Origin: a bacterium BMS3Bbin13
Lineage (GTDB): Bacteria > Pseudomonadota > Gammaproteobacteria > 21-64-14
Reading direction: 5' to 3'
Length of the DNA stretch: 58,726 nt
Assembly: GCA_002897735.1 (NCBI GenBank)
Contig: BDTW01000010.1
Span: 1-58,726 of the forward strand
Shown here: positions 1 to 58,726 of the stretch, piece after piece
Layout of the letters: each line of letters begins with the position of its first letter
How positions within the stretch are numbered: position 1 is the stretch's first letter
Notes under the pieces: generated by a model
Seen by the model: only the letters and a program-made list of their open reading frames with translations
Database searches by the model: none
Told to the model about the DNA's origin: nothing
Program-made: the position numbers and the translations under genes

Positions 1-45
1 CCGAAGGACGGAGCAATCCCCGCCGGCGACGCCCGATTCGGGCCA

Positions 46-141
46 TGTAGCCCGGATACAGGCCGAAGGCCGAAATCCGGGGATCGCGCCCCGATGAGGA
101 GACCGGCCCCCGGATTCCGCTTCGCTCTATCCGGGCTACAT
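46..141. repeat. Type-2 dispersed palindromic repeat (GTAGCCCGGAT family)
   Basis: A ~95-bp imperfect inverted repeat whose outer arms read TGTAGCCCGGATAC and ATCCGGGCTACAT, with inner arms carrying CCGAAATCCGGGG and CCCCCGGATTCCG. Related copies lie at 32960-33053, 39995-40091 and 41502-41596, always between genes. It sits downstream of gatB and could act as a bidirectional transcription end, but there is no U-tract. Nothing else is recognised in positions 1-189. Confidence 0.8.
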
Positions 142-189
142 TTATAAGAAATGGCCACGGGACGAGGCACGATCTGCCCGCGGGGCTCC

Positions 190-1629
190 TCAGCCGTCGA
201 GCTTTTTCTTGAGGAGTGCGTTGACTTGGGCGGGGTTGGCCTTGCCCTGGCAGGCCTTCATCACTTGGCCCACGAAGAAGCCGAACAGCTTGTCCTTTCC
301 GGCGCGGTATTGTTCCAGTTGCGCCGGATTTGCCGCCAGCGCCTGGTCGATGATCGACTCGATCGCGCCGCTGTCGGTGATCTGCCGCAGGCCGCTCTCC
401 TCGATGACCCGGTCGGCATCGCCCGCCCCCTCCCACAGGGCCTCGAAGACCTGCTTGGCGATCTTGCCCGAGATGGTGCCGTCGCTGATCCGCCGCAGCA
501 TACCGCCGAGCTGCGCGGCGCTCACGGGTGCGGTCGTGATGTCCAGTCCGGCCTTGTTCAGCGCGCCGCCCAGATCCCCCATCACCCAGTTGGCCGCGAG
601 CTTGGGTTCGCCGCCGACCGCCTCGACCACCACTTCATAATAATCCGCCAGCTCGCGGGTAACGGTGAGCACACACGCGTCATAGGCGGCAAGGCCATAC
701 TGCTCCGCGAAGCGACGGCGCTTCTCGTCCGGCAATTCGGGCAGGGTGGCGCGCACCTCGTCGATGAACGCCGCGTCGATCTCCAGCGGCAGCAGGTCCG
801 GATCCGGGAAGTAGCGGTAGTCGTGCGCCTCCTCCTTGCTGCGCATGGGGCGCGTCTCGTTGCGCTCGGAGTCGTAGAGGCGGGTCTCCTGGACCACGCG
901 GCCGCCGCCTTCCAGGATCTCGCGCTGGCGCTCGATTTCGTAGAGCACGGCGCGTTCCATGAACCGGAAGGAGTTGAGGTTCTTGGTCTCCGTGCGGGTG
1001 CCGTACTCGGACGCACCGCGCGGGCGCAGCGAGACGTTCACGTCACAGCGAAACGAGCCCTCCTGCAGATTTCCGTCGCAGATCTCCAGGTAGCGCACCA
1101 GCGAGTGGATCTTCTTCGCGTAGGCGACCGCCTCGCGCGGCGAGCGCAGGTCGGGTTCGGAGACGATCTCCAGCAGCGGCACGCCGGCGCGGTTGAGGTC
1201 GATCCCGGTCATGCCGTGGAAGTTCTCGTGCAGCGACTTGCCGGCGTCCTCTTCCAGGTGCGCGCGCGTGATCCCCACGACCTTGGTGCCGCCGTCTTCG
1301 AGATCGATCGTCAGGCACCCGCGGGTCACCACCGGCAGCTCGTATTGGCTGATCTGGTAACCCTTGGGGAGGTCCGGGTAGAAGTAGTTCTTGCGTGCGA
1401 ACACCGAGCGCGGCGCGATCCCGGCGCCGACGGCGAGCCCGAACTTCACGGCCATGCGCACCGCCCGCCCGTTGAGCACCGGCAGCACCCCCGGCAGACC
1501 CAGGTCCACGGCGCAGGCCTGGGTATTGGGCGCCGCGCCGTAGGCGGTGGCGGCGCCCGAGAAGATCTTGCTGCGGGTGGCCAGCTGCGCGTGGATCTCC
1601 AGCCCGATGACGACTTCCCACTCGATCAT
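190..1629 (-). CDS. gatB: Asp/Glu-tRNA amidotransferase subunit B
   Basis: GatB of the GatCAB complex, which recognises mischarged Glu-tRNA(Gln) and/or Asp-tRNA(Asn) and, using ammonia delivered from GatA, activates and amidates the amino acid. The 479-residue length is normal. The catalytic cradle domain begins with [10 protein letters not shown] (residues 7-16) and holds the conserved [13 protein letters not shown] stretch; the last ~150 residues are the helical tRNA-binding YqeY-like tail ending LLKKKLDG. It is the last gene of gatC-gatA-gatB, 37 nt after gatA, so it probably depends on the promoter ahead of gatC. Its presence suggests that GlnRS and/or AsnRS is missing in this organism (inference). 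Confidence 0.97.
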
Positions 1630-1666
1630 GCGCCTATCGCCCCCCCGCGCGCCGACGACGGCCCGC

Positions 1667-3124
1667 TCATGCCCCGAACCCGGCGGGCACGCGCCGGTGC
1701 CAATCGGTCGCCTGCTGATAACGATGGGCCAGCGCCAGCAGGCGCCCCTCCTGGAAATAATCGCCGATGACGTGCAGTCCCGCCGGCAGCCCGTCGACGA
1801 ATCCGCAGGGGATCGACAGCGCCGGCAGCCCGGCCAGGTTCACGGCGATCGTGTAGATGTCCGACAGATACATGGTCACCGGATCGTCGAGCCGCTCGCC
1901 GAGGCGGAACGCCGCGCTCGGCGAGGTCGGCCCCATGATCACGTCCACGTCCTCGAAGGCGCGCCGGAAGTCCTCGCGGATCAGGCGGCGCAACTGCTGG
2001 GCCTTGCGGTAATAGGCCTCGTAGTAACCGGCCGACAGGACGTAGGTGCCCACCAGGATGCGGCGCTTGACCTCGGCCCCGAAGCCCTCGCTCCGGGAGC
2101 GCTTGTAGAGGTCCTCCAGGTCGGCCGGGTCCTCGCAACGGTGGCCGAAGCGCACCCCGTCGTAGCGCGAGAGGTTCGATGAGCACTCGGCGGGGGCGAT
2201 AACGTAATAGGCGGGCACCGCCAAACGTGTGTTGGGCAGGCTGATCTCGCGCACCTGCGCGCCGAGGCGCCGGCACTCGGCCACCGCCTCCTCCACGGCG
2301 CGTGCGACGCCCGGATCGAGGCCCTCCGCAAAGTACTCGCGCGGCAGGCCGATGCGCAGGCCCTCGATCCCCCTTCCCAGCTCCGCGACGTAGTCGGGGA
2401 CCGGCTCGTCGACGCTGGTCGAATCGCGCGGGTCGAATCCGGCCATCGCCCCGAGCAGCCACGCGAGGTCCTCGGCCGTGCGGGCCATCGGTCCGCCCTG
2501 ATCGAGACTGGAGGCGAAGGCGATCATCCCGAACCGCGAGACGCGCCCGTAGGTCGGCTTGAGCCCGGAAATCCCGCACAGCGCGGCGGGCTGGCGGATC
2601 GAGCCGCCGGTATCGGTGCCGGTGGCCGCCGGGCTCAGGCGCGCGGCCACCGCCGCCGCGGAGCCCCCCGAGGAGCCCCCCGGGACGGTCTGCGGATCCC
2701 ACGGGTTGCGTACCGGTCCGTAGTGGCTGGTCTCGCTGGAGGAGCCCATCGCGAACTCGTCCATGTTGGTCTTGCCGAGCATCACCATGCCCGCCGCCTC
2801 GAGTCGCGCCGTCACCGCGGACTCGTAGGGTGCCGTGAAATTATCGAGCATCCGCGAGCCGCAACTGGTGCGCACCCCGAGGGTGCAGAAGATATCCTTG
2901 TAGGCGATGGGGATCCCGGTCAGCGGGCCGGCCTCGCCGCGCGCGCGGCGCCGGTCCGCGGTCCGCGCCTGCTCCAGCGCACGCTCGGCGGTCACCGTGA
3001 TGAAGCTGTTGAGGCGCGCATCGAGACGCTCCACGCGGGCAAGCAGCGCGCGCGTGATCTCCTCGCTGGAGGCCTCGCCGGCCCCGAGGGCGGCGGACAG
3101 TTCGGCGACGGTCTTCTCGTGCAT
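1667..3124 (-). CDS. gatA: Asp/Glu-tRNA amidotransferase subunit A (amidase)
   Basis: Glutaminase subunit of GatCAB: it hydrolyses glutamine and feeds ammonia through an internal tunnel to GatB. The 485-residue protein has the amidase-signature catalytic triad: Lys76 in GIPIAYKD, cis-Ser151 in the PGGSSGGS glycine/serine motif and nucleophile Ser175 in [12 protein letters not shown]. The ATG start at 3124 gives the usual [14 protein letters not shown] terminus. It lies 32 nt after gatC and 37 nt before gatB. No damage or unusual insertion was seen. Confidence 0.97.
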
Positions 3125-3156
3125 GGAATACGCGGACTCCCGGGCGGGTGCGGCGG

Positions 3157-3444
3157 CTACTCGATTACCTTGGGGACCAAATAGAACCCGGCGTCGACCC
3201 GGGGTGCGATCGCCTGGAAATGCTCGCGCCGATCGGTTTCGGTGACCTCGTCCGGGCGCAGGCGCTGGGCGGCGTCCAGCGGATGGGCCATGGGCTCGAC
3301 ATCGCGGGTATCGACGGCGTTCATCTGCTCGACAAACTCCAGGATCCGCGAGAGGTTGCGTCGATACTCCGGGACGTCCTGCGCACGGATCGCAATCCGA
3401 GCCAAGTGCGCGATCTTCTCCACCTCACCGGATTCCAATGCCAT
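3157..3444 (-). CDS. gatC: Asp/Glu-tRNA amidotransferase subunit C
   Basis: Small structural subunit that wraps GatA and GatB together. The open frame extends to 3570, but homologues begin at [17 protein letters not shown], so the ATG at 3444 (95 residues) is chosen; the upstream part would run into the divergent mreB control region and has no family similarity. The central ELEKI-like helix and the C-terminal ending [12 protein letters not shown] are typical of GatC. It is the first gene of the gatCAB operon and is divergent from mreB across a ~130-bp intergenic region. Confidence 0.93.
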
Positions 3445-3510
3445 CGCCGTGACCTCACGCCGTGCCCCGGGGCCGGGACGTAACCACGGAAAGTTATCAT
3501 ATCCGCGTCC

Positions 3511-4622
<1,112 letters not shown>

Positions 4623-4667
4623 CACGCCGTTTCGTTCCCTCCCGTCGGGAACGCAGGGGTTGTACCG

Positions 4668-5546
4668 ATAAAGCCGCTGTTCACACAAGGCCCGTCGATC
4701 ACCGCGCGGCTCGTGGTGTTCGCGCTGGCCTCGATCCTGCTGATGACGGCGGATCACCGTACGCATCACCTGGAGGCACTGCGCGGGGCGCTCTCCGTGG
4801 CCGTCTATCCGCTTCAGTACGTCGTCGATCTTCCGGTCGCGCTCGGGCGCTGGGTCTCGGAGACCATGACTTCGCGGCACAAGCTGCTGGAGGAGAACGC
4901 GGCGCTGCGCACCCGGCAGTTCGTGCTCAGGACCGAGTTGCAGAGGATGGCCGCCCTGGAGGCCGAGAACCTCCGGTTGCGGGCGTTGCACGAGTCATCG
5001 ACCCAGATCGACGGGCGGATCCTGATCGCCGAAATCATGGCCGTGGACTTGGACCCCTACAAGCATCGCGTGGTCATCGACAAGGGCGCCGACGACGGCG
5101 TCTGCACCGGTCAGCCGCTGCTCGACGCCGACGGCGTGATGGGGCAGACCACCCACGTCGGCCCGCTGAGCGCGACCGCGATGCTGATCACCGACGTCAG
5201 TCAGGCGACCCCGGTGCAGATCAACCGCAACGGGCTGCGCGCGATCGCCGTCGGCACCGGCGCCACGGACCGCCTGCGACTGCCGCACCTGCCGAACAAC
5301 GCCGATATCCGGGTCGGCGACCTGCTGGTCACCTCGGGGCTCGGCGGGCGTTTTCCCCCCGGCTATCCGGTCGCGCGCGTATCGGCGGTGCGCCACGACC
5401 CGGGCCGTCCGTTCGCCACGGTCACGGCGATCCCCACCGCCCACCTCGATCGCAGCCGCGAGGTGATGCTGGTCTGGCCGAAGGGGCACGCCTGCGGTGC
5501 GGACTCCGCAGCCCGCACCGCCCCTGCGGCGCGGACCCGGCCATGA
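4668..5546 (+). CDS. mreC: Rod-shape determining protein MreC (apparent ATA start)
   Basis: Bitopic inner-membrane protein whose periplasmic part binds PBP2 and links it to MreB. The first canonical start is GTG at 4713, but upstream in the same frame lies IKPLFTQGPSITARL, which matches the conserved MreC N terminus (MKPIFSRGPS in E. coli) residue for residue with Ile in place of Met. The codon there is ATA (4668), preceded by AGGGG with an 8-nt spacer. No ATG, GTG or TTG exists in frame between the mreB stop and 4713. I therefore annotate 292 residues from ATA: short cytoplasmic tail, membrane helix about residues 15-32, coiled coil about 65-105, then the beta-rich MreC domain with GLGGRFPPGYPVARV. 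The stop overlaps the mreD ATG (ATGA). Confidence 0.9.
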   Translation: MKPLFTQGPSITARLVVFALASILLMTADHRTHHLEALRGALSVAVYPLQYVVDLPVALGRWVSETMTSRHKLLEENAALRTRQFVLRTELQRMAALEAENLRLRALHESSTQIDGRILIAEIMAVDLDPYKHRVVIDKGADDGVCTGQPLLDADGVMGQTTHVGPLSATAMLITDVSQATPVQINRNGLRAIAVGTGATDRLRLPHLPNNADIRVGDLLVTSGLGGRFPPGYPVARVSAVRHDPGRPFATVTAIPTAHLDRSREVMLVWPKGHACGADSAARTAPAARTRP

Positions 5547-6031
5547 TCTGGACCCGCCACCACGGCGGCTGGGTCATCGTCGCGAGCTTTGTAGCGGCGA
5601 TGCTCCTCTCGATTCTCCCGTTGCCGGGGCCGGTCGATCCATTCCGCCCGGAGTGGACCGCGATGGTGCTGATCTACTGGTGCCTCGCCCTGCCGGAACG
5701 GGTCGGGGTGGGAAGCGCCTGGATCGTGGGCCTGCTGATGGACGTCCTCAAGGGCGGCCTGCTGGGCGAACACGCCCTCGGACTCGCGCTGATCGCGTTT
5801 CTGACCATGAAACTGCACCAGAGGATTCGGGTCTATCCGATGTGGCAACAGGCCCTGAGCGTATTGCTGCTCCTCGCCCTCTATCAACTGGTGATGCTGT
5901 GGATCAACGGGATCATCGGGCGCCCCGCCCGCACCTGGCTCTACTGGGCCCCGTCGCTCACCGGCACCATGCTCTGGCCGTTGGCCTATACCCTGCTGCG
6001 CGACCTGCGCCGTCGGTTCCGGGTCGAGTGA
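5543..6031 (+). CDS. mreD: Rod-shape determining protein MreD
   Basis: Polytopic inner-membrane partner of MreC in the elongasome. The 162-residue, strongly hydrophobic protein has 5-6 predicted helices, the first being VIVASFVAAMLLSILPL and a later one ALSVLLLLALYQLVMLWI, plus the family-typical RPEWTAMVLIYWCLALPERVG loop with LMDVLKGGLLGEHAL. ATG at 5543 overlaps the mreC stop by 4 nt (ATGA), which indicates translational coupling. A 79-nt gap separates it from PBP2. Confidence 0.95.
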   Translation: MIWTRHHGGWVIVASFVAAMLLSILPLPGPVDPFRPEWTAMVLIYWCLALPERVGVGSAWIVGLLMDVLKGGLLGEHALGLALIAFLTMKLHQRIRVYPMWQQALSVLLLLALYQLVMLWINGIIGRPARTWLYWAPSLTGTMLWPLAYTLLRDLRRRFRVE

Positions 6032-6110
6032 ACCGGGGGGACCCGATTCGGGGGACCGGCGTGAGTGCGGGCGAGGCACGTGCCGGGCGCGTGTCCGCGA
6101 GGGGTGCCTG

Positions 6111-7961
6111 ATGGCACGAGGCATCACCCTCAAGGACTACCCGGCCGAGAACCGGCTGACGATCGCGCGGGCGACGTGGGCGGTGGTGATCATCGGCCTG
6201 CTGCTCACCCTGCTGATCGGACGCCTCGTCTACTTACAGGTGGTCCTGCACGAACACTACACCACCCTGTCCAAGGAGAACTGGGTCAAGCTGTTGCCGG
6301 TCCCGCCCACGCGCGGGCTCATCTACGACCGCAACGGGGTGCTGCTGGCGGAGAACGTCCCCACCTACAACCTCGAGATCACCCCGGAACAGGTGAAAGA
6401 CCTGAAGGCCGTGATCTCGGGCCTGCGCAAGCTCATGCCGATCAGCGACGCCGACGTCGAGGCATTTCGCCGGCTCATGGCCCAGAAGCCCCGCTTCGAG
6501 AGCATCCCGTTGCGTTTCCATCTGACGCCCCGCGAGGTCGCGCGCTTCGCCGTCGACCGCTGGCGGTTCCCGGGCGTCGAGGTCACGGCACGACTCAGCC
6601 GCCACTACCCGCTCGCCCCCCTGGCGGTGCACGATATCGGCTACGTGGGACGCATCGACGTGGCGGACCTGCAGCGCGTGAGCGCCGGCGAATATGCCGG
6701 AACCTCGTATATCGGGAAGACCGGGATCGAGCGGCATTACGAATCGATCCTCCACGGCGCGGTGGGACTCGAGCAGGTCGAGGCCAACGCCCAGGGCCGG
6801 ACCCTGCGGGTACTCAAGCGCGACGCCCCGCACCCCGGCGACAACCTCTACCTGACCCTGGATGCCAACCTGCAGGCGACCGCACAGAAGGCCATGGGCG
6901 ACTACGGCGGCGCGGTCGTGGCCCTGGACCCGCACAACGGCGATATCCTCGCGATGGTCAGCACGCCCGTCTACAACCCCAACCCGTTCGTCAACGGCAT
7001 CTCTTCCAAGGCCTACCGCGTACTACATACCAATCCCGGCCACCCGTTATTCGATCGCGCGATCCGCGGTCTGTATGCACCGGGTTCCACCATCAAGCCG
7101 TTCATGGCGCTCGCGGGCCTGCAATACGGGGTGATCACGCCCGCAAGCACCGTCTACTGCCCGGGGTACTATCAACTGCCCGGGGACAGCCGTAAATACT
7201 GGGGGTGGAAACGCGGGGGACACGGGATCGTCGACCTGCGCAAAGCGATCACCCAATCCTGTGATATATACTTCTACACGCTCGCCCACGAACTCGGCAT
7301 CGAACGCATGCATGCGTTTCTAAGCCGCTTCGGTTTCGGGGAGCCCACCGGGGTCGACCTCCCGGGCGAGAAGAACGGGCTGTTGCCGTCCCCGGAGTGG
7401 AAACGCGCCACCCGACACCAGCCCTGGTATCCCGGCGAGACACTGATCAACGGGATCGGACAGGGCTTTACCCTGGTCACCCCGTTGCAGCTTGCGGCGG
7501 CCACGGCGACCCTGGCCACCCACGGCCGGCGGGTCGTCCCGCACCTGCTCTACGCGACCCGGGATCCGGCGACCGGCCGGCTCAGCGTGGTTCCGCCCCG
7601 GCACCTGCCGGCGATCCTCCTGTCTCATCCTTCCTACTGGAAGGACGTGATCACTTCGATGACCGACGTCGTCGGCAACATCCATGGGACCGCCCATGCC
7701 ATCGATCGCGGGCTTCGATACACGGTTGCGGGGAAGACCGGGACCGCACAACTGTTCGGGACCGGGCAGGGAGCCTACAGGGACGAGGCCACCGTGCCGC
7801 GCCGGCTGCGCGACAACGCCCTGTTCATCGGGTTCGCACCGGCGGAAAATCCCAGGATCGTGGTCGCCGTGATCGTCGAGCATGGAGGGTACGGAGGCGT
7901 TACCGCGGCACCGATCGCACGCAAGGTGATGGACGAGTACCTGCTGAAGGAGGGCCGATGA
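6111..7961 (+). CDS. mrdA: Penicillin-binding protein 2 (elongasome transpeptidase)
   Basis: Monofunctional class B PBP that cross-links lateral-wall peptidoglycan with RodA as its polymerase partner. 616 residues. Seen: N-terminal anchor helix (about residues 18-41), a pedestal domain with RGLIYDRNGVLLAEN, and a transpeptidase domain with nucleophile Ser326 and Lys329 in PGSTIKPF, Ser383-Cys384-Asp385 (SCD, the usual second motif in PBP2) and Lys542-Thr-Gly in VAGKTGTAQ. GAGGGGTG provides a ribosome site before ATG 6111. The stop overlaps the rodA ATG (ATGA). Complete and apparently functional. Confidence 0.98.
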   Translation: MARGITLKDYPAENRLTIARATWAVVIIGLLLTLLIGRLVYLQVVLHEHYTTLSKENWVKLLPVPPTRGLIYDRNGVLLAENVPTYNLEITPEQVKDLKAVISGLRKLMPISDADVEAFRRLMAQKPRFESIPLRFHLTPREVARFAVDRWRFPGVEVTARLSRHYPLAPLAVHDIGYVGRIDVADLQRVSAGEYAGTSYIGKTGIERHYESILHGAVGLEQVEANAQGRTLRVLKRDAPHPGDNLYLTLDANLQATAQKAMGDYGGAVVALDPHNGDILAMVSTPVYNPNPFVNGISSKAYRVLHTNPGHPLFDRAIRGLYAPGSTIKPFMALAGLQYGVITPASTVYCPGYYQLPGDSRKYWGWKRGGHGIVDLRKAITQSCDIYFYTLAHELGIERMHAFLSRFGFGEPTGVDLPGEKNGLLPSPEWKRATRHQPWYPGETLINGIGQGFTLVTPLQLAAATATLATHGRRVVPHLLYATRDPATGRLSVVPPRHLPAILLSHPSYWKDVITSMTDVVGNIHGTAHAIDRGLRYTVAGKTGTAQLFGTGQGAYRDEATVPRRLRDNALFIGFAPAENPRIVVAVIVEHGGYGGVTAAPIARKVMDEYLLKEGR

Positions 7962-9094
7962 GTTCCAGGCTGTTGATCGGGGATACCGAGCCCGCACGCG
8001 GCGCGGGCATGCGCCGGCTCACGGTGCGCCTGCACATCGATCCGCCGCTGCTGATCGCCGTCGCCACGGTGGCGCTGATCGGGCTCGCGATCCTCTACAG
8101 CGCCACCGATCAGGACATGCAGCACGTCTGGAAGCAGATCCTGCGTCTCGGGGTGGCCACCGTCGGCATGTTCATGGTCGCCCAGGTCCCGCCCCACTGG
8201 CTCAAACGCATCACCCCGGCGGCATTCGCCACGGGCATTCTCCTGCTGATCGCCGTCCTGATCGTCGGGTACACCGGCAAGGGGGCGCAACGTTGGCTCA
8301 ACCTGGGGCTGTTCCGCTTCCAGCCGGCGGAGATAATGAAACTCGCCGTGCCGATGATGATCGCCTGGTATCTGGACGACCGGGCGCTGCCGCCCCGCGG
8401 GTCGTACGTGGCCGTGTGCGCCCTGATGATCCTGGTCCCCGTCGGCCTGATCGCCAAACAGCCCGATCTCGGGACCGCACTGCTGGTGACCGGCGCGGGG
8501 TTCTTCGTGCTGTTCTTCGCCGGGCTGCGCTGGCGCCTGATCCTGGGCCTGCTGCTGCTCGGCGCCGCGCTGATACCGGTGCTCTGGCACTTCATGCACG
8601 GCTACCAGCGCCAGCGGGTGCTGATCTTTCTCAACCCGGAGAGCGACCCGCTGGGCTCCGGCTACCACATCATCCAGTCGATGATCGCGCTGGGCTCCGG
8701 CGGCCTCTACGGAAAGGGCTGGCTCAACGGGACCCAGTCGCACCTGAACTTCCTGCCCGAAGGTTCGACCGATTTCATCCTCGCCGTGTTCGGAGAGGAA
8801 TTCGGTCTGTTCGGAATCCTGGTGCTGTTCGCGCTGTATCTCTTCATCGTCGTGCGCAGCCTCTATATCGCCGTGCAGGCGCAGACGACGTTCACGCGAC
8901 TGCTCGCCGGCGGACTGGCCCTGACCTTCTTCTTCTACGTCTTCGTCAACGCGGGGATGGTGACCGGGCTGCTGCCGGTGGTCGGCCTCCCGCTGCCCCT
9001 GATCAGCTACGGAGGCACCTCGATGGTGACCGTGATGGCGGGTTTCGGTATCCTGATGTCCATCCATACTCATCGCAAACTGTTGCCCACTTGA
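7958..9094 (+). CDS. rodA: Peptidoglycan glycosyltransferase RodA (MrdB)
   Basis: SEDS-family lipid II polymerase of the elongasome. 378 residues with about ten hydrophobic helices; conserved loops seen are RWLNLGLFRFQPAE, the GSGG-YGKGWLNGTQSHLNFLPEG periplasmic stretch and STDFILAVFGEEFG, and the C-terminal LPLPLISYGGTSM. The ATG at 7958 overlaps the PBP2 stop by 4 nt, fitting the fixed 1:1 partnership. The long N-terminal cytoplasmic tail (~35 residues before the first helix, with ARGAGMRRLTVRLHIDP) is slightly longer than in E. coli; a downstream Met at residue 19 is a possible alternative start. Confidence 0.97.
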   Translation: MSSRLLIGDTEPARGAGMRRLTVRLHIDPPLLIAVATVALIGLAILYSATDQDMQHVWKQILRLGVATVGMFMVAQVPPHWLKRITPAAFATGILLLIAVLIVGYTGKGAQRWLNLGLFRFQPAEIMKLAVPMMIAWYLDDRALPPRGSYVAVCALMILVPVGLIAKQPDLGTALLVTGAGFFVLFFAGLRWRLILGLLLLGAALIPVLWHFMHGYQRQRVLIFLNPESDPLGSGYHIIQSMIALGSGGLYGKGWLNGTQSHLNFLPEGSTDFILAVFGEEFGLFGILVLFALYLFIVVRSLYIAVQAQTTFTRLLAGGLALTFFFYVFVNAGMVTGLLPVVGLPLPLISYGGTSMVTVMAGFGILMSIHTHRKLLPT

Positions 9095-9114
9095 ACCAGG
9101 ACCGTACCACGCCG

Positions 9115-10155
9115 ATGCGGCGCCGCCCCCGGGGTCTCGGCAGGCGCATCATGATGTTGTTCGCGGGCGCCGTGGCGTATACGGCGGTGTCCGGCTGCGC
9201 CTCCGTGCCGGCCGGGGCCGTCACCATTCCGCAACGGGAGCTGCGGCCGTTCATCGGCCGGATGGTCAAGGAGCACGGGTTCTCCCGCGCGAAACTGGAG
9301 CGACTCTTCGGCCGGGTCCGGCTGCGACCCGGGGTCCTGGCGGCGATCCGGCGTCCGGCCGAGGCCAAACCCTGGTTCCAGTACCGGCCGATCTTCCTCA
9401 CGTCCGCGCGGATTCGCGGCGGTGTCCGGTTCTGGGACCGCTACGCCCCGATCCTGAAGCGCGCCCGGCAACGCTACGGCGTCCCGCCGCAGATCGTGAC
9501 CGGCATCATCGGCGTGGAGACCCGTTACGGCAGACGCATGGGGAACATCCCCGTGATGGACTCCCTGAGCACCCTGGCGTTCGACTATCCGCCGCGCGCG
9601 CGCTTCTTCCGCCGCGAACTCGCCCAGTTCCTCCTGCTGACCCGAGACGACGGCCTCGATCCGCTGCGGGTCAAGGGGTCCTATGCCGGGGCCATGGGGA
9701 TGCCGCAGTTCATCGCCAGCAGCTACCGCCGCTACGCGGTGGACTTCGACGGCGACGGGCACATCGATCTGGCGAACAGTCCCGCCGATGCCATCGGCAG
9801 CGTCGCGCGCTACCTGAGCGCCCACGGCTGGAGACCCGGGGCGCCGGTGGCGATACCCGCGAAGGTGAGCGGCGATCATTACCGCACGCTCCTCGGCGAC
9901 AACGTTTCGGTCCCGAAACGGACGCTGAAAGAACTGGAGGCCTTCGGGGTCGAGGCGACGGGCGACGCCGCCGATACCCTCGGGGACCGACCGGCGAAGC
10001 TGCTGCGTCTGCAGGGGCGTGACGGCCCAGGATACTGGATCACGTTCCACAACTTCTACGTGATCACCCGTTACAACCACAGCGCGCTGTACGCGATGGC
10101 GGTCTATCAACTCGGCCGCGCGATCCGCACGGCGCGCGGGCGGGGGGGCGAATGA
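9115..10155 (+). CDS. mltB: Membrane-bound lytic murein transglycosylase B
   Basis: Periplasmic lipoprotein of the GH103/SltB2 type that cleaves MurNAc-GlcNAc bonds to form 1,6-anhydroMurNAc ends. 346 residues from ATG 9115. The signal sequence ends in the lipobox VSGC near residue 30 (an alternative ATG at the IMMLF stretch would give a more ordinary signal peptide). The catalytic glutamate is in [19 protein letters not shown]-like loops and [29 protein letters not shown] are typical. It starts 20 nt after rodA and overlaps rlpA by ATGA, so it belongs to the same transcription unit. Confidence 0.95.
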
Positions 10156-11039
10156 GCGAGGCGAAGGGCCGCCGGGCCGGGCACCGGCGGCTGTTCGGCT
10201 GCGCGGCACTCCTGCTCCTCGGCGGCTGCGGCACCCTCCCCCACGGGGGCGACGGCGGTCCCGGGCGGGACGTCGATGTATCGGCGATCCCCGACGCCGT
10301 ACCCCGGGTCGAGCCGCGCAGCCCGTACGGCAATCCCTCCTCCTACTTCGTCCGCGGGCGACGCTACCACGTGCTGCGCAGCAGCCGCGGCTTCGTCCAA
10401 CGCGGGATCGCCTCGTGGTACGGCACCAAGTTCCACGGTCGGCGCACGGCCGGTGGCGAACCCTACGACATGTACGCGATGACCGCGGCCCACCGCACCC
10501 TCCCGATCCCGACCTTCGTGCGGGTCACGAACCTGCGCAACGGACGCTCGGTGATCGTGCGCATCAACGACCGGGGACCGTTCGCGCGCAACCGCGTCCT
10601 GGATCTGTCGTGGGCCGCGGCCGCGAAGCTCGGCATGCTGCCGCGCGGTACGGCGCCGGTGAAGATCCGCGCGATCGACCCGCGCCGACCCGGGGCACGG
10701 CCGTCCCCGGTCGTAGCGGCGGGACATGCGCCCGCGCCCGCTCTCGCCCGGCCGGCGCCGCCGCACGCACCCGCACCGAAGCCCGCGCCTGAACGAACCG
10801 CGCCCCGGCGGGTCTATGTGCAAGCGGGCGCATTCGTCGAACTCGACAACGCCGAACGACTGCGCGACCGGCTGCTCCGGGCGCGGGTGCATGCGGTGCG
10901 GATCAGCCCGGCGGACCGCGACGCGGGGCGCGTCTACCGCGTGCGCATCGGTCCGCTGGCCGGCGTGCCGGCCGCGCGCCGCATGGTCCATACGCTGGAG
11001 CATCTGGGCGTAAGCGGGCCGCGGCTGGTCCCGGACTGA
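10152..11039 (+). CDS. rlpA: Septal-ring lytic transglycosylase RlpA, lipoprotein
   Basis: RlpA-type outer-membrane lipoprotein; in Pseudomonas the homologue is a lytic transglycosylase acting on glycan strands without stem peptides at the septum. 295 residues. Seen: signal peptide with lipobox LLGGC near residue 26, double-psi beta-barrel domain (about 85-170) with [19 protein letters not shown] and the catalytic-type [17 protein letters not shown], a Pro/Ala-rich linker (about 180-215), and a C-terminal SPOR domain (about 218-290) starting VYVQAGAF that binds denuded glycan. The ATG overlaps the mltB stop. A 215-nt GC-rich spacer follows, with a TACACT hexamer at 11097 as a weak -10 candidate for dacA. 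Confidence 0.93.
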
Positions 11040-11254
11040 GGGTTTCGATGGAACCTCCGGGGGCGCGGCGTGGCCCCGCCGGTGCGAGAATTGCGCTACA
11101 CTGATCCGCCGTTCCGCGGACGCGCGGCCCCGACGCGCGGCCCCGCAGGCCCCGCACCATACGCCGGGTCACACGCCCGGCCCTGCGGGGCCCCGGACGG
11201 GGTCCCAGAGACGCGCCCCACCACACCGCACCCACTGGAGAGAGGGAACCACCC

Positions 11255-12418
11255 GTGGCGTATCCTGCAATCATCCGCCTGCTGCTTACCCTGTCCATCC
11301 TGTCCGCGGCCGCCTTGTCGCCCGTCGTCGAGGCCGCGCCGACGCCCATCCCATCGCCGCCGCAACTCGCGCTACACAGCTACGTGCTGATGGACGCGAC
11401 CACGGGCAAGATCCTCGCCGCGCACGACGCGAACACGCGCGAGCAGCCCGCCAGCCTGACCAAGATGCTGACCCTGTACATCGCGTTCCAGGAGATCAAG
11501 GCCGGGCAGATCCACCTCGACGACGAGGTGACGGTCAGCAAAAAGGCGTGGCGCACCGGCGGGTCCAGAATGTTCCTCCAGGTGGGGACCAAGGTGCCGG
11601 TGAAGGACCTGATCCAGGGGATTATCGTGCAGTCCGGCAACGACGCCGCCGTCGCGCTCGCGCAAGACGTGGCGGGATCGACCGCCACCTTCGTACAGAT
11701 GATGAATCAGACGGCCGCGCGACTCGGCATGAAGAGCAGCCACTTCGCCGACGTGGACGGCCTGCCGGTGCCCGACCACTACAGCACCGCGCACGACCTC
11801 GCGATCCTGGCACGGGCGCTGATCCGGGACTTCCCCGAGTACTATCACTACTTCAAAGAAAAGGTGTACACCTACAACCACATCAAGCAGTACAACCGCA
11901 ACCGGCTGCTGTGGCGGGATCCGTCGGTGGACGGGCTCAAGACCGGACACACCGAGGAGGCGGGCTACTGCCTGGTCAGCTCGGCGAAGCGCGGCGGGAT
12001 GCGGCTCATCGCCGTGGTGATGGGCGCCAAGAGCGACGATGGGCGCACCCGCGACAATGAGGCCCTGCTCAACTACGGCTTCCGCTTCTTCGAGACCCGG
12101 GTCGTGTACAAGGCCGGGCGGCCGATCACTCAGGCGCGCGTCTGGAAGGGCGCCGCGCAGAGCGTACCCCTGGGCGTCGCCCATGACCTGAAGGTCACGC
12201 TGCCGCGCGGGCAGGCCCGCGAGCTCCGGCCGGACATCCAGGTCCATGAGCCGATCCTCGCGCCGGTCACGCAGGGGACCCCGTACGGCACCGTTCAGGC
12301 GGCCGTCGGCAAGACGGTGCTGGCCCGCGAGCCGCTGATCGCCCTGCGCGGCGTCGCGGTCGGCTCGCTGTGGCAACGCCTCAAGGACGATGCGCTCCTG
12401 TACTTCAATAATGACTGA
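11255..12418 (+). CDS. dacA: D-alanyl-D-alanine carboxypeptidase (PBP5/DacA)
   Basis: Low-molecular-weight PBP that removes the terminal D-Ala from pentapeptide stems, limiting cross-linking. 387 residues. The GTG start at 11255 follows a GGAGAGAGGGA ribosome site and gives a proper signal peptide (cleavage after VVEAAP). Active-site motifs: Ser67-Leu-Thr-Lys70, Ser127-Gly-Asn129 and Lys229-Thr-Gly231. A beta-rich C-terminal domain and a final amphipathic helix (VGSLWQRLKDDALLYF) provide membrane anchoring, as in E. coli PBP5. It lies 30 nt before the D-amino-acid transaminase gene, its usual gammaproteobacterial neighbour. Confidence 0.97.
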   Translation: MAYPAIIRLLLTLSILSAAALSPVVEAAPTPIPSPPQLALHSYVLMDATTGKILAAHDANTREQPASLTKMLTLYIAFQEIKAGQIHLDDEVTVSKKAWRTGGSRMFLQVGTKVPVKDLIQGIIVQSGNDAAVALAQDVAGSTATFVQMMNQTAARLGMKSSHFADVDGLPVPDHYSTAHDLAILARALIRDFPEYYHYFKEKVYTYNHIKQYNRNRLLWRDPSVDGLKTGHTEEAGYCLVSSAKRGGMRLIAVVMGAKSDDGRTRDNEALLNYGFRFFETRVVYKAGRPITQARVWKGAAQSVPLGVAHDLKVTLPRGQARELRPDIQVHEPILAPVTQGTPYGTVQAAVGKTVLAREPLIALRGVAVGSLWQRLKDDALLYFNND

Positions 12419-12448
12419 CCGGGGAGGCGGCACACGCCGCAACCGCGC

Positions 12449-13306
12449 ATGAACACGGCCTACCTCAACGGCCGCCTCGTGCCCCTGGAGGAGGCCACGG
12501 TGTCGGTGATGGACCGCGGCTTCCTGTTCGGCGACGGGGTCTACGAGGTCATCCCGGTATACGGCGCCCGTTTGTTCCGCCTCGACGGGCACTTGGCACG
12601 GTTCGAGCGCAGTCTCGCCGGCATCCGTCTCACCAATCCCCATTCGCGCGCGCAGTGGCGCACGATCCTGGAGCGCCTGCTGGAAGTCAACGGCGACGGG
12701 GATCGTTACGTCTATCTGCAGGTCACGCGCGGCCCGGCGCCCAAGCGCGATCACGCCTTTCCCGGCGCGCCGACCCCGACGGTGTTCGCCTCGGTCAGCC
12801 CCATTACGCCGCCGTCCCCGGCCCTGGCCGAGCACGGCGTAGCGGCGATCACGCGCGAGGACATCCGCTGGAAGCGCTGCGACATCAAGGCGATCACGCT
12901 GCTGGGCAACCTCCTGCTGCGCCAGGAAGCGGTGGAGGCCGGGTGCGCGGAGGCGATCCTGATCCGCGACGGCGAGGCCATGGAGGGGGCCGCGAGCAAT
13001 CTCTTCCTGGTGCGCGCCGGCACCCTGCTGACCCCGCCGAAAGGCCCATTCCTGCTGCCCGGCATCACCCGGGACTTGGTTCTGGAACTCGCCCGCGACA
13101 ACGGGATCGAGGCGCGCGAGACGCCGATCCCCGCGCAGTGGCTGCACGACGCCGAGGAGCTGTGGGTCACCAGCTCCACTCGCGAGATCCTGCCGGTGAC
13201 GCGACTCGACGGGGAAGCGGTCGGTGCCGGGCGCCCCGGCCCGCTCTGGACCCGGATGCACGCCCTCTTCCAGGGCTACAAGGCCCGGCTGCGCACCGGC
13301 GGTTGA
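12449..13306 (+). CDS. dat: D-amino acid aminotransferase (class IV)
   Basis: PLP enzyme of fold type IV that interconverts D-alanine and 2-oxoglutarate with pyruvate and D-glutamate. 285 residues, the normal length. The PLP lysine is in [31 protein letters not shown] near the N terminus and [19 protein letters not shown] are class IV signatures. Branched-chain aminotransferase is less likely because the N terminus and the dacA-dat-lipB context match Dat; aminodeoxychorismate lyase cannot be fully excluded. Placed after dacA, it could process D-Ala released from the wall (inference). Confidence 0.88.
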
Positions 13307-13379
13307 CCCGGCGGCGGCGCAAGCGTGTGAAAGCGGGCCATCGGGAGTCGTGCACCGGCGGGCGGGCGGTGAAGAGGTT

Positions 13380-14057
13380 ATGAGCGCGCCGGCCCCGATC
13401 GCGAACCGCGTACTACGAGTGCGGCACCTGGGGCGCGTCGCGTACACCGAGACATGGCACGCCATGCGCGAGTTCACCGGCGCCCGCGACCCGACCACCG
13501 CGGACGAGCTGTGGGTGCTGGAGCATCCGCCGGTCTACACGCTCGGGTGGAACGCGCGCGAGGCGCACGTACTCGACCCCGGGGAAATCCCCGTGGTGCG
13601 TTGCGACCGGGGCGGACAGGTCACCTACCACGGCCCGGGCCAGCTCGTCGTCTACACGCTCGTCGATCTGGCGCGCCGGCACCTGGGGGTGCGGGCCTTC
13701 GTGCACCTGCTGGAGCAGGCGGTGCTCGACCTGCTCGCCGGCTACGGGATCCGCGGCGAGCGACGCGCCGGGGCACCCGGTGTTTACGTCGGCGGCGCCA
13801 AGCTGGCCGCACTCGGCCTGCGGCTGCGCCGCGGGGCCGCCTACCACGGGCTGAGCCTCAACGTCGCCATGGATCTCGCGCCGTTCCGGCGCATCGACCC
13901 GTGCGGCTTCGCCGGGTTGCCGGTCACGCAACTGCGCGATCTCGGCGTTCCCGACGACCCCGCCCGGGTGGCCGCGACGCTCCTCGCCGCACTCGACACC
14001 GCGCTGCGAACCCCCGAGTCCGACCGGCTCCCGGGCGCACGCACCCCTACATCGTGA
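13380..14057 (+). CDS. lipB: Octanoyl-[ACP]-protein N-octanoyltransferase LipB
   Basis: Transfers octanoate from ACP to the lipoyl domains of 2-oxoacid dehydrogenases and GcvH, the step before sulfur insertion by LipA. 225 residues from ATG 13380, which has a GAAGAGG site just upstream; the frame is open further back but without similarity. Catalytic Lys141 (GGAKLAALG) and Cys175 ([13 protein letters not shown]) and the [14 protein letters not shown] substrate loop (residues 78-90) are present. The gene follows dat directly (73 nt); the ybeD gene that often lies between them is absent. Its 3' end overlaps the convergent small membrane-protein gene by 11 nt. Confidence 0.95.
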
Positions 14058-14241
14058 TGCCCATACGCCCGCCGAATCCGCCCAGCAGCATGGCCATCAG
14101 CATGGCGATGACCCCGAGGATGAACAGCGCCGGGATCGATGCGATCGCCCACTTCACCATGAATACCACCATCGACCAGAAGGGCATGCGGATATCCGTC
14201 ACCACGACGTGACGGTCCCCCTCCCCCGATTCGGAAGCCAT
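14047..14241 (-). CDS. Small membrane protein of unknown function
   Basis: A 64-residue protein: polar N terminus ending in a [16 protein letters not shown] stretch, then two hydrophobic segments (about residues 23-42 and 44-57) and a glycine-rich end [11 protein letters not shown]. The organisation suggests a two-helix inner-membrane miniprotein. It starts 3 nt after the preceding membrane-protein gene, so the two are probably co-transcribed. The last 11 nt overlap the end of lipB on the other strand. I do not recognise a named family. Coding status is supported by tight spacing, an RBS-like GAGAGGAG just ahead of the ATG and sensible hydrophobicity. Confidence 0.7.
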
Positions 14242-14244
14242 CGA

Positions 14245-14934
14245 CTACTCCTCTCGTTGTGATGAAACACCAGCCGGCCGGTGCGCGCCGGGCGTCGCGC
14301 CGGCGACCGCCTCCCGGACCGCGCGAGCACGCAGCGTACGGATCATCAGGCCGACCGGAACGGCCAGGGCCGCGACCAGCACCGCTACGAGGATCAGTCC
14401 CGGCGTGCGATAGGGCGCGAGATCGACGGGCATCCCGGCGAACGAGCCCGACGCCGTGAACGCATCCCAGAATCTCCACCAGTAGGCGGCGCCGGAGACG
14501 AGGTAGGCGAGCGACAGCCAGGACAGCGCCTCGAGAACCGAACGCGCCCAGGCGCGCAGGCGCAGGAAGTCGATGCCCGCGAGCACCGCGAGCACCGCCA
14601 GCGCGATCTGCAGCACGGCGAACCACGCGGCGTGGTGGATGAGGAACAGCGGAAGCGTCGCGGCGGTGCGCGACGCGAGCGGCACCTGGGCGCTCAACCC
14701 CTGAAGCAGGCCCGCGGTGAACAACCCGCCCAACGCCGAGACGCCGTTGACCGCCCCGGTAAGGATCCACGCCCAGGCGATGAGCCGCACGCCGCGGGGA
14801 CGGGTCACGGGGGCCACCGGCGCCGCCCCGCTCAACGCCCGCCGAACCGCCGCAACCACGCGGCCGCGCCGGATACCGCACCGGGTCTGACGAGCGATCT
14901 GTGCATTCCGGCCCCCGTTCCACCACCGCCCCAT
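14245..14934 (-). CDS. Four-helix membrane protein, unknown function
   Basis: 229 residues from ATG 14934; the first ~45 residues are Arg-rich and unlike a membrane protein, so translation may begin later, for instance close to the [16 protein letters not shown] segment. Four hydrophobic helices are visible (about residues 49-72, 92-118, 132-150 and 177-200), with a periplasmic-type loop [15 protein letters not shown] between the third and fourth. No motif allows a function. First gene of a two-gene unit with the 64-residue membrane protein, divergent from lipA. Strong codon bias in third positions supports coding. Confidence 0.65.
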
Positions 14935-15040
14935 GATCCGTCATGGGGCGACGCCCGGCAACCGTACAACGGCCTTCGTCCCGGGACACCCTACGCATCG
15001 CACATACGTCTGCGCGGTGCGTAGGCCGCGTCCACCCGCC

Positions 15041-15067
15041 TGTGAGCCGGCGCTTTGGTGCTATAGT
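15041..15067 (+). promoter_or_regulatory. Putative extended -10 promoter of lipA
   Basis: TGCTATAGT (15059-15067) is a TGn extended -10 with a near-consensus TATAGT hexamer. The best -35 is a weak TGTGAG at 15041, which is usual for extended -10 promoters. The lipA ATG lies 37 nt downstream. It shows that lipA is transcribed separately from lipB here. Confidence 0.5.
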
Positions 15068-15103
15068 GACGCGCCCGAACCCTACACCGTACGGGAGCAG
15101 ACG

Positions 15104-16060
15104 ATGAGCAGACCGCGCCCCGAACCGGGCGCCGGCGAGCGCGGCGCCGCCAAGGTCGCCCGCATCCCGGTGAAGATCGAACCCACCACGCGCGCGCCGC
15201 GCAAGCCGGCGTGGATCCGCGCGCATTCTCCGGCACACCCGGCCGTGCAACGTCTCAAGGCGGTACTGCGCGCCAATCGGCTGCAGACCGTGTGCGAGGA
15301 AGCCTCATGCCCGAACATCGGCGAGTGTTTCAGCCACGGGACGGCGACGTTCATGATCATGGGGGGGATCTGCACGCGGCGTTGCCCGTTCTGCGACGTC
15401 GCCCACGGCCGGCCGTCGCCACTGGACGCCGGGGAACCGGCGAACCTCGCACACACGATCCGCGCGATGGGATTGCACTACGTAGTGGTCACCTCGGTGG
15501 ACCGTGACGACCTGCGCGACGGCGGCGCGGCCCACTTCGCCGCGTGCGTGCGCGCCATCCGGGAGACGAACCCGGAGATCCGGGTGGAGATCCTGGTCCC
15601 GGACTTCCGCGGCCGCGTGGACGCGGCCCTGGAATGCCTCGTGCAGGCGCCGCCGGATCTATTCAACCACAACCTGGAGACGGTGCCGCGCCTCTACCGG
15701 CAGGCCCGCCCGGGCGCCGACTATGCCGGATCGCTGCACCTGCTCGAACGGTTCAAGGCGCATTGCGCGGGCGTGCCGACCAAGTCCGGGCTAATGCTCG
15801 GGCTCGGCGAGGAGAGCGCCGAAGTGGAAACGGTCATGGCCGACCTGCGCGCGCACGGCGTGCAGATGTTGACCCTCGGCCAGTATCTGCAACCGAGCAT
15901 CCACCACCTGCCGATCGCACGCTTCGTACCCCCGGAGGAATTCGAGCGGCTCGGCGCCGTGGCGCGGCGCATGGGATTCCGCCACGTGGCGAGCGAACCC
16001 ATGGTGCGCTCCTCCTACCACGCCGACCGTCAGGCCCGCGAGGTCCTCGCCGGCGATTGA
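15104..16060 (+). CDS. lipA: Lipoyl synthase LipA
   Basis: Radical SAM enzyme that inserts two sulfur atoms into protein-bound octanoyl groups. 318 residues from ATG 15104 (GGGAGCAG site). The auxiliary cluster cysteines are Cys64, Cys69 and Cys75 in [13 protein letters not shown]; the radical SAM cluster cysteines are Cys90, Cys94 and Cys97 in ICTRRCPFC; the conserved C-terminal RSSYHAD supplies the serine ligand of the auxiliary cluster. All catalytic features are intact. It is separated from lipB by a divergent gene pair, unlike the usual adjacent lipB-lipA arrangement, and is followed by the tandem hairpin array. Confidence 0.97.
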
Positions 16061-16127
16061 CGGTAAGCGACGACCGGCCACCCACCGCCCCGACCGGGCT
16101 CCGCAGCGCTGATATCCGTGCACAAGG

Positions 16128-16738
16128 GCGGGGCTCGCCCCCTCGGCGGCATCGCGGGGACCCGCCGCCATCACCACGGATCCGCGTCGCCGGCCGGGCA
16201 AGCCCGGCCCTACCGAACGTGCGGGGATGCGCGAATCCCGGTAGGGCGGGCCTCGGCCCGCCGACGGCATCGCGGGGACCCGCCGCGATCACCACGGATC
16301 CGTGTCGCCGGCCGGGCAAGCCCGGCCCTACCGAACGCGGGGATGCGCGAATTCCGGTAGGGCGGGCCTCGGCCCGCCGACAGCATCGCGGGGACCCGCC
16401 GCGATCACCACGGATCCGCGTCACCGGCCGGGCAAGCCCGGCCCTACCGAACGCGGGGATGCGCGAATCCCGGTAGGGCGGGCCTCGGCCCGCCGACGGC
16501 ATCGCGGGAACCCGCCGCCATCACCACGGATCCGCGTCACCGGCCGGGCAAGCCCGGCCCTACCGAACGTGCGGGGATGCACGAATCCCGGTAGGGCGGG
16601 CCTCGGCCCGCCGACGGCATCGCGGGGACCCGCCGCGATCACTACGGATCCGTGTCGCCGGCCGGGCAAGCCCGGCCCTACCGAACGTGCGGGGATGCAC
16701 GAATCCCGGTAGGGCGGGCCTCGGCCCGCCGGCGACGC
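16128..16738. repeat. Tandem array of ~117-bp double-hairpin (BIME-like) units
   Basis: Five near-identical copies plus a degenerate first copy fill the convergent space between lipA and the glycosyltransferase gene. The GTAGGGCGGGCCTCGGCCCG core recurs at 16241, 16357, 16473, 16591 and 16709, so the period is 116, 116, 118 and 118 bp; the 2-nt difference comes from CGAACGTGCGGGG versus CGAACGCGGGG. Each unit has two palindromes, CCGGGCAAGCCCGG and CGGGCCTCGGCCCG, facing each other as CCCTACC...GGTAGGG, then a non-palindromic spacer with the TCGCGGGGACCCGCCGCGATCACC motif. Single dispersed copies of the same hairpin pair occur at 20509, 30567, 40158, 49841 and 55267. The periods are not multiples of three, so this is not a repeated protein. 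Confidence 0.95.
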
Positions 16739-17860
16739 TCACTCTCCGTCCGGATCATCGGACCGGAGCAGGGCCTCGATCCGGGTCGCGGCCTGTTCGA
16801 TACCCGTGGGGAGCGGCGGCACCGGCGCCGGTGCCGCCCACAACGCGCGCAGTTCCGTCTGCAGATCGCCCGCCCGCAGTTGCCCGCCGGTGATCTCGCG
16901 CGCACGCCCGTGACGGCGCAACCACGCGATCAGGCCCGGCTCCTCGGGCCAGTCACCGCGACGCACGTACAACACCGGCACGCCGTTGCACGCCGCCTCG
17001 GTGAAGATGCCGTAGCCGGGCTTGGTGATCACCGCATCGCCGGCACACAGCACGTCGATGAACGCCTCGCCGAGGGTCGTCACCGGGATTACGTCGGGTC
17101 GCGGCACGGCGCTCTCGGGCGGGACCAGCCAGCGCAATCCGGGACGCGCCGGCCAGTCGGCCACCGGCAGCGGGGTGGGAATCCCGCCCGGGGCGACGAG
17201 GATCAGGCGTTGCGCCCCGTGCACATCGAGTCCGGCGCGCCGGCGCACGACCTCGCGCCGGTCACGCCCGAGGCGCGCGATCGGGCCGATCGCCACGCGG
17301 TTGGGCAGACCCGCCATCGACAGCGCCGGTTCCGGGGCGAGGAACACCCGCGCGCACCGGTAGGCGGCCTCGATCTGCGCGAGGATCGCCGCGGCACCAT
17401 CGGCCGCGCCGCAATACGCCCGGTAAATCTCGCCCCAGTGCAGCGAACACAGCGCGGCGGCGGGGACGCCGGTGCGCGCCGCCGCCTCGAGAATCCGATA
17501 GGGCACGTCCGCCACGACGGCATCCGGCGCCAACTCGGCGAGCCGGTCCGCCTCATGTGCAACGCCCGCCTCCCATCGGCCGTGGAAGGCCGCATAGGCG
17601 CGCGCACTCGCGGCGGCGCGCACGACCAGGCTGCCCTCCATTACCATGCCGACGTCGGCCGGCGCCTCCCAGTGCCGGAAGGGCCCGTCGAGGCGCGCGG
17701 CGAGCACCGATCGCGGCAGCGCCGAATACACCGTCAGCCGCAACCGGGGGATGCGCCGGCGTAGCGCGTTGAACACCGGCGCGCATTGTGCGAGGTGCCC
17801 GTGGCCGTGGTGGGACAGCGCCGCGAGCAGGTGTGGAGCACGCTCCGGATCGCGGTGCAT
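16739..17860 (-). CDS. MurG/UGT-like GT-B glycosyltransferase
   Basis: 373 residues from ATG 17860 (MHRDPERAPHLL); the frame is open further upstream but would overlap the preceding gene. The N-terminal half starts with a nucleotide-type fold, LLAALSHHGHGHLAQ, resembling the acceptor domain of MurG-like and UDP-glycosyltransferases. The C-terminal donor domain contains the signature VITKPGYGIFTEAACNGVPVLYV, matching the GT28 C-terminal motif. Substrate unknown. Third and last gene of a minus-strand cluster after the GCS2 ligase and the M14-like hydrolase (44-nt gap), suggesting glycosylation of, or with, their product. It ends within a few bases of the tandem array, whose hairpins probably end transcription. 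Confidence 0.75.
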   Translation of the reverse strand: MHRDPERAPHLLAALSHHGHGHLAQCAPVFNALRRRIPRLRLTVYSALPRSVLAARLDGPFRHWEAPADVGMVMEGSLVVRAAASARAYAAFHGRWEAGVAHEADRLAELAPDAVVADVPYRILEAAARTGVPAAALCSLHWGEIYRAYCGAADGAAAILAQIEAAYRCARVFLAPEPALSMAGLPNRVAIGPIARLGRDRREVVRRRAGLDVHGAQRLILVAPGGIPTPLPVADWPARPGLRWLVPPESAVPRPDVIPVTTLGEAFIDVLCAGDAVITKPGYGIFTEAACNGVPVLYVRRGDWPEEPGLIAWLRRHGRAREITGGQLRAGDLQTELRALWAAPAPVPPLPTGIEQAATRIEALLRSDDPDGE

Positions 17861-17904
17861 GCTACGGCGGCCGCCCGCAAGGACGGCCCGGCCCCGAGGA
17901 TCGC

Positions 17905-18954
17905 TCACCGCGTCGCGCCCACCGGCGGCAGCCGTTCCATCAGGTAGCCGAGGCAGTCCTGGCGGATGGCCCGTGGATCGCGGCTCAGCATCGACGGCAT
18001 CACCGGCACGGCGACCCGCAGCTCGCCGTCGACCTCGGCGAAGAAGCGCCCCCCCACGTCGCGCCCCCGATCGTCGTAGGCGACGATGCGCACGCGACTG
18101 CCGGGGCGGACCCGGCCCAGGCACGTCCCGGGAGGCAGTTCGCGGAAGTTGAGACGATCGAGATCCTCGACCAGCCGCAGGTCCGCATCGGCGTCGCCGA
18201 AGCCGAACGAGACCTCCTCCGGGACCTTCATCACCGCCACCGTATGAAACAGGTCGATCTCACCGGGCGCGGGCGCTCGGTCGGGCAGTTCCGAGAGATG
18301 CAGGCAGGCGTCCAGGTATTCCAGGGCGTGTTCGATCCCGTGGCTGCGGCCCGGTTGGCCGCACTCGAGGGTCACGGCGGGACACAAACCGGCGAAGGCC
18401 GCCGCCTGGACCCCGCGCGGCGTAGTGAAGTACACCACGGTGCGCCCGAACAGCGACGCCAGTCGCAGGAAACGCGAATCGCGCCGATTGATGCAGGCAT
18501 AGTGCGGATTGAGGCCGGTGTTGTTGTGCACGTCCACGCTGGCGAACACGTCGCGGACGCGCATCTCCGCGAGCACGCGGCGCATCAGCGCATGTTCCGG
18601 GGTACCGTCGTCGTCCGCCCCCGGCCAGACCCGATTGTAGTCCGGCTGACCGGGCAGGCGCCGCACGCCGGCGCGCGCGGCGGCCACGTTTCCGACGAAC
18701 AGCGACAACGCGCGCGGCAGCATGCGGGCGCCGCCGCCCGGGGCGTAGCGGCGCAGCAATCGCTGTACGGCATGCAGCCCGGTATCCTCGTTACCGTGCA
18801 GCAGCACCGAGACGAACAGGGGCCGCCGACGTCGCCCGGGCAGGTGGATCAGCGTGGGGCCGGGCAACACACGGTGCAACGCCGCGGGCTCGGCGCCTAC
18901 GAAACCGGGCGGCAGACGATCCAAAACACCGAGTTCGATCGCGCCGGTATCCAT
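17905..18954 (-). CDS. AstE/aspartoacylase-type zinc carboxypeptidase-like hydrolase (M14)
   Basis: 349 residues from ATG 18954; a GTG at 18963 (overlapping the stop of the preceding gene as GTGA) is an alternative start. Zinc ligands are visible: HxxE in LLHGNEDTG and the distal His in SVDVHNNTGLNP; the catalytic-type Glu is in VTLECGQPG. These are features of the succinylglutamate desuccinylase/aspartoacylase branch of M14, which cleaves amide bonds of N-acylated amino acids. The C-terminal third is beta-rich with a CLGRVRPGSRVRIVAYDD segment. Five nt (or an overlap) from the GCS2 ligase gene, so one makes and the other may cleave or edit a gamma-glutamyl-type amide (inference). Confidence 0.8.
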   Translation of the reverse strand: MDTGAIELGVLDRLPPGFVGAEPAALHRVLPGPTLIHLPGRRRRPLFVSVLLHGNEDTGLHAVQRLLRRYAPGGGARMLPRALSLFVGNVAAARAGVRRLPGQPDYNRVWPGADDDGTPEHALMRRVLAEMRVRDVFASVDVHNNTGLNPHYACINRRDSRFLRLASLFGRTVVYFTTPRGVQAAAFAGLCPAVTLECGQPGRSHGIEHALEYLDACLHLSELPDRAPAPGEIDLFHTVAVMKVPEEVSFGFGDADADLRLVEDLDRLNFRELPPGTCLGRVRPGSRVRIVAYDDRGRDVGGRFFAEVDGELRVAVPVMPSMLSRDPRAIRQDCLGYLMERLPPVGATR

Positions 18955-18959
18955 GGTGT

Positions 18960-20393
18960 TCACACGGTCCACTCGTGCACGGGCGCACCCGCCCCCTGTC
19001 GCTCCAGGTACGCGGCCGTGAGAGCGGCGGGGTCGCGGCCGTGGCGCTCCACCCAGGCGCGTTGCCAGGCGGTACCGTTGCGCGCGGTCCGCACCCGGGC
19101 CTCGATGATCCCCAGGTATTCGTCCGCGTCGGCGGCGTCCAGTTCCAACCGGCGCAGCCCCCGGCGCGCCGCCGGCAGCAGTTCGTCCAGGAGCAGCGCC
19201 TGCACCGGGCCGCGGCGTTCGCCGAACCAGCCCACGTTGGCGCGCAGCCCGAAGCGGGCGGCGGCGTAGAAATTGTCCCGGGCGCAGGCGAAGGCCAATT
19301 CGTGCTCGGGCGGCACAGGCCGCGCGCCCAACGACTCGACCAGACCGAAGAACAGCGCGGCGTTGGCGATGGCATCGGCCACCGTCGGGCCGCCCGGCAC
19401 CGCCCGGTGCTCGATGCGCAGGTGCACGCCGCCGCCGGACTCGATCCCGATCAGCGGCCGATTCCAACGCCAGATGGTCCCGTTGTGCAGGCGCAGGTGA
19501 GCGAGGGCCTCCGGCGGCCCGTCCGAGCACATGGGCAGCAGCACCGGGTAGTGGTCGCGGTTCTCCACGAACCATTCCAGCAGCGAATCGCGGGCATAGT
19601 CCGAACCGAAGGTGACGCGGCGCGTCGGCCCACCGGCGGCCCCGTCGTAGCCGCCGACCTCCGCCGACTGCTCGAAGAGCGGGATGCGCGTCTCGTCCCA
19701 GAGGTCTCGGCCGAACAGGTACGGCGAATTGGCGGCCGCCGCGACGATCGGCGCCGAGGCGATCAGCGCGGCGTTGTAGGCTCGCACCGCCCGTTCCCGT
19801 CCGACCTGCAGATGGATCTGAAAGGAGGTGGCGGCGGCCTCGAGCATCAGGTCGTGGTGCTCGACATGCAGATGTTCACGACCCTGGATGTCCAGCCGCA
19901 GGGGACGGCCGTCGCGCAACCGCAGCACCTGTTCGTTCAGGGCACGGTAGCGTTTCAGCGGGGACATGTTGGCGAGGCTCAATTCCGACTCGCGCAACGT
20001 CGGGAGGATCCCGGTCATCAGCGGGCGAACCCCCGGCTCCGCCGCCGCGCCTTCGCAGCGTCGCCAGATCTCCTCCAACTCGCGGTGCATGGCGGACAGG
20101 GCGTCCCCGCGCAGGACGCGCGCAGCACCGTTCAGTTCCACGTTGAAGCGGGCCAGTTCGGGGACCACGCGCTCGTCGCCGAGGCGTTCCAGAAACGCCT
20201 GGTTCACGGGGGCCGCGCGCAGGGACCCATCCACGAGCCATGCCTCCAACTCGTAGCCGCCGATCCCCCCCTGCCCGGACAGCCTCCCCTCCCGGAACCA
20301 GACCCCCAGCAGTTCCGTCTCCGCGTCCAGGCGCCGGCGAAACTCGGTGAAGTCCCGCTCGCGGAAATGCGTGTCTGCGATTTCCTGTCCCAT
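18960..20393 (-). CDS. GCS2-family carboxylate-amine ligase (glutamate-cysteine ligase-like)
   Basis: 477 residues. GCS2 proteins are ATP-dependent amidoligases of the glutamine-synthetase fold that join a carboxylate, usually glutamate, to an amine. Seen: the N-terminal GGYELEAWLVD strand with the metal-binding acidic residue, FNVELNGAARVL, the HLHVEHHDLMLEAAATSFQIHLQV core with paired metal/ATP ligands, and the ANSPYLFGRDLWDETRIPLFEQ loop. It is longer than YbdK (~370). Real substrate cannot be read: glutathione synthesis is possible, but no glutathione synthetase is near. First gene of a three-gene cluster; a hairpin repeat lies upstream at 20509-20584. Confidence 0.78.
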   Translation of the reverse strand: MGQEIADTHFRERDFTEFRRRLDAETELLGVWFREGRLSGQGGIGGYELEAWLVDGSLRAAPVNQAFLERLGDERVVPELARFNVELNGAARVLRGDALSAMHRELEEIWRRCEGAAAEPGVRPLMTGILPTLRESELSLANMSPLKRYRALNEQVLRLRDGRPLRLDIQGREHLHVEHHDLMLEAAATSFQIHLQVGRERAVRAYNAALIASAPIVAAAANSPYLFGRDLWDETRIPLFEQSAEVGGYDGAAGGPTRRVTFGSDYARDSLLEWFVENRDHYPVLLPMCSDGPPEALAHLRLHNGTIWRWNRPLIGIESGGGVHLRIEHRAVPGGPTVADAIANAALFFGLVESLGARPVPPEHELAFACARDNFYAAARFGLRANVGWFGERRGPVQALLLDELLPAARRGLRRLELDAADADEYLGIIEARVRTARNGTAWQRAWVERHGRDPAALTAAYLERQGAGAPVHEWTV

Positions 20394-20508
20394 CCCTCGG
20401 CAATCCTCCCCGGCTCGTCATCGGCGTCGCAGGGCCCCTCCCCATGGCGCCCCGTACGCCCTGGGCCGGCGGACCCATAGGAATCGCGGCGGCGCCCCGC
20501 AACGGCGT

Positions 20509-20584
20509 CGGCGGGCCAAGGCCCGCCCTACCGGAATTCGCGCATCCCCATCCCCCCGGTAGGGCCGGGCTCGCCCGGCCGACG
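20509..20584. repeat. Type-1 dispersed hairpin pair
   Basis: Two palindromes facing each other, CGGCGGGCCAAGGCCCGCC-CTACC (20509-20532) and GGTAGGGCCGGGCTCGCCCGG (20557-20580). Same design as one unit of the 16.1-16.7 kb array, located between murU and the GCS2 gene. Confidence 0.85.
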
Positions 20585-20627
20585 TCGCTGAATTCCCCGC
20601 GACCGGCCGACGGTGCGCGCGAAATCC

Positions 20628-22348
<1,721 letters not shown>

Positions 22349-22389
22349 GGCCGCAGGATACCCCGCACGGCGACTCCGCGGCCGATCGC

Positions 22390-23493
22390 CTACTTCGGCC
22401 GACGGGGGATGCGACGGCGCACGCCCTTGCCGGGCGCGGATCGCCTCTTGGCGGCGATCTTGCCGAGCGCCGTCTTTTTCTTCGCGGCGGTTTTCTTCTT
22501 GGCCGCTTTCTTCGCGGCGACCTTCTTCTTCGCGGCGACCTTCTTCTTGACGACCTTTTTCTTCGCCGTCTTCTTCGGCATCGCTTTCTTCTTCGCCGTC
22601 TTCTTCACGACCGTCTTCTTCACAACCTTCTTCTTGGCGGCCGGTTTCTTCGCGACCGCCTTCTTTTTGGATGGCACCTTCTTCTTTTCCGTCTTCTTCG
22701 CCGCGGACTTCTTCTTGGCCGCAGCCCCCGCTGTCGGCGCACCACCGCCGGCCCGCTTCGCCGGGATACGCGACCCGACCCGCTTCGCCACGACCCGCTT
22801 TGCATCGCCGGAGGCCGGCTCGCCCCCCGGCACCGCCTCGCCGCGGCTCAACGGGTCCACGATCCGACGGATGGCCTGGAAGACGTCGGAGACCTCGCCT
22901 ACCCCCTGGACCGTACGCAGCCGCCCCTGACGCCGGTAGTACTCGATCACCGGCGTGGTCTGGGCCTCGTACACGCGCAGCCGGTTGGCGATGGTCTCCT
23001 CGTTGTCGTCGGCGCGCCGACGCAGGTTACCGCCGCAAAGATCGCAGCGGTCATCGAACTTGGGGGGGCTCGAATAGACGTTGTACACCGCGCCGCAGGA
23101 CTCGCAGGTGCGCCGCCCGGTCAAGCGCTGCATCAGCACATCGAAATCCACGTCGATCAACAGCGCCAGATCCAGTGGCTGCCCGAGGTCGTGGAGCATC
23201 CCATCGAGGGTTTCGGCCTGCGAGAGGTTGCGCGGGAAACCGTCCAGAATGAAGCCGCGTTGCGCGTCGGGCTCGGCGAGACGCTCACGGATCATCCCGA
23301 GCACGATCTCGTCGGAGACCAGTTGACCGGCGTCCATCGCGGCCTTCGCCATGCGCCCCAGCGGGGTGTCCGCGGCCACCGCCGCCCGCAACAGGTCGCC
23401 GGTGGAGATCTGCGGAGTATGATATTGATCGACTAGTTGTTTTCCCTGCGTCCCTTTGCCCGATCCAGGTGCTCCCAACAGTACGATTCTCAT
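22390..23493 (-). CDS. adk: Adenylate kinase with histone H1-like Lys/Ala-rich C-terminal tail
   Basis: Catalyses ATP + AMP = 2 ADP. Residues 1-217 are a normal long-type adenylate kinase: P-loop GAPGSGKGT (7-15), AMP-binding TGDLLR (31-36), LDGFPRN (83-89), and a LID domain with Cys130, Cys133, Cys150 and Cys153 arranged for zinc. After a linker (218-255) comes a strongly basic low-complexity tail, residues 256-345, of KKK, AAKK, VVKK and TAKK blocks, ending in an Arg-rich RRRIPRRPK. Typical Adk stops near 215, so the tail adds about 150 residues (367 total). There is no stop or frame change at the junction. The tail resembles histone H1-like or AlgP C termini and would bind nucleic acid or polyphosphate (inference). 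Confidence 0.93.
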   Translation of the reverse strand: MRIVLLGAPGSGKGTQGKQLVDQYHTPQISTGDLLRAAVAADTPLGRMAKAAMDAGQLVSDEIVLGMIRERLAEPDAQRGFILDGFPRNLSQAETLDGMLHDLGQPLDLALLIDVDFDVLMQRLTGRRTCESCGAVYNVYSSPPKFDDRCDLCGGNLRRRADDNEETIANRLRVYEAQTTPVIEYYRRQGRLRTVQGVGEVSDVFQAIRRIVDPLSRGEAVPGGEPASGDAKRVVAKRVGSRIPAKRAGGGAPTAGAAAKKKSAAKKTEKKKVPSKKKAVAKKPAAKKKVVKKTVVKKTAKKKAMPKKTAKKKVVKKKVAAKKKVAAKKAAKKKTAAKKKTALGKIAAKRRSAPGKGVRRRIPRRPK

Positions 23494-23695
23494 GGCAGCC
23501 TTTTCACTCCCCGTAGCTGGGTGGTTGTCGGTGGATTCGGCGCCGGGTATCTCCGGAACGCGGCCGGTAGAGGCAGGTAGGGCCGCCCGAGGGACCCTCC
23601 AGCCCCGCCCGGGACACTCCGCGGCGATCAATTCTCCTTGTCCGTACATAGGCGCCGTGCATCGACCGGCGCGCGCGCAATGCAACCGTACGATT

Positions 23696-23724
23696 AAGCT
23701 AACCGCACAGCCCCGACAAGTCAA
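23696..23724 (-). promoter_or_regulatory. Candidate adk promoter in the 23494-23836 divergent spacer
   Basis: On the minus strand TTGACT (23719-23724), a 17-nt spacer and TAGCTT (23696-23701) lie about 200 nt before the adk ATG. The whole 343-bp spacer separates adk from the plus-strand 117-residue gene and is less GC-rich than the neighbouring genes; no gene was seen in it. For the plus strand a TATGCT (around 23756) could be a -10. Calls are by eye. Confidence 0.4.
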
Positions 23725-23836
23725 CGAACCCCATGAAATGCATTATGTTTTGAGGTATGCTTTGGCACCCCCGGGGAACCTGCCGAGATGCAGGCCGGAT
23801 TGATAAATACGAAACCCATTGATATTACAGCCGCCC

Positions 23837-24190
23837 ATGGACAGGATCCCGGAATTCACGAACCAGGAGTTGAAGGTGGCGCGCGCCGTCCTGGCCGAGC
23901 GTTATGCCCGACCCGTGGAGCCGGACCTCGCCGAGAGCGAACTGCGACTCGACCGGTCCGCCCTCGAACTGGTGAGTTGTCCGACCCTGTACTGGAACGA
24001 GCGCGGCTGCCATTTCGTGGTGTTCAAGACGGCGCCGGCCCGGTACCGCTGCCAGTTCTTCTACCGCATCCGCGAGGTGTTCGGCGCCGGTATCGAGGAA
24101 TACGACGAACTGGGCGACTGCATCCTTACGCTGCTGCGAATCCAGTCGGACCACGAGCGCGATCGCGACCGGGAGCCGATGCGCCCCTGA
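23837..24190 (+). CDS. Conserved-looking small protein of unknown function
   Basis: 117 residues from ATG 23837 (an in-frame TTG at 23819 would add six residues). It has a helical N-terminal half (FTNQELKVARAVLAERYARP), the acidic patch LAESELRLDRSALEL, then a predicted beta segment GCHFVVFKTAPARYRCQFFYRIR with an acidic helix after it. One Cys pair is seen (Cys in VSCPTLYW and YRCQFFY). No membrane segment or signal peptide. I cannot name a family. It is the first gene of a plus-strand group with pfp and hppA, 102 nt ahead of pfp. Confidence 0.7.
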   Translation: MDRIPEFTNQELKVARAVLAERYARPVEPDLAESELRLDRSALELVSCPTLYWNERGCHFVVFKTAPARYRCQFFYRIREVFGAGIEEYDELGDCILTLLRIQSDHERDRDREPMRP

Positions 24191-24292
24191 TGCGCGCGGC
24201 GCGCCGGTGGTGGTGCATGCGTGACGGAGCCGATATCATTCCGGATCCCGGTTCCAGACAACTAGATCGACCCGCCCAGGGAGAAGCGTCCG

Positions 24293-25585
24293 ATGGCCAA
24301 GAAAGTGGCGAAGAAAAATGCCTTTTACGCCCAGTCCGGCGGTGTCACCGCCGTCATCAACGCCAGCGCCTGCGGCGTCATCGAGACGGCGCGCCGGCAC
24401 AAGGACCGCATCGGCAAAGTCTATGCCGGGCGCAACGGGATCATCGGTGCGCTCACCGAGGACCTGATCGATACCGGCCGGGAATCGGCGAAGGCCATCG
24501 CCGCCCTGCGCCACACCCCGGGCGGCGCCTTTGGATCGGCACGCTACAAGCTGGAGAGCCTCGAGGAGAGTCGTGCCGAGTACGAACGCCTGGTCGAGGT
24601 GTTCGAGGCACACGACATCGGCTATTTCTTCTACAACGGCGGCAACGACTCGCAGGACACCGCCTACAAGATCTCCCAGTTGAGTGAGACGATGGGCTAC
24701 CCCATCACCTGCATCGGCGTCCCCAAGACCGTCGACAACGACCTGCCGATCACCGACAACTGCCCGGGCTTCGGCTCGGTCGCAAAGTATGTCGCCGTCT
24801 CCATCCGTGAGGCCGCCTTCGACGTCGCCTCCATGTCCAAGACCTCCACCAAGATCTTCGTGCTGGAGGTCATGGGCCGCCACGCAGGCTGGATCGCCGC
24901 GGCCGGCGGCCTCGCCGCCGAGAAGCCGGGCGACGCACCGCACCTCATCCTCTTCCCGGAGGTGGTCTTCGATCAGGAGAAGTTCCTCAAGCGGGTCGAA
25001 CAGGCGGTCAAGAAATTCGGCTACTGCGCCATCGTGGTCTCCGAGGGGGTGCGGAGCGCGGACGGACGGTTTTTGGCCGAGGCCGGCACCCGGGACGCCT
25101 TCGGTCACGCCCAGCTCGGCGGCGTCGCGCCGGTCATCGCGCAGATCATCAAGGACAGCCTGGGCTACAAGTACCACTGGGCGGTCGCGGACTACCTGCA
25201 GCGCGCGGCGCGGCACATCGCCTCCAAGACCGACGTCGAACAGGCCTACGCGGTCGGCAAGGCCGCCGTGCAACTCGCCCTCAAGGGCCACAACGCCGTG
25301 ATGCCGACGATCGTGCGCAAATCCGACAAGCCCTACCGGTGGGGGATCGGTGTGGCCCCCCTGGCGGACGTGGCCAACGTCGAGAAGAAGATGCCGCGGG
25401 AATTCATCGCCCGCGACGGGTTCAGTATCACCGAGAAGTGCCGGCGCTACCTGCAGCCGCTGATCCGGGGGGAGGAGTATCCCCCGTACCGGTACGGCCT
25501 GCCGCAGTACGTGACGCTCAAGAACATCGCGGTCGCTCGCAAGCTCAAGACGCGCTTTACTCTAAGGTCGGGCACCGGCGTTTGA
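24293..25585 (+). CDS. pfp: Pyrophosphate-dependent 6-phosphofructokinase
   Basis: Reversibly phosphorylates fructose 6-phosphate with PPi instead of ATP, so it can work in glycolysis and gluconeogenesis (and, in some autotrophs, on sedoheptulose 7-phosphate). 430 residues. Seen: AQSGGVTAVINAS (phosphate-binding start), NGGNDSQDTAYKIS, where PPi enzymes carry Asn-Asp rather than the ATP-type Gly, the catalytic PKTVDNDLP, and the substrate loop VMGRHAGWIAAAGGLAAE. The lysine-rich N terminus MAKKVAKKNAF is real (good ATG context, GGGAGAAG site). It is followed by a small gene and the H+-pyrophosphatase, both using PPi logic. Confidence 0.95.
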   Translation: MAKKVAKKNAFYAQSGGVTAVINASACGVIETARRHKDRIGKVYAGRNGIIGALTEDLIDTGRESAKAIAALRHTPGGAFGSARYKLESLEESRAEYERLVEVFEAHDIGYFFYNGGNDSQDTAYKISQLSETMGYPITCIGVPKTVDNDLPITDNCPGFGSVAKYVAVSIREAAFDVASMSKTSTKIFVLEVMGRHAGWIAAAGGLAAEKPGDAPHLILFPEVVFDQEKFLKRVEQAVKKFGYCAIVVSEGVRSADGRFLAEAGTRDAFGHAQLGGVAPVIAQIIKDSLGYKYHWAVADYLQRAARHIASKTDVEQAYAVGKAAVQLALKGHNAVMPTIVRKSDKPYRWGIGVAPLADVANVEKKMPREFIARDGFSITEKCRRYLQPLIRGEEYPPYRYGLPQYVTLKNIAVARKLKTRFTLRSGTGV

Positions 25586-25604
25586 TCTGGATCAATCCGC
25601 GACC

Positions 25605-25796
25605 TTGGATAAAACCAGAGAATTGGTTGCCCTCCAGGTACGGACGGGCAGCGGTTACAACCGCAACGCGGCGCGCCTGATCCTCGCCGAGGTCCGGCGC
25701 GGGCATGGCCGAGCGGCGGTGGATCGCCTGATCCGCGAACTGAACCTCGATGAGGCCTTCGGGCTCAAGCCGGGAACCGTGTTCAGACATCCCTAG
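25605..25796 (+). CDS. Small protein after pfp, unknown function
   Basis: 63 residues starting with TTG 25605. The sequence is mostly helical and polar, with GSGYNRNAARLILAEVRRGHG and a C-terminal FGLKPGTVFRHP. It begins only 19 nt after the pfp stop, so it is probably co-transcribed. No known domain recognised; the GYNRNAARLIL pattern looks like a nucleic-acid or subunit-binding helix, but this is a guess. The non-ATG start lowers confidence. The 248 bp that follow up to hppA hold no gene that I can support. Confidence 0.55.
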   Translation: MDKTRELVALQVRTGSGYNRNAARLILAEVRRGHGRAAVDRLIRELNLDEAFGLKPGTVFRHP

Positions 25797-26044
25797 GGTG
25801 CCTGTCGGGAAGAGTCGTGCGTAGCGAGGCGCGCCGGGAAGTCGGAGGTCGTTTTTCGATCGCACGAGGACGAATAGTGGGCCTCTCCGACGGGAAGGAT
25901 CACAAAGTAACAGTCGCATGGCCGAGCACTCCTGGCCGGCGCCGCTCGGACGCGGTCACCGGAAAGGATTGAATGACGCAATTTCTTCCTGCGCAGGCAG
26001 GCGGTTTCCATCGGCCTCGGGCCGTTTCGAACGGAGGATAGTCC

Positions 26045-28081
<2,037 letters not shown>

Positions 28082-28090
28082 AAGTTCGGG

Positions 28091-28153
28091 GCCCTCCCTG
28101 CGGTAACCGCGCCGTTCGCCGGCCGGGGCCGCGCAGGGAGGGCCTCGGCCCTC
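28091..28153. terminator. Hairpin region after hppA
   Basis: GCCCTCCCTGCG (28091-28102) pairs perfectly with CGCAGGGAGGGC (28132-28143), and a second palindrome AGGGCCTCGGCCCT follows at once. There is no T-run, so this may be a processing or Rho-independent-like barrier. Placed 10 nt after the hppA stop. The rest up to 28317 shows nothing clear. Confidence 0.5.
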
Positions 28154-28317
28154 CGGGGCCGTCGAATCCGCAGCACCGACATAAGCCGCCGTCTCGGTAA
28201 TCTCGAAACGCTATACTCCCCGCGGGAATCCCGCTCTGCTCCAGCCGCTCGACCCCGCACCCAAGAAGGGTTCATCGCCGTACGATCCGCCGAAGGCCGC
28301 CGGGTATGGGGTATGCG

Positions 28318-29172
28318 CTATGCGCCCTTCGCCGGAGGCTTGCGGCCCCAGGCGAAGCGGACATTGACCTCCAGTCGGATCCCGTCCGCCGTGGCGATAC
28401 GGGCGACCTCCGCCAGATGCTCGGCACGCAGCCGGTCCCGCTGCGGCGCCTCGATCGATTCCACGAAGACACGCAGCCCGCTGTTCCAGACCACATCCCA
28501 CCACCCGGCCGCATCGACCAAGTGATAGCCAAGCACCTCTTCCTCGATACGCACATCCTCCAGACCGGCGCCCGCGAGCAACGCCCGGCACGCCTGCGCA
28601 TCCGCCAGGCGCTGCCAGGCCGGCGGTCGCCGCGTCTCTTCGGCGATCAACCCGGCATCCTCCAGGGCATGGAACAGCATGCCCGCGAGCGGCTCGAACG
28701 ATCCGGGGGCGAAGGCGCTGAAGATCACCCACCCGCCGGGGCGGACCACGCGGCACCACTCGCGCACGGCGTGCGCCATGTCGGGCACGAGGAACAGCCC
28801 GAATCCGCACAGGATCACGTCAAAATAGTCGCGGCGGAACTCCAGCGACTCGGCATCCATGCAATGGAGATCGATATTGGAGAGGCCGAGGGCGCGGGCC
28901 TTCTCCTGCGCGCGCGCGAGCATCGCATCGGACAGGTCGATCCCCATCACGCGGCCCCCGGACCCCACGAGTTGCGCCGCGGTGAGCGCCGCGACGCCGG
29001 TCCCCGTGGCGACGTCCAGGACCTTGTCGCCATGCGCGATCGGCACGCGCGCCACCATCCGGTCCGCACTGAATGGAAACAGGCGCAGCACCTCGTGGTC
29101 GTAGCCGGGCGCGAGGCGTTCGAAGAGTGCGGTGACGCGCGCCTTGGCGCTCTGCCCCGACGATCCGTTCAC
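28318..29172 (-). CDS. UbiE-like class I SAM-dependent methyltransferase
   Basis: About 284 residues from GTG 29172; a TTG at 29226 overlapping the sodB stop (TTGA) would add 18 residues. No ATG is available. SAM-binding motif I is KVLDVATGTGVAALTA, motif II acidic GIDLSDAML, and post-motif FDVILCGFGLFLVPD with VVRPGGWVIFSAFAP is typical of the UbiE/Coq5 group. The C-terminal part (EEEVLGYHLVDAAGWWDVVW) resembles small-molecule methyltransferases rather than UbiE itself. Substrate unknown. Directly downstream of sodB and probably co-transcribed. Confidence 0.8.
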   Translation of the reverse strand: MNGSSGQSAKARVTALFERLAPGYDHEVLRLFPFSADRMVARVPIAHGDKVLDVATGTGVAALTAAQLVGSGGRVMGIDLSDAMLARAQEKARALGLSNIDLHCMDAESLEFRRDYFDVILCGFGLFLVPDMAHAVREWCRVVRPGGWVIFSAFAPGSFEPLAGMLFHALEDAGLIAEETRRPPAWQRLADAQACRALLAGAGLEDVRIEEEVLGYHLVDAAGWWDVVWNSGLRVFVESIEAPQRDRLRAEHLAEVARIATADGIRLEVNVRFAWGRKPPAKGA

Positions 29173-29222
29173 GGATCCGCCCAGAGCTCCGACCAGCGGG
29201 GCGGGACCCTTCCCGGCACCGG

Positions 29223-29861
29223 TCAACCGGCCAGGCCTCCGGCGACGAAGTCCCAATCGACCAAGCCCCAGAACGCCTCCAGATACTTCGGCCGCGCGTT
29301 GCGATAATCGATGTAATAGGCGTGCTCCCACACGTCGCAGGTGAGCAGCGGTGTCTTGCCCGAGGTCATCGGGTTGCCGGCGTTCGACGTCCCTTCCAGC
29401 GCGATCGAACCGTCGGGATTGCGCACCAGCCACGCCCAACCCGAGCCGAACAGGGTCAGCGCCGCCTGCGTGAATTTCTCCTTGAAGGCGTCGCAGGAGC
29501 CGAAGGCCCCGTCGATGGCCGCGGCGAGATCGCCGGCCGGCTTGCCGCCGCCGTCCGGGCTCAGGCAATGCCAATAGAAGGTGTGGTTCCAGACCTGAGC
29601 CGCATTGTTGAAGATCCCGCCCGCCGGCGCCTTGCGGATGATCTCCGGGATCGAGGCCTGCTCGAACCCGGTCCCGGGGACGAGCTTGTTCAAATTCGCG
29701 ACATAGGCGGCGTGGTGCTTGCCATAGTGGTAACGCAACGTCTCCTCGGAGACATGCGGTGCGAGTGCGGTCATCGCGTAGGGGAGATTCGGAAGGACAA
29801 ACTCCCCGTCGGCGCCGCGCAGGGCGCCCTCCAGGGCGACGTTCGATGCTGCCTGACTCAT
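29223..29861 (-). CDS. sodB: Iron superoxide dismutase
   Basis: Converts superoxide to O2 and H2O2 in the cytoplasm. 212 residues. Metal ligands by alignment with E. coli SodB: His45, His93, Asp176 and His180; Gln89 in the [11 protein letters not shown] motif marks the Fe type. Start ATG 29861 has an excellent AAGGAGG site. Compared with E. coli the protein has about 19 additional N-terminal residues (before FVLPNLPYA), without signal-peptide character. Divergent from the SlyD-like gene (168-bp spacer). Downstream: SAM methyltransferase. Confidence 0.96.
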
Positions 29862-30029
29862 GGCGACCTCCTTGTATTGCATTCCGGAGCGTTGGCCGAC
29901 GGGCACCACCCGCCGGTGCACCCCGTCGTAGAGTGTACTCCCGGTACGGGACGCGGGCGGCTCCGGCGTTTGAAAAAAGCCGCGGATCCGGTGTAAGGTG
30001 CCCTTTTGAATGAGCAATAGGGAGCCGTT

Positions 30030-30512
30030 ATGGAGATCGCCGAGAAGACGGTCGTGATGATCGAATACACCCTCACCGACGACGCCGGCGCCGTGGTCGA
30101 CACCTCCGAGGGTCACGAGCCGTTGTCCTATATCCAGGGGAGCAGGAACATCATCCCCGGCCTGGAATCCGCCCTGGAGGGAAAATCCGTCGGGGACTCG
30201 CTCCGGGTCTCCATCCCTCCGGAGAAGGGATACGGTGTGCGTCAGGACTCCTTGATGGCCCAGGTGCCCCGCGACCGATTCGAGTCCGCGGATCAGCTTA
30301 CGGTGGGCATGCAGTTCCAAACCCAGGCCGAATCCGGGATCCAGGTGGTCACAGTGGTCGAGGTCGACGACGATACGGTCACCGTGGACGCCAATCACCC
30401 GCTGGCCGGTTCGACCCTGAACTTCGAGGTATCGGTGGTCGAGGTTCGGAATGCCACCCCGGAGGAACTCGAGCAGGGTCACGTACACGGCCCCGAAGAC
30501 CACGGGCACTGA
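30030..30512 (+). CDS. SlyD/FkpB-type FKBP peptidyl-prolyl isomerase
   Basis: Cytoplasmic FKBP-type prolyl isomerase and chaperone. 160 residues: FKBP strands with [16 protein letters not shown], the active-site loop [22 protein letters not shown], the inserted-in-flap domain (about residues 70-125) and a short histidine-containing C-terminal tail, [10 protein letters not shown], much shorter than the E. coli SlyD metal tail but still able to bind Ni/Zn (inference). ATG 30030 follows a GGGAGCC site. Candidate promoter TTGAAA (29970) with TAAGGT 18 nt later. Followed by the type-1 hairpins at 30567-30715 before convergent thiC. Confidence 0.9.
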
Positions 30513-30566
30513 TGATCCGCGAGGATCTGTATGTAGCGAGTCGCGTAGAAGATCGGAAACGACGCC

Positions 30567-30715
30567 GTCGGCGGGGCGAACCCCGCCCTACGGAATCTCC
30601 ACCGCGTCGCGATATTCCGGTAGGGTCGGGCTTGCCCGACCGGCGCTGTGGACCGCCCCCGAACCCGGCGGGGCTTTCCGGCGTTGTCGGCGGGGCGAGC
30701 CCCGCCCTACGGGGG
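30567..30715. repeat. Type-1 dispersed hairpins between slyD-like gene and thiC
   Basis: Facing hairpins CGGCGGGGCGAACCCCGCC-CTACGG (30569-30594) and CCGGTAGGGTCGGGCTTGCCCGACC (30618-30642), followed by a third, CGGCGGGGCGAGCCCCGCCC-TACGG (30688-30712). The region lies between convergent genes and could end transcription from both sides. No gene is seen from 30513 to 30775. Confidence 0.85.
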
Positions 30716-30775
30716 GGTACCGCCGCCCGGCGGGACGGATCCCGTGCGTATCGGGGCGGCCCCGTCGCGCGCGGA

Positions 30776-32790
<2,015 letters not shown>

Positions 32791-32959
32791 GCTGGATCGG
32801 CTCACCGTATCGGATGGGTGCGGCCTTTGCAAGGCACGGGCCGCGAGCGAACCCGTAGTTCCTTGGCCCAAAGCGGGAAATCCCTCGCTGCGACATCCCC
32901 GGCCGCTTGCCCGGCAGAGGCAAAGCCCGTACCCTGTACGCGGCTTCCATTATCGATAC

Positions 32960-33053
32960 GTAGCCCGGATGAAGCGAAGCACGATCCGGGGCGGCGGTCC
33001 GGGCGGGCGGTCGGCTCCCCGGATTCCGGCCTTCGGCCTGCATCCGGGCTGCC
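32960..33053. repeat. Type-2 dispersed palindromic repeat
   Basis: Outer arms GTAGCCCGGATGAAGC and GCATCCGGGCTGCC, inner arms ATCCGGGG and CCCCGGATTCCGG. Between the thiC riboswitch and the divergent pcm-like gene, whose ATG is 22 nt away. Any transcript of pcm-like from upstream would carry this hairpin in its leader. Confidence 0.85.
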
Positions 33054-33075
33054 AAAACTGTGCAGGTACCACGCG

Positions 33076-33738
33076 ATGCCCCAGTTCGACGTCGAGCAAG
33101 CCCGGTCCAATATGATCAAGCAGCAGATCCGCCCGTGGAACGTGCGGGATACGCGCGTGCTCGAGCTGCTCGCCGCCGTGCCGCGCGAGGACTTCGTCTC
33201 GCCCGAGCACCGCAGCCTGGCATTCGCGGACACAAACCTCCCGCTCGGCCACGGACAGGTGATGATGGCGCCCAAGATGGAGGCGCATATGCTGCAGGCA
33301 TTGGACGTGCAACCATCGGACTTCGTGCTCGAGGTGGGCACCGGCAGCGGCTACATGACCGCCTGCCTGGCGCGGCTCGCAGGTCGGGTGCTCAGCGTCG
33401 AGATCGTCCCGGAGTTCAAAGACTCCGCCCGGAAAAAGCTCGCCGCCCACGGCATCGGCAACGTCACCCTGGACATGGGGGACGCGAGTGGGGGCTGGGA
33501 ACCGGAGCGGCGCTACGACGCGATCGCGGTCACCGGCTCGTTACCGCTCTACACCGATGCGTTCCAGGAGGGCCTGACGATCGGCGGGCGATTGTTCGTG
33601 ATCGTCGGCGAACCGCCGGTCATGGAGGTGCTGGTGGTCACCCGCACCGCCCCCGACGGCTGGGTTCGGAAGGCCCTGTTCGAGACCGACCTGCCACCGC
33701 TGATCAACGCACCGGTTCCGCAGCACTTCGAATTCTGA
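33076..33738 (+). CDS. Protein-L-isoaspartate O-methyltransferase family protein
   Basis: 220 residues from ATG 33076 (MPQFDVEQARSNM). SAM-binding motif VLEVGTGSGYMTACLA, post-motif LSVEIVPEF, and IAVTGSLPLYTDAF follow PCMT family order. The N-terminal MIKQQIRPWNVRD replaces the canonical Pcm start, as in the gammaproteobacterial pcm-like gene next to tolC. In authentic Pcm the substrate loop contains a conserved SxxG-YGQP-like stretch; here NLPLGHGQVMMAPKMEAHML is divergent, so repair activity is uncertain. The tolC gene follows after a 165-bp spacer containing a promoter. Confidence 0.85.
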   Translation: MPQFDVEQARSNMIKQQIRPWNVRDTRVLELLAAVPREDFVSPEHRSLAFADTNLPLGHGQVMMAPKMEAHMLQALDVQPSDFVLEVGTGSGYMTACLARLAGRVLSVEIVPEFKDSARKKLAAHGIGNVTLDMGDASGGWEPERRYDAIAVTGSLPLYTDAFQEGLTIGGRLFVIVGEPPVMEVLVVTRTAPDGWVRKALFETDLPPLINAPVPQHFEF

Positions 33739-33795
33739 ACACCTGCCCGTGCGTTCCCCCTGCCAAGCGTCTGCGCCGACAGGGAGCAAGCGGGC

Positions 33796-33822
33796 GGTTC
33801 AGCGACCGGTTGTTGATATAAT
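33796..33822 (+). promoter_or_regulatory. Extended -10 promoter of tolC
   Basis: TGATATAAT (33814-33822) is a perfect extended -10 element; GGTTCA (33796-33801) is a weak -35. The tolC ATG is 81 nt downstream. Confidence 0.6.
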
Positions 33823-33903
33823 GCTTTTCATGCAAACCGGTCACCGCTTCCGTTGCTGTGTTCAACCCCTTAACCCCCCCGCGACAACCCCCGGCGGTTA
33901 GCG

Positions 33904-35247
33904 ATGGGAACGTTCACCCGATCGATCCGGACCCTGATCGCACTGTCCCTCGCCTTGGCCCTGCCCGCCGCGCACGGCGCCGATCTGCTCGGCGTCTATC
34001 GCCTCGCGACCCGCAACGACCCGCAACTCCAGGCCGCGGAGCAGGCACGCCTGGCGGTGCTTCAGGCCCGCCCGGAGAGCCGGGCCGGTCTGCTGCCGTC
34101 GATCGGTTTCAACTTGAACATCAACCGCAGCCACTTCGACAATAAACTGAGCGGTGGGAGCGCACCGGGGCTCGGCGACTACGCCACCAATCAGAGCTAT
34201 ACGCTGCAACTGAGCCAACCGCTGTTCAACCGGGGGGCCTGGGAGCGGCTCTCGCAGGCGGACAGCCGGATCGCGGAGGCCGACGTCGAGTATGCGGCCG
34301 CCCGGCAGGGCCTGATGCTCCGGGTGGCGGTACGCTATTTCGGGGTCCTGAAGGCGCGCGCCGACCTCAAGTTCGTACGCGCCGACCTCGAGGCCACGCG
34401 GCGCCGGTCCGAGCAGGCCCGCAAGCGCTTCCGGGTCGGGCTCGGCGCGATCACCGACGTGCGCGAGGCGCAGGCCCGCTACGATGCAGTGGCGGCGCGC
34501 AAGATCGTGGCGCGCAACGCCCTCGACAGCGCCCGCGAGGCACTGGAGGAAATCACCGACGCCCCGCCCGGGCGTCTTGCGGACATCCGCGGCACACTCG
34601 CGCTGGCGCGCCCCGTCCCGGAGGCCATGAATCGCTGGGTCGACACGGCACTGCAACGCAATCTGCAGGTGCTGGCCCGTACCCGCGCCGTGGACGTGGC
34701 GCGCCGCGAGGTCGGAGTGCAGCGCAGCGGGCACTATCCGACCGTGGCCTTGGTCGCGGACACCCAATACCTCGATGAGAATCCCTTCGGCAACTTTCAG
34801 TTGCGCCAGCGGCAAAGTTCCATCGGCATCCGGTTGCGGCTGCCGATCTTCCAGGGCGGAGCGGTCACGGCGCGCACCCGCCGGGCGGTACACCTGTATT
34901 CCGAGGCGCAGGACCGGCTGGTGCAGGCCCGACGCCGGACGGTGCGCGAGACGCGCGACGCCTACCGCGACGTCCTGGCGAACATCAGCCGAGTCGAGGC
35001 GCTGCGACAGGCGGTCGTCTCGGCGCAGACCGCGCTCCAGGCCACCGAGGCGGGCTTCAAGGTCGGCACGCGGACCATCGTCGACGTCCTGGATTTCCAG
35101 CGCAACCTCTACAGCGCGCAGAGCGACTACGCCGCGGCCCGCTACGACTACCTGGTGAGCACCCTGCGACTCAAACAGGCGGCGGGCATCCTCAGCGCCG
35201 ACGACCTCATCGAGATCAACCGCGACCTGAGCGTGGCGGACGACTGA
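33904..35247 (+). CDS. tolC: TolC-family outer-membrane efflux channel
   Basis: Outer-membrane exit duct for RND/ABC exporters and type I secretion. 447 residues with a signal peptide cleaved near AAHGAD, and two repeats of the OEP family, each made of long helices (for example LMLRVAVRYFGVLKARADLK and TRDAYRDVLANISRVEALRQ) and beta segments (SIGFNLNINRS; YPTVALVADTQYL). The GLGAITDVREAQARYDA and VGTRTIVDVLDFQRNLYSAQ repeats are characteristic. ATG 33904. Its last 32 nt overlap the 3' end of waaA on the other strand. Confidence 0.95.
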   Translation: MGTFTRSIRTLIALSLALALPAAHGADLLGVYRLATRNDPQLQAAEQARLAVLQARPESRAGLLPSIGFNLNINRSHFDNKLSGGSAPGLGDYATNQSYTLQLSQPLFNRGAWERLSQADSRIAEADVEYAAARQGLMLRVAVRYFGVLKARADLKFVRADLEATRRRSEQARKRFRVGLGAITDVREAQARYDAVAARKIVARNALDSAREALEEITDAPPGRLADIRGTLALARPVPEAMNRWVDTALQRNLQVLARTRAVDVARREVGVQRSGHYPTVALVADTQYLDENPFGNFQLRQRQSSIGIRLRLPIFQGGAVTARTRRAVHLYSEAQDRLVQARRRTVRETRDAYRDVLANISRVEALRQAVVSAQTALQATEAGFKVGTRTIVDVLDFQRNLYSAQSDYAAARYDYLVSTLRLKQAAGILSADDLIEINRDLSVADD

Positions 35248-36496
35248 TCAGATAGGGGTCGAGCAGTTCCAGCAACCGGCCCACGATCCCGCGATTACGA
35301 TCGACCAGCCGTTGGCCGCGTTCGCCCATGCGGTGGCGCAGGGGGGCGTCGCCGAGCAGCTCCGCCACCGCCCGCGCCAACTCCGCGGTATCGTGTACCT
35401 TGCGCAACGCCCCGGCACGCGCGAGTAATCCGGCGACCTCGGTGAAGTTACCCAGGTGCGGGCCGGTGAGCACCGGCACGCCGGCCGCCGCCGGCTCCAG
35501 CAGATTGTGCCCCCCCGCATCGACCAGGCTGCCGCCGACGAAGGCCACGTCCGCGGCGGCGTAGAACGCGGGCAGCTCGCCCATGGTATCGCCCACGAAG
35601 ACGCTCGCCCCGGGCGGACAGGCGACCCCCTGGGTACGGAGTACGGTCCGGTGTCCCCGGTGCCGGCACAGTGCCGAGACACGCGCGAAGCGCCCCGGGT
35701 GCCGCGGAACGATCACCAGCAGTGTCTCGGGGAAACGCTCGCGCACCTCCCCGAAGGCGTCCAGGATCCGCCCCTCCTCACCCTCGTGGGTACTCGCCGC
35801 GATCCACACCGGGCGGTTCACCCCCAGGATACGGCGCAACGCCTGGGCCTGCTCCAGCAGGCTCGGAGGCAGTTCCACATCGAACTTCAGGTTGCCGGTC
35901 ACCGACATCCGCCCCCGGTCGGCCCCGAGTTCGAGCAGGCGCTCGGCGTCCACGCGACTCTGCGGGACGATCGCCGCGAGACAGTCCAGGGTGGCGCGCA
36001 CCAGCGGCCGCACGCGGCGATAGCCGGCCGCGGAGCGCGCCGAGACCCGCGCGTTGACGAGCACCACCGGGATACCGTCGCGCCGGCAGAGGTGGAACAG
36101 GTTGGGCCACAGTTCGGTCTCCAGGACCACCAGGAGGCGCGGGCGCACGCGGCGCAGGAAGCGGCGCACGGCACTCGGGAGGTCATAGGGGACGTAGGCG
36201 TGCAGCACCTCGTCGCCGAACAGCCGGCGTACCTGTCGCGAACCGGTCGGCGTCGTGGTGGTGACCATCACCGGGGCGCGCCGGCACAGCGCACGGATCA
36301 GGGGTGCGGCCGCCTGCACCTCGCCCACCGAGACCGCGTGCACCCAGATCGCACCGGTCTGCGCCGGGGCGGCGACGAAGCCGAATCGCTCCGGCCAACG
36401 CTGCCAGTAGCCGCGCTCGGCGAACCCGCGCCGCAGCAGGCGCAGGAGCGCGAACGGCGTCAACACGTAGAGAACGGCGGTATAGAACGAGCGCAC
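35216..36496 (-). CDS. waaA: 3-deoxy-D-manno-octulosonic acid transferase (Kdo transferase)
   Basis: GT30 enzyme that adds Kdo residues to lipid IVA at the inner-membrane cytoplasmic face. 426 residues from GTG 36496 (VRSFYTAVLYVLTPF, an N-terminal membrane anchor). Conserved features: IWVHAVSVGEVQAA with the catalytic-type Glu, VMVTTTTPTGSRQV, YVPYDLPSAVRRFL, ETELWPNLF, WIAASTHEGEEGRIL and GGHNLLEPAAAGVPVLTGPH. The upstream open frame overlaps hldD and is not coding here. It ends by overlapping tolC convergently by 32 nt. Confidence 0.96.
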   Translation of the reverse strand: MRSFYTAVLYVLTPFALLRLLRRGFAERGYWQRWPERFGFVAAPAQTGAIWVHAVSVGEVQAAAPLIRALCRRAPVMVTTTTPTGSRQVRRLFGDEVLHAYVPYDLPSAVRRFLRRVRPRLLVVLETELWPNLFHLCRRDGIPVVLVNARVSARSAAGYRRVRPLVRATLDCLAAIVPQSRVDAERLLELGADRGRMSVTGNLKFDVELPPSLLEQAQALRRILGVNRPVWIAASTHEGEEGRILDAFGEVRERFPETLLVIVPRHPGRFARVSALCRHRGHRTVLRTQGVACPPGASVFVGDTMGELPAFYAAADVAFVGGSLVDAGGHNLLEPAAAGVPVLTGPHLGNFTEVAGLLARAGALRKVHDTAELARAVAELLGDAPLRHRMGERGQRLVDRNRGIVGRLLELLDPYLISRPPRSGRG

Positions 36497-36522
36497 GGTG
36501 CAAAAGGGCGGGGCCGCGCCGC

Positions 36523-37476
36523 TCAGGCGTCGTGCCCCCGCAGCCAATCGAGATACTCGCGCACACCCTCCTCGACGTCGCGGAAGGCGTGATCGAAACC
36601 GGCGGCACGCAGCGCGCCGATCTCGGCCTCGGTGAAACTCTGGTAGCGCCCCCGGAGATCCTCCGGAAACGGCAGGTACTCGATCCCGCCGCGCCCGTGC
36701 CAGGCGATCACCGCGCGCGCGACGTCGTTGAAGCTGCGGCTGCGCCCCGTGCCGACGTTGAAGATCCCGGAGACCTCCGGATGATCCAGCAGCCAGAGAT
36801 TGACCGCGACGACATCGGCGACGTGGATGAAATCGCGGTGCTGCTCCCCGTCGCCGTAGCCGTCGCTGCCCTCGAACAGCCGCGCACGCCCCTCGGCCGC
36901 GACCTGCCGGTGGAAGTGCAGCGCGACGCTCGCCATTCCGCCCTTGTGAAACTCGCGCGGGCCGTACACGTTGAAGTAGCGCAGCCCGGCGATCTGGCTC
37001 GCGGCACCCGGCAGGACGCGGCGCACATATCGATCGAGGAGCAGCTTTGAGTAGCCGTATACGTTGAGCGGCGCCTCGCATTCCGGCGCCTCGCGGAACA
37101 CCCGCCCGGCACCGTAGACGGCCGCCGAGGAGGCGTAGAAATAAGGGATTCGACGCTCCAGGCAGTAATGCAGCAACACCTTCGAGTACTCGTAGTTGTT
37201 GCGCATCATGTAGCGCCCGTCCCACTCGGTGGTGACCGAACAGGCGCCCTGATGAAACACCGCCTCGACCGGATCGGGCCAGTCCTCACCGCGGCGCACG
37301 CGCTCCAGGAAGTCGTCGAGGTCCAGGTAATCGGCGATCTCGCAATCGACCAGGTTGCGGAACTTGGTGCCGTCGCTGAGATCGTCGACCACCAGCACGT
37401 CGTCGCGCCCGCGCGCATTGAGGGCCCGGACCAGATTGCTGCCGATGAAGCCGGCGCCTCCGGTGACGACGATCAC
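36523..37476 (-). CDS. hldD: ADP-L-glycero-D-manno-heptose 6-epimerase
   Basis: Last step in ADP-L-glycero-D-manno-heptose synthesis for LPS inner core. 317 residues from GTG 37476, which overlaps the hldE stop by 4 nt (GTGA). Extended SDR epimerase: Rossmann [15 protein letters not shown], catalytic Ser/Tyr/Lys with [10 protein letters not shown] and [11 protein letters not shown], HldD-specific [15 protein letters not shown] and [16 protein letters not shown]. 26 nt before waaA, so hldE-hldD-waaA form an operon dedicated to the Kdo-heptose core. Confidence 0.96.
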
Positions 37477-38927
37477 GGCCGGATCGCCCCGGCCGGGGCC
37501 GCCGGATCGGGCAGCGAGCGGATCCTGTCCACCAACCCGCTGGTGGAACAGCCTTCCCGGTAAGGCAGGACCACCACGCGCCCGCCCGCGGCCTCGACCG
37601 CGCGTGCACCGGCGATCTGCGCGCGCCGGTAGTCGCCGCCCTTGACCAGCACGTCGGGGACCACGCACCCGATGAGCCGCTCCGGCGTATCCTCGGAGAA
37701 CGCCACGACCCAGTCCACGCAACGCAGCGCGGCGAGCACCTCCATGCGTTGCGCGCCCGTAACCAGCGGACGATCGGGACCCTTCAGGCGACGCACCGAA
37801 TCGTCGTCGTTGACCGCCACCACCAGGCGCTCGCCGAAGCCGCGCGCGTGCTCCAGATAGCCGACGTGGCCCGCGTGCAGGAGATCGAAGCAACCGTTGG
37901 TCATCACCACCGATTCGCCGTGGGCGCGCGCGTCGGCCACCGCCTCGAGCAGGGCCGCCTCGTCCACCACACCGCGGTGCGAATTCTCCAGCTCGCGCAG
38001 CGCGCGGCGCAATTCCGGCGCAGTGACCGTCGCCGCGCCCAACTTGCCGACCACGATCCCCGCCGCGAGGTTGGCGAGAGCGGTCGCCCCGGCGAGGTCC
38101 TCGCCGGCGGCGAGCGCCGCGGCGAGCACCCCGATTACAGTATCGCCGGCACCGGTCACGTCGAAGACCTCGCGCGCCTGCGCGGGCAGGCGCAGCGCGG
38201 GACCGGCGGCGGGCACCAGCATCATGCCTTCTTCGCCCAGGGTCACCAGCAGCGCATCGAGGCCGTGGCGCCCGGCGAGGGTCCGGGCGCGCGCCTCCAA
38301 CTCCGCGTCCCCGCGGCACACCCCGGCCACCGCCTCGAACTCGGTGCGGTTCGGGGTCACCAGGCTCGCGCCCCGGTAACGCTCGAAGTCCCCTCCCTTG
38401 GGATCGACCAGCACCGCGCGCCCGGCGGCGCGCGCGGCGGCGATCAGCGCCGGGGCGTCGCGCAGCACCCCCTTGCCGTAGTCCGAGAACACCACGAGGT
38501 CCGCGTCCGCCAGCGCGGCGCGGAACTCCTCCAGCACACGCGCGGTGTCGAGCGCGGGTTCCTCGTCCTCGAAATCGAGCCGAATGAGCTGCTGATGGCG
38601 ACTCAGCACCCGCAGCTTGGTGACGGTGGCGCAGCCTTCCAGGACCACCGCCCGCACGGCGACCCCGGCCTCTTCGAGCAGCCCGCGCAGGCGCTCGCCG
38701 GGCGCATCCGCACCGCACAAGCCCACCACGGTTGCATGCCCGCCGAGCGCGGCGATCCCGAGCGCGACGTTGCCCGCCCCGCCCGGGCGCTCGGTCTCGG
38801 TACCGACCCGCACCACCGGCACCGGCGCCTCCGGAGAGATGCGCACGGTGGACCCGTCCCAGTAGCGGTCGAGCATCAGGTCCCCGGCCACCAGTACCCG
38901 GGCGTTCGTGAAAGTCGGGGTCTGCAT
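37473..38927 (-). CDS. hldE: Bifunctional heptose 7-phosphate kinase / heptose 1-phosphate adenylyltransferase
   Basis: 484 residues with two domains: residues ~1-320 a PfkB/ribokinase-type kinase ([43 protein letters not shown]) that phosphorylates heptose 7-P at C1, and residues ~340-475 a nucleotidyltransferase with [19 protein letters not shown] (HxGH) that makes ADP-heptose. The ATG at 38927 gives a normal N terminus. First gene of hldE-hldD-waaA, divergent from the LpxL-type gene over ~115 bp. The fused form is usual in gammaproteobacteria. Confidence 0.97.
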
Positions 38928-39043
38928 CGCGTGCGACGATCCATCGGAGATCCCGGCGCATCATAACACGGGGCACGGAACGGCCTTGCGTCCGGCGCCC
39001 GCGATTCTGCTAGAATTTCCGCTCCACCCGGCACCTATCCGAC

Positions 39044-39973
39044 GTGAACCGATCCCACCCCACCCCGCCCGACCGCCGCCGGCTCGCACCCCGCTACTGG
39101 CCGACGTGGCTGGGAGTCGGCCTCATGTGGTGCCTCGCTCAATTACCGTATTCGGCGCAGGTGCGTCTCGGGCGGACACTCGGCCTCGCACTCGCCCCGT
39201 TCGCGCGCGAACGCCGGCACATCGCGCGTACCAACCTGCGCCTGTGCTTCCCGGAACTGGACACCGCCGCCCGCCGGCGCCTGTTGCGCGAACACTTCGC
39301 CTCGCTCGGAGTGGCCGCCTTCGAGACCGCGCTGAGTTGGTGGGCGCCGGCGCGGCGCCTGCGCGGCCTCGCGCACATCGAAGGACTCGAACACCTCCAC
39401 GCCGCCCTGGCGCGCGGGCGCGGGGTCATCCTGCTCAGCGCCCACTTCACCCCGCTCGAGATCGGCGGGCGGCTGCTGGCGCTGCACGCCCCCTTCCACG
39501 TCCTCTACCGCGAACACAAGAACCCGGCCTTCGAATCGGTGATGCGCCGGGCCCGCGAGCGCCACTTCGAGAAGGCGATTCCCCGCGAAGACATGCGCGC
39601 ACTGTTGCGCAGCCTCAAGGCGAACCTGCCGGTCTGGTACGCCCCCGACCAGAACTACGGCGGCGAACACAGCGTCTACGTCCCGTTCTTCGGCGTGCCC
39701 GCGGCGACCATCACCACCACCTCGCGCATCGCACGCATCAGCGGCGCGGCGGTGGTACCGTTCTTCCCGCACCGCCTGCCCGGCGGGCGCGGCTACCGGC
39801 TGGTCCTGTATCCCGCACTGGACCGATTCCCGAGCGGCGACCCGCAGGCCGACACCCTGCGCATCAACCGCCTCATCGAGGCCGAGATCCGCAAGACCCC
39901 GGAGCAATACCTGTGGGTCCACCGCCGCTTCAAGACCCACCCCGACGGCAAAAACGTCCTCTACCGCCGGTGA
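39044..39973 (+). CDS. LpxL/HtrB-type lipid A acyltransferase
   Basis: Inner-membrane acyltransferase of late lipid A synthesis, probably adding laurate or myristate to Kdo2-lipid IVA. 309 residues from GTG 39044. N-terminal membrane helix LGVGLMWCLAQLPYSA; catalytic HxxxxE motif in LLSAHFTPLEIGG; WYAPDQNYGGEHSVYVPFFG and AAVVPFFPHRLPGGRGY are family signatures. The order of sequence near the active site (GVILLSAHFTPLEIG) fits LpxL more than LpxM, but which fatty acid is added cannot be told. Divergent from hldE. Confidence 0.9.
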   Translation: MNRSHPTPPDRRRLAPRYWPTWLGVGLMWCLAQLPYSAQVRLGRTLGLALAPFARERRHIARTNLRLCFPELDTAARRRLLREHFASLGVAAFETALSWWAPARRLRGLAHIEGLEHLHAALARGRGVILLSAHFTPLEIGGRLLALHAPFHVLYREHKNPAFESVMRRARERHFEKAIPREDMRALLRSLKANLPVWYAPDQNYGGEHSVYVPFFGVPAATITTTSRIARISGAAVVPFFPHRLPGGRGYRLVLYPALDRFPSGDPQADTLRINRLIEAEIRKTPEQYLWVHRRFKTHPDGKNVLYRR

Positions 39974-39994
39974 ACCCCGGGGACCCGCATTCCA

Positions 39995-40091
39995 TGTAGC
40001 CTGGATGGAGCGTAGCGAAATCCGGGGGACGGGTTTCCTCGCAGCACCGGAATCCCCGGATTTCGGCCTGCGGCCTGTATCCGGGCTACAT
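39995..40091. repeat. Type-2 dispersed palindromic repeat
   Basis: Arms TGTAGCCTGGATGGAGCG and GTATCCGGGCTACA, with inner AAATCCGGGGGAC and ATCCCCGGATTTCGG. 21 nt after the LpxL-type gene. Together with the hairpins at 40158-40342 it fills the 405-bp gap up to the heptosyltransferase; no gene is seen there. Confidence 0.9.
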
Positions 40092-40157
40092 CGGATTGAG
40101 CCGTCGGTGGGGGTGTAAGCGCCGGGTCATTCCGTAGCGCCCGGTGTGGCGCGAAAC

Positions 40158-40342
40158 GTCGTCGGCCGGGCGAGCCCGGCCCTACCGGGTGGGTGTGATC
40201 ACCGATGCGGGTATGAGGCGGGGCTTCCCCGCCGGGGTGGCGATATTCTGTAGGGCGGGCCTCGGCCCGCCGACGGCGTTGGAAAATCCCACCAACCGCG
40301 ATACACCAACGTCGTCGGCCGGGCGAGCCCGGCCCCCCTCCC
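40158..40342. repeat. Type-1 dispersed hairpins (three arms)
   Basis: CGGCCGGGCGAGCCCGGCC-CTACC (40162-40186) faces TGTAGGGCGGGCCTCGGCCCGCCG (40251-40275); a third arm, CGGCCGGGCGAGCCCGGCC (40316-40334), follows. Related to the units of the 16.1-16.7 kb array. Confidence 0.88.
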
Positions 40343-40378
40343 GGCGTCGAAGGAATGCGGGGGTTATACTCCCGGGTC

Positions 40379-41461
40379 ATGGAGCCCGCCACGCACGATC
40401 CGGCGCCGCGCCCCGATCTCCCGGCGCGCGAAGACATCCGGCGTATCCTGATCATCAAGTGGAGTGCGCTTGGGGACGTGGTACTCGCCACGGCGATCAT
40501 GGAGGATATCTTCCGCGCCTTCCCCGGCCGCACCATCGACCTCAACACCCTGCCGTCCTGGGTGGGATTGTTCCGCGACGATCCGCGCTTCCGCGAGGTG
40601 TTCGCCTTCGGCGTGCGCGGCGCGCAACGGGCGCGCGAGATGCGACGTTGGCTCACCCATGTAGCGGCGCGCCGCTACGACCTGATCGTCGACCTGCAGT
40701 CCACGGACCGCTCGCGCATCCTTCTCGGCCTGCTCGCGCTGCGCCGCCGCCTGCCGCCGTGGCGCATCGGCAACCACCGTGCAATTCCCTACAACTTCTA
40801 CCCGGATGCCCTGCCCCGGCCCTCCCACATCCACGAGCGGATGCGCTCGGCGCTGCGCAACGCGGGCATCGAGCCCCGTACCGAGCGCCCGGTGCTGCAT
40901 ATCCCCGCCGGGAACCGTGCCCGCGCCGCAGCCCTGGCCGCAAAACACGATTTGGTGGCCGGCGACTACGCGGTACTCCTGCCGGGCTGCCAGGCGGCGG
41001 GCTTCCTCAAGCGCTGGGGCGCGGAGCACTACGCCGAACTGGCACGCGGGCTGCACCGCAAAGGGCTGGCGCGCGTCGTGCTGCTCGGCGGACCGGACGA
41101 GGAGAGAGAGTGCCGGCGCATCGCGGAACTCGCCGGTCCCTGCATCGCCGATCTGTGCGGTGCGACGCGGATTCCGGACCTCGTGCCGCTGTGCGAGGGC
41201 GCGCGCGTGGTGGTCGCCAACGACACCGGCACCGCGCACGTCGCCGCCGCCGCGGCACGCCCCTTGGTGCTGATCTGCGGCCCCACCGACCCGCGGCGCG
41301 TACGCCCCATCGGCCCCGGCGTCGTCACCGTACAAGCGGACCTACCCTGCATCAACTGCTACCGCAAGACCTGCCCGCACCACACCTGCATGCGGCTGGT
41401 GACCCCCGGGCGGGTGCTGGATGCGGTTACGGAAGCGGTCAGCCGGACGGCGACGGCTTGA
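40379..41461 (+). CDS. ADP-heptose:LPS heptosyltransferase (GT9 family)
   Basis: 360 residues from ATG 40379; an in-frame ATG at 40355 would add eight residues but has no better ribosome site. GT9 features: N-terminal ILIIKWSALGDVVLATAI, the substrate part VDLQSTDRSRI, donor domain YAVLLPGCQAAGFLKRWG, VVANDTGTAHVAAAAARPLVLICGP and a C-terminal Cys cluster CINCYRKTCPHHTCM, which is common in WaaF/WaaQ-like members. Whether it adds the first, second or third heptose is not determined. It follows the two repeat blocks downstream of the LpxL-type gene. Confidence 0.88.
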   Translation: MEPATHDPAPRPDLPAREDIRRILIIKWSALGDVVLATAIMEDIFRAFPGRTIDLNTLPSWVGLFRDDPRFREVFAFGVRGAQRAREMRRWLTHVAARRYDLIVDLQSTDRSRILLGLLALRRRLPPWRIGNHRAIPYNFYPDALPRPSHIHERMRSALRNAGIEPRTERPVLHIPAGNRARAAALAAKHDLVAGDYAVLLPGCQAAGFLKRWGAEHYAELARGLHRKGLARVVLLGGPDEERECRRIAELAGPCIADLCGATRIPDLVPLCEGARVVVANDTGTAHVAAAAARPLVLICGPTDPRRVRPIGPGVVTVQADLPCINCYRKTCPHHTCMRLVTPGRVLDAVTEAVSRTATA

Positions 41462-41470
41462 TCGGGTGAA

Positions 41471-41488
41471 GGGGTCAGAGTACTTGAA
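41471..41488. repeat. Type-3 repeat, single copy
   Basis: GGGGTCAGAGTACTTGAA, 10 nt after the heptosyltransferase stop. The same motif forms an inverted pair at 42497-42575 and a variant at 49795-49814. Such motifs are commonly near REP-associated tyrosine transposase genes in other genomes (from memory); no transposase gene was recognised here. Confidence 0.75.
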
Positions 41489-41501
41489 ACGCCTGGCACC
41501 C

Positions 41502-41634
41502 GTAGCCTGGATGCAGGCCGCAGGCCGAAATCCGGGAATCGCGGTGCCGAAGGAAACCTCGTCCCCCGGATTGCGCTGCGCTCCATCCAGGCTACATTTT
41601 CGTGGCCTGGATGCAGGCCGAAATCCGGGGACCC
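41502..41634. repeat. Type-2 repeat plus truncated second copy
   Basis: Full element 41502-41596 with arms GTAGCCTGGATGCAGG and CCATCCAGGCTACA; immediately after it a truncated second copy GTGGCCTGGATGCAGGCCG (41602-) that ends at the 3' end of the GT2 gene. Confidence 0.85.
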
Positions 41635-41644
41635 GCGGCTCCCC

Positions 41645-42460
41645 TCAATACCGCTGCGTACGCGCCGGTCGCGGCGCGGCGGGCGCCCCCGGCGGCATCA
41701 GCCGCGTCCCGTAACGACGGAACTGGCGCTCCTCGTAGGTCTTGGCATACTTCAGAAACACGTAGAATGCGCCGCACACGGAGGTGATGAACCCCGCCCA
41801 ACCGTTGAGGAAGTTGCGCTTGAAGAGATAGGAGCGAAGGAAATAGACCGGCGGATAGAACACCAGGATCCAGGGACTGCGCCCGCGCCCCTTGGCGAGC
41901 TTGTCGGCGACCAGGCCGGTCGAATAATGGTTGAGCTTGTCCATCTTGGTGTGCAGATCGGTCTCGCCGAAATGGTAGAACGGGTGGCGCAAACGCCGCA
42001 CCACCCCCTCGACCTTCGGAGCGGCGTGCACCGGCATGTCGTCGATGCGCCCCTTGGTCTTGTCGAACAGCCTCAAAAAGGCGTTGAGCCGCACATGCGG
42101 GCTGGTCATGCGCCAGAAGAGCTGTTCCTGGCGCGGGATCTCATAGCCGTCGGCCTCGGGCCCCGCGGCCAGCAAGGCGCGGATCTCCTCCTGCGATCCC
42201 GGCGAGAGCGCCTCGTCGGCGTCCAGCAGCAAGACCCAGCGATGGCGCGTCTGCTCCAGCGCGAGCTGCTTCTGGCGGCCGTAACCCAGAAACTCGTGCC
42301 GGGAGATGCGGCAACCGTAGCGCCGGGCGATCTGCACGGTCGCGTCGGTGCTGAAGGAATCCAGCAGCACGATCTCCTCGGCCCAGCGAACGCTCTCCAG
42401 GCAGGCCGCCAGCGTGCGTTCGTTGTTGAACGTGGTCACGAATACCGATAGATTCATCAT
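41645..42460 (-). CDS. GT2-family glycosyltransferase, WaaE/KdtX-like
   Basis: 271 residues. GT-A fold: SVFVTTFNNERTLAACLES, IVLLDSFSTDATVQIARR, and the DXD-type LLLDADEALS. The WaaE/KdtX subgroup (LPS core beta-glucosyltransferases) shares the later FYHFGETDLHTKMDKLNHYS and FFR-like YLFKRNFLNGWAGF segments with a C-terminal membrane-associated part. Two adjacent ATG codons (42460, 42457) are possible starts. It lies on the minus strand between type-2 and type-3 repeats, opposite to neighbouring LPS genes, so it forms its own unit. Confidence 0.9.
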   Translation of the reverse strand: MMNLSVFVTTFNNERTLAACLESVRWAEEIVLLDSFSTDATVQIARRYGCRISRHEFLGYGRQKQLALEQTRHRWVLLLDADEALSPGSQEEIRALLAAGPEADGYEIPRQEQLFWRMTSPHVRLNAFLRLFDKTKGRIDDMPVHAAPKVEGVVRRLRHPFYHFGETDLHTKMDKLNHYSTGLVADKLAKGRGRSPWILVFYPPVYFLRSYLFKRNFLNGWAGFITSVCGAFYVFLKYAKTYEERQFRRYGTRLMPPGAPAAPRPARTQRY

Positions 42461-42496
42461 GATCGATCCTTGGGGGTCAAGGGGCGCAGGGTTCCA

Positions 42497-42575
42497 GGGG
42501 TCAAAGTACTTGAAATTTTACGGCGGATTTCGGGCAAGGAGTCAAGATGTTTGAGAATTTCAGGTACTCTGACCC
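42497..42575. repeat. Type-3 repeat, inverted pair
   Basis: GGGGTCAAAGTACTTGAAATT (42497-42517, shown up to the palindrome arm) pairs with AATTTCAGGTACTCTGACCC (42556-42575), separated by about 38 nt. This 79-bp inverted repeat marks the left edge of the less GC-rich LPS segment. Confidence 0.85.
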
Positions 42576-42838
42576 ATGGAACTCATGGGTCATCGGCCTG
42601 TTCTGGGCACTGCCCGAACGAAGAGCCGCACCCCCTACCGTACGCAACCGGAACCTCGCGGAATCCGTGATACCAGAGGCCTTGCTCGATAAAGCCAGTT
42701 GGCGGTCGACATGCACTGCAGGCCATTTTCGTCTATGTCTGAGGTGCTCCAGCACCCTTCCTTACGCCGCAGAAAACCTTCCGAACCAAGCTGCGGGCGG
42801 AGTATCGCCCCATCGGGCCATATAATCCACCACCTGCC
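42576..42838. other. Unassigned spacer before the first GT4 gene
   Basis: About 260 bp between the type-3 inverted pair and the GT4 start. A 92-codon frame begins inside the repeat on the plus strand but shows no recognisable domain and no codon bias like the neighbours, so I do not call it. The spacer may carry the promoter for GT4-asnB or the remnant of a mobile element. Confidence 0.4.
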
Positions 42839-43921
42839 ATGACCGACCGCCCAATCCGTAGCGTCCACATTATCGGCAGCCGTGCGTCCGGTGGCGCAGA
42901 ACGGTTCTACATTCGTATCGTGCGGTCCCTGCACGCGCTTGGCCATCCTGTTCTCGCAGTCTGTCCTCCAGGCTCGGCAATCGCGCAAAAGCTGGTTGAC
43001 GTTCCCATGCGCCCGCTATCTATGCGATCCATATGGGATCTCTACGCACGATGGAACATCGCACATGCCACCCGGAGCTTCGGAACCCAAATTGTTCAGA
43101 CCTACTTGGGTCGGGCCACGCGGCTTACCCATCTGAAAGGGGGTGGCCGGTCGGTTCACGTGGCCAGACTAGGCGGTTATTATAATCTTGATCACTATCG
43201 CCACGCACATGCCTGGGTCGCGAACACCGGGGGGATCTATCGATATCTGATAACCAACGGTTTCCCCGCCAAGCGAGTGTTCCATATCGGAAACTTCGTG
43301 GAACCGGCACCACCGCGCCCGGCCACGACACGGACACAGATCCGGGAAGCGGCGGGCATTCCACCGGATGCGTACGTGCTGGTAAGCGTGGGTCGTTTGC
43401 ATCCAAATAAGGCCTTCGATAACCTGCTCACTGCTTTCGCAGCCCTTCCGCGGCGCGTCGACTATCGTCCACTCCATCTGGTGATCGTCGGTGACGGGCC
43501 CCTCAGAGGAGAGATTCAAGATCAAGCCCGGTCCCTTCGCATCGCTGCGGACGTGCACTTTGTCGGTTGGCAATCAGACCCGAACCCATACTATCAAATG
43601 GCGGATATTTTCATTTGTCCGTCGCGGATCGAGCCATTGGGAAACGTGATACTCGAAGCCTGGAGCCACGGGCTGCCGGTCATTGCCACCCGCTCCGCCG
43701 GCGCGGAGGAGCTGATACACGATGGGGTCGACGGCCGGCTTGTCCCCATTGATGACCCCACCACCCTCGCCGCTGCAATCCGCAGATTTCTGGAAACCGA
43801 TACCAAGACCCTGGAAGCATTCGCCGAAGCCGGCCGCATGACGCTCGCAGAGAATCACGGTGCTGAATCAGTCTTGGAACGTTACATTGAGATGTACAGA
43901 CTCCTGTCGAAGGATAATTAA
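42839..43921 (+). CDS. GT4-family glycosyltransferase
   Basis: 360 residues. GT-B fold: N-terminal IIGSRASGGAERFYIRIVRSL (glycine loop for acceptor domain), C-terminal donor domain with SVGRLHPNKAFDNLL, LVIVGDGPLRGEI, FVGWQSDPNPYYQMADIFICPSRIEPLGNVILEAW (the E-x7-E motif region) and LPVIATRSAGAEELI. Probably adds an outer-core or O-antigen sugar; substrate unknown. Codon use is visibly less GC-rich than in the flanking genes. The stop codon is directly followed by the asnB ATG (no spacer), suggesting translational coupling. Confidence 0.9.
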   Translation: MTDRPIRSVHIIGSRASGGAERFYIRIVRSLHALGHPVLAVCPPGSAIAQKLVDVPMRPLSMRSIWDLYARWNIAHATRSFGTQIVQTYLGRATRLTHLKGGGRSVHVARLGGYYNLDHYRHAHAWVANTGGIYRYLITNGFPAKRVFHIGNFVEPAPPRPATTRTQIREAAGIPPDAYVLVSVGRLHPNKAFDNLLTAFAALPRRVDYRPLHLVIVGDGPLRGEIQDQARSLRIAADVHFVGWQSDPNPYYQMADIFICPSRIEPLGNVILEAWSHGLPVIATRSAGAEELIHDGVDGRLVPIDDPTTLAAAIRRFLETDTKTLEAFAEAGRMTLAENHGAESVLERYIEMYRLLSKDN

Positions 43922-45742
43922 ATGTGCGGTATCGCCGGCTGGTATCTCCCGAAATGCACCGAGGGCGTGAAGCCCAATCCCGACGACCTCCGCCGGATAT
44001 TGCAGCACCGCGGACCCGACGGGCACGGCAGCTTTGTCGACGGCCCCGTCGGCCTGGTCCATACCCGGTTGGCAATCATAGACCCTGTCGGCGGACAGCA
44101 ACCCTTGTACAGCGATGACGGTCAACTCGCTTTGGTCGCCAATGGTGAAATCTATAACCACGTAGAACTCCGCGGCACTCTGGCGGCCCGTGGGTACCGC
44201 TTTACCACCCACTCCGACTGTGAGCCCTTGTTATACGCCTACCGGGAATACGGCGATGACTTTCTTCAGCACGTCGAAGGAATGTTTGCATTCGCGCTGT
44301 ATGATCGATCCAGATCCCGGCTGCTTTTAGGCCGGGATCGCCTTGGCATAAAACCGCTGTTCCTGCTGCTGCTGCACGATGCCGTGTATTTCGCCTCGGA
44401 GATGAAAGCACTGTTTCCGGTTTTCGACGGACGGCCAAAGATCGACCCGATCGGACTCGCCCAATACCTCCAGACGGGTTTTACCTGCGGCACCAATACC
44501 GTAGTGCAAGGTATCACGCGCGTGTCTCCCGGGGAACTCCTGGTGATCACAGCGGAAGGGATCAACCGCTCGCGCTATTGGGATCTGCGGCGTAACATGA
44601 ACTCCCTCTCCAGTCTTCCCGCGACGGAGGAATATTTTACAGATCTGATCGATTTGGTCATGCGACAGCATATCCGAAGCGACGTACCGTACGGCCTTTT
44701 TCTTTCCGGCGGTGTCGATTCCTCGGTACTCCTCGCGCTGCTTAGCCGCTATACACAAGAGCCGATAAGGACATACTCCGTTGGGTTCGCTTCACATGGT
44801 GTGCCAAACGAACTTCCGGCGGCACGCGCCCTTTCCGAGCGCTTCGGCACTATTCATACCGAGATTCACCTCGACAAGCATGCGCTGCTACGGCGCCTGC
44901 CGTTCGCCGTATGGAGCGCGGATGAACTTATCTCCGACTACGCGAATCTCCCCACCTCTATGCTCGCGGAACGCGCGAGCGCCGACCTGAAGGTGGTATT
45001 TAGCGGCGAGGGTGGCGACGAGGTCTTTGCCGGATATGGCCGCTATCGAACGCCTGCGATACAGCGATGCCTGCGTGCGCTCGGCTCGCCCGGAACCGGG
45101 GGCTTTCGGACACGCGGTATTTTCGATCGCGTGCGGCACCTTCATATCTTCAAACAGGAGATCAATGAGTGTCTACACGATTGGAGAGCACCACTCGTCG
45201 CGGCATGGGGCTCCACACCCCGGAAGTGGACGACACTCCAACGCATGCAGTACGTGGACCTCGTTACTTGGCTACCCGACGACTTGCTGGCAAAAGTGGA
45301 TCACATGCTAATGTCCTGGGGCATGGAAGGACGAGTACCGTTCCTCGATCATAGAGTGGTGGAATTCGGTTTGATGTTGGAAGACAACCTGAAGGTCCAT
45401 CGGCGAAGTGGAAAGGTGTTCCTGAAACGATGGGGAACACGTATACTCCCGGGACATGATATTTGGAGCCGAAAGCGTGGATTTACGGTACCTATACGCG
45501 AATGGTTGCGGGGCGACACACTCGACCGCGTCGAACGGACACTGCTGGCAAGTCCCACCGTGTGCGACTGGTGCCATCCCGCCGGGATCACGCGGCTGCT
45601 TGCAGCACAACGGGAACAGCCGCGCTTTTCCTTTCCCATATGGCTGTTGCTTCATTTGGCAATCTGGGGACACTTGTTCCTGGAACAGAAAGGTCCGGCG
45701 GCACCGGAACCGGATCAGGATCCGTTCATTCCGGGCGCATAG
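43922..45742 (+). CDS. asnB: Asparagine synthase (glutamine-hydrolysing), LPS-cluster type
   Basis: 606 residues. N-terminal Ntn glutaminase: catalytic Cys2 after Met (MCGIAGW), LQHRGPDGHGSF, NGEIYNH; C-terminal synthetase with PPi-loop FLSGGVDSSVLLALLS and GEGGDEVFAGYGRYR. In surface-polysaccharide clusters such paralogues usually amidate uronic acids of the O antigen rather than make free asparagine (established for WbpS-like proteins; inference here). Adjacent to GT4 with no gap. Located in the less GC-rich segment. Confidence 0.9.
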   Translation: MCGIAGWYLPKCTEGVKPNPDDLRRILQHRGPDGHGSFVDGPVGLVHTRLAIIDPVGGQQPLYSDDGQLALVANGEIYNHVELRGTLAARGYRFTTHSDCEPLLYAYREYGDDFLQHVEGMFAFALYDRSRSRLLLGRDRLGIKPLFLLLLHDAVYFASEMKALFPVFDGRPKIDPIGLAQYLQTGFTCGTNTVVQGITRVSPGELLVITAEGINRSRYWDLRRNMNSLSSLPATEEYFTDLIDLVMRQHIRSDVPYGLFLSGGVDSSVLLALLSRYTQEPIRTYSVGFASHGVPNELPAARALSERFGTIHTEIHLDKHALLRRLPFAVWSADELISDYANLPTSMLAERASADLKVVFSGEGGDEVFAGYGRYRTPAIQRCLRALGSPGTGGFRTRGIFDRVRHLHIFKQEINECLHDWRAPLVAAWGSTPRKWTTLQRMQYVDLVTWLPDDLLAKVDHMLMSWGMEGRVPFLDHRVVEFGLMLEDNLKVHRRSGKVFLKRWGTRILPGHDIWSRKRGFTVPIREWLRGDTLDRVERTLLASPTVCDWCHPAGITRLLAAQREQPRFSFPIWLLLHLAIWGHLFLEQKGPAAPEPDQDPFIPGA

Positions 45743-46183
45743 GCCCAGCGGGTCAGATGCAGCCATGGAGCGGCGCCGAAACCGGCTCGACGCGGAGACC
45801 ACGCCATCCGATCGCTACGGCGTTTGGCCACTACCTCAGCGCGCTGTTTTCTCGCGCAGTCGCGAAGCCATAGTCGTTCGTACGTGCCGTCTTGAGCAAC
45901 CTTGATTCCGGAGAGTTCCTTATTCTTGTAACGTAACGCGCCATATCGCCGCGCCGTCTCGGTACCGGAAACCACAACTGTCGCCCGGAAAGCCTCGATA
46001 TATACGGTGTCCCCGAACCGGGATCCATCCGCCCAACGAGTTCGCCTGGAACCGGGGGGTGCCGGTGCAACTTGATGCGACACACTATGGCCTGACCCGG
46101 CATGATCGGACAGCCGGGACAGAGAGAGTGACAAGCGGCTCCGAGAACATACGCATTGCACCGGCGTCCCGATGGAGGAACGC
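45743..46183. other. 441-bp gap after asnB without supported gene
   Basis: The minus strand holds a 178-codon frame (45715-46251) overlapping both neighbouring genes, with no domain and poor codon bias; plus-strand frames are short. A promoter or leader for the methyltransferase may lie here. No palindromic repeat of the three families is present, unlike most other long gaps in this window. Confidence 0.5.
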
Positions 46184-46981
46184 ATGGGAATAAATTGCAG
46201 TAACTTGGTATTACTAGCCGAGTATGCACGTCGGCATCCGCTCGGCTCCATGCTGACCTACGGGCGGCTTTTCAACACCCTTTCGCCGTCAGACCGACGC
46301 AGGATCGTCAACAGCCGGGAAATTTCCGGCTCCGTTCTCGAGGAACACAACACCGAAAATCTGTTTACACACCTCGGGGCCAAACGGGTTTTGTCACTCG
46401 ACATCTCAAACGCCGATGGAGCCGATATGCTGGTCGATCTGATGGATGACTTCGCGTCCGGCGGGATCATGCAGCAGTATCTCGGGAATTTCGATACGGT
46501 GCTCGATTACGGAACCAGCGAACACGTATTCAATTTCCTTCAAGCGCTTGTCAACGCATACAACCTCTTGCGTCCAAACGGGGTATATATCTTCGACCTA
46601 CCCGTTTCCGGTTGGGTAAGCCACGCCGTGTATCAGTTCTCTCCAAGCTATTTCATGGCACTTGGAAACTCCCCCTGGTTCGAACTTGAGTGGCTTTTCT
46701 TCCACTATAAGCGTGGAGACAGCATATTCGATATACGCCACTACCACAATATCAGCTATTCCCGCATCAACGGGCGAAAGAGAGTGTCGGCCTGGGGCGT
46801 AATCCGTAAGACCGTGCCGGCGGGGAGAAGCACACCTCTGGCGCTGAGCGAGCTACGCACCATACAGGTCGACCCTCGACAATCCAACAGGACACAAGGA
46901 CTTCGCCTGATCTCAAAGTTGGCGGGCGTCCGAAAGTATTCTGCCCGTAACGTCCATCGGATGTTTGATCGCCGTGACTGA
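46184..46981 (+). CDS. SAM-methyltransferase-like protein in the LPS cluster
   Basis: 265 residues from ATG 46184 (an ATG at 46172 would add four). The fold pattern is that of a class I methyltransferase: KRVLSLDISNADGADMLVDL, then NFDTVLDYGTSEHVFNFLQALVNAYNLLRPNGVYIF as acidic loop and post-motifs. The classic glycine-rich motif I is degenerate (LGAKRVLSLDIS), so SAM binding is not certain. C-terminal basic region. Location between asnB and the O-antigen ligase points to modification of a surface sugar or lipid precursor (inference). Confidence 0.65.
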   Translation: MGINCSNLVLLAEYARRHPLGSMLTYGRLFNTLSPSDRRRIVNSREISGSVLEEHNTENLFTHLGAKRVLSLDISNADGADMLVDLMDDFASGGIMQQYLGNFDTVLDYGTSEHVFNFLQALVNAYNLLRPNGVYIFDLPVSGWVSHAVYQFSPSYFMALGNSPWFELEWLFFHYKRGDSIFDIRHYHNISYSRINGRKRVSAWGVIRKTVPAGRSTPLALSELRTIQVDPRQSNRTQGLRLISKLAGVRKYSARNVHRMFDRRD

Positions 46982-47191
46982 GCCGGCGGAGGTTCAGTAC
47001 CCGCTTCGGCGCATGCCGCTCCGGCTCTGGCAGGGCGCATTCCAATCACCGCGGATACTTCGTGGTTGGTCGCGTTGACACACCGGCTCCGCCCTCTGGA
47101 TGGGGGCGGTACTCCGGTTTACACCGGCTTTGTTTATCGGCGTGGTAGACTGCGGTCGGTAGTTTTTGGCGATTGTGAGGAACGTCCTCGG

Positions 47192-48469
47192 ATGACCGAA
47201 TCGACCGATGTCCGGCTGCAAGCGGCCGCCCGCTACCTGACGGTAATGATCCCCGTGCTGTTGGTATTAGGCCGTGCAGCAGCCGATGCGGGTTTATCGC
47301 TTGTTTCCATCCTATTCGTAATCCACTGTGTCCGCGCCGGAGATTGGGGGTGGATCAAGCGACCATGGTTTTGCGTAGCCTTTGCCATTTGGGTATGGCT
47401 GTTGGTCACCAGCAACTTCGCACTCGATGTGGCATCGGCCTACGGCCAAGCGGCCACCTGGATGCGTTTTTTGCTATTTGCAGCGGCGGCCGAACACTGG
47501 TTACTCGACGAACGCTGGTTACGGCGCCTGCTGGCAGTCACCTGTGTCACCCTCGCATTGGTGGCTGCTGACACCGTTCTTCAGTATTTTCACGGTGTCG
47601 ACCTGCTCGGACACCCGTGGTTCAGCCCGATCCGGCTTACGGGTCCGTTTACCCATCCGAAGGTAGGCGTGTACATGATGCGGCTTCTGTTTCCCGCGGC
47701 TCTCGGGCTGTGGTCCTGGGGATCGCTGGCATCAGGTCGGCGGTGGCTGCCGGTTTTACTCGGAGCCCTGGTGACGCTCGCGGTTTTTCTCAGCGGCGAA
47801 CGAATGGCCTTTATACTGACGTTGTTCGGGATGTTTCTCACCGCGATGGTATGGGTCGGACTGCGACGCGCAGCGTTGCTTACATTGGCGGGCGTCGCGG
47901 TTCTAACGGTCGTATTTTTTGTGGGGCGTAGCCAAGTCACCGTGCAACGTCAGTTTATCGCTACGGCGCAGGGTATTGCCGGCTTTTGGAATTCCGGCTA
48001 CGGACACCTGTGGCGTAGCGGCGTGAAAGTGGGCAGCGCACGACCGATCACAGGGGTGGGAATGCGCAATTTTCGCATCGCCTGCAGCCGACCCGGCATT
48101 GGCATGCCGGCGTCATTCGTAAGCCGCTGTAATCTCCACCCCCACAATATCTACATCGAGTGGTTTGCGGAGAGCGGCATTCCCGGGCTGCTTGGTTTTC
48201 TCCTGCTGGTAGGCACATGGTTTCGCCGTGTATGGCTTATCGGCAGACAGGCAAGGTGGCCCGGGTGGCTGCTGGGTCCCGCGTTGGGTGCATTTGTCTA
48301 CCTTTGGCCGTTTGCCACGACCCACGGATTCTTCAGCAACTGGAACGCCGTTACCTTCTGGCTCGTCCTGGGCTGGATGCTTGCTGCAGCGCGAATGGCC
48401 GAAGAGGGACGCCCGCTGTTTGTACAAAAGCGGGAGGCACCTCGGACGCCGGCGACGCCGCGGCCATAA
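47192..48469 (+). CDS. O-antigen ligase / polymerase family membrane protein
   Basis: 425 residues from ATG 47192 (MTESTDVRLQAAARYL). About 11-12 hydrophobic helices with a large periplasmic loop containing RPITGVGMRNFRIACS and HPHNIYIEWFAESGIPGL; the H-N-x-Y/F-x2 motif and GVG-M-NF are features of the Wzy_C/WaaL family. WaaL (ligation to lipid A core) is more likely than Wzy given that no other flippase/polymerase is near, but both are possible. It follows the methyltransferase after 210 bp. Less GC-rich segment. Confidence 0.85.
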   Translation: MTESTDVRLQAAARYLTVMIPVLLVLGRAAADAGLSLVSILFVIHCVRAGDWGWIKRPWFCVAFAIWVWLLVTSNFALDVASAYGQAATWMRFLLFAAAAEHWLLDERWLRRLLAVTCVTLALVAADTVLQYFHGVDLLGHPWFSPIRLTGPFTHPKVGVYMMRLLFPAALGLWSWGSLASGRRWLPVLLGALVTLAVFLSGERMAFILTLFGMFLTAMVWVGLRRAALLTLAGVAVLTVVFFVGRSQVTVQRQFIATAQGIAGFWNSGYGHLWRSGVKVGSARPITGVGMRNFRIACSRPGIGMPASFVSRCNLHPHNIYIEWFAESGIPGLLGFLLLVGTWFRRVWLIGRQARWPGWLLGPALGAFVYLWPFATTHGFFSNWNAVTFWLVLGWMLAAARMAEEGRPLFVQKREAPRTPATPRP

Positions 48470-48596
48470 ACCGGCCGGGGTTATCCACAATGCGGACCAC
48501 TGCGATACCCGGGGAACGGAACGAATCGAAGGACGGCAGAAACGCCGCCTTGGGCCGCCAGGACTCCGTCTGCCTACGCGGCGTACTTGGCGGAGG

Positions 48597-49730
48597 TCAT
48601 CGTGTGTGTACCCGCTCATCCATCAGTTGACGGTACACCTCCATGGTTTTCTCCAGCATACTGCCGAGTGTGAAGGGGTGCTCGGCCGGCACCGTTGGCG
48701 GGCATTCGTACCACCGCACCAACAGCGCCACCATCGAATCGACGTCCCGGGGCGGTACGCGGCCCGCTGGCAGTATCGTCCGTAGCTGCTCTCCGACGCC
48801 ACCGTGATCGTAGCCGGCCACGGGGCGTCCGATACTCAGCGACTCCAGAGTAGTCCGTCCGAAGGCCTCGGGGTCCGCGGAAAGGGACAATACCACGTCT
48901 GAAACGGCCATTACCTCGCGCAGATCACGACGGTGGCCGATGAAGGTGATTTGGTCCTCGAGGCCCGCACTGCGAATACGCGAGCGAAGTTCTTCCAGAT
49001 AGCGCCTCTTTCGCCGGGGGGCCTCCCCCACTGCAAGCCCGTGTACGGGTATGCCGCGGTCGCACAACGCGCCGATGACCGTGATAAAGTCCCGATGCCC
49101 TTTCCACCCCGTGATTCGGGCAGGGAGCGTTATTAGAAAATGATCCTTCAAATGGGGGTACCGGCGGTGCCAAACGTCCAGCCACTCCGAATCCGGGCGA
49201 AACCCGTAAGAGTAGTAGGAGCGATCTACTCCTCTATGGATTACCCACACCCGTTCGCTTGGAACCTCGGGATAATGACGTCGTATGTATTCCTGGACCG
49301 CTTGGGAAATCGCGATCACCGCTTCGCCGCGCGTCATCACCGCGCTGTAGGCGTTCACCGAATAGAGCCCGTGCACGGTGGTGACGAAGCGCGGGCGCGT
49401 ACGCGGGTCCATCCCGCGCCAGGCGAGCCAGCCGATCCACGCCGGCAGCCGCGAGCGCACATGCAGGATATCCACCCGCTCGCGCTGCAGGAGCCGGCGC
49501 AACCGCGGCACCCAGCGTAACGTCCCGGGGGATTTCACGCCGATCGGCCACTCGTAGTGCTCGGCGCCCGCCGCCGTCAACGCCTCGACGAGGCGCCCGC
49601 CGGCGCTGACCACGAGCGCCCGGTGCCCACGCCGCACCAGCTCCGCGGCGACCTCCAGGGTGCCGCGCTCGACACCCCCGCCGTGCAGGGCGGGGAGGAG
49701 TTGCAATACCGTTAGCGGGCGGTCGGGCAT
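48597..49730 (-). CDS. GT4-family glycosyltransferase
   Basis: 377 residues from ATG 49730 (MPDRPLTVLQLLPAL); a longer frame to 49787 exists. N-terminal ALHGGGVERGTLEVAAELVRR, C-terminal ITGWKGHRDFITVI, EDQITFIGHRRDLREVMAVSDVVLSLSADPEAFGRTTLES and GRPVAGYDHGGVGEQL are donor-domain motifs. Similar to heptose/hexose transferases of LPS outer core. It is convergent with the O-antigen ligase gene (127-bp gap). The N-terminal half is GC-rich like the core genome, the C-terminal half (48.6-49.2 kb) less so, hinting at a mosaic gene. Confidence 0.88.
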   Translation of the reverse strand: MPDRPLTVLQLLPALHGGGVERGTLEVAAELVRRGHRALVVSAGGRLVEALTAAGAEHYEWPIGVKSPGTLRWVPRLRRLLQRERVDILHVRSRLPAWIGWLAWRGMDPRTRPRFVTTVHGLYSVNAYSAVMTRGEAVIAISQAVQEYIRRHYPEVPSERVWVIHRGVDRSYYSYGFRPDSEWLDVWHRRYPHLKDHFLITLPARITGWKGHRDFITVIGALCDRGIPVHGLAVGEAPRRKRRYLEELRSRIRSAGLEDQITFIGHRRDLREVMAVSDVVLSLSADPEAFGRTTLESLSIGRPVAGYDHGGVGEQLRTILPAGRVPPRDVDSMVALLVRWYECPPTVPAEHPFTLGSMLEKTMEVYRQLMDERVHTR

Positions 49731-49794
49731 GTGGAACGTATCCGGGTCGCGGTTGAGTCGGTCTCCACGACGCTGTCGGCGGACCAAGATTCAA

Positions 49795-49814
49795 GGGAGT
49801 CAGAGCACTTGAAT
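49795..49814. repeat. Type-3 repeat variant, right edge of LPS segment
   Basis: GGGAGTCAGAGCACTTGAAT, matching GGGGTCAGAGTACTTGAA with three changes. Located 65 nt upstream of the GT4 start, it is the third copy around the LPS segment (others at 41471 and 42497-42575). Confidence 0.65.
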
Positions 49815-49840
49815 CCTCCGCCGGTGCTCGGGTCTACGGC

Positions 49841-49925
49841 GTCGGCCGGGCGAGCCCGGCTCTACGGGTGCCGTCGGCAGAGGCGGCGCACTCCCTTGTA
49901 GGGCGGGCCTCGGCCCGCCGACGAC
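49841..49925. repeat. Type-1 dispersed hairpin pair
   Basis: CGGCCGGGCGAGCCCGGCTCTACGG (49841-, left arm) faces TGTAGGGCGGGCCTCGGCCCGCCG (49896-49919). Between GT4 and the ELM1-like gene, next to a type-3 copy. Confidence 0.85.
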
Positions 49926-49973
49926 GCTTCACTATCCCCATGCCTACCGGTGCGCGGGTCTACGGCGCCGACC

Positions 49974-50957
49974 TTACGATGCCCCGCGCGATTGTAAGCG
50001 GCGCATCACCTCGGCGGCAACCGAGGCCGTGTCGGCGAGCGGTGTGTATTCCCAGTGTTCCAGGCGGCCGCGGAAGGGGCGCGTGATGCCCGCACGTTCC
50101 AGGTTGCGGTGGAAGGCGCGGAACTTGCGGCCCCCGCCGCGCAGACCCAGGACGTAGACCGGACGGCCGGTGGCCGCGGCCTCCGAGACCATAGAGACCG
50201 AGTCGCAGGTCACCAGCAGATAATCGGCGAGCGCGAGGTAAGCGAAGTAGGGATTTTCTCCGCGACCGTCCCAGATGACCGAAGCCTCGGGCGGGAGGCG
50301 CCCGGCCAGCATCCGCAACACCTGCGGGTCGGTGCGCCGTGAGGGCGTCACGACCACGCCGACGCCGTGAGTGCGGTGCAGCGCCGCGAGTTGATCGCCG
50401 AGGCGATCGGCGTCGCCGGGGTCGAAACGGTAGTGGCGGTTGGAGCCGCCGAGCAGCACCGCCACCAGGGGACGCGGTAGGTGAGCCAGCGCCGGGGCGA
50501 GGCGCGCGCCCTCGGCGCTCAGGCGCTCGGGGGTGACGCGGTGCAGGGCGCCGCGCGTGACCATGACGTTGTCACCGCGGCAACGATCGTGCTCCGGGAC
50601 CACCACCAGATCGAAGCGCACCGGGTTCACGCGCGGATCCTGGATCTGGACCGTGAAGGTGCGCCCCCCGCCGGCGCGGCGCACGGCGATCGACAGCGCC
50701 ACCGAGGCACGACCGGTGGCGATCAGCAGATCCGGCCACGGCGGCGCCAGCGGATCGCTCCCGGGCCCCGGCGCGGCCAGGGCCCGGAACCACAGCGGCG
50801 GCGGCAGGTGGCGCCACGGCGCGCGGATGCGCACGATCTTGCACACCGGCTCGACACCGAGCGCCTCGGCGAGTCCGAGGCACTGGTTCACCATGCCGGC
50901 CTTGTCTTCGCTGAGCACCCAACAGCGGGGGGCGGTGGGCGTGGCGGGCGGAGTCAC
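49974..50957 (-). CDS. ELM1-like (DUF1022-type) protein
   Basis: 327 residues from GTG 50957, overlapping the zinc-finger gene stop by 4 nt (GTGA). The family is found in plant mitochondria-fission factor ELM1 and widely in Gram-negative bacteria near LPS genes. Seen: WVLSEDKAGMVNQCLGLAEALG, ATGRASVALSIAVRR, VQIQDPRVNPVRFDLVVVPEHD, VLLGGSNRHYRFD, VTPSRRTDPQVL and GENPYFAYLALADYLLVTCDSVSMVSEA. The fold is GT-B-like, but no enzyme activity is known. Its job in bacteria is not established. Confidence 0.85.
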   Translation of the reverse strand: MTPPATPTAPRCWVLSEDKAGMVNQCLGLAEALGVEPVCKIVRIRAPWRHLPPPLWFRALAAPGPGSDPLAPPWPDLLIATGRASVALSIAVRRAGGGRTFTVQIQDPRVNPVRFDLVVVPEHDRCRGDNVMVTRGALHRVTPERLSAEGARLAPALAHLPRPLVAVLLGGSNRHYRFDPGDADRLGDQLAALHRTHGVGVVVTPSRRTDPQVLRMLAGRLPPEASVIWDGRGENPYFAYLALADYLLVTCDSVSMVSEAAATGRPVYVLGLRGGGRKFRAFHRNLERAGITRPFRGRLEHWEYTPLADTASVAAEVMRRLQSRGAS

Positions 50958-51175
50958 CCGTCCTTGAGAACGTAGTCGGCGCCGCAATAGGGACACTTGG
51001 TACGGCCGGTGGCCTCGATCGGCAGATACACGCGGGGGTGCGAGTTCCACAGGCTCATTCCGTCCATGGGACAGTGCAGCGGCAGGTCCGCGCGCGTCAC
51101 CTCGTAGCGGCTCCGGGCGTTGGGCTCGCGGTATTTGTGCTCCAGCGCCGCGGCGGCGGTATGCGGATTCGTCAT
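50954..51175 (-). CDS. Small zinc-finger protein (zf-CHCC / NDUFS6-like)
   Basis: 73 residues from ATG 51175 (MTNPHTAAAALE); the frame is open to 51211. Contains LPLHCPMDGMSLWNSHPRVYLPIE and KCPYCGADYVLKD, giving the Cys-x9-His...Cys-x2-Cys pattern of the zf-CHCC domain. This small protein is conserved in proteobacteria near ELM1-like and LPS genes or ilvE. Function unknown. It shares a GTGA overlap with the ELM1-like gene, so the two are co-translated. Confidence 0.85.
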   Translation of the reverse strand: MTNPHTAAAALEHKYREPNARSRYEVTRADLPLHCPMDGMSLWNSHPRVYLPIEATGRTKCPYCGADYVLKDG

Positions 51176-51215
51176 GGTCTGCTGCCTCTCCCAAGTAAGA
51201 TCACGGGCCACCGGA

Positions 51216-52136
51216 TTATACCGGGGTCTGCCACTCCGGGTGCGGGTCGCGGCGCCCGTGGACCTGGTCGAAATACAGGCCCTGCAAGCGCTCGGTGAGC
51301 GGCCCGCGCCGGCCCGCGCCGATCACGCGCCCGTCGACCTCGCGCACCGGGGTCACCTCGGCGGCGGTGCCGGTCAGAAACACCTCGTCGGCGATGTAGA
51401 CCTCGTCGCGGGTGATGCGCTTCTCCACCACCTCCACCCCCAGCTCGCGGGCCATGACGATGAGGGTGTCGCGGGTGATGCCGTCCAGTGCCGAGGTCAG
51501 CTCCGGGGTAAGGAGCCGCCCGTCGCGCACCAGGAAGATGTTCTCGCCGCTGCCCTCGGCGACGCAACCCTCCACGTCGAGCAGCATCGCCTCGTCGTAA
51601 CCGCAGGCCAGCGCCTCGTTGAGCGCCAGCATCGAGTTCATGTAGTTGCCGTTCGCCTTGGCCTTGCACATGGCGATGTTGACGTGGTGGCGTGTATACG
51701 AGGAGGTCTTCATCCGAATGCCGCTCTGGATCTTCTCCTCACCCATGTACCGGCCCCACGACCAGGCGGCGACCATCGCATGCACCTTTAGGTTATCGGC
51801 GCGCAGGCCCATGCCCTCGGCCCCGAAGAAGCACATGGGCCGGATGTAGCCGGACTTCAGGCCGTTCTCGCGCACGGCCGCGCGGTTGGCGTCGTTGATC
51901 TGCTCCTTGGTGAACGGGATCTTCATGCCCAGGATGTGGGCCGAGCGGAACAGCCGATCGGTGTGATCGAACAACCGGAAGATCGCCGCGCCCGAACCGT
52001 TCTCGTAGGCGCGCACACCCTCGAAGACCCCCATGCCGTAGTGCAGGGTATGAGTGAGCACGTGCACGCGGGCCTCGCGCCAGGGCACCATCTCCCCATC
52101 GAGCCAGATGAAGCCGTCACGGTCGGCCATGTTCAT
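51216..52136 (-). CDS. ilvE: Branched-chain amino acid aminotransferase
   Basis: PLP class IV transaminase for Val, Leu and Ile. 306 residues. Start at ATG 52136 (MNMADRDGF) with a GAGGAGAA site. Signatures: DGEMVPWREARVHVLTHTLHYG near the N terminus, PLP lysine in MCKAKANGNYMNS, and EGSGENIFLVRDGRLLTP and TGTAAEVTPVREVDGR. The frame is open further up (to 52532) only as a shadow of glnE. Lies 40 nt before the zinc-finger gene and 94 nt after glnE. Confidence 0.95.
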   Translation of the reverse strand: MNMADRDGFIWLDGEMVPWREARVHVLTHTLHYGMGVFEGVRAYENGSGAAIFRLFDHTDRLFRSAHILGMKIPFTKEQINDANRAAVRENGLKSGYIRPMCFFGAEGMGLRADNLKVHAMVAAWSWGRYMGEEKIQSGIRMKTSSYTRHHVNIAMCKAKANGNYMNSMLALNEALACGYDEAMLLDVEGCVAEGSGENIFLVRDGRLLTPELTSALDGITRDTLIVMARELGVEVVEKRITRDEVYIADEVFLTGTAAEVTPVREVDGRVIGAGRRGPLTERLQGLYFDQVHGRRDPHPEWQTPV

Positions 52137-52230
52137 ATCGCGATTCTCCTCGGCGCCGCCCGTGCCGGCGGCGAAACGTTCGCATTCCAACGAACATCGG
52201 TGTCCTGTTCGGCGCCGATGCCGCCCCCCC

Positions 52231-55200
52231 TCACACCGTCCCTCCCCCGGAGGGGTCGCACAGATCGGCGTTCGTGTCGTCCTCCAGCCGGCGCCGCCAC
52301 ACCCGCAGCACACCCTCGCGCTCGGCGGCGAATTCCCTTTCGTCGACCACGGCGGGCTGCTGCTGCAGGGCCAGACGATGCACGGCGGCGCGGTAACTGC
52401 GGTAGGCGTCGGCGAGAAACGCCGCATCCTCCGGGGGCAGGACCCCGACCCGCGCCAGTGTCTCCAGCAACCGGACGTTGTCCGGATAGGCCAACAGGTC
52501 CGATTCACGCCGGGCCCAGGCAAGTACGCCATATTGCACCATAAATTCGATATCCGCGATACCGCCGGCGTCCTGCTTCAGATCGAAGAGCCCGGGCTCG
52601 CGTGAGCCGAGTTCGCGGCGCATCCGGGCGCGCATCTCGATCACCTCGCGTCGCAGCACCCGCGGATCCCGTTCGCGGCACAGCACCTCGCGGCGCACCT
52701 CCAGGAAACGCCGGCCGATCCCGGGGTCGCCGGCCACCGGCCGCGCCCGCACCAGTGCCTGGTGCTCCCAGGTCCAGGCGGCCTCGCGCTGATACTCGGC
52801 GAAGGCCTCCAGACTCGTGACCGGCAGGCCGGAGGCCCCGCTCGGGCGCAGCCGCGTGTCCACCTCGTAGAGAATCCCCGCGGGCGTATGGGCGGTCAGC
52901 AGGTGCACGATACGCTGAGCGAGCCGTGCGAAGAACACGCCGTTGTCGAGCGGGTGCGGCCCCGCGGTGTACGGGTCCTCTCCGCGACCGCTGTGGAGGA
53001 ACACCAGATCCAGATCGGAGCCGTGGCTGAGTTCAATCCCACCGAGCTTGCCGTAGGCGATGATCGCAAAACCGGCCGCGCGCCGCCGCGTGCCCCGCCC
53101 GGGTCTTTGGGAGCCTGGGGCGCCGGGGGAGCCGGGGGCGCCGTGGCGCGCCGTGAGCTGCCGCCAAGCCAGTTCCAGCGTCGCACCCAGAATCACCTCC
53201 GCCAGCTCGGTGAGCCGGTCGCTCACGACCATGAGCGGCACGGCGCCGGTCACCTCGGTGGCCGCCACGCGCAGGGCGTGAGCGTGCTTGAAGTGACGCA
53301 GGACCTCCATCTGCTGCTCCAGGTCGTCCGGACCGACCTGGCCGAGCCGCTCCGCCAGTTCCCGCTCCAGGGCGGCGCGCGGCGCCGGGTCGTACAGGAC
53401 CCGGGGATCGAGGAGTTCATCGAGCAGCAGCGGATGGCGCGCCAGGTACTGCGCGATCCAGGGGCTCGCCGCACACAGGCGCACGAACTGCGAAAGCGCC
53501 AGGGGATATTCGATCAGCAGCGCCAGATAGGCGCTGCGCCGCGCCACCGCCTCCACCACCGCCAAGGCCCGGCGCAGTGTCTCCTCCGGATCGCCGGTGC
53601 GCGCCGCGGCCCCCAGCAGCAACGGCATGAGGCGATCGAGGCGCGCCGCACCCTGCGCGTCCAGGTGGCGCCCCGGTCCCTCGCGCAGGCGCTCGAGTAT
53701 CGCGTGCACCTCGTCCGGGCGGCGGTAGCCGGCCCGCGCCAGGGCGTCGCGCGCATCGTGCGCCCCGAGCACCCCGCTCCACGCGGCATCCAGCCCGCCC
53801 CCGGCGTCCGCGGTTCGTTGCGGCGCGGCGAAGACCTGGGCGAACTGCTCCCGGACCCGCGTCCGGTGCCGGTCGAGGGTGTCGCGGAACCGGTCCCAGT
53901 CGGGGTGGCCCATGGACCATGCGAGGCGCAGGCGCCCGGTCTCATCGCCCGGCAACGCGTGGGTCTGAAGATCCTCGTATTCCTGCAGGCGGTTCTCCAC
54001 GCGTCGCAGGAAACGGTAGGCCTCGGTCAGGACACGGGCGGCGTACGCCGGCAGGCAGCGCTTCGCCTCCAACAACGCGAGCACCGGGAGGATCCCGCGT
54101 TGCTGCAGCTCCGGCTCGCGCCCGCCGCGAACGAGTTGGAACACCTGACCGATGAACTCCACCTCGCGGATTCCGCCGGGACCGAGCTTGACGTGATCGG
54201 CGAGCCCGCGCCGTTCCACCTGGCGGTCGATCAGCGCCTTCAGGTCGCGCAGGGATTCGAATGCGCCGTAGTCGAGGTACCGGCGGTAGACGAAGGGACG
54301 CAGACGCTCGAGCAACCGCGCCCCCGCCGCGCGGTCGCCGGCCACCGGCCGGGCCTTGATGAGGGCGTAGCGTTCCCATTCGCGGCCCTGCAACTGGTAG
54401 TACTCCTCCAGCCGGTCGAAGCCCATCGCGAGCGGGCCGCTGCCGCCATAGGGACGCAGGCGCGTATCCACCCGGAACACGAAGCCCTCGTCGGTCGCCT
54501 GGCCCAACAGCGCCGTCACCTCACGCGCCAGACGCTCGAAGAATTCCTCGTTGCTCAGCCCGTCTCCACGCCGGGTGGACCCTTCCTCGGGATAGGCGAA
54601 GATCAGATCGATATCGGAGGAGAAATTGAGTTCGCCGCCGCCGAGCTTGCCCATCCCCAGCACCACCGGGCGCTGCGGCGCGCCGTCCGCGGCCCGCGGG
54701 GTACCCCAGCGCCGGTGCAATGAGCAGTAGGCATCGTCGAGGGCCGCCTCCAGACAGGCCTCCGCCAGCGCGGTCAGGTCCCGGAGGGTCTCTTCCAACG
54801 GCGCCCACCCCGCCAAGTCCCGCCACGCGATGCGGACCATGTGGCGGCGCCGGAAACGGCGCAGGCGCACGCCCGTCGGCGCGCCGCGCTCGAAGGCGGC
54901 GAGCAGGCGCGGATACTCCCCGGCTCCGAAATCACCCAACAGCTCGCCGCTGTCGAGCAATCGCCCGGGAAGCCCGGGATCGCGCACGCAGGCGCGGGCC
55001 ACGAAGGCGCTGCAGGCCCACACCCGGTACAGCACCCGCACGAAGTCCGGATCCTTCGGGATGCGCCGGTGCGCCGCTTCGGCCGCGGCCCGGTAATCGT
55101 CCCAGGCGCGGGCCGCCTCCTCACGTAGCGCCGGCGGCAGATCCGCCGCGCGCGGGCGCGCGGCCGGTACCGGTTTCCGGTGGGTCTTCACCCGAGCCAC
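52231..55200 (-). CDS. glnE: Bifunctional glutamine synthetase adenylyltransferase/deadenylase
   Basis: Adds and removes AMP on glutamine synthetase according to PII status. About 989 residues from GTG 55200; an ATG at 55296 exists but lies in a type-1 repeat and the added part is unlike the family, and GTG 55191 is also possible. Two nucleotidyltransferase cores: GKLGGGELNFSSDIDLIFAY (deadenylase half, N-terminal) and YGKLGGIELSHGSDLDLVFL (adenylylation half, C-terminal), each with GxD-x-D metal site, separated by a helical regulatory domain (GlnD_UR_UTase type). First gene before ilvE. Confidence 0.95.
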   Translation of the reverse strand: MARVKTHRKPVPAARPRAADLPPALREEAARAWDDYRAAAEAAHRRIPKDPDFVRVLYRVWACSAFVARACVRDPGLPGRLLDSGELLGDFGAGEYPRLLAAFERGAPTGVRLRRFRRRHMVRIAWRDLAGWAPLEETLRDLTALAEACLEAALDDAYCSLHRRWGTPRAADGAPQRPVVLGMGKLGGGELNFSSDIDLIFAYPEEGSTRRGDGLSNEEFFERLAREVTALLGQATDEGFVFRVDTRLRPYGGSGPLAMGFDRLEEYYQLQGREWERYALIKARPVAGDRAAGARLLERLRPFVYRRYLDYGAFESLRDLKALIDRQVERRGLADHVKLGPGGIREVEFIGQVFQLVRGGREPELQQRGILPVLALLEAKRCLPAYAARVLTEAYRFLRRVENRLQEYEDLQTHALPGDETGRLRLAWSMGHPDWDRFRDTLDRHRTRVREQFAQVFAAPQRTADAGGGLDAAWSGVLGAHDARDALARAGYRRPDEVHAILERLREGPGRHLDAQGAARLDRLMPLLLGAAARTGDPEETLRRALAVVEAVARRSAYLALLIEYPLALSQFVRLCAASPWIAQYLARHPLLLDELLDPRVLYDPAPRAALERELAERLGQVGPDDLEQQMEVLRHFKHAHALRVAATEVTGAVPLMVVSDRLTELAEVILGATLELAWRQLTARHGAPGSPGAPGSQRPGRGTRRRAAGFAIIAYGKLGGIELSHGSDLDLVFLHSGRGEDPYTAGPHPLDNGVFFARLAQRIVHLLTAHTPAGILYEVDTRLRPSGASGLPVTSLEAFAEYQREAAWTWEHQALVRARPVAGDPGIGRRFLEVRREVLCRERDPRVLRREVIEMRARMRRELGSREPGLFDLKQDAGGIADIEFMVQYGVLAWARRESDLLAYPDNVRLLETLARVGVLPPEDAAFLADAYRSYRAAVHRLALQQQPAVVDEREFAAEREGVLRVWRRRLEDDTNADLCDPSGGGTV

Positions 55201-55266
55201 GGCCAATGAACCCCCAGCGCACGACAGAAGTTCCAGAGTATCTACCGGATCCCGCGGCAGCAATGG

Positions 55267-55365
55267 TCTGTAGAGCGGGGCTCGCCCCGCCGACAACGCC
55301 AGTGACCCGATGCCGCAGGTGCACGATTCCGCGTCGCCGGCCGGGCAAGCCCGGCCCTACCGGAA
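55267..55365. repeat. Type-1 dispersed hairpin pair, inverted order
   Basis: TGTAGAGCGGGGCTCGCCCCGCCG (55270-55293) and CGGCCGGGCAAGCCCGGCCCTACC (55336-55359): the two hairpins point outwards, opposite to the usual facing order. Lies upstream of glnE; the ATG at 55296 falls between them. Confidence 0.85.
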
Positions 55366-55405
55366 CCCGTAGCGGCAATGTTTTACATGACTAGTGACAC
55401 CGTCT

Positions 55406-55634
55406 GACTGGTGACACCGCTCTGCGGTGTCACCCATCCGCAGGCGCTCTGCGCCGGGGCAGCGCCGGGATCAACCCGGGCAGGTGATCGGGCAGGGCCT
55501 GATGCACCAGTCCCTCATCGGGAGGGCGCGGCGGGGCGTGGATGCACGCCGCGGAGCGGCCCGGAAGGCGTGACACCGCAGAGCGGTATCACGAGTATTT
55601 CAAGATGACTGGTGACACCGCTCTGCGGTGTCAC
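55406..55634. repeat. 28-bp direct repeats with internal palindromes (glnE-groL gap)
   Basis: GACTGGTGACACCGCTCTGCGGTGTCAC is written once at 55406-55433 and again at 55607-55634 (described here as two halves of GTGACACCGC...GCGGTGTCAC palindrome). A variant palindrome GTGACACCGCAGAGCGGTATCAC is at 55570-55592 and a partial copy at 55394. Between the two direct repeats are ~173 bp without a recognisable gene. The repeats are unlike types 1-3. Confidence 0.8.
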
Positions 55635-55649
55635 AAAGTCGCACGGGCG

Positions 55650-55680
55650 AAAAAAAAGCCCCGCCTTGCGGCGGGGCTCG
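55650..55680 (-). terminator. Rho-independent terminator of groESL
   Basis: On the minus strand GCCCCGCCGCAAGGCGGGGC followed by eight T residues, 24 nt after the groL stop. A textbook hairpin and U-tract. Confidence 0.95.
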
Positions 55681-55703
55681 GTGGTCGCATCCTGCGACCG
55701 GTG

Positions 55704-57341
<1,638 letters not shown>

Positions 57342-57388
57342 CTATACCCCTTGCAAGAGCATTGTCGATACCGGTTGGCGTGGGCTCG

Positions 57389-57679
57389 TCACTTCTCGAC
57401 GATGCCCATGATGTCTTCTTCGCGCATCACGAGCAGTTCCTTGCCGTCGAGCTTCACCTCGGTCCCGGAATATTTTCCGAACAGCACCCGATCCCCGGCC
57501 TTGACGTCCAGCGGGCGAACGTCGCCATTCTCGAGCAACTTGCCCTTGCCCACGGCCACCACCTCACCCTGGATGGGCTTCTCGGCGGCGGTGTCGGGGA
57601 TCACAATCCCGCCTGGGCTGGTCCGATCTTCCTCCATGCGCTTGACGATCACGCGATCATGTAAGGGACGAATTTTCAT
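57389..57679 (-). CDS. groS: Co-chaperonin GroES (10 kDa)
   Basis: Heptameric lid of GroEL. 96 residues from ATG 57679 ([15 protein letters not shown]); an AAGGAGAT site precedes it, so the longer open frame to 57736, which overlaps the CIRCE region, is not used. Mobile loop [13 protein letters not shown] is the GroEL-binding segment. First gene of the groS-groL operon. Confidence 0.98.
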
Positions 57680-57739
57680 CTGTTTTATCTCCTTAAAACA
57701 ACGAGTTAATTCGTTTCCAGGTAATGCAGGCGGCACTTA

Positions 57740-57766
57740 TTAGCACTCGTCCTGGATGAGTGCCAA
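57740..57766. promoter_or_regulatory. CIRCE element (HrcA operator)
   Basis: TTAGCACTC (57740-57748), 9-nt spacer, GAGTGCCAA (57758-57766): the consensus inverted repeat TTAGCACTC-N9-GAGTGCTAA with a single mismatch. It overlaps the start region of groES transcription, so HrcA would repress groESL until heat or unfolded protein titrates it. Confidence 0.95.
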
Positions 57767-57793
57767 TCATAGCCCCGATTTGGTGGGAGTCAA
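57766..57793 (-). promoter_or_regulatory. Sigma70 promoter of groESL
   Basis: On the minus strand TTGACT (57788-57793), 16-nt spacer, TATGAT (57766-57771), immediately followed by the CIRCE element. No sigma32-type promoter was seen, so control is probably through HrcA. Confidence 0.75.
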
Positions 57794-57812
57794 GAGGGGA
57801 CCGGCGCAGACC

Positions 57813-58289
57813 TCAGCGCCTGCCGGAGGTGCGGTGATCGTCGTCGACCCGGCGACATTCCCCTTCGATCACCGTCGGTCCGCGCGAGGGCCCCCCGTCG
57901 GGCGCCTTTTCCTCGGGCCGCGGCACGAGCGTGCCTTTGCGCGCCAGGAACCAACGCACCGCGACACGGCGCGTGGGCGGGATCAGCGCCAGGAAACCCA
58001 AGGTATCGGTGATGAACCCGGGCATCAGCAGGAGCGCCCCACCGACCAGCACCACCAAGCCCTCCAGCAGTTCCACCGTCGGCACCTCCCCGCGCGTGAG
58101 GCTCGCCTGCACCCGTCGCAGCGTGGCGAACCCCTGGCTGCGCATGAGCATCGCCCCGAGCACCGCCGTGAATACCACCAGCGCGATTGTGGGAATGGCC
58201 CCGATCAGGCCACCCACGCGGATCAACACGTAGATCTCCGCGATCGGGAGAAGGAGGAACAGACCGAGCAGCCAGAGCAGCGGATTCAT
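57813..58289 (-). CDS. fxsA: FxsA-family membrane protein
   Basis: 158 residues: four hydrophobic segments at about 4-22, 27-45, 72-90 and 92-104 with the FxsA pattern IAEIYVLIRVGGLIGA and ALLLMPGFITDTLGFLALIPP, then a polar C-terminal tail containing PRPEEKAPDGG. In E. coli FxsA overproduction prevents phage T7 exclusion by F plasmid; the normal role is not known. Neighbourhood fxsA-groES is the same as in E. coli. Codirectional with groESL, whose promoter lies just after the fxsA stop; divergent from cutA. Confidence 0.92.
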   Translation of the reverse strand: MNPLLWLLGLFLLLPIAEIYVLIRVGGLIGAIPTIALVVFTAVLGAMLMRSQGFATLRRVQASLTRGEVPTVELLEGLVVLVGGALLLMPGFITDTLGFLALIPPTRRVAVRWFLARKGTLVPRPEEKAPDGGPSRGPTVIEGECRRVDDDHRTSGRR

Positions 58290-58404
58290 AGATTAGGGGA
58301 ACGGATCGAGGTACGCCCGTGCGGGCCGATGACAGGTCGAGTTCCTGAGGATACTCTGTCCCGTCGAAGCGCGCCAACCGGCGCACGCAACCGGGGGCCG
58401 GAAT

Positions 58405-58726
58405 ATGTCCGAGGGCTATCTCGTCGTATTGTGCACTTGCCCGGACCGCGAGACGGCACTGCGCATCGCAGAGGCGCTGGTGGACCGAAAGCAGGCGGCG
58501 TGCGTGAACGTGCTCCCGGGGCTCACCTCGGTCTATGAATGGGAAGGCGCCCGGCAGTGCGAGCAGGAGGTCCTCGCGATCATCAAGACCCGGGAGGAGG
58601 CCTTCGCCGCCGTCGAGGAAACGATCCGCACCCTGCACCCCTATGAACTTCCTGAAATCGTAGCGGTCCCCATCGCCAAGGGTTTTGCCCCCTATCTGGA
58701 CTGGATCCACCGTACCGTACAACCAA
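58405..58726 (+). CDS. cutA: Divalent-cation tolerance protein CutA, 3' end beyond window
   Basis: The frame starts at ATG 58405 and runs open for 107 codons to the window end, so the terminal residues and stop are not seen. Trimeric PII-like fold: VVLCTCPDRETALRIAEALVD, KQAACVNVLPGLTSVYEWEG (the Cys-x-N-V motif), LAIIKTREEAF and HPYELPEIVAVPIAKGFAPYLDWI. CutA binds divalent metals; a role in metal tolerance is named from E. coli, but its true function is unsettled. Divergent from fxsA. Confidence 0.93.
   Translation, partial: MSEGYLVVLCTCPDRETALRIAEALVDRKQAACVNVLPGLTSVYEWEGARQCEQEVLAIIKTREEAFAAVEETIRTLHPYELPEIVAVPIAKGFAPYLDWIHRTVQP

Follow-up and report, generated by a model that had tools for sequence, protein, structure and literature searches.

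The ligase and hydrolase genes that lie side by side in the genome of bacterium BMS3Bbin13 (GCA_002897735.1) constitute a translationally coupled core system of two genes. Both enzymes very probably share a metabolite or a pathway, and we estimate at about one half the probability that they act on one and the same amide in opposite directions, the ligase making and the hydrolase breaking what is probably a gamma-glutamyl-type amino-acid conjugate. This view is built on the homology of the two proteins, on their co-inheritance and adjacency across the phylum, and on a natural fusion of both.

The window, that is, the whole stretch of 58,726 nt analysed (contig BDTW01000010.1), holds three open genes on its minus strand, in the order ligase, hydrolase and glycosyltransferase, and their close spacing (5 and 44 nt, or GTGA overlaps) is as a sequence-only reading of this DNA had described it. 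The GCS2-superfamily carboxylate-amine ligase (18,960–20,393; 477 aa) starts with an ATG and ends with the stop codon TGA at 18,962–18,960. The aspartoacylase/succinylglutamate desuccinylase-type zinc amidohydrolase (17,905–18,963; 349–352 aa) starts either at a GTG at 18,963, overlapping the ligase stop as a 4-nt GTGA, or at an alternative ATG at 18,954, with a spacing of 5 nt. Similarly, the gene for a GT-B/MJ1255-like glycosyltransferase (16,739–17,908; 373–389 aa), a co-directional neighbour that is not part of the core, opens with a GTG at 17,908 that overlaps the hydrolase stop in another 4-nt GTGA, or with an alternative ATG at 17,860, with a spacing of 44 nt. The reading frames are kept at 46–78% identity across dozens of genomes, which excludes chance open reading frames.

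Upstream of the ligase, also on the minus strand, lie murU, for the N-acetylmuramate-1-phosphate uridylyltransferase (20,628–21,302; NF045761, E 9e-91, over the cut-off), and amgK, for the MurNAc/GlcNAc anomeric kinase (21,299–22,348), whose product has an APH fold and finds its best match in NF045759 (E 4e-84), yet under the curated cut-off. The gap of ~235 nt between murU and the ligase contains one copy of an interspersed palindromic repeat. A regulatory scan detected no Rfam family and no convincing promoter or terminator, and this gap shows no unusual folding.

On sequence criteria, the ligase is a divergent member of the GCS2 superfamily. It scores above the curated cut-off of Pfam GCS2 (E 7.7e-8; 32.5 bits, cut-off 21) and far below those of the NCBIfam models TIGR02050 and NF010043 (21.2 and 24.7 bits, cut-offs 176.4 and 409). 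The GhExE motif, the magnesium/ATP site common to GCS2 and PafA (PMC2588565), takes the form G46-Y-E48-L-E50, of which G46, E48, and E50 are invariant in 58 aligned homologues, as are E86, Q192, H194, R326, E328, R330, and D340. PDB searches with single protein sequences and with the ligase profile returned no informative match for the ligase. The AlphaFold input consisted of four sequences per protein and yielded weak models, so the identity of the Foldseek matches was used instead of geometry or pockets. For the low-confidence ligase model (mean pLDDT 45), the top match is YbdK from E. coli (PDB 1r8g and 1tt4; E 1.7e-4 to 8.5e-4; TM 0.24), followed by PafA, GshA, and Dop. The ligase has the superfamily and the GhExE motif in common with YbdK and the GCS2 family, which includes EgtA and plant GshA. 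However, it is ~100 aa longer than these proteins, shows no significant pairwise sequence match to them, and is almost obligately paired with the hydrolase in Pseudomonadota.

The hydrolase exceeds the cut-off of Pfam AstE_AspA_cat (E 3.3e-9; 37 bits, cut-off 25), and its profile matches AstE (1yw4/1yw6) and aspartoacylases in the PDB. Residues H56, E59, H146, R101, N110, R111, and E200 are invariant in an alignment of 50 homologues; by aspartoacylase/carboxypeptidase structures, we take H56, E59, and H146 to be the zinc ligands, R101, N110, and R111 the substrate residues, and E200 the base. The catalytic residues of ligase and hydrolase, which the sequence-only reading had judged to be intact, are thus invariant in 58 and 50 homologues, respectively. 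Foldseek, used here with a model of mean pLDDT 58, which is also weak, retrieved AstE, DoeB, AspA, and CphZ (the cyanophycin dipeptide hydrolase), with the CCP5 deglutamylase also among the fold neighbours. The hydrolase shares with AstE, AspA, DoeB, and CphZ the catalytic domain and the zinc, arginine, and glutamate residues, although it belongs to its own subfamily of AstE/AspA-type zinc amidohydrolases and does not lie in an arginine, ectoine, or cyanophycin gene cluster. A function as the AstE of the arginine succinyltransferase pathway was rejected, since a scan of flanking genes in the window found no astA, astB, astD, or equivalent, and in other genomes no further gene is conserved beside the pair.

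Ligase and hydrolase are inherited together. Among 93 relatives, a sample with nearly one genome per family, the ligase is present in 35, and 34 of these also hold the hydrolase (33 close homologues and a divergent one, in G011), while none of the 58 ligase-free relatives holds a close hydrolase; Fisher's test gives 1e-24 for this co-occurrence in genomes that are not fully independent. In a second sample of 397 genomes drawn evenly across the phylum, which has two genomes in common with the first, both genes occur in 20 genomes, only the ligase in one (G393), only the hydrolase in one (G113), and neither in 375. The hydrolase matches in the phylum sample are strong (E <1e-50) and well apart from the remaining aspartoacylase-family proteins, which form the background (E >1e-16).

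Where both genes are present, they are nearly always neighbours: the pair is adjacent in 31/34 relatives and in 20/20 genomes of the phylum sample, which makes 49 of the 52 distinct genomes with both. In the three exceptions, the genes are far apart (G020) or on separate contigs (G065 and G006, the latter a fragmentary genome). The gap between ligase and hydrolase in 20 loci, measured from start codons chosen by script, lies between -29 and +81 nt except in one locus, where it is 273 nt. In G010 and G480, which are two species of the same genus, ligase and hydrolase are fused in frame into a single protein, joined by some six linker residues, and the ligase frame is of ordinary length in the other genera of that family. 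The pairwise distances of both protein families correlate across 50 loci with an r of 0.92, a value that beats all 1000 permutations and from which shared host ancestry is not removed. The contigs bearing the pair are labelled Gammaproteobacteria, Chromatiaceae, and Acidiferrobacterales, and no third gene is conserved around it outside one regional neighbourhood. The earlier proposal that an amide ligase and a zinc amidase belong together here therefore gains support from near-perfect co-occurrence, translational coupling, and natural fusion.

Enzymes of the GCS2 family form an acyl-phosphate from a carboxylate, which is then attacked by an amine, and in those of the AstE/AspA family a zinc-bound water attacks the amide, with an alpha-carboxylate recognised on the amine side. 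By this chemistry, the ligase would activate a carboxylate as an acyl-phosphate in an ATP- and magnesium-dependent reaction, most likely the gamma-carboxylate of glutamate, and join it to an amine. The zinc-dependent hydrolase would recognise a free alpha-carboxylate on the amino-acid half through its Asn-Arg pair, and cleave the acyl-NH-amino-acid bond. Through the balance between ligase and hydrolase, the cell may adjust how much of a gamma-glutamyl-type or related amino-acid conjugate it contains. The data show directly that the two proteins are homologous to these families, keep their catalytic residues, and are strictly co-inherited, adjacent, and in one genus fused; a shared metabolite, the directions of the reactions, and the identity of the acyl and amine halves are what we infer.

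Against an opposed pair, it can be said that fusion and co-inheritance are also compatible with two successive steps. The hydrolase could release an amino acid from its N-acylated precursor or strip off a protecting acyl group, whereupon the ligase would couple this amino acid to glutamate or a different acid; the two steps could also run the other way round. The co-occurrence and adjacency data are also compatible with this sequence of steps, and most known enzymes with the AstE/AspA fold are deacylases of multi-step pathways, AstE and DoeB being among the Foldseek matches. Nevertheless, unlike in the ast and doe operons, no conserved N-acyltransferase, aminotransferase, or dehydrogenase gene is found near the pair, and we consider successive steps rather unlikely. 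Also against an opposed pair, records of a plasmid collection contain ligase homologues from outside the phylum, in Streptomyces, Nonomuraea, Tsukamurella, and Natrinema, and no aspartoacylase-type gene adjoins the actinobacterial or haloarchaeal ligase in the three records with gene tables; a hydrolase search of the same collection gave no match. The absence of an adjacent hydrolase suggests that the product of the ligase is useful in these organisms without it.

The genome itself encodes, away from the pair, gshB (C40:7359-8285) and a classical PF04262 gshA (C8:57149-58249), as found when gshB and two families of gshA were searched for, and the ligase was consequently rejected as the GshA of glutathione synthesis. 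The pair is therefore not the glutathione pathway of this genome, in agreement with the sequence-only reading, which had set classical glutathione synthesis aside. That reading was right that no gshB is adjacent, but both gshB and a classical gshA exist elsewhere in the genome. As for the contrary view it had named, an ordinary glutamate-cysteine ligase with gshB elsewhere, the second half is correct and the first is not, because the presence of a dedicated gshA argues against an ordinary ligase serving glutathione.

A broader role in thiol metabolism, with the ligase as a second gamma-glutamylcysteine synthetase or as the missing glutathione-amide enzyme of purple sulfur bacteria, would be in line with its GCS2 homology, with the glutathione synthesis encoded in the genome, and with the labels of the pair contigs, glutathione amide having been inferred for all Chromatiaceae and most Ectothiorhodospiraceae (PMC8877833). 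However, a dedicated gshA is already present in 33/35 ligase genomes (the other two are assemblies of 62 and 81% completeness), and gshB occurs in nearly all relatives, whether the ligase is present or not. In addition, the free alpha-carboxylate on which an aspartoacylase-type enzyme depends is lacking at the amidated end of glutathione amide, and the ligase has homologues among actinobacteria and in a haloarchaeon, groups that are not known for glutathione. All this makes a thiol role very improbable.

Unlike the hydrolase, the glycosyltransferase, which the sequence-only reading had included in the pathway, does not follow the ligase. The protein of the window has no significant match of its own; one homologue, from a different genome, passes Glyco_trans_1_3 (4.1e-6) and matches MJ1255 (6e-9), and the third protein is predicted by its homologues only to be a GT-B-type glycosyltransferase. 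It is found in 16/93 relatives, comprising 11/35 ligase genomes and 5/58 ligase-free ones. Only four of the 11 carriers (G000, G001, G056, and G088), together with one MAG contig (L031), hold it next to the pair, and it directly follows the hydrolase in this bacterium's genus and in no more than two or three genomes besides. In G053 it follows murU, and in G081 the lipA side (lipA and its side being named by gene order and by the window's own lipA), with the ligase elsewhere in both. Being absent or unlinked in most ligase genomes, and present in ligase-free ones, the glycosyltransferase was rejected as a third member of the module. The neighbourhood conservation that had been suggested as a check thus separates the two parts of the original cluster: the three genes rarely co-occur, but the ligase-hydrolase pair strongly does.

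The same applies to murU and amgK, which belong to the locus and not to the ligase-hydrolase module. As murU is located just upstream of the ligase in 13/22 first loci, and is directly followed by the glycosyltransferase in G053, the pair could be imagined to modify MurNAc-linked or free muropeptides during cell-wall recycling, together with AmgK, MurU, and the glycosyltransferase. Yet in the distant loci neither murU nor amgK adjoins the pair, murU is as common without the ligase as with it (32 ligase-free relatives keep it), and the shared flanks resemble a conserved housekeeping neighbourhood. For these reasons a cell-wall link via murU was rejected, and such a recycling role is hardly credible.

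PafA and Dop, the Pup ligase and depupylase, share with the pair the ligase superfamily and a writer/eraser logic, and both turned up in the fold search. Like them, or like RimK-type ligases, the pair might attach glutamyl or comparable residues to a protein or peptide and take them off again, and the presence of the CCP5 deglutamylase among the fold neighbours of the hydrolase, as well as a RimK-like match that adjoins another aspartoacylase-family gene in many relatives, would be consistent with this. However, Dop itself has the ligase fold, unlike the zinc hydrolase, no Pup-like gene was seen here, and no conserved gene for a small tag or carrier protein lies beside the pair. Moreover, the GCS2-type enzymes characterised to date act, to our knowledge, on small molecules, and a protein or peptide substrate is therefore improbable.

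The opposed make-and-break pair finds a parallel in the glutathionylspermidine synthetase/amidase (GspSA) of E. coli, which unites in one protein an ATP-dependent ligase that forms an amide and the amidase that cleaves it (PMC6272389). The layout is similar to that of the ligase and hydrolase fused in two species, although the folds are unrelated, and GspSA has a CHAP amidase first and the synthetase behind it, whereas the pair fusion has the ligase first and the zinc hydrolase second. Iyer, Burroughs and Aravind (2008) described GCS2-like ligase families with neighbouring peptidases (PMC2588565), and in these, as in the pair, a GCS2-sized ligase lies beside a peptidase gene in Proteobacteria. 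Neighbourhoods of a ligase and a peptidase are a known kind; this particular pairing, with its fusion and co-inheritance, is apparently new in the literature searched, where no description of it was found and where an earlier computational mention is possible.

Ligases annotated as glutamate-cysteine ligase are routinely taken as glutathione enzymes, but this widespread subfamily is not. Its strict association with an amidase whose mechanism is defined, up to a single fused protein in one genus, converts two vague annotations into a unit that can be tested. More tentatively than the opposed directions themselves, we propose that ligase and hydrolase form and cleave a low-molecular-weight conjugate not described so far, possibly a new gamma-glutamyl or related isopeptide, whose level would be set by the opposed activities. 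If this conjugate reading is true, the pair would represent a zinc-hydrolase counterpart of GspSA across at least two classes of the phylum.

Immediately 3' of the glycosyltransferase gene lies a tandem repeat (16125-16731) consisting of 5.2 copies of a 118-bp unit. This unit is composed of two palindromic halves, which form a REP-like interspersed element found throughout the window, with partial copies of the unit at 20506-20580 (minus strand), in the gap between murU and the ligase gene, as well as at 30616-30641 (minus strand), 40164-40275, 49897-49923, and 55339-55364. The G+C content falls to 57-60% at about 42000-48000, compared to about 65-72% in the flanking sequence, and this stretch is possibly acquired DNA. 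An adenylate kinase reading frame (22390-23724, minus strand) holds a C-terminal, histone-H1-like tail of ~140 residues, rich in lysine and alanine, which matches HC2 and a Burkholderia H1-like family.

Ligase homologues from actinobacteria and one haloarchaeon (plasmid-collection records L101, L103, and L104) stand solo, with no adjoining hydrolase gene in any of the three; the actinobacterial ones are annotated as glutamate-cysteine ligase family proteins, and the haloarchaeal one as a hypothetical protein.

In many relatives, a different aspartoacylase-family gene, distinct from the hydrolase of the pair, is directly adjoined by a RimK-like ATP-grasp match (as in genomes G062, C1:464082-465487, and G001, C53:2704-4014), which constitutes a second ligase-plus-aspartoacylase pairing.
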